Assembly (NCBI GenBank): GCA_947629785.1 | Contig: CANRFB010000024.1 | Coordinates: 1-34,464, forward strand | DNA from: an uncultured Clostridia bacterium | GTDB lineage: Bacteria > Bacillota > Clostridia > Oscillospirales > Ruminococcaceae | Direction of reading: 5' to 3' | DNA length: 34,464 bases | In this document: positions 1-34,464 of the stretch, piece by piece | Position numbering within the stretch: the stretch's first letter is position 1 | Layout: each line of letters begins with the position of its first letter | Made by a program: the position numbers and the translations under genes | Notes under the pieces: generated by a model | What the model was told of the DNA's origin: nothing | What the model saw: the letters and a program-made list of their open reading frames with translations, nothing else | Databases searched by the model: none

Positions 1-486
1 TTCCTTATATCCGCTGGTCATGCTTTCAAACTCGTCATCGGAAGCTTTCCTGCGGGATTCAAGTTCCTTGATCTTCTGATTCTTTTCGTCCTCTTTTTTC
101 TTTTCCAGCTTCTGGTCAAGCGCCGCTTTGGCATCGGAAATTATCTTAACTATTTCCTCGTTATTGTCAAAATTCGGCAAAATTATCCTTTTGCGGTCAA
201 CAACACTTTTAGTAGTATCATCGCACTGGATATAAATGGGGCTGTTGCGGTTGTTTGTGTTAATGTCGATCTTGGTAATTTCCTCAAGACCGCAGGTGAA
301 CCGCATATAGTCGGGACCGTTCTCTTTCGTGCCTTTTTGTTCCCATAAATATGCCACACCGAAAATATGGGTAGGCGTAATGGTTATATTTACATCTTGT
401 GGCTTGGAAAGCACAGATTCCTTATAAACGGAAGTAAAAACACCAAGTTTTTTTTCCGAACCAAGATTTGCCTGTCCATTGTCCAT
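1..486 (-). CDS. Hypothetical protein, C-terminus beyond the window
   Basis: The frame is open from an ATG at 486 to the window edge, giving the first 162 residues; the end is missing. I translated it by hand. Residues about 1-125 look like a compact beta-rich domain without a signal peptide or membrane segment. From about residue 125 the protein becomes strongly charged and Lys/Glu-rich, with a predicted coiled coil. A second ATG at 479 is out of frame. The ribosome site is weak (a GAAAG-like stretch about 12 bases upstream), but a near-perfect sigma-A promoter at 582-610 drives it, which supports a real gene. The fold resembles small PH-like domains of bacteria, but that is only an impression, and I do not recognise a family. 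It is likely cytoplasmic. Confidence 0.75.
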   Translation of the reverse strand, partial: MDNGQANLGSEKKLGVFTSVYKESVLSKPQDVNITITPTHIFGVAYLWEQKGTKENGPDYMRFTCGLEEITKIDINTNNRNSPIYIQCDDTTKSVVDRKRIILPNFDNNEEIVKIISDAKAALDQKLEKKKEDEKNQKIKELESRRKASDDEFESMTSGYKE

Positions 487-581
487 TAACAAACACCGCT
501 TTCTTTTTTTAAATAGCTGTTACCGTGTAAAAAACCGGCATTTTGCACATAGTTTAACAGCATATAATGTTATCTTATACT

Positions 582-610
582 ATTATAGCACAAATTTTAA
601 AAACAGTCAA
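582..610 (-). promoter_or_regulatory. Sigma-A promoter for the partial gene at 1-486
   Basis: On the minus strand TTGACT (605-610) and TATAAT (582-587) are separated by exactly 17 bases. Transcription would start near 575, about 90 bases before the ATG at 486. Confidence 0.85.
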
Positions 611-681
611 ACATTATTAATAGAAATTAGTGCAAAATTTTAAGAAGATTTTTTTGATGATATGCACAAGAAAATTACAAA

Positions 682-709
682 CGGCGGAAAGTTTACTGAA
701 TTTCCGCCG
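682..709 (-). terminator. Probable terminator of the mrp-like gene
   Basis: A perfect 9-base-pair stem (CGGCGGAAA / TTTCCGCCG) with a 10-base loop lies 14 bases past the stop codon at 723. On the minus strand it is followed by a T-rich but broken tract, so it is a moderate rho-independent terminator. Confidence 0.65.
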
Positions 710-722
710 CAAATTTTGGGTT

Positions 723-1550
723 TTACTGCATTTTTTCCACTGCCTCGACAGCGTAGTCAAGGAAATCGCCCGTAAAGTCCTCTATAAGTCCCATATCGCA
801 GTTATGCGTAATATCCGGAGAAATGGGTATTCTTCCCAGAAGCGGGATATGATTTTCCTCACAGACGGAATCAATATGGCTGTTTCCGTAAAGGAATATC
901 TGCTTTCCGCAGTCGGGACATTCCACATAGCTCATATTCTCCACAACGCCGACTATGGGAATATTCATCATGTTTGCCATAGCAACGGCTTTGTTGACTA
1001 TCATTGAAACCAGATCCTGCGGAGAGGAAACTATTACCACGCCGTCAAGAGGAATGGACTGGAAAACAGTCAGCGGCACGTCTCCCGTTCCCGGAGGCAT
1101 ATCCACGAACATATAATCAATATCGCCCCACACAACGTCCGTCCAGAACTGTTTTACAACGCCCGCGATGACCGGACCTCTCCAGATGACCGGATCGGAG
1201 GGATTTTCCAGAAGAAGATTTACCGACATAACCTTTATACCGTTGCGTGTGCCCGCGGGAATGATGCCCTCGGGACTTCCCATGGCGCGTCCGCCGACTC
1301 CGAACATCTTTGGAATGGACGGACCTGTAATATCCGCGTCCATAATGGCTGTTTTATAACCTTTTCTCGAAAACAGTGTGGCTAACATTCCGGTAACAAG
1401 GGATTTACCCACGCCGCCCTTGCCGCTGATAACGCCTATTACTTTCTTAACACTGCTGTGGGCGTTAAGGGGTTCGATAAAACTCTGAGGATCGGTACGC
1501 TCTCCGCAGTTCTCGCCGCAGGTGGAGCAATCATGTGTACATTCGCTCAT
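723..1550 (-). CDS. mrp: Mrp/NBP35-family P-loop ATPase, Fe-S cluster carrier
   Basis: This 275-residue protein belongs to the MinD/ParA-like Mrp/NBP35/ApbC group, which binds and transfers [4Fe-4S] clusters to apo-proteins in the cytoplasm. The deviant Walker A motif GKGGVGKS is at about 43-50. A DMPPGTGD motif is at about 150-157. The CPDC pair (Cys211, Cys214) is the cluster site shared by two subunits. The N-terminus also carries four cysteines (4, 8, 11, 15), an NBP35-like ferredoxin-type extension that many bacterial Mrp proteins lack. The start ATG at 1550 has an AAAGGAT ribosome site 8-9 bases upstream. It is monocistronic, with its own promoter at 1625-1653 and a terminator at 682-709. 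The Fe-S dependent activases at 4.8-8.9 kb are plausible clients, but that is inference. Confidence 0.93.
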   Translation of the reverse strand: MSECTHDCSTCGENCGERTDPQSFIEPLNAHSSVKKVIGVISGKGGVGKSLVTGMLATLFSRKGYKTAIMDADITGPSIPKMFGVGGRAMGSPEGIIPAGTRNGIKVMSVNLLLENPSDPVIWRGPVIAGVVKQFWTDVVWGDIDYMFVDMPPGTGDVPLTVFQSIPLDGVVIVSSPQDLVSMIVNKAVAMANMMNIPIVGVVENMSYVECPDCGKQIFLYGNSHIDSVCEENHIPLLGRIPISPDITHNCDMGLIEDFTGDFLDYAVEAVEKMQ

Positions 1551-1624
1551 TTAAACATATCCTTTCATAGAGGCAAAACAGCGCAAATACCGCCTTGCAG
1601 CTTTGCCTGATACTTCAATTACAT

Positions 1625-1653
1625 ATTATACCCTGTTTCTTCCGAAAAGTCAA
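1625..1653 (-). promoter_or_regulatory. Sigma-A promoter for the mrp-like gene
   Basis: TTGACT (1648-1653) and TATAAT (1625-1630) on the minus strand are separated by 17 bases. The 5' leader to the ATG at 1550 would be about 68 bases. Confidence 0.85.
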
Positions 1654-1788
1654 GGCAAGATGTTCACGTTAAACACGCAAAACGAGTTTATCCGCCCCCG
1701 TTTCCGTTCAGAATTTGCATTTTGTATAAAATCGCCAAAAATCCAAAAAGTATTTTGTCACAGCTTGGTTAAAATATTTTAAAAGCCC

Positions 1789-1817
1789 TTGACAAAATTT
1801 ACTTTTTATTGTAAAAT
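1789..1817 (+). promoter_or_regulatory. Sigma-A-type promoter for the chemoreceptor gene
   Basis: TTGACA (1789-1794) and TAAAAT (1812-1817) are 17 bases apart. This site decides the start of the downstream gene: transcription would begin near 1825, just before the ribosome site at 1842-1849. I see nothing else in the rest of the 1551-1857 divergent region except the mrp promoter. Confidence 0.8.
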
Positions 1818-1857
1818 TATAAATAGTATATTATAAATTTTGGCGGTGGTTTTTTTT

Positions 1858-3786
1858 ATGACTAAAGTCTCCATATCAAAGTTGGGCGTTACAATAGTAC
1901 TTATGGTCGACACTCTGCTTATATTAGTAGCGGCGGCTATAACTGTCGGGTTTGTTTCACTTTTCACAAACGCCGAGACAGAGACCCTTGAGGAAGCTAC
2001 TCAGGTTGCGACCAACGTACTGCAATACTCCATAAACTCAAAAGCTGACGAAACATCGGTTCTTGCACAACTCCTCGCTGACGATTCAAGCTTCACGCAA
2101 GCCATAATCGACGGTGACAGTGCCAAGATCGAAACCGTCTGGAACGGTCTGAACAAATCCGGCGGAATATTCGGTATTTTCGCCGATAAGGACGGAATTA
2201 TCAGATATAAGAGCGATAACTGCGCTATATCTTCTTCCGGACTGTTTGACGCGGTAAGCACTGCAAAAAGCGGTATGTTCACCGACAGCGAAGCCTACCT
2301 TTTCTACCGCAGTTCCGTAAAGTTTGACGGCGGTATGATAACCATAGGATATTCCTACAGCGACTATGCAATGGTGGACGAAGTTTACGAACAAACAAAC
2401 GCCCACGCGACTATTTTCTACGATAACCTGCGTATTTCCACCACGCTTATCGGCGAGGACGGCGAACGCGCCGTCGGAACTACCATGCTTGGCGAAATTT
2501 ACGACAAGGTAATCACAAACGGCGAAGTTTACATGACCGAAACCCAACTTTTCGGCGACGACTACATGGCTTGCTACACTCCTATATACGACGCCAACGG
2601 CATGGTAAAAGGCGCGCTCTTCACAGGTTCGCCCATGAAAACCATGATAGACAACCGCAACAAGGCGATTTCCGTAGGTCTGGTAATTGCCATAGTAATG
2701 GTAATTATTTCGATAATCACGCTGATACTGTTTGTGTCAAAGATAATTTCCGATCCTATCAAGAAAGTCAAGGCTATGGCTGAAAGAATGGAACGCGGAA
2801 ACCTTCGTCAGGAAAATATCGGCAAGCTTGGCAATAACGAGATCGGCGATCTGGCGGAATCCATTTCCACGGCTATTTCCATTATCGACAGGTATGTGGG
2901 AGATATTTCCGCAATGATGAGTGAAATGGCAGACGGAAACTTCGGCTATGAATCGGAAGTTACATACACAGGCGATTTCGTAAGTATCGGCGAATCCGCC
3001 CATGCGCTCCGTGAACGCATGAAAGACGTTATCGAGAGCATTAATGTTTCCGCAGATGAAGTTTACAGCGGTTCGGAACAGATTGCAAACGGCGCTTCCG
3101 TTCTTGCGGACGGAACCACACGTCAGGCGGCGGCTTCACAGCAGCTTTCCATCTCGCTGGACGATATTTCACAGAATATCAGCCTTAACGCCGATAACGC
3201 CGAAAAGGCGCAGAAACTTTCCAACAGCTCCATAGAAATGGTAAACAAGCAAAACGAAGAGATCGTCAATATGCTTGAAGCCATGAAGAATATCGAAAGC
3301 AGCGCTTCCGAAATCAGCAAGATCATCAAGGCAATTGAAGATATTGCGTTCCAGACAAATATTCTTGCCCTTAACGCCGCGGTAGAAGCCGCAAGGGCTG
3401 GAACGGCAGGAAAGGGCTTTGCAGTCGTTGCCGATGAAGTCCGCAACCTTGCGAACAAGTCCGCAGAAGCCGCGAAGAACACCTCCGTTCTTATCGGAAG
3501 CTGTATCGACGCCGTTAATAACGGTTCCGAGATCGCCAACAAGACCGCCGCTGCCATGAAGCGTGTAATTGAGATCACCAACGAGACCAACGAACTTATC
3601 GAGGGAATCACCCGCCAGACGCTCCAACAGGAAGAATCTGTTCAGCAGGTCAAAGAGGGCATCGACCAGATCGCCGATGTTATCACTCAGAACAGTGCTA
3701 CCGCCGAGGAAAGCGCTGCAAGCTGCGAGGAACTGAACGCACAGGCTCTGACGCTGAGAGACAAGATCTCCATATTCCATACATAA
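1858..3786 (+). CDS. Methyl-accepting chemotaxis protein
   Basis: This is a membrane chemoreceptor that signals to CheA/CheW. Counting from ATG 1858 (642 residues), a first membrane helix is at about 9-36, an extracellular Cache-like sensor at about 40-265, a second helix at about 274-297, a HAMP domain at about 298-350 and a second HAMP-like segment after it, then a long alpha-helical signalling domain. The signalling tip is clear: [19 protein letters not shown] followed by [13 protein letters not shown]. There is no C-terminal CheR-docking pentapeptide. I prefer ATG 1858 over the in-frame TTG 1840 because GGCGGTGG at 1842-1849 is well placed as a ribosome site. The gene has its own promoter and stands alone, with no other chemotaxis gene in the window. 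The ligand cannot be read from the sequence. Confidence 0.95.
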
Positions 3787-3787
3787 T

Positions 3788-3817
3788 AAAAAGGGCGGCG
3801 CAATGCCGTCCTTTTTA
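3788..3817 (+). terminator. Rho-independent terminator of the chemoreceptor gene
   Basis: A 12-base-pair stem (AAAAAGGGCGGC / GCCGTCCTTTTT, one G-U pair) with a 5-base loop starts one base after the stop codon and ends in a T-tract. The A/T symmetry would also allow function on the minus strand. Confidence 0.88.
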
Positions 3818-3828
3818 TTGCATAGAAC

Positions 3829-3848
3829 AGGCGGGAACGTTCCCGCCT
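3829..3848. other. Perfect 20-base palindrome (hairpin 2 of 5)
   Basis: AGGCGGGAACGTTCCCGCCT is its own reverse complement. It can form a hairpin with a short loop, or be a dyad site for a dimeric protein. It is followed by CTTTG only, so termination on its own would be weak. It lies between two other hairpins in the same intergenic region. Confidence 0.6.
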
Positions 3849-3855
3849 CTTTGTC

Positions 3856-3883
3856 AAAAAGTCAGCCGAATGGCCGGCTTTTT
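3856..3883 (+). terminator. Second terminator-like hairpin (hairpin 3 of 5)
   Basis: AAAAAG...CTTTTT pairs with an inner GCC/GGC stem, one G-U pair and one mismatch, with loop GAAT. The right arm runs into T residues. It is probably a back-up terminator. Confidence 0.6.
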
Positions 3884-3915
3884 ATCAGAAAATTTGCATT
3901 TTTTCAATAATTTAC

Positions 3916-3940
3916 CCCCTGATTTGATCTGAATCAGGGG
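3916..3940. terminator. Terminator-like hairpin (hairpin 4 of 5)
   Basis: CCCCTGATT pairs perfectly with AATCAGGGG around a 7-base loop. The plus strand continues CTTTTGG. On the minus strand the hairpin is followed by a mixed AT-rich stretch. Direction is uncertain. Confidence 0.55.
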
Positions 3941-3956
3941 CTTTTGGACAGACTGA

Positions 3957-3982
3957 CCCGTTCCGGAACTGACCGGAACGGG
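3957..3982 (-). terminator. Terminator-like hairpin after the TPR lipoprotein gene (hairpin 5 of 5)
   Basis: CCCGTTCCGG pairs perfectly with CCGGAACGGG over a 6-base loop, five bases past the stop codon of the TPR gene at 3988. There is no clean T-tract, so it may stabilise the mRNA end or work together with hairpin 4. Confidence 0.6.
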
Positions 3983-3987
3983 TTATC

Positions 3988-4641
3988 TTATTCATCAATT
4001 TTATTTATCTGTTCCTGAATTTCGCTCATGTTGGGATAGCCCAAAGACTGGGCTTTGCTGAATGCCGTGTCGGATTTTTCAGGTTCAAGCGCCATTGCGT
4101 AAGCTATCGCAAGATACGCATACACATCGGGAACGTCTTTGCTTACCGCCTCCGCTTTTTCAAGGTAGGTTATGGCGGAAATAGGCTTTCCCAGTTCTAT
4201 GTAAAGCGCGCCGAGGCTTACATATAATTGCAGGGACGCGCCGTTTTCAGGGTCATAATTGAGGGCGACTTCGTAACAGGTCATTGCCTTTTCATTGTCT
4301 CCCGACTGTCTGTAAACGACTCCCAAATTTACCCAGCCGTCAAAATATTCCGGATCTTCTTCAAGGCTTTTTGTCTGGTATTCAATGCTTTTGTCGTAAT
4401 CGTCAAGCTGAAAATAGCAATTGCCTATGCAGGAATAGAGTTCCGCTTTGTTGAAGCTTTTCAGCCCGCTTTTCTCGGCGTTAAGAAATGTTGCCAGCGC
4501 GCCCGAGAAATTCCCCTCGGAATACTGTTCTTTGCCCTCTTTTGCCAGTTTGTCGCCGCTGCTGCCGCAGGAAACTAGCGAGACTGCAAAAACGGCTGTA
4601 AGAACGGCTGCTATGAACTTTTTGAAAATCACAGGCATCAT
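3988..4641 (-). CDS. TPR-repeat lipoprotein
   Basis: A 217-residue exported protein. The N-terminus is a lipoprotein signal: basic FKK, a hydrophobic stretch, and lipobox LVSC with the acylated cysteine at about residue 25. After a short GSSGDK linker, about four tetratricopeptide repeats fill residues 32-210. TPRs are protein-interaction scaffolds, so a membrane-anchored adaptor role is likely, but the partner is unknown. The start is uncertain. The AAAGGA ribosome site directly abuts ATG 4641 and is only 3 bases from ATG 4638, while GTG 4632 has a normal spacing of 9 bases. The true protein may therefore begin MIFKKF. The gene has its own promoter (4664-4692), although I see no terminator between it and the gene ending at 4760, so read-through is possible. 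Confidence 0.9.
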   Translation of the reverse strand: MMPVIFKKFIAAVLTAVFAVSLVSCGSSGDKLAKEGKEQYSEGNFSGALATFLNAEKSGLKSFNKAELYSCIGNCYFQLDDYDKSIEYQTKSLEEDPEYFDGWVNLGVVYRQSGDNEKAMTCYEVALNYDPENGASLQLYVSLGALYIELGKPISAITYLEKAEAVSKDVPDVYAYLAIAYAMALEPEKSDTAFSKAQSLGYPNMSEIQEQINKIDE

Positions 4642-4663
4642 TCCTTTCCGTGTCCATGTAATT

Positions 4664-4692
4664 ATTTTACTTTATATGCGTCCGAATGTCAA
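4664..4692 (-). promoter_or_regulatory. Sigma-A promoter for the TPR lipoprotein gene
   Basis: TTGACA (4687-4692) and TAAAAT (4664-4669) on the minus strand have a 17-base spacer, with the ribosome site about 18 bases further down. Confidence 0.82.
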
Positions 4693-4759
4693 GAAGAAAA
4701 GCCATAATTTGTTGAAAACGACTGTAATTTTTGTAAGGAATTACGCCTTTTTCCGTCTG

Positions 4760-5983
4760 TCAGGCTTTGCGGGCATTGGCAAGCATAAGTTTTATGCGGT
4801 TTTCCTGATTGACGCGGGTCGCGCCGGGGTCGTAATCCACCGCAACGATATTCGCCTGCGGGAACGCTTCTTTTATCACCCGGGACATTCCCTTGGCGAC
4901 AATGTGGTTCGGCAGGCAGCCGAAAGGCTGTGTGCAGATGATATTTTCCACTCCGCCGTGGGCAAGGGCAGCCATTTCGGCAGGGATAAGCCAGCCCTCT
5001 CCCATTTTCACGCCTTGGTGCATATATTTGTCCGCATAATGCCGCAAGTCCTCAAAATCGTGGGGCGGGTCGAACTCGCCGTGTTCTTTCACAATGGTGA
5101 TAAGCTGCTTCTGCATATGGTAAATCAGCTTGTAGGCTATCCCGAAAATTTTCGTTGTGCCGTTGCTGAAATTGTATATTTTCCCGTCGTTTACCGTGTT
5201 CACCGCGCAGTACAGGCAGAAATCCAGAAACGCGGGAACTACCGGTTCGCAGCCCTCTGATATGAGAAAATCTTCCAGATGATTGTTTGCCAGCGGGGAA
5301 TATTTTACATAAATTTCCCCGACGATCCCTACGCGGATTTTCTTTTCCTTGGAACGTTCAACAGCGGAGAAATCCGCCAGAATTTCCTGATAAATCTTCT
5401 TTGTCCGTCTGTAGCCGCCTTTTGAGAACATCTCCGCGATTTTCTTCTGCCACTTTTCCAGAACGGCTTTGCTGTCGCCCTTGTGAATTTCATACGCCCG
5501 ACAGGTGTTGTAAAGGCTCATCAAAAGGTCTCCGTAAAGCACGGCGTAAAGCATTTGCAGGAACATTCCCGCGGTTATGCTGAAGCCGCTGTCCTTTTCC
5601 AGACCGCTGAAATTAAGCGACAGCACCGGTATCTGCGGAAATTCTTCGTCCAGAGCTTTCCGAAGCAGATGTATATAGTTTGAAGCACGGCAGCCGCCGC
5701 CCGTCTGCGAAATAAGCAGCGCGGTCTTGTCCGGATCGTACTTCCCGCTTTTCAGCGCGTCAATGAATTGTCCGATAACGAGCAAAGCAGGGTAGCAGGT
5801 GTCGTTGTGAACGTGCTTCAATCCCTCGTCCACAACATTCCGTGTGGAAGTGGTAAGAAGTTCCATTTTATAGCCGTTATTCCGGAAAATTTCCATTATC
5901 AGTCCGAAATGTATCGGCAGCATATCCGGAATGAGTATGGTGTGGGTATGTTTCATTTCCGGCGTAAAAACAGCATTTGACAA
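4760..5983 (-). CDS. 2-hydroxyacyl-CoA dehydratase-like protein (HgdB/BcrC-like half)
   Basis: About 407 residues, resembling the C-terminal part of the large Firmicutes activase-related proteins and the HgdB/BcrC/BadD-type component, which carries an Fe-S cluster and acts in radical dehydration or reduction of acyl-CoA. Cysteines typical of the group are present in the contexts HNDTCYPALL, TGGGCRASN and CLYCAVN. A GCLPNHIVAKG motif lies near the C-terminus. Start choice: an AAAGGA site at about 5995-6000 precedes TTG 5983, which is used here. ATG 5956 is possible, while the longer TTG at 6031 would overlap the upstream gene. The gene begins about 25 bases after the activase stop and in another frame, so the two are co-transcribed. 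In relatives the region starting VFTPEMK is usually an internal linker of one longer polypeptide (from memory). The substrate is unknown. Confidence 0.85.
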   Translation of the reverse strand: MSNAVFTPEMKHTHTILIPDMLPIHFGLIMEIFRNNGYKMELLTTSTRNVVDEGLKHVHNDTCYPALLVIGQFIDALKSGKYDPDKTALLISQTGGGCRASNYIHLLRKALDEEFPQIPVLSLNFSGLEKDSGFSITAGMFLQMLYAVLYGDLLMSLYNTCRAYEIHKGDSKAVLEKWQKKIAEMFSKGGYRRTKKIYQEILADFSAVERSKEKKIRVGIVGEIYVKYSPLANNHLEDFLISEGCEPVVPAFLDFCLYCAVNTVNDGKIYNFSNGTTKIFGIAYKLIYHMQKQLITIVKEHGEFDPPHDFEDLRHYADKYMHQGVKMGEGWLIPAEMAALAHGGVENIICTQPFGCLPNHIVAKGMSRVIKEAFPQANIVAVDYDPGATRVNQENRIKLMLANARKA

Positions 5984-6008
5984 TATGATTACTGTCCTTT
6001 CGTAAAAA

Positions 6009-8933
6009 TTATTTTCCCATGGCGGCAACAAGGCTGCGGAGACGTATCTTAGCCGCGCCGAGGTTGTTTATCTCGTCTATTTTCAGCTGTGTGTAAAGCT
6101 TTCCGCCGCTTTCGAGGATAGAACGCACTTCGTCTGTGGTAATGGCGTCAATTCCGCAGCCGAAAGACACAAGCTGAACAAGCTGCATATCGGGCTGTGT
6201 GGTAACATACTTAGCCGCGCGGTACAGCCGCGAATGGTATGTCCACTGGTTCAGAACGTGAAGAGTGGGCGTTTCCGCAAGATGGGCAACGCTGTCCTCG
6301 GTAATTACCGCAAGTCCCAGTCCGGTAATGAGTTTCTGTATGCCGTGGTTGATTTCGGGGTCGATGTGGTACGGACGTCCCGAAAGCACGATTATAGGCA
6401 TTTTCTGCTCGCGGGCTTTTCTGATTATCTCCTCGCCCTTTTGGATAACGTCCCTGCGGTAGCTTTCAAGGGCGTCCATGGACTTTTTCCAGACTTCCTT
6501 TGCCTGTTTCTTGGTAACGCCGTACTTTTCCAGAGCCTTGCTCATGGCTTCCGCAAAATGCTTTTCAAGGTTTATGTCGATATACGGGTGAATGAAATTC
6601 TCATCATTAAGAACGGGAACATTGGCTTTCAGAAGTTCGGGATAATACGCAACAACGGGGCAGTTGTAATGGTTATCGCTGCCGCCCTCGTCAACGTTGT
6701 AGCTTTCGCAGGGATAGAATATGAAGTCCGCGCCCCGCTCGAAAAGGCTTAAAATATGTCCGTGGGCAAGCTTCGCGGGATAGCATACCGTGTCCGAGGG
6801 AATGGTGTGCTGTCCTTTGTAATATGTGCCGCGGGTGCTTTCCTCGCTGATAACGACTTCAAATCCCAGTTCCGTAAATGCTTTGTGCCAGAACGGCAGC
6901 TGCTCGTAAAATCCCAGACAGAGGGGAAGCCCCACTTTTGCCTTGGGTGCGGAGGGCTTTTCATTAACAACGCTTAAAAGCCTGTCATATTTGTATTCGT
7001 AAAGGCATAGCCGTTCCCTGTTGGTCTGAAGTCCCGCGCCACGCTCGCAGCGGTTTCCGCTGACAAATTTGTGACCGTCTCCGAAATTGATTATCGTAAG
7101 ACTGCAATGCGCCGTACAGCCGTTGCAGCTTGCCTGTCTGGAAACATATGTAAATTTTGCAAGCTGTTCTTCGGTGATAAGCGTGGAATTCTCCGTTCTG
7201 TGTTCCATGGCGTAAAGTGCACAGCCAAACGCTCCCATAAGTCCTGCGATGGCAGGGCGGATAACATTTCTGCCAAGTTCCATTTCAAAGGAACGAAGCA
7301 CCGCGTCATTAAGGAACGTTCCGCCTTGGACGACAATGTGTTTCCCAAGCTCGTCCGCGGATTTCGCACGGATTACCTTGTAAATGGCGTTCTTGATTAT
7401 AGAAGCTGACAGTCCCGCGGAAATATCTTCCACGGACGCGCCGTCTTTCTGCGCCTGTTTTACCGAACTGTTCATGAAAACTGTGCAGCGTGAACCGAGG
7501 TCAACGGGTTTTTCTGCAAAAAGTCCAAGCTGGGAAAATTCCGAAATATCATATCCCAATGCAAGGGCAAAAGTCTGGATAAACGAGCCGCAGCCCGAGG
7601 AACAGGCTTCATTCAGCATAATGCTGTCGATAGCCTTGTTTTTTATCTTAAAGCACTTGATGTCCTGACCGCCTATGTCGATAATGAAATCCACATCGGG
7701 TTCAAAGAAACTTGCGGCTTTGTAGTGAGCGACAGTTTCGACAATGCCGTGGTCAATGCCAAGCCCCGCTTTTATCAGGTCCTCGCCGTAACCCGTTACC
7801 GCGGAGGAAACTATCTTTATTCTGTCACCCGCGAGAGTGTATATCTCTTTCAGCTTTTCGGAAATTATGTCAAGGGGTCTGCCCATGCTTGAGCAGTAGT
7901 GCTGATACAGAAGTTCGCCTTTCGGGGTTATGAGAACAAGTTTTGTTGTGGTAGAACCCGCGTCGATCCCCAGATAGGCTTCGCCGCTATACTTGGAAAT
8001 ATCCGCATATTTCAGGTCACATTCCTTGTGGCGTTCCACGAACTTGTTATATTCTTCCTTGGAAGTAAACAGGGGCTTTCCCGTGACAATATCGTCTTTC
8101 ATCTTTGCATTTTTCAGACGTTCGGTAATTTCGTCAATTTTCATGGGTTCACTGTTGTCCTTTGCGTAAAGGGCGCAGCCGAACGCCATAAAGCATGGCG
8201 CATTTTCGGGGAAAATTGCATTTTCTTCCGAAAGTTTCAGGGTATTCACGAAAGCTTTCCGCAAGCCTTTCTGGAAAGACAGCGGTCCGCCGAGGAAAAG
8301 GACTTTTCCCTCAACGGTGCGTCCCTGAGCAAGTCCCGAAACGGTCTGGTCAACGACAGCCTGAAAGATGGAAGCGGCAATATCCTCACGTTTTGCGCCC
8401 TGATTGAGCAGCGGCTGAATGTCGGATTTCGCAAAAACGCCGCAGCGGGAAGCGATTGGATAGACTTTTTCCGCATTTAAAGCAAGCCTGTCAAGCTCGT
8501 CCGTAGTAATTCCCAGAAGCGTAGCCATCTGGTCTATGAATGCGCCCGTTCCGCCTGCGCAGGAACCGTTCATACGCTGTTCCACGCCGCCTGTCAGGAA
8601 AATTATCTTTGCGTCCTCGCCGCCCAGTTCAATAACAACGTCCGCATCGGGGTAGCTGTGATTTACGGCAATAAACGCGCCGAAAACTTCCTGAACAAAG
8701 GGGAGTCCCGCGGCATTTGCAAGTCCCAGCCCCGCTGAACCCGTAATACTCAGGCGGAATTCACAGTCGGAAAATTTCTGCGCAATATCCGAAAGCTGTT
8801 CCGCAACGGTTTCGCGGACTTTTGAGAAATGCCGCTGATAGCAGGAATGTATTATATTGCAGTCCTCATCAAGTATGACCGTCTTTACCGTTGTTGAACC
8901 AACGTCAATACCAAGTGAATATACTTTACTCAT
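6009..8933 (-). CDS. Acyl-CoA dehydratase activase with two BadF/BcrA-type ATPase domains
   Basis: A 974-residue cytoplasmic protein. Two ASKHA ATPase domains of the BadF/BadG/BcrA/HgdC family are arranged in tandem: phosphate motifs GIDVGSTTVK at about 8-17 and GIDAGSTTTK at about 319-328. Each has the cysteine signature that holds the dimer-bridging [4Fe-4S] cluster (NGSCAGG and SRCGVF in the first, NEACSSGCGS and SRCTVF in the second). A DUF2229-type region follows at about 650-900, with PSDTVCYPAKLAHGH and VLSGRPYHIDPE. The activase couples ATP hydrolysis to injection of one low-potential electron into a dehydratase partner. ATG 8933 has an AAAGGG site about 9 bases upstream. The dehydratase-like partner follows directly. 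The role of this double-domain family is poorly defined, so no substrate is proposed. Confidence 0.92.
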   Translation of the reverse strand: MSKVYSLGIDVGSTTVKTVILDEDCNIIHSCYQRHFSKVRETVAEQLSDIAQKFSDCEFRLSITGSAGLGLANAAGLPFVQEVFGAFIAVNHSYPDADVVIELGGEDAKIIFLTGGVEQRMNGSCAGGTGAFIDQMATLLGITTDELDRLALNAEKVYPIASRCGVFAKSDIQPLLNQGAKREDIAASIFQAVVDQTVSGLAQGRTVEGKVLFLGGPLSFQKGLRKAFVNTLKLSEENAIFPENAPCFMAFGCALYAKDNSEPMKIDEITERLKNAKMKDDIVTGKPLFTSKEEYNKFVERHKECDLKYADISKYSGEAYLGIDAGSTTTKLVLITPKGELLYQHYCSSMGRPLDIISEKLKEIYTLAGDRIKIVSSAVTGYGEDLIKAGLGIDHGIVETVAHYKAASFFEPDVDFIIDIGGQDIKCFKIKNKAIDSIMLNEACSSGCGSFIQTFALALGYDISEFSQLGLFAEKPVDLGSRCTVFMNSSVKQAQKDGASVEDISAGLSASIIKNAIYKVIRAKSADELGKHIVVQGGTFLNDAVLRSFEMELGRNVIRPAIAGLMGAFGCALYAMEHRTENSTLITEEQLAKFTYVSRQASCNGCTAHCSLTIINFGDGHKFVSGNRCERGAGLQTNRERLCLYEYKYDRLLSVVNEKPSAPKAKVGLPLCLGFYEQLPFWHKAFTELGFEVVISEESTRGTYYKGQHTIPSDTVCYPAKLAHGHILSLFERGADFIFYPCESYNVDEGGSDNHYNCPVVAYYPELLKANVPVLNDENFIHPYIDINLEKHFAEAMSKALEKYGVTKKQAKEVWKKSMDALESYRRDVIQKGEEIIRKAREQKMPIIVLSGRPYHIDPEINHGIQKLITGLGLAVITEDSVAHLAETPTLHVLNQWTYHSRLYRAAKYVTTQPDMQLVQLVSFGCGIDAITTDEVRSILESGGKLYTQLKIDEINNLGAAKIRLRSLVAAMGK

Positions 8934-8960
8934 TTTTACATACCCTTTACCTTAATTTTA

Positions 8961-9121
8961 GAGTTGAGAGTTAAGAGCAGGCTGAGCCTGCACGCTTTCA
9001 GGCAAATTTTAGTGATTTTCAGCCTAACGTATACCGTGCATCAAGAAAAGTTTGATCTGCAAAAAGTTGAGACCTATGATATAACCGTCCCTGCAATATC
9101 TCAACTCTTAACTCTCCACTC
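8961..9121. repeat. 161-base inverted-repeat element between nadC and the activase gene
   Basis: The left arm 8961-8977 (GAGTTGAGAGTTAAGAG) matches the reverse complement of 9105-9121 at 16 of 17 positions. Further copies of the AACTCTC / GAGTTGA theme continue to about 9157 and overlap the 3' end of nadC. Inside are a perfect small hairpin GCAGGCTGAGCCTGC (8977-8991) and a weaker TGCATCAA/TTGATCTGCA dyad near 9038-9060. No ORF or obvious target-site duplication is seen. It could be a miniature mobile or intergenic repeat element; in RNA it would fold into a long stem between the two genes. Confidence 0.6.
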
Positions 9122-9139
9122 TCAACTCTCTTGAAGCTT

Positions 9140-9997
9140 TTAACTTTCAACTCTCAACGAAATATCAAACGCCTTTACCGAGTGTGTCAGTGCACCGACG
9201 GAAATAATATCCACGCCCGTTCTTGCCACGTCCGCGGCAGTTTCAAGAGTGATGTTTCCCGAAGCTTCTATGGGCGGGCGGAATTTTCCCGCAGTTGTTT
9301 CATCAACTATCTTGACGCATTCGGTCATTTCCGGAACGGTCATGTTATCGAGCATGATAACGTCCGCACCGCAGGCAAGGGCTTCCCTGAGTTCGTCCTT
9401 GCTGCGGACTTCGACTTCTATTTTTACCATGTGCCCTATCTTTTTGCGGAGCGCGGCAACGGCGTTGGCAAGGCTTCCGTATGCGTCTATGTGGTTGTCC
9501 TTTAACATCGCCCCGTCCGAAAGATTGAAGCGGTGGTTCTTTCCACCGCCGACGGTAACGGCATATTTCTCCAGAGCGCGAAGCCCGGGAAGCGTTTTCC
9601 GCGTTTCCGCAACGGAACAGTTCGTTCCCTCACAGCATTTTACATATTTTGCCGTTTCTGTGGCAATTCCCGACATATGCTGGAGAATGTTCAGGGCGGT
9701 CCTTTCGCCTTTGAGAATGGACTTTGTCTTTCCGCGCACAACGGCAATGCAGTCGCCTTTTGAGACCTGCTCTCCGTCTTTCAGCCGAATGTCGTATTTT
9801 ACATCTCTGTCAATGAAAGTAAACACCCGCAGAGCCTCGTTTATGCCGCAGAGAATGCCGTCCGCCTTGGCAATAAACGCCGCGGAGGTAGTATCGTCAT
9901 CATCAAGAAGATAGTCGGTGGCAAGGTCGATATAGTTAATATCTTCCTCCAAGGCTCTTTTTATAATATCGTCAACGTAAAAATCAGGTAAATTCAT
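9140..9997 (-). CDS. nadC: Nicotinate-nucleotide diphosphorylase (quinolinate phosphoribosyltransferase)
   Basis: This 285-residue enzyme converts quinolinate and PRPP to nicotinate mononucleotide, CO2 and pyrophosphate in de novo NAD synthesis. Family motifs are complete: ERTALNILQHMSGIAT at about 98-113, ETRKT at 131-135 and the GGG-NHRFNLSDG substrate/phosphate-binding segment at about 150-162, followed by KDNH. Length is normal. The ribosome site GGAGGG lies inside the last codons of the sirtuin gene, and the two genes are only 3 bases apart, so translation is probably coupled. nadA and nadB are not in the window. The last residues and stop codon fall in the AACTCTC-type repeat that starts the element at 8961-9157, so the C-terminal few residues may be repeat-derived. 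Confidence 0.96.
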   Translation of the reverse strand: MNLPDFYVDDIIKRALEEDINYIDLATDYLLDDDDTTSAAFIAKADGILCGINEALRVFTFIDRDVKYDIRLKDGEQVSKGDCIAVVRGKTKSILKGERTALNILQHMSGIATETAKYVKCCEGTNCSVAETRKTLPGLRALEKYAVTVGGGKNHRFNLSDGAMLKDNHIDAYGSLANAVAALRKKIGHMVKIEVEVRSKDELREALACGADVIMLDNMTVPEMTECVKIVDETTAGKFRPPIEASGNITLETAADVARTGVDIISVGALTHSVKAFDISLRVES

Positions 9998-10000
9998 CTT

Positions 10001-10738
10001 TTATCCCTCCGTTTTACCGTTTACCGCAAAATCAAGGGCTTTGCCTATGCTGTCGTGGATAAGCAGGTCAGCCATATCGTCCCTGTCGGTGGGAGTCTTG
10101 TTTATGAGAACAAGCTTGTTTCCGGTGTAATATTCAATGTAACCCGCCGCAGGGTAAACGGAAAGCGACGTTCCGCCTATGATAAGCATATCCGCTTCGC
10201 TGATAGCCTTTATGGCGCCGTTTACCGTGTCGCTGTTAAGTCCTTCCTCGTAAAGAACTACATCGGGCTTCACAAGCCCGCCGCATTTAAGGCAGGGCGG
10301 AGGACCGTCCACGCTTTTTATGTACTCGGCGGTGTGGGGTTCGCCGCAGCGGAGACAGTAATTTCTGAGAATAGAACCGTGAAGTTCGTAAACCGTTTTG
10401 CTTCCCGCCGCCTGATGAAGCCCGTCTATATTCTGAGTTACAACGGCTTTCAGCTTGCCCATTTCTTCAAGCTTTGCAAGGGCAAGGTGCGCTTTGTTGG
10501 GTTTGGCGTCAAGGCAAAGCAGTTTGTCGCGGTAGAATTTGTAAAATTCGTCCAGATTGTGAACATAGAAAGTCCTGCTGAGGATAGTTTCGGGGGGATA
10601 CTTGTACTTCTGATTGTAAAGACCGTCCACGCTTCGGAAATCGGGTATGCCGCTTTCGGTGGAAACTCCCGCCCCGCCGAAAAATACTATGTTTTCCGAT
10701 TCCTCTACCCATTTTCTGAGTTGTTCTAATTTGTCCAT
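10001..10738 (-). CDS. cobB: NAD-dependent protein deacylase, sirtuin family
   Basis: A 245-residue Sir2-family enzyme that removes acyl groups from lysines while consuming NAD to give nicotinamide and O-acyl-ADP-ribose. GAGVSTESGIPDFRS at 22-36 and TQNIDGLH at 101-108 form the NAD site. His120 in YELHGS is the catalytic base. Zinc is held by Cys128/Cys131 and Cys149/Cys152. GGTSLSVYPAAG is the C-terminal nucleotide-binding stretch. The ATG has an AAGGAG ribosome site. It sits between folA (29 bases upstream) and nadC (3 bases downstream), so an NAD consumer and an NAD-synthesis gene share a transcript. The symbol follows the usual bacterial name; acyl specificity cannot be read here. Confidence 0.95.
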   Translation of the reverse strand: MDKLEQLRKWVEESENIVFFGGAGVSTESGIPDFRSVDGLYNQKYKYPPETILSRTFYVHNLDEFYKFYRDKLLCLDAKPNKAHLALAKLEEMGKLKAVVTQNIDGLHQAAGSKTVYELHGSILRNYCLRCGEPHTAEYIKSVDGPPPCLKCGGLVKPDVVLYEEGLNSDTVNGAIKAISEADMLIIGGTSLSVYPAAGYIEYYTGNKLVLINKTPTDRDDMADLLIHDSIGKALDFAVNGKTEG

Positions 10739-10767
10739 GATTGTCTCCTTTTTCTATTTATTTTTAT

Positions 10768-11271
10768 TTAATACCTTAACACTTCATTGCCAATGTTTTC
10801 ATATGTACAGAAACGATATGTAAGTCCTTCATATGTATATTTCTCCGACTGTCCGGTAATAGTCCAGTTTGCGGCACTATCAAGGTCGGGGAAAAATGTG
10901 TCCGCTTCGGGAATACTGTCTACTTTGGTAATTATTGCCTTTGCGCAGAATGGAAGCATAAGGCGGTAAATTTCCCCGCCGCCTGCCACGAAAGCGTCCT
11001 CATTTTTTATTATACCGAGGACTTCCCGCACATCGTGACAGACCGTAACGCCTTCCGGTGCGAAGTCCCTGTTCCGGGAAAGAACGATATTTTTCCTGTC
11101 CTTGAAAGGTTTGCCGCCGGGCAGGGACTCAAGTGTTTTCCGTCCCATTATAACGGTATGGTTCAGAGTCGTCCTGCGGAAAAATTTCTTATCCTCCGGG
11201 ATATTGAAAAGCAGATCGCCGTTTTTGCCTATGCCCCAATTTCCGCTGACTGCCGCAATTGCTGTAAGCAT
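10768..11271 (-). CDS. folA: Dihydrofolate reductase
   Basis: A 167-residue NADPH-dependent enzyme that regenerates tetrahydrofolate from the dihydrofolate produced by thymidylate synthase. The N-terminal Met20-loop region reads GNWGIGKNGDLLFNIPEDKKFF, with the active-site acidic residue Asp27 in IPEDKKFF. IMGRKTLESLP at about 41-51 and GGGEIYRLMLP at about 97-107 are the cofactor-binding motifs. AAGGAG overlaps the thyA stop codon 7-12 bases before ATG 11271. The 12-base gap to thyA shows a classic thyA-folA operon. Confidence 0.96.
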   Translation of the reverse strand: MLTAIAAVSGNWGIGKNGDLLFNIPEDKKFFRRTTLNHTVIMGRKTLESLPGGKPFKDRKNIVLSRNRDFAPEGVTVCHDVREVLGIIKNEDAFVAGGGEIYRLMLPFCAKAIITKVDSIPEADTFFPDLDSAANWTITGQSEKYTYEGLTYRFCTYENIGNEVLRY

Positions 11272-11283
11272 ATGTTTTCTCCT

Positions 11284-12114
11284 TTATATCGCCACTGGGA
11301 ATTTCACTTCATCGGTGTTATATTTGTAGTTTTTCAGTTCAAAACTGTCAACAGTGAATTTGTAGAAATCCTTTACCGACTTGTCAATGACAAATTCGGG
11401 CGCAGGGTAGGGCTTGTTTGCAATTACCTTTTTTATAATGGGAACGTGCCTGTCGTAAATATGCGCGTCCGCGATAACATGGACAAGTTCCCCCGCTTCA
11501 AGTCCGCTTACCTGCGCCATCATATGTACAAGCACGGCATATTCGCAGACATTGAAGTTATTTGCCGCAAGCATATCCTGCGAACGCTGATTCAGGATAG
11601 CGTTCAGCTTTTTCCCCGAAACGTTGAAAGTCATGCTGTAAGCGCAGGGGTACAGGTGCATTTCCGACAGATCATGATGATTGTAAATATTTGTAATAAT
11701 TCTCCTGCTTGCGGGGTCGTGTTTCAGGTCATAAAGGACTCTGTCCACTTGGTCAAAATCCCCCTCGGGGTAGTGGTGCTTTATCCCGAGCTGATAGCCG
11801 TAAGCCTTGCCGATAGAGCCGTATTCGTCCGCCCAGCTGTCCCAGATATGCGCGCCGAGGTCATTTATATTGTTGGATTTTTTCTGCCATATCCAGAGGA
11901 GTTCCCTGACGGCGGTCTTGAAGAACGTCCTGCGCAGGGTTATAACGGGGAATTCCTTGGAAAGGTCATAGCGGTTGACTATACCGAATTTCTTTATAGT
12001 ATGCGCGGGAGTGCCGTCGCTCCATCTGGGGCGGACTTTCATATCCTCGTCGGAAATACCGTTCCTGAGAATATCCCGTACATTATTGACAAAAACATCA
12101 TCTGCGTAGCTCAT
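11284..12114 (-). CDS. thyA: Thymidylate synthase
   Basis: A 276-residue enzyme that methylates dUMP to dTMP with methylenetetrahydrofolate. Cys157 in the YPCAYSMTFNV context is the catalytic nucleophile; the Arg137-Arg138 pair binds phosphate across the dimer; NQRSQDMLAANNFN at about 175-188 is the conserved dUMP-binding segment. The reading frame is open up to a TTG at 12150, but ATG 12114 is the better start: GGAGAG sits 6 bases before it, and the protein then begins at the usual place. It is the first gene of the thyA-folA-cobB-nadC operon and is driven by the promoter at 12166-12194. Confidence 0.95.
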   Translation of the reverse strand: MSYADDVFVNNVRDILRNGISDEDMKVRPRWSDGTPAHTIKKFGIVNRYDLSKEFPVITLRRTFFKTAVRELLWIWQKKSNNINDLGAHIWDSWADEYGSIGKAYGYQLGIKHHYPEGDFDQVDRVLYDLKHDPASRRIITNIYNHHDLSEMHLYPCAYSMTFNVSGKKLNAILNQRSQDMLAANNFNVCEYAVLVHMMAQVSGLEAGELVHVIADAHIYDRHVPIIKKVIANKPYPAPEFVIDKSVKDFYKFTVDSFELKNYKYNTDEVKFPVAI

Positions 12115-12165
12115 AATTTTCTCTCCAAACAGCAAATTTTTGAATTCCAAACATAATTATAATTA

Positions 12166-12194
12166 ATTATATCACATTTCCGCAAAAATTTCAA
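12166..12194 (-). promoter_or_regulatory. Sigma-A promoter of the thyA operon
   Basis: TTGAAA (12189-12194) and TATAAT (12166-12171) on the minus strand have a 17-base spacer, and TGA before the -10 gives an extended -10. The leader to ATG 12114 is about 45 bases. Confidence 0.82.
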
Positions 12195-12272
12195 TGGTTT
12201 TTTGATGATTTCTCAAACAAGAAAAAATTTTCACTTTTTCGGCGGTCTGTGTGAATTTTAACCGTTTTGTAA

Positions 12273-12301
12273 TTGACTTTGGGGAAGAAATGTTATATAA
12301 T
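12273..12301 (+). promoter_or_regulatory. Sigma-A promoter of the GHL10/amidase operon
   Basis: TTGACT (12273-12278) and TATAAT (12296-12301) are 17 bases apart. The start codon of the first gene follows about 40 bases later. It is divergent from the thyA promoter. Confidence 0.85.
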
Positions 12302-12340
12302 TAAATATGTATCATTATTTTTTGGTTTAAAAGAGGTATT

Positions 12341-13930
12341 ATGCGATTTCTTTACTGTTTTACTGCCGTTCTGATCATCCTGCTGACGACTTCCTGTAAG
12401 TCTGTCTCGGAGGAAAATTCATCTCTGCCCGATTCCCCGTCGGCGATTGCGCCTTTGACCGAATCGGAAACTACTTCCGAAACGAGAATTACTTCCGTTA
12501 CGAGAATTAATTCCGTTACGGAAATTTCTGTTACGGAAATAATTTCCGAATCTTCGGAAACAACTTCCGCGATTTCCGGAACCGCCGCTGACGGAACTTC
12601 TTCCGCGGAGTCTGAAACAGAATCTATAGAAACCGTTCGGGAAATATCGGAAACTTCCGCGGAAACCACGGAAACGGTTCCCGAAACGGAAACGGCAAAA
12701 ACGGAAATTACGGAAACCACCACGGCACTAAAAACGGAAACTTCCGCTCTTACCTTGCAGTATGAAAGCCCATACGAAAGCGAACTTCCGGAAACAAGAA
12801 CTTCCGCTGCTTATGGGAACAGGAACTACAAAGCCTTGAATTTCCGCGAACAGAAAGGCTTCTGGATAACGTATCTGGAATATATGTCCATTCTGAAAAA
12901 CAAGTCGGAAAGTTCATTTGCAAAGTCGGTAGGGGAATACTTCGATAACATTTCCGGACTGGGGTTCAATACGGTCTACGTTCAGGTGCGGGCTTTCGGA
13001 GACGCTTATTACGATTCGGAACTTTTTCCCGCGGGTGAACAGTATAACGGAACTATCGGTTCGGGAAGCGGTTTTGACGCTCTGGAAATAATGGTAAAAG
13101 CCGCCCATGAACGGGGACTTTCCGTTCATGCGTGGGTGAACCCCATGCGGCTTATGACTTCCGCACAGATAGAAAATATTTCCGGTAAATACCAAATCAA
13201 AAACTGGTACGACAGTAAAAACGGAACTTACATAGTAAAGTCGGGGGACAGGTGGTATCTGAATCCTGCCTATGACGAGGTAACGGAACTTATTGCCGAC
13301 GGCATTTCCGAAATAGTTTCGGGGTACGATGTGGACGGGATCCAGATAGACGACTACTTCTATCCCACAGCGGCGGAGGATTTCGACAAAGCCGCGTATT
13401 CCGCTTCGGGGACGGTACTTTCCCTTTCCGACTGGCGGCTTGAAAATGTCAACAGGCTTGTGAAAAAGCTTTACAAAGCGGTACATTCAGCAAATTCCAC
13501 AGCTGTTTTCGGAATTTCTCCGCAGGGAAGTATCGAAAACGACTATAAAGCCTTTGCGGACGTCCGCACATGGTGTTTACAAAGCGGGTACTGCGACTAT
13601 ATCCTGCCGCAGGTGTATTTCGGATTTGACAACGCCGCGCTTCCCTACGCGGACGTTATTTCCGAATGGAGCGGAATGGTGAAAAATTCAAATGTGAAGC
13701 TTGTAATAGGTCTTGCGGCGTACAAGATAGGAGTTACGGACAATTACGCAGGCGCAAAGGGCAAAAATGAATGGACGGAGAACAATGACATTATTTCCCG
13801 ACAGATGAAACTTGCGGAAACTCTGGGGAATTACGGCGGAGTGGCACTTTACAGATACGAGTCGGTTTTTGCGCCTGCCTCCGATGTTTCAAAGGCAGTA
13901 AGCAAAGAAGTTGAAAATATAGAGAAGTAG
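12341..13930 (+). CDS. GHL10-type putative glycoside hydrolase, probable lipoprotein
   Basis: 529 residues. The N-terminus is a hydrophobic export signal ending in LLTTSC, a slightly non-standard lipobox (Thr rather than Leu three residues before the Cys). Residues about 30-150 are a low-complexity Ser/Thr/Glu-rich spacer, typical of surface tethers. From about 165 to 525 comes a TIM-barrel-like domain of the glycosyl-hydrolase-like 10 type (PF02638, YngK-like), with GFWITYLEY, GFNTVYVQVRAFGDAYY, VHAWVNPMRL, DGIQIDDYFYP (about 332-342) and the later QVYFGFDN segment. The acidic residues in DGIQIDDY are candidate catalytic residues. The substrate is likely a cell-wall or surface glycan but is unproven. 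ATG follows an AGAGG ribosome site. The next gene starts 33 bases later and carries a related domain. Confidence 0.88.
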   Translation: MRFLYCFTAVLIILLTTSCKSVSEENSSLPDSPSAIAPLTESETTSETRITSVTRINSVTEISVTEIISESSETTSAISGTAADGTSSAESETESIETVREISETSAETTETVPETETAKTEITETTTALKTETSALTLQYESPYESELPETRTSAAYGNRNYKALNFREQKGFWITYLEYMSILKNKSESSFAKSVGEYFDNISGLGFNTVYVQVRAFGDAYYDSELFPAGEQYNGTIGSGSGFDALEIMVKAAHERGLSVHAWVNPMRLMTSAQIENISGKYQIKNWYDSKNGTYIVKSGDRWYLNPAYDEVTELIADGISEIVSGYDVDGIQIDDYFYPTAAEDFDKAAYSASGTVLSLSDWRLENVNRLVKKLYKAVHSANSTAVFGISPQGSIENDYKAFADVRTWCLQSGYCDYILPQVYFGFDNAALPYADVISEWSGMVKNSNVKLVIGLAAYKIGVTDNYAGAKGKNEWTENNDIISRQMKLAETLGNYGGVALYRYESVFAPASDVSKAVSKEVENIEK

Positions 13931-13963
13931 AACACAAGATCGAAAAAGAAAGGACTGCGGGAT

Positions 13964-16900
13964 TTGAAGATAAATAAAATTTTCGGAATACTTACCGCTG
14001 CGGCAATGGTCATTCCCATAGGTGCGGATCCTGTCATATCAGGCGGTCTGACCGTTTTTGCGGAGGACGACCCGGGGCAGATCACCGTTATCGAACCGCA
14101 GGCGGATATAGGTCGGGACGAGGATCTTCCCGACTTTGAAGAACCTGATTTCCTGCCCATGTACAGCTTTCCCGACAATATGCGGGGGGCTTACATTACT
14201 CCGGGTGTAGATTACGGCGCGGCAGAGGAGGGGGAAACTCTCACTGACGAGGAAATTTCCCAGAGCGTTGAGGAAATGCTGGACACTGCTGAGGAAAACA
14301 AGCTGAATTCCATTATTATCCGCACCGACTACAAGGGCGAATCTTTCTACAATGCGGACATAAACGCAACGGTGGAACGTCCTCTTGCGGAATATGCCAT
14401 CGACGCGGCTAAGGAGCGGGGATTCTACGTTTATCTGAATTTCAGCCTTGAACACGTCCTCGGTCAGCTTGAAAATATGGACTTGCAGTCAAGAATTGAC
14501 AGGCTTGCCATAATCGTTCACAGTTTTACGGTGAAATATCCCGTTGACGGCATAATTCTGGACGGGTACTATTCTTCAAAGACCGATTCCGCGCTGAACG
14601 ACTATGTAAACAACGGTTCGGGAATAGGCTTTGACAACTGGCTTATGGATAACGGCGCGTATACTTTCAGCCTTGCGGCGGACGCGGTAAGACGGACAAA
14701 CAACACCGTTCCCGTGGGAATTGCCATTAACGACGTCTGGGCAAATTACACCACCAACGAAAAGGGTTCGGAAACTTCCGTAAGCTTTGAAGCCCTTACC
14801 GACGGTTACGCGGACACCGTAAGCTACATTCGCAAAGGCTATGCGGATTTCATTATGCTGAAAGCGGAGGGTTCCATTTCCGACAGCGATATTCCTTTCA
14901 ACGAAATAGTGGGCTGGTGGAATTCCTACGCGGAAGATGCGGACATTCCGCTGTACGTTCACCATATGAACGAGCAGATCTGCACAGACGCGGAGGGCTG
15001 GGGTTCGCCCGACCAGCTTGTAAAACAGGTCATCGCCGCTTCGGATTTTGACCAATACGGCGGAAGCGTTTTCAACTCCCTTTCATCTCTGAACAGCAAT
15101 ATCATGGAATCCACTTCCGTTCTTATGAAACATTATGATGACACCATCGACATTGAAGGACTCAACAGCGAACTGGAAATGACGCTTCCAAAAAAGACCA
15201 CTTTCAAAACTGAAGAGCCGACGGTAATTTTCGCGGGTTCATTTGACCCGAATTTCCCTGTTTACTATCAGGGAAAAGCCATAGAACTTAACGAAGCGGG
15301 ACGTTTCTATTTTACTGAAGAACTGGACGTGGGCGTAAATACCTTTAAATTCCAGAGCAAGGCGAAAGTTATCACCTACAAGATAACCCGTACTGTAAAT
15401 GTGTTGAAAAGCGTTTCGCCGACAGACGAGACCATGCGCGTTGAGGAACAATCCACAATTGCCCTGAGCGCAATTGCTTATAAGGGTTCTACTGTTTCCG
15501 CAAAGGTAAACGGCAAAAGCATTTCCCTGAATCCCGTTGACGGTCAGCTTGACGAACTGGATCCTAACTCCAATTACACCATGTACACGGGATATTACAC
15601 CGCCCCCGCAGGAAAGCGCGGCGAGGACATCGACCTTGGAAATGTTGAGTTTTTCGGAACTTACCCCACCAAAACAGGGGATATAAACGAATCCCGCACA
15701 GGTTCACACATTATAGTAAACGCTCTTGCGGAAATTCTCAATGACTACAGCGGAAGTCTTATCCGTGTAAACAGCGACAATACAATGGTGTATAATTACA
15801 AATCCACCACTACGAGTCCCTCTCCCGACTGCACAAGACTTCCTGCGGGAACTCTTGACTATATCGTTAAATCCGTTACTTACAGCGGAATTGACTACTA
15901 TCTTACAAATTCGGGAAAACGTATCCGCAAGGACGCCGTTACCGTTCTGGAAAATAAGCCCCTCGGCAGCAACCCCATAAGCGTTTCCGCCGCGGGAAAA
16001 GACAGAACGGACACGGTAATAAAGCTGAAAACTTCCGTAAAAACGCCATTTTCCGTAACATACGGCGGCGTTTCCTACAGTTCCGGCGGAAACGGAAATT
16101 ACTATGTTTCTTCCTTTGATTCGGGATATATTACCATTACATTTGATTATATCACAAGCATTTCCTCGGGAGATATAACGTTCCCCGACAGCGCGGTGTT
16201 CACTTCGGGAACATGGAGCAGTTCGGAAACGGGTGAAATGAAGCAGGCGAAACTTACCCTTTCCCTGCGGCAGAACGGGATCTTCGGGGGAATAACTTCC
16301 ACATACGACAGCGAAGATAACCTTGTTCTGCGCTTCAACGGCTGCCGAAGCAGCGTAAACGGCGCAACAATTGTAATTGACCCGGGACACGGCTACACTG
16401 GGCGTTCCGCATTTGACCCCGGCGCCGTGGGACACATCAAGGAACAGGAAGCTAATCTTGCAATTGCAAAATACGTTGAGCAGATACTTTCCGACAAGGG
16501 TGCAAATGTTATCCGCTTCAAGACCGAAAGCGAAACTTATCCCACCGAGGACAGGTCGGCAATGGCTCGGCAGTATTCGCCTGATATGTTTGTTTCCATA
16601 CACTGCAACGCCGCCGCAAGCGAAAGCGGTACAGGCGCGGAAGCGCACTATTTCATGCCGTTCTCGCAGCCGCTGGCAAAGTACATTTCAGAAGAACTTG
16701 GCAGCTACATAAAGAGCGAAATTCATTCGGACGGTTACGGAAACCGCGGCGAAAAGTACAACTATTTCTGGGTAACGCTTCAGCAGGATTTCCCGTCGGT
16801 GCTTGTGGAAACGGCATTTGTAACAAATTATGACGAAGCCATGGCACTGGCAAATTCCAAATCCCAGAAAAAATTTGCGCAGGCAATAGTCCGCGGAATA

Positions 16901-17128
16901 GAAAGATATTTTGAGCGGACGAACTATTCATGTTTCGGCGATGGTTCGGCAAGCTGGACGAACACGGACGGAGCGGTTCCCGCCGATGAACCCGCTTATC
17001 CCCCTGCTGAAACTTACGACCCGTCGGAAGTGGTAACTACCGTTCCCGAACAGAATTATGACGACCCTTGGGGAACTTCCGGCTATATCAGTCCGGACGA
17101 CCCATACTATCAATACTATTTTTCATGA
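13964..17128 (+). CDS. Exported GHL10-like domain fused to N-acetylmuramoyl-L-alanine amidase
   Basis: 1054 residues starting at a TTG with AAAGGA ten bases upstream. A signal peptide covers about 1-33 (VFA-EDD cleavage region). Residues about 65-400 form a divergent GHL10-like barrel (MRGAYITPGVDYG, VDGIILDGYYSS). About 410-650 looks like Ig-like and spacer domains, with an SH3-like piece around 590-660. The amidase_3 domain is at about 803-980: VIDPGHG with zinc ligand His809, a glutamate ligand in KEQEANL, SIHCNA with His880, and catalytic Glu949 in LVETAFVTN. The tail of about 70 residues is Pro/Tyr/Asp-rich. The amidase cuts the lactyl-peptide bond of peptidoglycan. Fusion to a putative glycan-acting domain, directly after a paralogue, suggests a two-activity wall-remodelling enzyme. 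Confidence 0.9.
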   Translation: MKINKIFGILTAAAMVIPIGADPVISGGLTVFAEDDPGQITVIEPQADIGRDEDLPDFEEPDFLPMYSFPDNMRGAYITPGVDYGAAEEGETLTDEEISQSVEEMLDTAEENKLNSIIIRTDYKGESFYNADINATVERPLAEYAIDAAKERGFYVYLNFSLEHVLGQLENMDLQSRIDRLAIIVHSFTVKYPVDGIILDGYYSSKTDSALNDYVNNGSGIGFDNWLMDNGAYTFSLAADAVRRTNNTVPVGIAINDVWANYTTNEKGSETSVSFEALTDGYADTVSYIRKGYADFIMLKAEGSISDSDIPFNEIVGWWNSYAEDADIPLYVHHMNEQICTDAEGWGSPDQLVKQVIAASDFDQYGGSVFNSLSSLNSNIMESTSVLMKHYDDTIDIEGLNSELEMTLPKKTTFKTEEPTVIFAGSFDPNFPVYYQGKAIELNEAGRFYFTEELDVGVNTFKFQSKAKVITYKITRTVNVLKSVSPTDETMRVEEQSTIALSAIAYKGSTVSAKVNGKSISLNPVDGQLDELDPNSNYTMYTGYYTAPAGKRGEDIDLGNVEFFGTYPTKTGDINESRTGSHIIVNALAEILNDYSGSLIRVNSDNTMVYNYKSTTTSPSPDCTRLPAGTLDYIVKSVTYSGIDYYLTNSGKRIRKDAVTVLENKPLGSNPISVSAAGKDRTDTVIKLKTSVKTPFSVTYGGVSYSSGGNGNYYVSSFDSGYITITFDYITSISSGDITFPDSAVFTSGTWSSSETGEMKQAKLTLSLRQNGIFGGITSTYDSEDNLVLRFNGCRSSVNGATIVIDPGHGYTGRSAFDPGAVGHIKEQEANLAIAKYVEQILSDKGANVIRFKTESETYPTEDRSAMARQYSPDMFVSIHCNAAASESGTGAEAHYFMPFSQPLAKYISEELGSYIKSEIHSDGYGNRGEKYNYFWVTLQQDFPSVLVETAFVTNYDEAMALANSKSQKKFAQAIVRGIERYFERTNYSCFGDGSASWTNTDGAVPADEPAYPPAETYDPSEVVTTVPEQNYDDPWGTSGYISPDDPYYQYYFS

Positions 17129-17160
17129 CCTTATAAAATCCGACATACGGGGGTGATAAA

Positions 17161-20100
17161 ATGCCGATCTTGCTTTTAGCGGTGGTATGGCTTGTTTCGC
17201 CGATAGTTCTGCTGATACTGTATATTGTGCAGCTGACTGCAAATTCCGACCTGAAAAAGCAGAACGCCGCGCTTAAAAAGCAGAACACTGCGCTTTTGGA
17301 ACAGCTGAAAGGAGTTCCCGACGAAAAAGCGGAAACTACCGCGCAGACGGAACAAAATGTTCCCGAAAAGCTGCCCGAGCGGACAATTTCCGAAAAGCCT
17401 GCCGCTTTGCCGTATGATATGCCGTTTATAAGACAGGCGGCGGAAATTTCCGAACAGCCGCGGGTGCTTCCCGAAGAAGTTCCCGAAATTCCCAAAGCGG
17501 AAAATATTCCTGCCGAAACTGCCGGAACGGCTGCGGAAACAAATTCTGAGAAAAAGAGCGTCAGCACAATAAACATAATACTTATCCTCGGCGCGCTGCT
17601 GCTGTCGCTGGCAGGATTCATATTTGCGGCTGCGGCTTGGGAGATAATGAACAACTTTTTCAGGGCTGTTCTGCTGCTGTCGTTCTCGGCGGTGTTCTTC
17701 GGGATACATTCCCTTGCGGAGCGGAAACTGAAACTTGTCCAGACGGGACGGATATTCTACATACTGGGAAGCATTTTCCTGCCTGCGGCGATAGCGGCGG
17801 CGGGGGTGCTTGAGATTTTCGGGGAATATCTTTCCTTTGGCGGCGGCGGAAAGGCGCTTGTTTTCGCGGCGATGTTCCTGAGTGTTTTTATAACGTTTTT
17901 CAAAGGCGCACACGACTATAAATTCAGAAGTTTTGCCGCAGTGTCCTTTGCGGGATCTTCGGCGGCTGTTGTATCGCTGATATGGCAGTTCACAAAGGGC
18001 GGAGATGCTGCCGCTCTGGGAATGGCGGTATTCTCGCTGATAATAATTCTCACCGAACCCCTTGTAAGCAGGTTATTTGTGAAAATTTTCGGGGAAGAAA
18101 CCATATTCGCCGCCGAATGGAAACGCTTTTCCGCGCTGAATGTGTGGGTTTTAAGCGTAATATCCCTTTTCGCGGCGGAGGACGGATATATTTCCCTTGC
18201 GGCGTTCCTGATATTCTCGGTATGTTTCCTGCGGAAGTCCCTTTCCGACAAAAACGGCGCGGGCGGAACTATTGCCTTTGCGTTCTTTATGACCGCCGCG
18301 CTGTTTGTGGGCTTCGACCCCGACGGAATGTCGGGTTTCACGGCAATAATTGCCGCAACGGCGCTTATTTACACCGTTCTGTCCATAATGGGCATTTTCC
18401 CCGATCCTATAAGAAAAATAATGAAAATTCTGGGAATAATTGCCGCAGGAGTTACGGTATTTACGGGGATAATTGAGAATATTTCCCTTATTGCCGACAA
18501 TGAACTGCCGTCACTGACGCTTATCGGCGCGGCTGCGGCTATTTTTGCGCAGCTTCTTATACTTGCGCTGCGAAGCGGGAAAAGCGAGTTCAAGGGAATG
18601 TCTTTCGGGGCGGTGCTGTGGCTTTCGGCGGAAATTTCCCTGTATGCTTTCGGAAAGCTTGAGTTAAGCGGATATGCCTTTTCCGCTGCGGCGGCATATC
18701 TTTTCATGGCTTTATACTTTGCGGCGACAAGGTTCACGCCGCTAAAAAAACGCCTTTACTCCTCGGCAAATGATATTATCATCGGGTTGTATGCCTTTAT
18801 CTGTTCGGCAATTTCCATAAACGCTGACCTCGGAACATATATGACCGACGGATTTATCGGGCTTGGCATACTTGCTGTGGGGATCCTGCTTGCTGTATTT
18901 TCAAAACAGGAAAAATTCTCACATATAATAGCCGTTTCACTTACCGCGTTAACGTTTTTCCCGTTTATAGTATTATTTACGGAAGTGGAAAAATATCCCA
19001 ACATCGTCTGTGCGGCGGCGGTAACGTTAATGCTTGTCTGCATTATTGCGGCGATAATGATGTTCATTTCCAAAGCGGAAAAATACGCAAAAGCCTACGG
19101 TATCGGGGTAATTGCCGCAGCTTTGGTATACTGCATTATAATTCTTATTGCGGAAACCTACCTATTCGTGCCGCTTGTTTTTGCAACGGGTGTTTCGCTT
19201 ATTTATCTTGTGAAAAAGGCGTTCCCGCAGGGAAAATATCAGCGGATATGGCTTTTCTACACATCGCTTCTGCTGACCTCGCTGTTCATGGGCGGAAATT
19301 TCACCGAAGGCATTTACATCATATGTTTCCCTGCGGCGCTTCTGCTGCTGATATTTGCGGTGCAGACCATTTTCGCCGCCATGGGAAATTTTGAGAATAT
19401 CGAAAAGTTTTCGGAAATTTTCCTGTGGAACGTTATGCCTGTATTTTCGGGAATAATGCTTTTTATGGCAAAGGACAACGACAGCGTTATAATGTACATT
19501 TTCGCAGCGATCCTCGGAATATGCTCGGTGCTGCTAAGCATTTTCAGGAGAAATACGCTTAATCTGATTTTCCCTGTATTTGCTCTTGACGTTGTATTTC
19601 TGAGAAGCATTGACAGCGACCCCGCGGCAATTTTTGCGGTGATATTTGCGGTTTTCGGGCGGCTGCTTTTCCCAAAGAAAATTTTTGAGGAGAAATACCG
19701 TATAGACGTTTTCTCAATGGGTTCGATTTTCACCGCAGTGGTGTTCCTGCTGGGATTCGGCGGAGATGTTCGCACATGGATAGGCTGTCTCCTTGTTACG
19801 GCGGCAGTGCTGAATTTCGTCCGCAGTGAACAGACGCCTGCTGCTCGGAAACTTATAATGACTGTCTCCGCGGCGGGGATATTCCCCATATGGTGGACAA
19901 TACCGTTCTTTGATGTTCCGGATATTATCAGGCTTGAATTCAACCTTTTCCCTGTGGTGATATTCTGCATACTTTTAAGAATTATTCATAAAGATGTTCC
20001 GGAACAAGTATACAATTTCTCCTTCGGAGCGGCGATAGCCTGCATAGTGATACTGTTCATAGACGCCATTGTTTCGGGCGAAAGCTTTGACTCGGTATTT

Positions 20101-20364
20101 ATCGGGATAATACTTCTGATAATGCTTGCAATATCGTTCATTATCAAACGGAAACGCTGGTTCGTACTTGCGGTGGCGTCAATGGTAATTTCCGCGGCAA
20201 TATTAAGCCTGCGGCAGCTTGACAGCATAGCTTGGCTTATCTACCTTGCGCTGACAGGTGCGGCGCTTATCGCCCTCGGAGTCATAAACGAGATAAAGAA
20301 GCAGCAGAAACGCAGCGGAACGGAAACCAAGCTGACCCGTTTTATGTCCGATTGGACGTGGTAA
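17161..20364 (+). CDS. Very large polytopic membrane protein, DUF2157/SCO7613-like
   Basis: 1067 residues with no recognisable catalytic motif. One N-terminal membrane helix (about 3-23) is followed by a short coiled coil with KKQNAALKKQNTALLEQL (about 33-50) and a Pro/Glu-rich linker to about 125. After that the protein is almost entirely hydrophobic: some 25-30 membrane helices, beginning with LILGALLLSLAGFIFAAAAW, a pattern seen in DUF2157 and SCO7613-like proteins. The family assignment is tentative. ATG 17161 follows a GGGGGTGA ribosome site. It lies 32 bases after the amidase fusion gene, so it is the third gene of the envelope operon and may support wall or polymer metabolism. It ends at a soluble Arg/Lys-rich tail. 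Confidence 0.8.
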   Translation: MPILLLAVVWLVSPIVLLILYIVQLTANSDLKKQNAALKKQNTALLEQLKGVPDEKAETTAQTEQNVPEKLPERTISEKPAALPYDMPFIRQAAEISEQPRVLPEEVPEIPKAENIPAETAGTAAETNSEKKSVSTINIILILGALLLSLAGFIFAAAAWEIMNNFFRAVLLLSFSAVFFGIHSLAERKLKLVQTGRIFYILGSIFLPAAIAAAGVLEIFGEYLSFGGGGKALVFAAMFLSVFITFFKGAHDYKFRSFAAVSFAGSSAAVVSLIWQFTKGGDAAALGMAVFSLIIILTEPLVSRLFVKIFGEETIFAAEWKRFSALNVWVLSVISLFAAEDGYISLAAFLIFSVCFLRKSLSDKNGAGGTIAFAFFMTAALFVGFDPDGMSGFTAIIAATALIYTVLSIMGIFPDPIRKIMKILGIIAAGVTVFTGIIENISLIADNELPSLTLIGAAAAIFAQLLILALRSGKSEFKGMSFGAVLWLSAEISLYAFGKLELSGYAFSAAAAYLFMALYFAATRFTPLKKRLYSSANDIIIGLYAFICSAISINADLGTYMTDGFIGLGILAVGILLAVFSKQEKFSHIIAVSLTALTFFPFIVLFTEVEKYPNIVCAAAVTLMLVCIIAAIMMFISKAEKYAKAYGIGVIAAALVYCIIILIAETYLFVPLVFATGVSLIYLVKKAFPQGKYQRIWLFYTSLLLTSLFMGGNFTEGIYIICFPAALLLLIFAVQTIFAAMGNFENIEKFSEIFLWNVMPVFSGIMLFMAKDNDSVIMYIFAAILGICSVLLSIFRRNTLNLIFPVFALDVVFLRSIDSDPAAIFAVIFAVFGRLLFPKKIFEEKYRIDVFSMGSIFTAVVFLLGFGGDVRTWIGCLLVTAAVLNFVRSEQTPAARKLIMTVSAAGIFPIWWTIPFFDVPDIIRLEFNLFPVVIFCILLRIIHKDVPEQVYNFSFGAAIACIVILFIDAIVSGESFDSVFIGIILLIMLAISFIIKRKRWFVLAVASMVISAAILSLRQLDSIAWLIYLALTGAALIALGVINEIKKQQKRSGTETKLTRFMSDWTW

Positions 20365-20369
20365 AAAAT

Positions 20370-20398
20370 TTCTGCCCGAAACCGTAATTCGGGCAGAA
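20370..20398 (-). terminator. Terminator of the cytosolic-type amidase gene
   Basis: TTCTGCCCGAA pairs perfectly with TTCGGGCAGAA around a 7-base loop. On the minus strand it is followed by ATTTTTT, a proper T-tract. On the plus strand there is no T-tract, so it serves the plus-strand operon less well. Confidence 0.8.
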
Positions 20399-20404
20399 GT
20401 GCGT

Positions 20405-21145
20405 TCAATCAAAGGTTATATAGTCGGAATAGGAATACCCAGAAAGGCTTCCGTAGCGGACAACGAACCAGTTTCCCGTTCTGCCGTAAACAGTCACGGA
20501 CGCGCCGTCGGGCATTGTTCCGACAATTTGCGAATCGGTGGAGGGGAAACTGCGTATATTCAGGTTTGAACCGTCGGTGGAGACTGTTCCTCGGCGAACG
20601 GGTCCGGCTTCCACAAAGGGTATGCCGAAGTAGTCGCAAAGCGACTGCACAAGGCTTCTTGCAATTGCGGAAAGGTTGGCTTTTATCCATTCCGCGTCGG
20701 AATAATTGTCGTGGTAGCCTATTTCCGCAAGTATTGCCACGGTGCGGGTGCGGCTGACTTCTCCTAAAGATGTGGTGGGCAGGATATTCACATCGTCAGG
20801 GTCGGGGTAGATATACTCGAAATTATTTGCGGTTATTGCCGCAAGCTGACGGCTTAACGATGAATAGGGCGAATAATACACGTCTATTCCGCGGAGTTTT
20901 CCCGAAAAATCTCCGCCGCCTGCGTTGGTGTGAAGTGAAAGGTGTACGTCATAATTTCCCGCGTTTGAATCGGTTATTGCGCCGCTTGCGCCGCGGGAGG
21001 GGTCGTTCCGCACAAAATCTATACCGGAGGAACGGAGGTAAGGCTCCATTCTGTCCGCGACTATGTTCATGTACTCCTCTTCCGTGCCGCCGTTTATATA
21101 TTTATTCCACTCCTGTGTGGAGGGGCTGAGGAAAACGCTTGGCAT
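20405..21145 (-). CDS. N-acetylmuramoyl-L-alanine amidase with C-terminal SH3 domain, no signal peptide
   Basis: 246 residues. Residues about 3-175 form an amidase_3 domain of the variant that begins VFLSPSTQEWN instead of DPGHG, a form also common in phage-type endolysins. His72 in HLSLHTNAGGG is a zinc ligand, Glu24 in the TEEEYMN segment is a possible second one, and Glu141 in ILAEIGYHDN is the likely catalytic glutamate. A bacterial SH3 domain (about 185-245: NLNIRSFPSTDSQIVG, GNWFVVRYG) probably binds the wall. There is no signal peptide, so release could depend on lysis, a holin or a non-classical route, or it could act on an engulfed spore or prophage substrate. No other phage gene is nearby. 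An AGGAG site lies about 13 bases upstream of the ATG. Confidence 0.9.
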   Translation of the reverse strand: MPSVFLSPSTQEWNKYINGGTEEEYMNIVADRMEPYLRSSGIDFVRNDPSRGASGAITDSNAGNYDVHLSLHTNAGGGDFSGKLRGIDVYYSPYSSLSRQLAAITANNFEYIYPDPDDVNILPTTSLGEVSRTRTVAILAEIGYHDNYSDAEWIKANLSAIARSLVQSLCDYFGIPFVEAGPVRRGTVSTDGSNLNIRSFPSTDSQIVGTMPDGASVTVYGRTGNWFVVRYGSLSGYSYSDYITFD

Positions 21146-21191
21146 TTAAAATTATCATCTCCTGCTGTTATTTGCGAAATATCGCTGTTTC

Positions 21192-21221
21192 ATTATATGC
21201 CGCGTGCTTTCGGGCTGTTAA
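21192..21221 (-). promoter_or_regulatory. Probable promoter for the amidase gene
   Basis: TTAACA (21216-21221) and TATAAT (21192-21197) on the minus strand have an 18-base spacer. It overlaps the leader region of hisA on the other strand. I do not see an equally good plus-strand promoter for hisA. Confidence 0.55.
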
Positions 21222-21243
21222 CGGCAGGTTCGGAGGAATTACA

Positions 21244-22017
21244 ATGAAATTCAGACCGTGTATAGACATTCACAACGGAAAAGTAAAACAGATAGTGGGC
21301 GGAAGTCTTTCGGATAGGAACAATTCCGCTCGGGAAAATTTCGTTTCGGAAATGGGTGCGGAATTTTACGCAGAACTTTACAGAAAGCGCGGAATTTCAG
21401 GCGGACATATTATCCTGCTTGACCCTGCGGGTTCGGAATTTTACGCTGATGACCTGAAACAGGCATACGCCGCTCTGGAAGCCTTTAAGAACGGTTTGCA
21501 GATAGGCGGCGGGATAACTGCGGAAAACGCAGAAAATTTCCTGAAACGCGGGGCTTCTCACGTTATTGTCACGTCCTATGTTTTCAAGGACGGAAAGGTG
21601 TCTTTCGGCAACCTGAAACGCCTTGTTTCCGCAGTCGGGAAAGAAAATCTTGTGCTTGACCTTTCGTGCAGAAAAAAAGGCGAAGAATATTTTATAGTTA
21701 CCGACCGCTGGCAGAAGTTCACCGACGTGAAGCTTGACGCGGAATCCGTGGAGATGTTCTCGGAATACTGCGACGAATTTCTTATTCACGCTGTGGACGT
21801 GGAGGGCATGGCAAAGGGCGTGGAAAAGCCCCTTGCGGCGTTCCTCGGCGGAATTGACGGAATTCCCATAACCTACGCGGGCGGCATAGGCACATACGCC
21901 GACATTGATATTCTCAAAGAACTCGGTCGCGGAAAGTTGGATTTCACCGTCGGAAGCGCGCTGGACATTTTCGGCGGAAGTCTGGATTTTGAAAAGATAT
22001 GCAGTTTCAAAACATGA
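21244..22017 (+). CDS. hisA: Eukaryote-type phosphoribosylformimino-AICAR ribotide isomerase
   Basis: 257 residues, a half-barrel-derived TIM barrel for the fourth step of histidine synthesis (ProFAR to PRFAR). It is of the HIS6/eukaryotic type (TIGR02129 group) rather than the usual bacterial HisA: it begins FRPCIDIHNGKVKQIVGGSL, with Asp8 as general base candidate, and carries the HAVDVEGMAKGVEKPL segment with the second catalytic Asp, then TYAGGIGTYADI and VGSALDIFGG phosphate-binding loops. The frame is open up to 21139, but GGAGGA at 21232-21237 fixes the ATG at 21244. No other his gene is in the window. This type is known from fungi, plants and scattered bacteria; horizontal origin is plausible but unproven. 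Confidence 0.92.
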   Translation: MKFRPCIDIHNGKVKQIVGGSLSDRNNSARENFVSEMGAEFYAELYRKRGISGGHIILLDPAGSEFYADDLKQAYAALEAFKNGLQIGGGITAENAENFLKRGASHVIVTSYVFKDGKVSFGNLKRLVSAVGKENLVLDLSCRKKGEEYFIVTDRWQKFTDVKLDAESVEMFSEYCDEFLIHAVDVEGMAKGVEKPLAAFLGGIDGIPITYAGGIGTYADIDILKELGRGKLDFTVGSALDIFGGSLDFEKICSFKT

Positions 22018-22047
22018 AAAAGGAGCAGATATTTCACTGCTCCTTTT
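22018..22047. terminator. Bidirectional terminator between hisA and the 52-residue gene
   Basis: AAAAGGAGCAG pairs perfectly with CTGCTCCTTTT over an 8-base loop, between two convergent stop codons. T-rich tracts follow on both strands. Confidence 0.88.
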
Positions 22048-22048
22048 G

Positions 22049-22207
22049 TTATTGACGTATGTGTATGCCTTGGGACTCGATGAATTCTTCAAGGTCCTCT
22101 TTGGCTTCTTCCGCCCATGAGGTTTCGTCCGGCATGAGATTGTGCTTGCTGCCGTTGGTTTCTGCGGGCTTCTGTTCGTTTTCGGGCGTATCTTTGGTTT
22201 CTTTCAT
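22049..22207 (-). CDS. Small acidic hypothetical protein (52 residues)
   Basis: A 52-residue, highly charged protein with many Glu, Lys and Asn residues, no cysteine and no membrane segment. The end of the protein (EEAKEDLEEFIESQGI) should be helical. The frame continues upstream to 22306, but the ATG at 22207 has AAAGGA ten bases before it. It is the last gene of the murC operon, 14 bases after the protease stop, and is followed by a proper terminator. I do not recognise a family. The position in a tight operon and good ribosome site support it as real. Confidence 0.7.
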   Translation of the reverse strand: MKETKDTPENEQKPAETNGSKHNLMPDETSWAEEAKEDLEEFIESQGIHIRQ

Positions 22208-22221
22208 AATATCATTTCCTT

Positions 22222-23265
22222 TCAGGCGTTTAATACGCTTTCTATGGGCTGTATGCTTGTTATAATATCGTATATGTAAATTATCGTTACGACTATCATG
22301 CTCCATGATGTTATAAGTATCGGGAATGTGCGGCTCTTGTGGTATTCGCTGTACTGCGGAAGTTTTATCCCGCCTTTCAGGAATGTTGTCAGAAGTACTA
22401 TTACTCCTGTTAAAAAGAATACCGGTATCGCGATGATGTTAAGCGCGTTGGACAGCGTTTCGTCAAAATATTCCACAACGGTCGGAATTGAAGCTATGGT
22501 GTTATTTGCCATATGACATATTATAGCAGGAACTATAGAACCTGTTTTCAGGGTTATTATCGCAAGGGGAATGCCTATCAGGAATCCCAGTATCATCTGA
22601 TAGGGATTTCCGTGCATAAGCCCGAAAATCGCTGCCGAGAAGAATATTGCGAACCGTCCGCTTATTTTTGCCGCGCACCGCAGAACAATTCCGCGGTAGA
22701 TAAGTTCTTCGCCTATGGGGGCAAGTATAATTGTTGAGATTATATCTATGAAATACGTTTTCGGGTCGTGGGAAAGCACATAGTTCATTCCTGAAACTTC
22801 CAGTCCGTGAGAGTCCAGAAATGACATTATCACCATTGAACATATCAGTGATATTTGCTGACAGAACAGGACTATAAAAATGTATCTGACGGTTTCTCCG
22901 GCTTTAACCCGACTTGTGTCAAACAGTTCTTTCGGGCCGTAATGTGTTATTACGCAGTAGAACGCGAAAACTATCATTGCGGCAATTGCAGGAAATCCGC
23001 CGCCGATAAAGGTGTCCCAGAAATCCAGTATCATCATTCCGTTTTCGTCATAGAGAATTTCGCCGCTGCCGCCGGAAATCCCGCTTATAAATCCGTAAAT
23101 GATGTAACCGCCTGTGCAGACTATCAGTATAAGTATGTACAGGCACAGAAGAACAATGCCGATAGTGTTGTAATTCCTGCGTATGCGGCGCTTTTCGTCA
23201 GGAGAAACGTATTCGGGAGGGAAGTATTGAGGGGGATTTCCGTTATATTGTCCGAAATTATCCAT
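22222..23265 (-). CDS. CPBP-family intramembrane metalloprotease (CAAX protease-like)
   Basis: 347 residues with a Pro/Tyr-rich cytosolic N-terminus (about 1-32) and about eight membrane helices. The three CPBP (Abi) motifs are intact: EExxxR (Glu186, Glu187, Arg191), FxxxH (Phe214, His218) and HxxN (His251, Asn254/255), which form the metal site of type II CAAX prenyl protease-like enzymes. In bacteria such proteins act in peptide maturation, bacteriocin immunity or signal peptide handling; no peptide substrate gene is evident here. The ribosome site AGGAGG overlaps the lexA stop codon, about 12 bases before the ATG. It is co-transcribed with murC and lexA. Confidence 0.92.
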   Translation of the reverse strand: MDNFGQYNGNPPQYFPPEYVSPDEKRRIRRNYNTIGIVLLCLYILILIVCTGGYIIYGFISGISGGSGEILYDENGMMILDFWDTFIGGGFPAIAAMIVFAFYCVITHYGPKELFDTSRVKAGETVRYIFIVLFCQQISLICSMVIMSFLDSHGLEVSGMNYVLSHDPKTYFIDIISTIILAPIGEELIYRGIVLRCAAKISGRFAIFFSAAIFGLMHGNPYQMILGFLIGIPLAIITLKTGSIVPAIICHMANNTIASIPTVVEYFDETLSNALNIIAIPVFFLTGVIVLLTTFLKGGIKLPQYSEYHKSRTFPILITSWSMIVVTIIYIYDIITSIQPIESVLNA

Positions 23266-23283
23266 TATCGGGGAATTCCTCCT

Positions 23284-23862
23284 TTATAAGTACCGTATTA
23301 CCGATACCACTCTGCCGATAATTTCACATTCGTCAACTATTATAGGATCCATGGTATCATTTTCCGGCTGGAGTCGGAAATGCCCGTTCTCCTTGTAGAA
23401 TGTCTTAACGGTAGCTTCGCCGCCGTTTACCATTGCAGCAACTATTTCGCCGTTGCGGGCAACTGAAGTTTTCTCTATTACAACAATGTCGCCGTCAAGA
23501 ATTGCCGCGTTTATCATGCTTTCGCCGCGGACTTTAAGGGCAAACAGTTCTCCCGCGTAGTTCTTGTTTTCGTGGAAATTGATATATTCGGTAATATCTT
23601 CCACTGCGGTTATAGGCTGACCTGCGGTGATAGTTCCCACAAGGGGAATTTTTGTTGCGGCTTTTCCCGAAAGTTTTATTGCTCTTTTGCAGCCGTCAAC
23701 TTTATCAAGGTAGCCTTCTGCAACAAGGGTATTTACATATCTTGCGGCTGTGGAAGTGGAACGTATTCCCAGTGCGGAACACATTTCACGGATAGACGGG
23801 GCGTAGCCCTCCTCGATCCTGCCTTTTATATACTCGAAAACGCGCTTTTCCTTATCGTTCAT
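23284..23862 (-). CDS. lexA: LexA-type SOS repressor
   Basis: 192 residues. The N-terminal winged helix-turn-helix is at about 5-60 (APSIREMCSALGIRSTSTAARYV), and an S24-type autoprotease domain follows. The self-cleavage bond is Ala80-Gly81 in TITAGQPI, catalytic Ser115 is in RGESMIN and catalytic Lys153 in EATVKTFY. RecA filaments trigger cleavage, which lifts repression of DNA repair genes. The ribosome site AAAGGATAGGA overlaps the murC stop; the genes are 6 bases apart. No Bacillus-type SOS box (GAACnnnnGTTC) is visible between 23863 and 23900, nor in the murC leader at 25279-25461, so the usual autoregulation cannot be read here. Confidence 0.95.
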   Translation of the reverse strand: MNDKEKRVFEYIKGRIEEGYAPSIREMCSALGIRSTSTAARYVNTLVAEGYLDKVDGCKRAIKLSGKAATKIPLVGTITAGQPITAVEDITEYINFHENKNYAGELFALKVRGESMINAAILDGDIVVIEKTSVARNGEIVAAMVNGGEATVKTFYKENGHFRLQPENDTMDPIIVDECEIIGRVVSVIRYL

Positions 23863-23868
23863 AACATC

Positions 23869-25278
23869 CTATCCTTTCTGTTGGTTTGATTTTTCTTCCA
23901 GAAGTTTTAAAATTCTTCGGGAAACCTTGTTTACATCGCCGCAGCCGAGGGTTATGATAAGATCACCGCTTTCGGCGTGTTCTGCGGCATATTTTGCGGT
24001 AAGTTCAAAATTTGCGTCATGTTCTTCTTCGTCAAAATATATGCTGTCCGGAATTTTATCCGCAAGAGCCTTGGTGTGAATTCCCGTCACGTTCTTTTCC
24101 CGTCCGCCCATTATCGACGTAAGGACCACAACGTCCGCGATTGAAAGCGCTTCTGCAAAATCATCTAACAGAAGTTCCGTCCGCGAGAACGTAAACGGCT
24201 GGTGAACTGCCCATACCCGTTTGAAATTCAGCGTCTTGGCAGTTTTCAGAACGGCGGAAATTTCCGCGGGGTGGTGTGCGTAATCGTCCACAACGGTTAT
24301 TCCGTTCACTTCTCCGTACTTTTCAAAACGCCTGCCTGCGCCGTTGAAAGCTTTCAGCCCTGATGCAATTCCCTCGGGAGAAGCCCCCGCTCCGTAAGCT
24401 GCCGCGGCGGCGGCAACGGCGTTAATTATATTATGTTCCCCGGGAATGTTCAGAACCGCTTCGCAGAACGGTTTCCCGCCGTGCATTATGGTGAATTCGG
24501 TACACATTCCGCCTGTGTGACGGATATTTTCGGGATACCAGTCGTTTTCGGAGGAACGTCCGAAAGTAACTGTCTCTTTTCCCGAAATTCCCTCCAACGC
24601 CCTGCGGGAATTTTCATCATCGCCGTTGAAAATAACGGCTTTCGAGGCGTTTTCTGCAAATTTATGAAATGATTTTACAATATTTTCAAGATTCTTGAAG
24701 TAATCCAGATGATCCTCGTCAACATTGAGAATTACCGCTGTTCCCACCGAAAGATTCAGGAAGTGATCCTGAAACTCGCAGGCTTCGCAGACCATTGTGC
24801 CGCTTTTCCCCGCGATGCCGCTGCCGTGGATAAGCGGAAGCTTTCCGCCTATAACCGAACTTATATCCATGCCCTGCATAACAAGTATCTGGGTTATCAT
24901 GGAAGTTACAGTGGTTTTCCCGTGAGTTCCGCTTACGCAAACGGTGTCTTTGTGAAGTTCCGTTATGATCCCCAGCAGTTCGCTGCGTTCAAGAACGGGA
25001 ACGCCGCTTGCTTTCGCGGCTATAAGTTCGGGATTGTCGGGAAGTATGGCGGCGGTGTGAACTATCAGATCCGCACCCTCTATGTTCTCCGCCCGCTGTC
25101 CGAGAAAGACTTTTATGCCCATGTCGCGGACGGCTTTAAGAGTTTCCGTCTCGTTGTTGTCAGAACCTGTCAGAAAATACCCCTGTGAGTGAAGTATCTG
25201 CGCGAGAGGGTACATTCCGCTGCCGCCTATGCCTATAAAGTGGATATGCTTTTTGTTATTCAAAATTTGTTTATCCAA
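23869..25278 (-). CDS. murC: UDP-N-acetylmuramate--L-alanine ligase
   Basis: 470 residues; adds L-alanine to UDP-MurNAc, the first peptide step of peptidoglycan synthesis, in the cytoplasm. The N-terminal UDP-binding motif is IHFIGIGGSGMYPLAQIL, the ATP loop is SGTHGKTTVTSM, and DEDHLDYF, NAVAAAAAA and DDYAHHPAEI are Mur ligase signatures. The frame is open up to 25395, but the upstream 39 codons are AT-rich and unlike MurC. TTG 25278 is preceded by GAGGTG at proper spacing and gives the normal length, so I choose it. It heads the murC-lexA-CPBP-small protein operon. I found no clear promoter between 25279 and 25461. Confidence 0.94.
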   Translation of the reverse strand: MDKQILNNKKHIHFIGIGGSGMYPLAQILHSQGYFLTGSDNNETETLKAVRDMGIKVFLGQRAENIEGADLIVHTAAILPDNPELIAAKASGVPVLERSELLGIITELHKDTVCVSGTHGKTTVTSMITQILVMQGMDISSVIGGKLPLIHGSGIAGKSGTMVCEACEFQDHFLNLSVGTAVILNVDEDHLDYFKNLENIVKSFHKFAENASKAVIFNGDDENSRRALEGISGKETVTFGRSSENDWYPENIRHTGGMCTEFTIMHGGKPFCEAVLNIPGEHNIINAVAAAAAAYGAGASPEGIASGLKAFNGAGRRFEKYGEVNGITVVDDYAHHPAEISAVLKTAKTLNFKRVWAVHQPFTFSRTELLLDDFAEALSIADVVVLTSIMGGREKNVTGIHTKALADKIPDSIYFDEEEHDANFELTAKYAAEHAESGDLIITLGCGDVNKVSRRILKLLEEKSNQQKG

Positions 25279-25461
25279 AATACACACCTCACATAAATTT
25301 GTTTCAGAAATATTTAAGAATAATCTGTTATAATAGTAAATGTGATATACATAGTATTGGTGAAAATTTATTTTTAATTCTGAATAATTTACCATAAAAC
25401 ATTCAATAATATGTTTGTAAATAGTATATCATAAATGTCAATTACCAAGGAGGACGTTTCA

Positions 25462-25758
25462 ATGAACATCACAGACATTAAGATCAGGAAAGTTATTCCT
25501 GAGGGAAGACTTCGCGCGGTGATCTCCATCACTATCGACGATATGCTTGCGGTGCATGACATCAAGGTAGTACAGGGTGATGAAAGATTATTCGTAGCTA
25601 TGCCCAGCAGAAAAGACGAGAACGGTATGTACAGGGATATTGTACACCCCATTTCTCCCGAAGCTCGCAAATTTGTGGAGGACGAGATCCTTTCGGTCTA
25701 CACCCGCCACATTGAGCAAATGCAGGCAGAAGCGGAAGCTGAACAGGCAGGTATCTGA
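25462..25758 (+). CDS. spoVG: SpoVG, RNA-binding/septation regulator
   Basis: 98 residues, the normal length for SpoVG, a small conserved Firmicutes and spirochaete regulator that binds nucleic acids and affects division septum formation and sporulation. The N-terminus ITDIKIRKV, the core MLAVHDIKVVQG and the FVAMPSRKDENGMYRDIVHPI segment are family signatures. The tail is Ala/Glu-rich. The frame opens at 25435, but AAGGAGG at 25447-25453 fixes ATG 25462. No -35/-10 pair is convincing; an isolated extended -10 (TGTTATAAT, 25326-25334) may be the promoter. A strong terminator follows, so it is monocistronic. Confidence 0.96.
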   Translation: MNITDIKIRKVIPEGRLRAVISITIDDMLAVHDIKVVQGDERLFVAMPSRKDENGMYRDIVHPISPEARKFVEDEILSVYTRHIEQMQAEAEAEQAGI

Positions 25759-25784
25759 CCCTGTTCAGAATAAAATGTCAACTA

Positions 25785-25824
25785 TTGGCAGCTTCGGAAT
25801 ATCCGAGGCTGTCAATTTTTATTT
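25785..25824 (+). terminator. Terminator of spoVG
   Basis: A 14-base-pair stem (25785-25798 with 25802-25815, two G-U pairs) with a 3-base loop is followed by TTTTTATTT. Confidence 0.9.
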
Positions 25825-25848
25825 CCTCGGAAATTTTTGGATTTTGCA

Positions 25849-26385
25849 TTATTTTCCCAGAATCTTTGCGGCTTTGAGTATGGCGCACTGAGTTTTTGCA
25901 TCGGGGATCTCGTTATTCATTACCATTTTTACGGCGTCCTCGAACTTTACCCTTATGACGTCAAGGAATTCGTCGGCGTCGAGTTTCTGTTTGTCAAAAG
26001 AAAGCCCCGTTGCAAGATACATATGAATTTTTTCGGTAAGATATGCGACAGAGGGGTAACAAACGCCGAGATATTCAAACTTTTCACAGGCCGCACCTGT
26101 TTCTTCTTTGAGTTCCCGCAGACCTGCTTCGCGGTGATCCTCGCCGAACTCCAATTTTCCTGCGGGAATTTCTGTAAGTACGGTCTGAAACGGGTATCTG
26201 AACTGTTTTACCATAAGTATTTCATCTTCGTCCGTAACGGCGACAATGCAGACTCCGCCGGGGTGGATAACAAGTTCACGGTTGACGATCTCGCCGTTTT
26301 CGAGTTCGGCTTTATCTTTTTTGACTTTGATGATCTTTCCGTCGAATATGGGTTCGGACTCGACTGTTTTTTCAAAAAGGTGCAT
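25849..26385 (-). CDS. NUDIX hydrolase, ADP-ribose pyrophosphatase type
   Basis: 178 residues. The Nudix box is complete at 76-98: Gly76, Glu82, Arg90-Glu91, Glu94-Glu95 and Gly97, in GX5EX7REUXEEXGU spacing. The N-terminal HPGGVCIVAV and QFRYPFQTVLTEIPAG segments are typical of ADP-ribose pyrophosphatases (NudF-like), which hydrolyse ADP-ribose to AMP and ribose 5-phosphate. The sirtuin at 10.0-10.7 kb produces acyl-ADP-ribose, so a clearing role would fit, but that is inference. The start ATG has GGAGG six bases upstream. It has its own promoter at 26438-26466 and converges on spoVG. Confidence 0.93.
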   Translation of the reverse strand: MHLFEKTVESEPIFDGKIIKVKKDKAELENGEIVNRELVIHPGGVCIVAVTDEDEILMVKQFRYPFQTVLTEIPAGKLEFGEDHREAGLRELKEETGAACEKFEYLGVCYPSVAYLTEKIHMYLATGLSFDKQKLDADEFLDVIRVKFEDAVKMVMNNEIPDAKTQCAILKAAKILGK

Positions 26386-26437
26386 AACAATACCTCCGCT
26401 GATAAAATATCACATACAACAAATGTTCTCTTTTTTT

Positions 26438-26466
26438 ATTATAACACATAAAAAACATTTTAACAA
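26438..26466 (-). promoter_or_regulatory. Sigma-A promoter of the NUDIX gene
   Basis: TTGTTA (26461-26466) and TATAAT (26438-26443) on the minus strand, 17-base spacer, with TGT before the -10 (extended -10). Confidence 0.78.
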
Positions 26467-26517
26467 GGGGTTTTGAACAATTTTTTTGAATTTTTTTTAA
26501 ATAATTTGCTAAAATTA

Positions 26518-26546
26518 TTGTGTTTGTCACAGAAAAGATTTATAAT
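26518..26546 (+). promoter_or_regulatory. Promoter of the first yfhO gene
   Basis: TTGTGT (26518-26523) and TATAAT (26541-26546), 17-base spacer. The TTG start is 35 bases further. Confidence 0.65.
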
Positions 26547-26580
26547 CTAATAGTATTGATTTAAATTTGGAGGGGATTTT

Positions 26581-29343
26581 TTGGATATATCCGCATTGTT
26601 GAATAAAAAGATCGGGTCGGATCATAGCCGTAAAATAAAAACTGTCCGAAAACCCATAAACTTGGGTAGAAAGGTATACATTTTAGCTTTCTTTGTGCCT
26701 GTGCTGATACTTATTGCTGCATATGCTCTCTGGGGTATATATCCGGTAAAAGATAAATCGGTCCTTACCTATGACCTTAACGATCAGTATGCGAATTTTT
26801 ATGAACATTTCAGGGACGTGTTCCACGGGAACGGAAGTCCGTTCATAAGCTGGAGCAGAAATCTTTCAGGCGAGATGATGGGCATATTCGCATACTATCT
26901 TTCAAGTCCCTTTATGCTGATACCTATGCTGCTGCCAAGAACCATGATGCAGGAATCTGTTCTTATAATGCAGCTTTTAAAGACAGGTACGATCTCTGTG
27001 TCATTCTGCTTTTATATGAAAAATTCCAAAAAGGTAACGGAGACAACGGCGCTTATCTTTTCAATTTCATACAGCCTGATGTCCTATGTAATAATAGAAC
27101 TCATCAATCTCATGTGGCTGGACGGACTTATCTGGCTGCCTGTCATCTGTTTCGGCATAGAACGGCTTATTGACAAGGAAAAATGCTTTTTATTCGCATT
27201 TTCCCTTGCAATGATGATCATATCAAATTTCTATATCGGCTGGATGATAGTTATTTTCAGCTGTCTGTATTTTCTTGCGTATTTCTTTGCACTTTCGGAA
27301 AGGGCTGCGGGGCTGAAGCGTTTTCTTAAACAAGGCGGAAAGTTTGCGCTTTCGGGAATACTTGCCGCCGCGTGTTCCGCATGGCTGCTGATACCGCTTT
27401 ATTACAGCCTCAGCCTTGGAAAATTTGGTTACTCTGAACCGGATCGGAACTCAATTATAAATCTTAATATTTTAAGTTTCCTCGCAAATCTTTTCCCTAA
27501 TACCTATGATTCCGTTGATTACGGCGGTTCTCCGCTGATGTACTGCGGACTTCCGGCAATAATATTAGTTCCGCTTTACTTTATGAACAAGGATATAACT
27601 TTAAAGAAAAAGCTCGGATATGGGATACTTCTTGCGGTTCTGACCGTTTCAATGTGTATATATCCGCTTGATCTTGTATGGCATGGATTTCAGGAACCTA
27701 ACGGAAGCCGATGCAGGTATTCTTTTATACTTTCGTTTTTACTTCTTGTTATGGCGGCGCAGATGTTTGAAAAGCTGCAATATGTAAGTATTCCGAAGTT
27801 TTTGTGTATTACGGCTGTTTTATCGGTATACATAGTGCTTATGTATTTTAATTTCCGCACGGTCGTTATACAAAACGGCGATGTTATGGAAAAGATCCGT
27901 TTAAAGGCAACGGTTTATTTTACGGTGATATTTTTTGTATTGTACGGGGCGGCTTTATTTATCCACAAAAAAGGTGAAAAAGTAAAGCATATTCGTTCAA
28001 AGACAGCTTTGCTTTTGTGTATTGAAATGATAATTACAGTTCCATGCAGCATATACGAGTTATATGATGATGTAAAATATCCGACACATCATATATATAA
28101 TGAGTTTATTACACTCGGAAGAAATACCGTTCAGAGAGTCGGTGAATTTGACAACGGCGTTTATCGCATGGAAAAGGATTTTTTCAGTACCGCAAACGAT
28201 CCTATGTCCTTGGGATTTTACGGAATAACACATTCGAGTTCTACGTTTAATGGCGGAGTATATAATTTTTTTGTGAATATGGGATTTTCAAGACAAAGGA
28301 GCGGCATAATTTACAGAGGCACAACATATATCATGGATTCGCTGCTTGGAATAAAATATGTAATGGAACAGGGAAGCGCGTATACCGGTCCTGTTGAAGA
28401 TATTTATGGAAATGTTACTATTATTGAAAAGCCGAAAGCTGCCGAGTCAAAGATGTATGACAAATTAGTCCTTGCAAACAGTGATGAAAAGAATATAATT
28501 TACGTTTACGAAAACCCATATGCCCTGCCCATAGGGTTCATGGCGGATAATGCCGCTGCCGATGTTGAACTTGACAGCTGGGAAAATCCATTTGAAAACC
28601 AGAATATTCTGTTTTCCTCGCTGCTTTCGGACGAAAAGCAGGACTTCTTCAAAAGGATAGAAATAAATGAAGTAACTGCTGAAAATGCGGAATATTCAGA
28701 GTTTGACGGGCATAAAAGGTATACCGCAATTTCGGAAGATGAAACCGCATCGGTGGAATTTAAATTCACCGCGCCGTCGGATGATATGATATATATGTTT
28801 ATGCCCTCCGATCACCCCGAGCATATAACGCTTTTCCTGAACGGTAAGTTTATTAATCATTATTATATAAGAAGAGAGAATATGATGATACAGAGTTTAG
28901 GCAGATTTTCCGAGGGCGAAGAAGTAACGTTAACGGCTAATATTGCCGGTGAAAATAACGAAATGCTTTTCAAGGAAAATTACATATATTACCTTGATGA
29001 AGAAAAATTCAGCGAAGCCGTTGAGAAACTGAAAAGTCAGCCCTTGGAAATAACTTCATTCAAGGAAGATCACATTATCGGGAACGTTACCGTCGAAAAG
29101 GATGGCATACTGTTCACTTCCATATCCTATGAACCCGGCTGGACATTCTGCGTTGACGGTGTAAAAACAGAGCCTGTCAGAATCGCTAACGCACTGGCAG
29201 GAATTCCCATGAGGGGGGGTACTCACACTGTCGAAATGAAGTTCTTCCCGCGGGGACTTGCTGCGGGAATTGCCGTTTCAGCGGTTGGTATCGTCATTCT
29301 GGCAATAATAGGGATTTACGAGAGAAAGAAGCGTTCATCATAA
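26581..29343 (+). CDS. YfhO-family membrane protein, copy 1
   Basis: 920 residues starting at TTG with GGAGGGG five to six bases upstream. About 12-13 membrane helices fill residues 30-500, a large extracytoplasmic domain follows to about 890, and a last helix precedes the ERKKRSS tail. The first outer loop has the conserved TYDLNDQYANFYEHF segment (about 60-74), whose Asp resembles the catalytic Asp of GT-C glycosyltransferases. The C-terminal domain has GWTFCVDGVKTEPV. B. subtilis YfhO-type proteins are linked to glycosylation of lipoteichoic acid with lipid-linked sugars, so a surface-polymer sugar transferase is likely. The middle part (27.6-28.5 kb) uses more A/T-ending codons than copy 2 at 30.4-33.1 kb, so the two copies have evolved apart for some time. 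Confidence 0.92.
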   Translation: MDISALLNKKIGSDHSRKIKTVRKPINLGRKVYILAFFVPVLILIAAYALWGIYPVKDKSVLTYDLNDQYANFYEHFRDVFHGNGSPFISWSRNLSGEMMGIFAYYLSSPFMLIPMLLPRTMMQESVLIMQLLKTGTISVSFCFYMKNSKKVTETTALIFSISYSLMSYVIIELINLMWLDGLIWLPVICFGIERLIDKEKCFLFAFSLAMMIISNFYIGWMIVIFSCLYFLAYFFALSERAAGLKRFLKQGGKFALSGILAAACSAWLLIPLYYSLSLGKFGYSEPDRNSIINLNILSFLANLFPNTYDSVDYGGSPLMYCGLPAIILVPLYFMNKDITLKKKLGYGILLAVLTVSMCIYPLDLVWHGFQEPNGSRCRYSFILSFLLLVMAAQMFEKLQYVSIPKFLCITAVLSVYIVLMYFNFRTVVIQNGDVMEKIRLKATVYFTVIFFVLYGAALFIHKKGEKVKHIRSKTALLLCIEMIITVPCSIYELYDDVKYPTHHIYNEFITLGRNTVQRVGEFDNGVYRMEKDFFSTANDPMSLGFYGITHSSSTFNGGVYNFFVNMGFSRQRSGIIYRGTTYIMDSLLGIKYVMEQGSAYTGPVEDIYGNVTIIEKPKAAESKMYDKLVLANSDEKNIIYVYENPYALPIGFMADNAAADVELDSWENPFENQNILFSSLLSDEKQDFFKRIEINEVTAENAEYSEFDGHKRYTAISEDETASVEFKFTAPSDDMIYMFMPSDHPEHITLFLNGKFINHYYIRRENMMIQSLGRFSEGEEVTLTANIAGENNEMLFKENYIYYLDEEKFSEAVEKLKSQPLEITSFKEDHIIGNVTVEKDGILFTSISYEPGWTFCVDGVKTEPVRIANALAGIPMRGGTHTVEMKFFPRGLAAGIAVSAVGIVILAIIGIYERKKRSS

Positions 29344-29349
29344 AAAGCA

Positions 29350-29380
29350 ACGGGGCAGTTCATACTGTCCCGTGATTTTT
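29350..29380 (+). terminator. Terminator of yfhO copy 1
   Basis: ACGGGGCAGT pairs with ACTGTCCCGT (one G-U) over loop TCAT, followed by GATTTTTT. The stop codon of the opposite-strand kinase gene (29360-29362) lies in the loop, so the two genes share these bases. Confidence 0.87.
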
Positions 29381-29887
29381 TAATTCCTCTGCCCAAGCCG
29401 GCAGGCGGTCGGTCTTAAAAATGAGTTTGCCGTTTTTATATTCGCCTATCTCAGAAAAACCGTTTTCGTTGTCGAAAAGGTGAACTTCGCTGCAATAGGG
29501 AAGCACCGCGTTCAGGTCATCGAAGCGTTTATTGTATCTTCGCATCACATCTTCCGGCAGAATGTTATGACCGCCCTTTTCAACGCGGTTTCGTATGCGC
29601 TTTATGCTTTCCTCGGCGGTATCGACGCCTATATAGTAAAGCCTGATGTAATATCCGTGGTCTATCGCCTTTTTTATTGTATTTAAAGTGCAGACTCCGG
29701 ACAGTGTAGTTTCCTGAGTAAAATTCACGCCCATATCAATGCTTTTGTTTATGTGTTCAAATGCAGCGTTTTCGTCTGTTTCGGTATCAACAATAATTCC
29801 CAAATCGTTGCTTTCGGCAGACAGGACGCCTGTCAGGCTGCTTTTTCCCACGCCGTTGACTCCGCCTATGATAGTATATATTTTCAT
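29360..29887 (-). CDS. Zeta-toxin-like P-loop kinase
   Basis: 175 residues. Walker A GGVNGVGKSS is at 8-17. The central FTQETTLSG segment and the later YYIGVDTAEESIKRIRNRVEKGGHNILPEDVMRRY segment (split here: YYIGVDTAEESI, then RIRNRVEKGGHN) are typical of zeta/PezT-related P-loop kinases. Genuine zeta toxins phosphorylate UDP-activated amino sugars and block wall synthesis; shorter relatives like this one may have other substrates. An ACGGAG site precedes the ATG. It lies 22 bases after a Phd-type antitoxin-like gene on the same strand and shares that promoter, making a toxin-antitoxin-like pair. A separate function as a sugar or nucleotide kinase remains possible. Confidence 0.85.
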   Translation of the reverse strand: MKIYTIIGGVNGVGKSSLTGVLSAESNDLGIIVDTETDENAAFEHINKSIDMGVNFTQETTLSGVCTLNTIKKAIDHGYYIRLYYIGVDTAEESIKRIRNRVEKGGHNILPEDVMRRYNKRFDDLNAVLPYCSEVHLFDNENGFSEIGEYKNGKLIFKTDRLPAWAEELKNHGTV

Positions 29888-29909
29888 TTTTATTACTCCG
29901 TATTTATAA

Positions 29910-30149
29910 TTATAACAAATATAACATATCCATGCGTTCCAGTTCTTCTTCGGACGGTATTTTGAATTGTCCTTTGCCTGCGCCTAAAAAGCTTGTTTTA
30001 TTTTTAACAGGTTTATCCTTAAAAGGTATGATCTTTGCAACAGGCTCGTCGTTACGTTCTAAAATGATCTCGTTATTAGCATTATTTTCCAAAGATTTTA
30101 TAAGTGCTAAAAGGTCATGCTCTGCTTCACAAATGTTAATTTGTACCAC
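29910..30149 (-). CDS. Phd/YefM-type antitoxin-like protein
   Basis: 79 residues starting at GTG with GGAGG eight bases upstream. The N-terminal half matches the prevent-host-death fold: INICEAEHDLLALIKSLE, then EIILERNDEPVAKIIPF, the DNA-binding dimer part. The C-terminal tail (SFLGAGKGQFKIPSEEELE) resembles the toxin-binding end of Phd proteins that normally pair with PIN-domain or Doc toxins. No PIN, RelE or Doc gene is present; the next gene is a zeta-like kinase. Such antitoxins usually repress their own promoter, here the perfect site at 30178-30206. Confidence 0.88.
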   Translation of the reverse strand: MVQINICEAEHDLLALIKSLENNANNEIILERNDEPVAKIIPFKDKPVKNKTSFLGAGKGQFKIPSEEELERMDMLYLL

Positions 30150-30177
30150 AAATCACACCTCCGAACTGATTAACCAT

Positions 30178-30206
30178 ATTATATACAATTCTTTTGAGTT
30201 TGTCAA
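30178..30206 (-). promoter_or_regulatory. Consensus sigma-A promoter of the phd-zeta-like operon
   Basis: TTGACA (30201-30206) and TATAAT (30178-30183) on the minus strand with a 17-base spacer, the only full consensus promoter in the window. The start GTG is about 29 bases beyond the -10. Such a strong promoter fits an autorepressed antitoxin operon. Confidence 0.9.
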
Positions 30207-30259
30207 CCCCGCATTAACTCCGGATCTTATAATTTTTGCTGAAAATTACATGAAAACTC

Positions 30260-30288
30260 TTGTAAAAAGTAAAAAAAGGAATTATAAT
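30260..30288 (+). promoter_or_regulatory. Promoter of the second yfhO gene
   Basis: TTGTAA (30260-30265) and TATAAT (30283-30288), 17-base spacer, divergent from the antitoxin promoter about 55 bases away. Confidence 0.72.
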
Positions 30289-30354
30289 AGTATATGTAGG
30301 TTTTTATATTAGCAGGAAATATTTTCCTTGAATAACTTGAACGGAGGTCTGTAA

Positions 30355-33111
30355 TTGAAGATAACAGGTCAGAAAATAAAGTCATTTGTATTTGATAAGC
30401 GGCTTTACCTTTTTGCATTTTTTGTGCCGATGGCGGTGCTTTTCATATCATATCTGTTTTTCGGGCTCTATCCCGTGAAAGACCAGTCTGTACTGGTGCT
30501 TGACCTGAACGGACAGTATGTGTATTATTTTGAAAATCTGCGGGACGCGTTCTGGGGGAACGGCAGTCTTGTAAACAGCTGGAGCAGGAACCTTTCAGGC
30601 GAGATAATAGGTATGTTCGCATACTATCTGGCAAGTCCTTTCACGCTGGTGGTAATGCTTCTGCCACGCTCCATGATGACAGAATCCCTGCTTATAATGC
30701 AGCTGCTGAAAGTCGGGTCGGCTTCGGTGACGTTCTGCTACTATCTTCGCCATTCAAGAAGGACTTCTCCCTACACGTCGCTGATATTTTCCATACTTTA
30801 CAGCCTTATGGCATACATGATAGTTCAGCTTATGAATCCCATGTGGCTGGACGGACTTGTTTATCTTCCCATAATATGTCTCGGTATAGAGCATCTCATT
30901 GACGACGGTGAATGGCTGTTATTCATTATTCCCCTTGCGCTGATGTTTATGGCGAATTTCTATATCGGCTGGATGATAGCAATATTCTGCATAATTTACT
31001 TCCTTGTGTATCTGTTCCTGCTTTCGGATAAAGCATACCCGTTCAGAATATCGCATATTTTCATGTCGGGGGTGAAATTTGCCTGCGGCGGAGTTCTGGC
31101 GGCGGTATGTTCGGCATGGCTGCTGATACCCCTTTATTACAGCCTAAGTCTGGGAAAATTCGAGTTCACCGACCCGAATTACGATATGAAAACCCAGTTC
31201 GACTTCATAGACTTCTTTGTAAATCTTCTGCCCAACGTTTACGACACCTGCCGCCCTGAGGGTTCGCCCGTGGTTTACTGCGGCGTTCTTACGATAATGC
31301 TCGTTCCGCTGTTCTTCTTCAACAGCAGGATAAAACTCCGCAAGAAGATAGGCTGGGGCATTCTTGCGCTGATAATGATACTTTGTATGTATATGTACAC
31401 GGTGGACATAGCATGGCACGGTTTCCAAGTTCCCAACTGGCTTCCCTACAGGTATTCCTTTATTTTCAGCTTTATTCTGCTGATAATGGCGGCGCAGGCG
31501 TTCGACAAGATAAAGGGAATTTCTTACAGAGAGATCGGCTTGATGTTCTTCCTGCTGATAGGATATGTTTTCTATATAGACAAGCAGGATATTACGGTAA
31601 CCGCCAACGGCAAGGATATTGAAAAAGTTCATCTCCTTGCCACCGTCTGGTTTACCGTTGCAGCCGCGGGAATTTACGCGCTGCTGCTGTATTTCCACAA
31701 AAGATACTACAAGGTAAAACCTATCCCGCTGATGGTAGTCGGATTTATCATCGCGGAACTGACATTTACCTCAACATTCAATATGTATGAAATAGACAGG
31801 GACGTGGTTTACTCGAAACACAGTTCCTATAACCGATATATCACCCTCGGACGGAACACCGTTGAGAAAATTTACGACATGGACGACGGCGTTTACAGAA
31901 TTGAAAAGGATTTCCAGAGAACGGTAAACGACGCCATGGCATTCGGCTCCTTCGGACTGGGACATTCAAGCTCCACTCTCAACGCCGCGCCCATACAGTT
32001 CCTGAGAAAACTCGGCTTCTCCTACGGCGGACATTACATCAGATACAAAGGCGCGACCTACGTTACGGATTCCATATTCGGAATAAAGTACGTTATGGAA
32101 AAGGGAAACACGGCGCAGACCACCACGGACGAATTCGGCGTTGAAACTACCGAACCCGCCGAAGTGGCGGCTTCAAAGCATTACGACAAAATGGTCCTTG
32201 CCAACGGCGACAGCAAGGAAATAATGTACGTTTACGAAAATCCCTATGCCCTGCCCATAGCGTTCATGGCGGATAATTCAATTGCCAACGTGCAGTTTGG
32301 CAGCTGGGACAACCCCTTTGAAAATCAGAATATTCTGCTTTCCGCACTTGTTTCAGATGAAAAGCAGGACTTCTTCAAGCCGATAGACATAAAAGATGTC
32401 GTTCCCGAAAACGCCAAGCCCTCTGTTTACGGAAATCATGACAAGTATGTTCCCAGAATAGAGGGGGAGAATTCACATATCGAATTCCTGTTTGACGCGC
32501 CCACCGATGATATGATATATATGTTCTTCCCGTCAAACTATGAAAGGAAAGTAAATCTCTGGCTCAACAAAGATTTCCTTGACTACTATTACGAGGGCGG
32601 GAACATGAATATCCAGACTCTCGGAAAATTCACCCCCGGCGAGGAAATTTCCCTTATAATGACAATTACCGAGAAAAACGAAGTGCTTTTCAAGGAAAAG
32701 TATTTCTACTACCTTGATGAAGAACTGTTCAGCAGCGCAGTTGACGAACTAAGGAAACAGCCGCTGGAAATAGAGTCGTTCAAGGAGGACCACATAAAAG
32801 GAACTGTTACTGCACAGAAAGACGGCATACTTTTTACAACCATAGCATGGGAACCCGGCTGGAAGATCTACGTTGACGGCAAACGCACCGAACCGGTAGA
32901 ACTTATGGACGCGCTTGTAGGTGTTCCCGTATCGGCAGGAACTCACACCATTGAATTTAAGTTCTTCCCCAAGGGCATGACAATCGGAATTATACTTTCA
33001 GTCATGGGAGTTATGACCTTAGCGGTAATATGGCTCTACGAACGCAGGGAACGCAATTCCAAATCGGTTCCTGACGCCGCAGAAAACGGTATTCCTGCCG
33101 ATACACTTTAA
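30355..33111 (+). CDS. YfhO-family membrane protein, copy 2
   Basis: 918 residues, TTG start with GGAGG seven bases upstream. It shares the layout of the copy at 26.6-29.3 kb throughout: helices from about 15 to 480, the conserved first-loop DLNGQYVYYFENLRD segment (about 49-63), MNPMWLDGLVYLPI, NFYIGWMIAIFC, PLYYSLSLGKFEFTD, then an extracytoplasmic domain with VYENPYALPIAFMADN and GWKIYVDGKRTEPVE, a final helix and a charged tail that is about 15 residues longer than in copy 1. The two are clear paralogues, probably a tandem duplication. Predicted GT-C-type sugar transfer to a surface polymer, by family. Sequence divergence suggests different acceptor or donor use. Confidence 0.93.
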   Translation: MKITGQKIKSFVFDKRLYLFAFFVPMAVLFISYLFFGLYPVKDQSVLVLDLNGQYVYYFENLRDAFWGNGSLVNSWSRNLSGEIIGMFAYYLASPFTLVVMLLPRSMMTESLLIMQLLKVGSASVTFCYYLRHSRRTSPYTSLIFSILYSLMAYMIVQLMNPMWLDGLVYLPIICLGIEHLIDDGEWLLFIIPLALMFMANFYIGWMIAIFCIIYFLVYLFLLSDKAYPFRISHIFMSGVKFACGGVLAAVCSAWLLIPLYYSLSLGKFEFTDPNYDMKTQFDFIDFFVNLLPNVYDTCRPEGSPVVYCGVLTIMLVPLFFFNSRIKLRKKIGWGILALIMILCMYMYTVDIAWHGFQVPNWLPYRYSFIFSFILLIMAAQAFDKIKGISYREIGLMFFLLIGYVFYIDKQDITVTANGKDIEKVHLLATVWFTVAAAGIYALLLYFHKRYYKVKPIPLMVVGFIIAELTFTSTFNMYEIDRDVVYSKHSSYNRYITLGRNTVEKIYDMDDGVYRIEKDFQRTVNDAMAFGSFGLGHSSSTLNAAPIQFLRKLGFSYGGHYIRYKGATYVTDSIFGIKYVMEKGNTAQTTTDEFGVETTEPAEVAASKHYDKMVLANGDSKEIMYVYENPYALPIAFMADNSIANVQFGSWDNPFENQNILLSALVSDEKQDFFKPIDIKDVVPENAKPSVYGNHDKYVPRIEGENSHIEFLFDAPTDDMIYMFFPSNYERKVNLWLNKDFLDYYYEGGNMNIQTLGKFTPGEEISLIMTITEKNEVLFKEKYFYYLDEELFSSAVDELRKQPLEIESFKEDHIKGTVTAQKDGILFTTIAWEPGWKIYVDGKRTEPVELMDALVGVPVSAGTHTIEFKFFPKGMTIGIILSVMGVMTLAVIWLYERRERNSKSVPDAAENGIPADTL

Positions 33112-33114
33112 GAC

Positions 33115-33162
33115 AAATATATTATTCCGAAAAATGACGCTTTAAAATTAAATAATATATTT
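33115..33162. repeat. AT-only perfect 12-base inverted repeat
   Basis: AAATATATTATT (33115-33126) and AATAATATATTT (33151-33162) are exact reverse complements, starting four bases after the second yfhO stop. It could fold in RNA but has no T-tract. Function unclear. Confidence 0.5.
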
Positions 33163-33182
33163 CTCAAATTATCGAAAAGCAA

Positions 33183-33220
33183 AGAGAAGATAAGCATTTA
33201 ATGTTTATCTTCTCTCTTTT
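33183..33220. terminator. Terminator between yfhO copy 2 and the ComEA-like gene
   Basis: AGAGAAGATAAGCA pairs with TGTTTATCTTCTCT (one G-U) over a 5-base loop, followed by CTTTTGTT on the plus strand. The minus strand also has T-rich sequence after it, so it can serve both convergent genes. Confidence 0.8.
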
Positions 33221-33243
33221 GTTATATTATTTAATTTTCACAG

Positions 33244-34212
33244 CTATTTTTCTACATAAACATAAGGAGAAATTTTTTCAAGTTTCTTTTCTCCTATGCC
33301 CTTTACATTCAGCAGCTCGGAAACATCGCTGAATCCTACTGTTTGGGCATATTCCAGAATTGCGTCAGCGGTTACGCCGCCTATTCCGTTTATTTGCATA
33401 AGTTCTTCTTTTGTTGCGGAATTAAGTTCAATTACCGGAGTATTTTCAGCTGCTGAAACAGTTTCGGAAACTTCCGGAATTGTGACCGTTTCTTCAGATT
33501 CGGGAGAAATACAAATAAATTCCCGCATTTTATCTAAAGTTTTTTCACCTATTCCGTCAACATTGAGAAGTTCGTCAACTGAATGGAAATACCCGTTATT
33601 TTCACGGTAGGAAATTATTTTTTCTGCCGTGGAAATTCCGATACCGCTTATATTTGTAAGTTCTTCCGCAGCAGCAATATTTATATCTATCGGAAAATTT
33701 ACTATTGAAACGGTTACGGAAGTTTCTTCGGGGATAGTGGTCGATGTGATTGCTTCTTCAAATTCAGGAGAAATACAAATAAATTCCCGCATTTTATCTA
33801 AAGTTTTTTCGCCTATTCCGTCAATATTGAGAAGTTCGTCAACTGAATGAAAATATCCGTTATTTTCACGATAGGAAATTATTTTTTCTGCAGTGGAAAT
33901 TCCGATACCGCTTATATTTGTAAGTTCTTCCGCAGCAGCAATATTTATATCTATCGGGAAATTTACCTGTGCGGCAGTTTCGGTGTCAGACTTATTTTGC
34001 GAATATGAATAAGTTTCATCGCCGTTTTCCCATAAATCGCTGTCGTCATATTTTGTTGCATCGGTATAACTGATCCCCTCAAGTTGTTCACCTGAAAGAG
34101 TAACTACTGTAGGGATAATTTTTTCTGAAAATTTATCTGAAATTCCATAAAAAGCCATTGATAAAATTGAAATTAATATACAAATGCAAGCCGCAGTATA
34201 CGCCTTTTTCAT
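33244..34212 (-). CDS. Membrane-anchored protein with three ComEA-type helix-hairpin-helix domains
   Basis: 322 residues from ATG 34212 (the frame is open to 34254, but MKK-plus-hydrophobic is the natural N-terminus). One membrane anchor lies at about 4-24, then a Ser/Asp-rich linker. Three ComEA-like HhH units follow at about 85-145, 172-233 and 260-320, each with INIAAAEEL or LNSATKEEL, a GIG hairpin and a second GIGEKxLxK hairpin. Units 1 and 2 are nearly identical; unit 3 is divergent. ComEA binds incoming DNA outside the membrane during transformation and normally has one such unit plus an SLBB domain, absent here. So DNA binding is likely, a competence role less sure. A weak GAAGG ribosome site lies inside the end of a small upstream ORF. 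Confidence 0.9.
   Translation of the reverse strand: MKKAYTAACICILISILSMAFYGISDKFSEKIIPTVVTLSGEQLEGISYTDATKYDDSDLWENGDETYSYSQNKSDTETAAQVNFPIDINIAAAEELTNISGIGISTAEKIISYRENNGYFHSVDELLNIDGIGEKTLDKMREFICISPEFEEAITSTTIPEETSVTVSIVNFPIDINIAAAEELTNISGIGISTAEKIISYRENNGYFHSVDELLNVDGIGEKTLDKMREFICISPESEETVTIPEVSETVSAAENTPVIELNSATKEELMQINGIGGVTADAILEYAQTVGFSDVSELLNVKGIGEKKLEKISPYVYVEK
33503..33966 (-). repeat. Tandem 200-base coding repeats, 264-base period
   Basis: 33503-33702 and 33767-33966 are aligned with an offset of 264 bases and differ at about seven positions by eye, mostly third codon positions. They encode the first two helix-hairpin-helix units of the ComEA-like protein. The 64-base spacer, a Ser/Thr/Glu-rich linker, is less conserved. 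Confidence 0.9.
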
Positions 34213-34216
34213 AATA

Positions 34217-34321
34217 TCAGCCTTCAATTTGACAAACACAAAATATTGGAACATCGGGGTCGAGAGGTTCTTCCGAAATCACCGCATCGTCCATAAGAGC
34301 AATGATGTCAGATGTTTCCAT
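34217..34321 (-). CDS. Possible 34-residue leader ORF before the ComEA-like gene
   Basis: An ORF from ATG 34321 to TGA at 34217-34219 encodes a 34-residue acidic peptide beginning METSDIIALMDD and ending CVCQIEG with two cysteines. GAGGG lies one base before the ATG, which is a very short spacing. Its stop is 4 bases before the ATG of the ComEA-like gene, a spacing typical of translational coupling. It lies downstream of the promoter at 34345-34373, so it is transcribed. I do not recognise a family. An in-frame upstream extension would overlap the promoter and is unlikely. Confidence 0.5.
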   Translation of the reverse strand: METSDIIALMDDAVISEEPLDPDVPIFCVCQIEG

Positions 34322-34344
34322 ACCCTCGTATTCCGTACAGACAT

Positions 34345-34373
34345 ATTGTATCACATTCAAATCCAAAAATCAA
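34345..34373 (-). promoter_or_regulatory. Promoter for the small ORF and ComEA-like gene
   Basis: TTGATT (34368-34373) and TACAAT (34345-34350) on the minus strand have a 17-base spacer; TGA before the -10 makes it extended. Confidence 0.75.
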
Positions 34374-34386
34374 TAGTTCTGTATAG

Positions 34387-34448
34387 AAAAAAATGTCATT
34401 GACTCTTTCGCAAAGATAGAAAATGTGCGAAAATAGTATCAATGACAT
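34387..34448 (-). terminator. Terminator of a minus-strand gene beyond the right edge
   Basis: ATGTCATTGA (34393-34402) pairs with TCAATGACAT (34439-34448), and an inner TTCGCA (34407-34412) pairs with TGCGAA (34426-34431). Read on the minus strand it ends in seven T residues (34387-34393). It implies another minus-strand gene ending just outside the window. Confidence 0.78.
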
Positions 34449-34464
34449 ATAGCTATATTATACA

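What the first reader, a model, noticed from the sequence alone, without database searches (positions are those of the whole stretch)
29360..30206. Phd-type antitoxin paired with a zeta-like kinase, set between two yfhO paralogues
The sequence shows a consensus promoter, a 79-residue Phd/YefM-like protein and, 22 bases on, a 175-residue P-loop protein with zeta-like motifs. By established knowledge zeta/PezT toxins pair with epsilon or PezA antitoxins, and Phd proteins pair with Doc, PIN or RelE-type toxins. This combination would be a hybrid module. Because zeta kinases act on cell-wall sugar nucleotides and YfhO acts on surface polymers, a link with the flanking genes is conceivable but only inference.
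Basis: partly seen in the sequence, partly recalled or inferred. Interest (0 to 1): 0.72.

Follow-up and report, generated by a model that had tools for sequence, protein, structure and literature searches.

The report
Zeta-like kinase with a Phd neighbour
Two small bacterial genes that look like a new kind of toxin-antitoxin pair are really there, but the pair was found in only two sister species, and the kinase, which has lost part of its active site here, belongs to a family that mostly has no recognisable partner.

Summary
The hybrid-module reading is weak. The pair was seen only in the window and one same-genus assembly (L031), at one site between tandem yfhO genes. Of 121 near kinases, window included, 2 have a Phd, 8 an HTH, 8 an RHH-like partner and 94 no recognised one. 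Outside this clade 23 of 40 sit directly behind another small protein; inside it none of 121 do. The solo pairs tested are under strong purifying selection, and two relatives keep an intact kinase where the HTH gene is gone behind the same promoter. Between window and L031 the kinase is constrained; the Phd is not distinguishable from neutral. The window kinase lacks the loop holding the aspartate that aligns with the catalytic base of PezT, so it is probably inactive or altered. The Phd resembles PIN-paired Phds. YfhO lies near 2 of 121 kinases, so no link. The kinase clade is interesting; the pair itself is not an established module.

The parts
30178..30206 (-). promoter TTGACA-17-TATAAT
   Evidence: 12 of 12 consensus match; same hexamers in L031
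30157..30162 (-). ribosome-binding site GGAGGT of the Phd-like gene
   Evidence: read directly from the sequence
29910..30149 (-). Phd/YefM-like protein, 79 aa, GTG start (ATG in L031)
   Evidence: 29-34% identical to Phd-type proteins that lie before PIN-type genes
29888..29909 (-). 22-nt spacer with GGAG before the kinase
   Evidence: same length in L031. HTH and RHH-like partners of relatives overlap or abut the kinase start instead (-4 to +2)
29360..29887 (-). zeta-like P-loop kinase, 175 aa
   Evidence: Pfam Zeta_toxin 27.1 bits; the family profile matches PezT 2p5t and zeta 1gvn in the PDB
29837..29866 (-). Walker A motif GGVNGVGKSS (kinase residues 8-17)
   Evidence: K15 in 120 of 121 near kinases
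29762..29788 (-). site of the missing active-site loop (kinase residues 34-42); net 33 nt shorter than in L031
29705..29716 (-). conserved QETT motif (kinase residues 58-61)
   Evidence: its glutamate is kept in 161 of 161
29567..29599 (-). conserved RIRNRVEKGGH motif (kinase residues 97-107)
29350..29373 (.). terminator-like hairpin shared by the end of yfhO 1 and the end of the kinase
   Evidence: 10 pairs; the T run lies on the + strand side
26581..29343 (+). yfhO paralogue 1 (flank, not part of the unit)
   Evidence: Pfam YfhO E=2.5e-189
30355..33111 (+). yfhO paralogue 2 (flank, not part of the unit)
   Evidence: Pfam YfhO E=6.5e-182; the two yfhO genes lie about 20-25 nt apart in G331 and G793 (read)

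Best explanation
The unit is a once-formed neighbourhood of two accessory genes, not an established toxin-antitoxin family. Shown: a promoter, a Phd-type gene and a zeta-like kinase gene lie between tandem yfhO genes in the window and in one same-genus assembly, and two other same-genus genomes lack them there. The kinase belongs to a clade, mostly from Oscillospiraceae and related Clostridia by record title, in which none of 121 members has the small partner seen upstream of its outer relatives; members stand alone or behind unrelated small proteins (HTH_26, RHH-like, here Phd). The kinase is under clear constraint; the Phd is not distinguishable from neutral between the two species. In the window the kinase has lost the loop with the presumed catalytic aspartate. 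Inferred: the clade phosphorylates a small molecule (by homology a nucleotide sugar) as a partner-independent accessory enzyme, perhaps in lysogeny or phage defence, since 23 of 121 lie near an integrase-like gene; the Phd, probably from a Phd-PIN lineage, at most represses the promoter and does not neutralise; the window kinase is inactive or altered.
For: Partner census: near clade of 121 (window included) has 0 of the outer small partner, 8 HTH, 8 RHH-like, 2 Phd, 94 none, 8 with an abutting ORF of no class, 1 contig edge; of 40 outer kinases 23 have the small partner. Tree of 112 kinases: HTH label needs at least 5 changes, RHH at least 6, Phd 1, outer partner 1. dN/dS 0 to 0.19 in the 28 of 32 hand-picked kinase pairs with finite dS, among them 17 solo-solo pairs. 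HTH gene gone behind the same promoter with the kinase intact in L086 and L005; only weak HTH hits elsewhere in those genomes. Phd 11 nonsynonymous against 4 synonymous changes (p=0.51 against neutrality); kinase about 17 against 35 (p=3e-12). Loop loss; the lost aspartate aligns with PezT D66 and zeta D67 (numbers counted by me); PezT D66T is inactive and nontoxic (PMC3062530, passages). Two intact Phd relatives lie before PIN-type genes. YfhO-like near 2 of 121, integrase-like near 23 of 121.
Against: The window kinase retains the other conserved residues checked, its shortening stays in frame, and E36 or D38 could stand in for the lost aspartate. L111 and L125 keep the loop but have N or A at that position, so the aspartate is not strictly kept even in apparently intact copies. 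A loop-less form is retained in the L016/L057 lineage, so loss of the loop need not mean loss of function. The Phd is an intact ORF with a perfect promoter in both species; its comparison rests on one species pair and 15 changes, and its dS (0.09) is far below that of the yfhO genes (0.66-0.71), so the locus may have recombined. 'No partner' cannot exclude an antitoxin elsewhere or an unknown RNA (Rfam found none at the window locus). The HTH and RHH labels are hardly more clustered on the tree than shuffled labels (52 and 80 of 500 shuffles as low), and partner profiles were seeded with sequences from the same loci. Window and most relatives are draft or metagenome assemblies, so an assembly error at the loop is possible. 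No structure could be predicted. Substrate and toxicity are untested.
Confidence: 0.6

Rival explanations
1. A true hybrid type II toxin-antitoxin module: the Phd C-terminal tail binds and blocks the zeta-like kinase, and the Phd-kinase complex represses the promoter.
For: Antitoxin-first order, short spacer, own promoter and presence of both genes in two species. Type II partners are known to swap (PMC10440598, passages), and HTH_3-Zeta and ParD_like-Zeta combinations are already in TASmania (PMC6504116, passages).
Against: One locus, 2 of 121 near kinases. Phd not detectably constrained. Close kinases do without a recognised partner. The Phd resembles PIN-paired Phds. The window kinase lacks the presumed catalytic aspartate.
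Confidence: 0.17
2. The kinases are genuine toxins that are held in check by an antitoxin encoded elsewhere in the genome or by an unrecognised RNA, so that loss of the adjacent partner is harmless.
For: Family resemblance to PezT and zeta. Truncated, frameshifted and internally deleted copies are found (L083-L085, L087-L089), as expected if an active copy can be costly.
Against: Only weak HTH hits (E 1.3e-4 to 9e-4) elsewhere in the four genomes G260, G795, G797, G798, against 7.8e-49 for the intact gene in the fifth, G796. Among the 25 largest neighbour clusters listed the only small same-strand ones right before the kinase were the HTH and RHH-like partners; the others were antisense ORFs, integrase, repressor-like or locus-specific genes, and a 130-150 aa protein at 7 of 102 loci. 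No Rfam family at the window locus.
Confidence: 0.15
3. An ordinary housekeeping small-molecule kinase that is misnamed by the Zeta_toxin profile.
For: Strong purifying selection without a partner in the pairs tested.
Against: Patchy distribution (81 of 396 family genomes; 47 of 394 in the order), varied settings, integrase-like neighbours (23 of 121) and plasmid relatives in 555 records point to an accessory gene.
Confidence: 0.08

Closest known systems
epsilon-zeta and PezAT toxin-antitoxin systems
   Same: Zeta_toxin family match; profile similarity to PezT and zeta over Walker A, the aspartate and the stretch after it
   Different: About 186 aa against chains of 253 and 287 aa; no epsilon or PezA partner; near clade mostly alone; window copy lacks the aspartate aligned with D66/D67
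Zeta-like kinases of plasmids and other Clostridia with a small abutting partner of about 54-64 aa (unnamed here)
   Same: Same kinase family, 24-40% identical in the plasmid rows seen; the partner gene abuts or overlaps the kinase
   Different: The near clade lacks this partner: 0 of 121
Phd-PIN modules
   Same: The Phd-like protein is 29-34% identical to two Phd-type proteins that lie before PIN-type genes
   Different: There the downstream gene is PIN-type at -4; here it is a kinase at +22
TASmania HTH_3-Zeta_toxin and ParD_like-Zeta_toxin combinations (PMC6504116, passages)
   Same: Zeta-like toxins with DNA-binding-type partners other than epsilon
   Different: Phd is not among the zeta partners in the passages seen

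Membership tests
epsilon-zeta / PezAT | Walker A P-loop | tested here: met
   GGVNGVGKSS; K15 in 120 of 121 near kinases
epsilon-zeta / PezAT | catalytic aspartate (zeta D67, PezT D66) | tested here: not met
   Window copy lacks it; L031 has it, as do 116 of 121 near kinases. Alignment to PezT and zeta; residue numbers counted by me from it
epsilon-zeta / PezAT | epsilon or PezA-type antitoxin upstream | tested here: not met
   The only Pfam match of the upstream protein at E up to 1 is Phd/YefM
epsilon-zeta / PezAT | phosphorylation of UDP-GlcNAc | not testable with these tools
   needs an enzyme assay
Phd/YefM antitoxin family | N-terminal Phd/YefM domain | tested here: inconclusive
   E=0.003, 17.7 bits against a cut-off of 29.8; similar to two PIN-paired Phd-type proteins
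Type II toxin-antitoxin module | adjacency of the two genes kept in unrelated genomes | tested here: not met
   2 of 121 near kinases, one locus in one genus
Type II toxin-antitoxin module | toxicity of one gene and neutralisation by the other | not testable with these tools
   needs expression tests
Phd-PIN module | PIN-domain toxin downstream | tested here: not met
   The downstream gene is the kinase; PIN-type genes follow only the relatives L091 and L092 (Pfam for L091)

The most novel reading that the evidence does not exclude
A clade of zeta-type kinases has become independent of antitoxins: a one-gene accessory enzyme, in about a fifth of cases near an integrase gene, whose reading frame is exchanged between genomic settings at its start codon and repeatedly docks behind unrelated small DNA-binding-type proteins (HTH_26, RHH-like, Phd). 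The same catalytic loop has been lost at least three times, and one loop-less lineage has been kept by selection, so a shortened, possibly non-catalytic form may have a use of its own.
Probability: 0.35. Interest if true: 0.68.

Novelty: new variant of a known kind. Interest (0 to 1): 0.42.

Why it matters
Zeta toxins are taken to be harmful unless bound by an antitoxin (recalled). A clade that lives without a recognised one, under strong purifying selection where tested, and that keeps an intact kinase where the neighbouring HTH gene is gone, is a natural experiment on whether zeta-like kinases must be toxic and on how a toxin becomes an ordinary accessory enzyme. It also warns that an antitoxin-like gene beside a toxin-like gene is weak evidence for a module.

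Tried and rejected
YfhO link: rejected, YfhO-like genes near 2 of 121 kinases. Phage origin: the IMG/VR scan gave 1 pattern stretch and none confirmed; phage records gave 4 matches, the best 53% identical in an unannotated faecal scaffold. Phd on plasmids: no match. RNA antitoxin: no Rfam family at E up to 1 in 29200-30500. Operator palindrome near the promoter: only weak inverted repeats. Epsilon likeness of the outer small partner: no PDB or NCBIfam support. Kinase in PADLOC: only weak hits, E 0.0059 and up.

The kinase reading frame as a precise mobile unit was considered because in 8 of 32 hand-picked pairs homology between kinases in unlike settings starts within 2 nt of the start codon; in the other pairs it starts further out or runs on into the flanks. 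Recombination between existing copies, whose only shared sequence is the ORF, explains it as well, so it is kept only in the novel case. Flanking direct repeats exceed permuted pairs (13 of 107 at score 11 or more, 1.5 expected), but several are hairpins or dispersed repeats.

Parts given to calls: A2 holds 72 of 119 full-length kinases; A1 holds 46 of 49 candidate upstream ORFs. For the tree 7 of 119 kinases were left out: L095, L096, L098, L099, L101, L104, L138. Structure prediction was asked for and never ran, so no fold search was made.

Full report
What is there. The finding lies on the minus strand. Going down in coordinates: promoter TTGACA-17-TATAAT at 30206-30178 (12 of 12), GGAGGT, a 79-residue ORF (29910-30149), 22 nt, and a 175-residue ORF (29360-29887) that ends in a terminator-like hairpin shared with the end of the first yfhO gene. 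The first ORF has a sub-threshold Pfam Phd/YefM match (E=0.003); the second passes the Zeta_toxin cut-off with a partial match (27.1 bits). The flanks are two full-length yfhO genes on the other strand. In two same-genus genomes, G331 and G793, the tandem yfhO genes are about 20-25 nt apart (read), so the promoter-Phd-kinase unit looks like an insertion.

How widely the pair occurs. Counting the window's own genome, the kinase was found in 81 of 396 genomes of the family, 47 of 394 of the order and 26 of 391 of the class (profile search), and at 59 loci in genome contigs. The Phd protein itself matched 3 of 396 family genomes and its profile 8 of 386, several of these short or at the threshold. 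Beside a kinase it was seen only in the window and in L031. L031 appears to be the contig of G791, a same-genus genome: both are 63,064 bases long. The two intact Phd relatives, L091 and L092, are followed at -4 by a PIN-type gene (Pfam PIN for the L091 one); L243 is a fragment and L245 a Phd-like ORF without a visible toxin downstream.

What the other kinases have upstream. From 178 distinct loci, 161 kinases had an ORF of 160-260 aa. The 121 near ones (45% or more identical to L031 over at least 140 residues; window and L031 included) divide into 94 without a recognised partner, 8 HTH, 8 RHH-like, 2 Phd, 8 with an abutting ORF that fits no class, and 1 at a contig edge. The classes come from small profiles that I seeded with 6 HTH, 7 RHH-like, 4 Phd and 15 outer-partner sequences, mostly from these same loci. 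Pfam supports HTH_26 for 6 and Arc for 2 members of A1; the other RHH-like labels rest on similarity, and L068's had no Pfam match. 'None' includes L021, which has an MqsA-like ORF 17 nt upstream, and L042 (in the no-class group), L086, L005 and L037 carry what look like remnants of the HTH gene. The HTH genes end at -4 (7) or -1 (1), the RHH-like at -4 (7) or +2 (1), the two Phd genes at +22. Of the 40 outer kinases 23 have a small ORF, about 54-64 aa, within -4 to +4; none of the 121 near ones does. I call it three-helix-like by eye only. It had no NCBIfam or PDB support. In 9 of 11 plasmid stretches a small annotated ORF likewise abuts or overlaps the kinase match.

Partner turnover. On a tree of 112 kinases (7 of 119 left out) the HTH label needs at least 5 changes, RHH-like at least 6, Phd and the outer partner one each. 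Against over-reading: shuffled HTH and RHH labels gave as few changes in 52 and 80 of 500 cases, and the tool warns of long branches. L036 keeps the HTH gene; L086 and L005 share its promoter region and ribosome-binding site, but most or all of the HTH gene is missing, and the kinases are intact, with dN/dS of 0.034 and 0.057 to L036. L086 keeps the 3' end of the HTH gene, so loss is shown there; for L005 it is inferred. In the genomes of L005, L086, L042 and L037 only weak HTH hits (E 1.3e-4 to 9e-4) were found, against 7.8e-49 for L036's own gene.

Selection. Of 32 hand-picked kinase pairs, 28 had finite dS, with dN/dS between 0 and 0.19; 17 of these are solo-solo. Between window and L031 the kinase has about 17 nonsynonymous and 35 synonymous changes (p=3e-12 against neutrality), the Phd 11 and 4 (p=0.51) (counts); the two ratios differ (Fisher p=0.007). 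Against a clean reading: dS is 0.09 in the Phd, 0.38 in the kinase and 0.66-0.71 in the yfhO genes, so parts of the locus may have recombined, and 15 changes are few.

The window kinase is damaged or altered. Against L031 (186 aa) it lacks 25 and 8 nt, net 33, in frame. The lost segment begins with the aspartate kept in 116 of 121 near and 37 of 40 outer kinases. In the profile alignments to PezT (2p5t) and zeta (1gvn) this aspartate aligns with PezT D66 and zeta D67 (numbers counted by me from the printed alignment). PezT D66T shows no kinase activity and no toxicity (PMC3062530, passages seen). The same loop is missing in L016 and L057, which share the upstream gene, and in L138: I infer at least three losses. 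L111 and L125 keep the loop but have N or A in place of the aspartate. L016 and L057 differ by dN 0.198 with saturated dS, so a loop-less form seems to have been kept in that lineage; this argues that the shortened protein is not necessarily useless. E36 or D38 of the window protein might replace the lost residue.

Setting. Integrase-like genes lie within the held stretch of 23 of 121 near kinases; six of these, L128-L133, are near-identical copies. In L064 the kinase sits between an S24-type repressor and a phage integrase. YfhO-like genes lie near 2 of 121; 106 of 121 have at least 1 kb held on each side. So the YfhO link is not supported, and a prophage or integrative-element cargo role is suggested for part of the clade (inference).

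Comparison with print. TASmania lists HTH_3-Zeta_toxin among Firmicutes pairs and calls ParD_like-Zeta_toxin a possible new family (PMC6504116, passages). Makarova and colleagues name Doc, PIN, RelE and a MazF-like family as Phd partners and note many solo toxins (PMC2701414, passages). Partner swapping is well known (PMC10440598, passages). A marine survey lists further Phd pairings; the term zeta does not occur in its main text (PMC12654330, passages). I found no Phd-zeta pair in these passages or in the listings (one search returned no paper); that is a statement about this library and these searches only.

Verdict. The module reading rests on one locus in one genus, with a Phd that shows no detectable constraint and a shortened kinase in the window itself. 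The better story is the kinase clade: zeta-like, without the partner its outer relatives have, under strong selection where tested, and behind changing neighbours.

Noticed in passing
L140-L144, L147-L159, L171, L093, L094, L097, L102: A protein of about 54-64 residues directly before zeta-like kinases in Clostridia and on plasmids (23 of 40 outer kinases), without NCBIfam or PDB match: a possible unnamed antitoxin family.
   Followed up: partly
L083, L084, L085, L087, L088, L089: Frameshifted, truncated or internally deleted copies of the kinase, most keeping the 5' end.
   Followed up: partly
L061/L058, L068/L110, L044/L045, L123/L127: Kinase ORFs 88-95% identical at DNA level in unlike settings, with homology starting within 2 nt of the start codon and ending near or before the stop.
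   Followed up: partly
L035, L052, L112: The sequence before the kinase start, including the ribosome-binding site, is repeated after the kinase stop; in L035 over 36 nt exactly.
   Followed up: partly
L005, L006, L019, L035, L052, L054, L086: A protein of about 130-150 aa beginning like MNIIKYP recurs near the kinase at 7 of 102 loci, on either side; no Pfam match for the L035 copy.
   Followed up: partly
window 29910-30206 against L031: The promoter-Phd stretch is much more alike between the two species (Phd dS 0.09) than the kinase (0.38) or the yfhO genes (0.66-0.71); not explained.
   Followed up: no
L114, L115 (both G025), L110, L074, L116: A hairpin-like stretch of about 42 nt lies directly before the kinase start in several integrase-linked copies.
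   Followed up: no
window 33244-34254: A 336-residue protein with tandem, nearly identical helix-hairpin-helix-like repeats (ComEA-like by eye).
   Followed up: no
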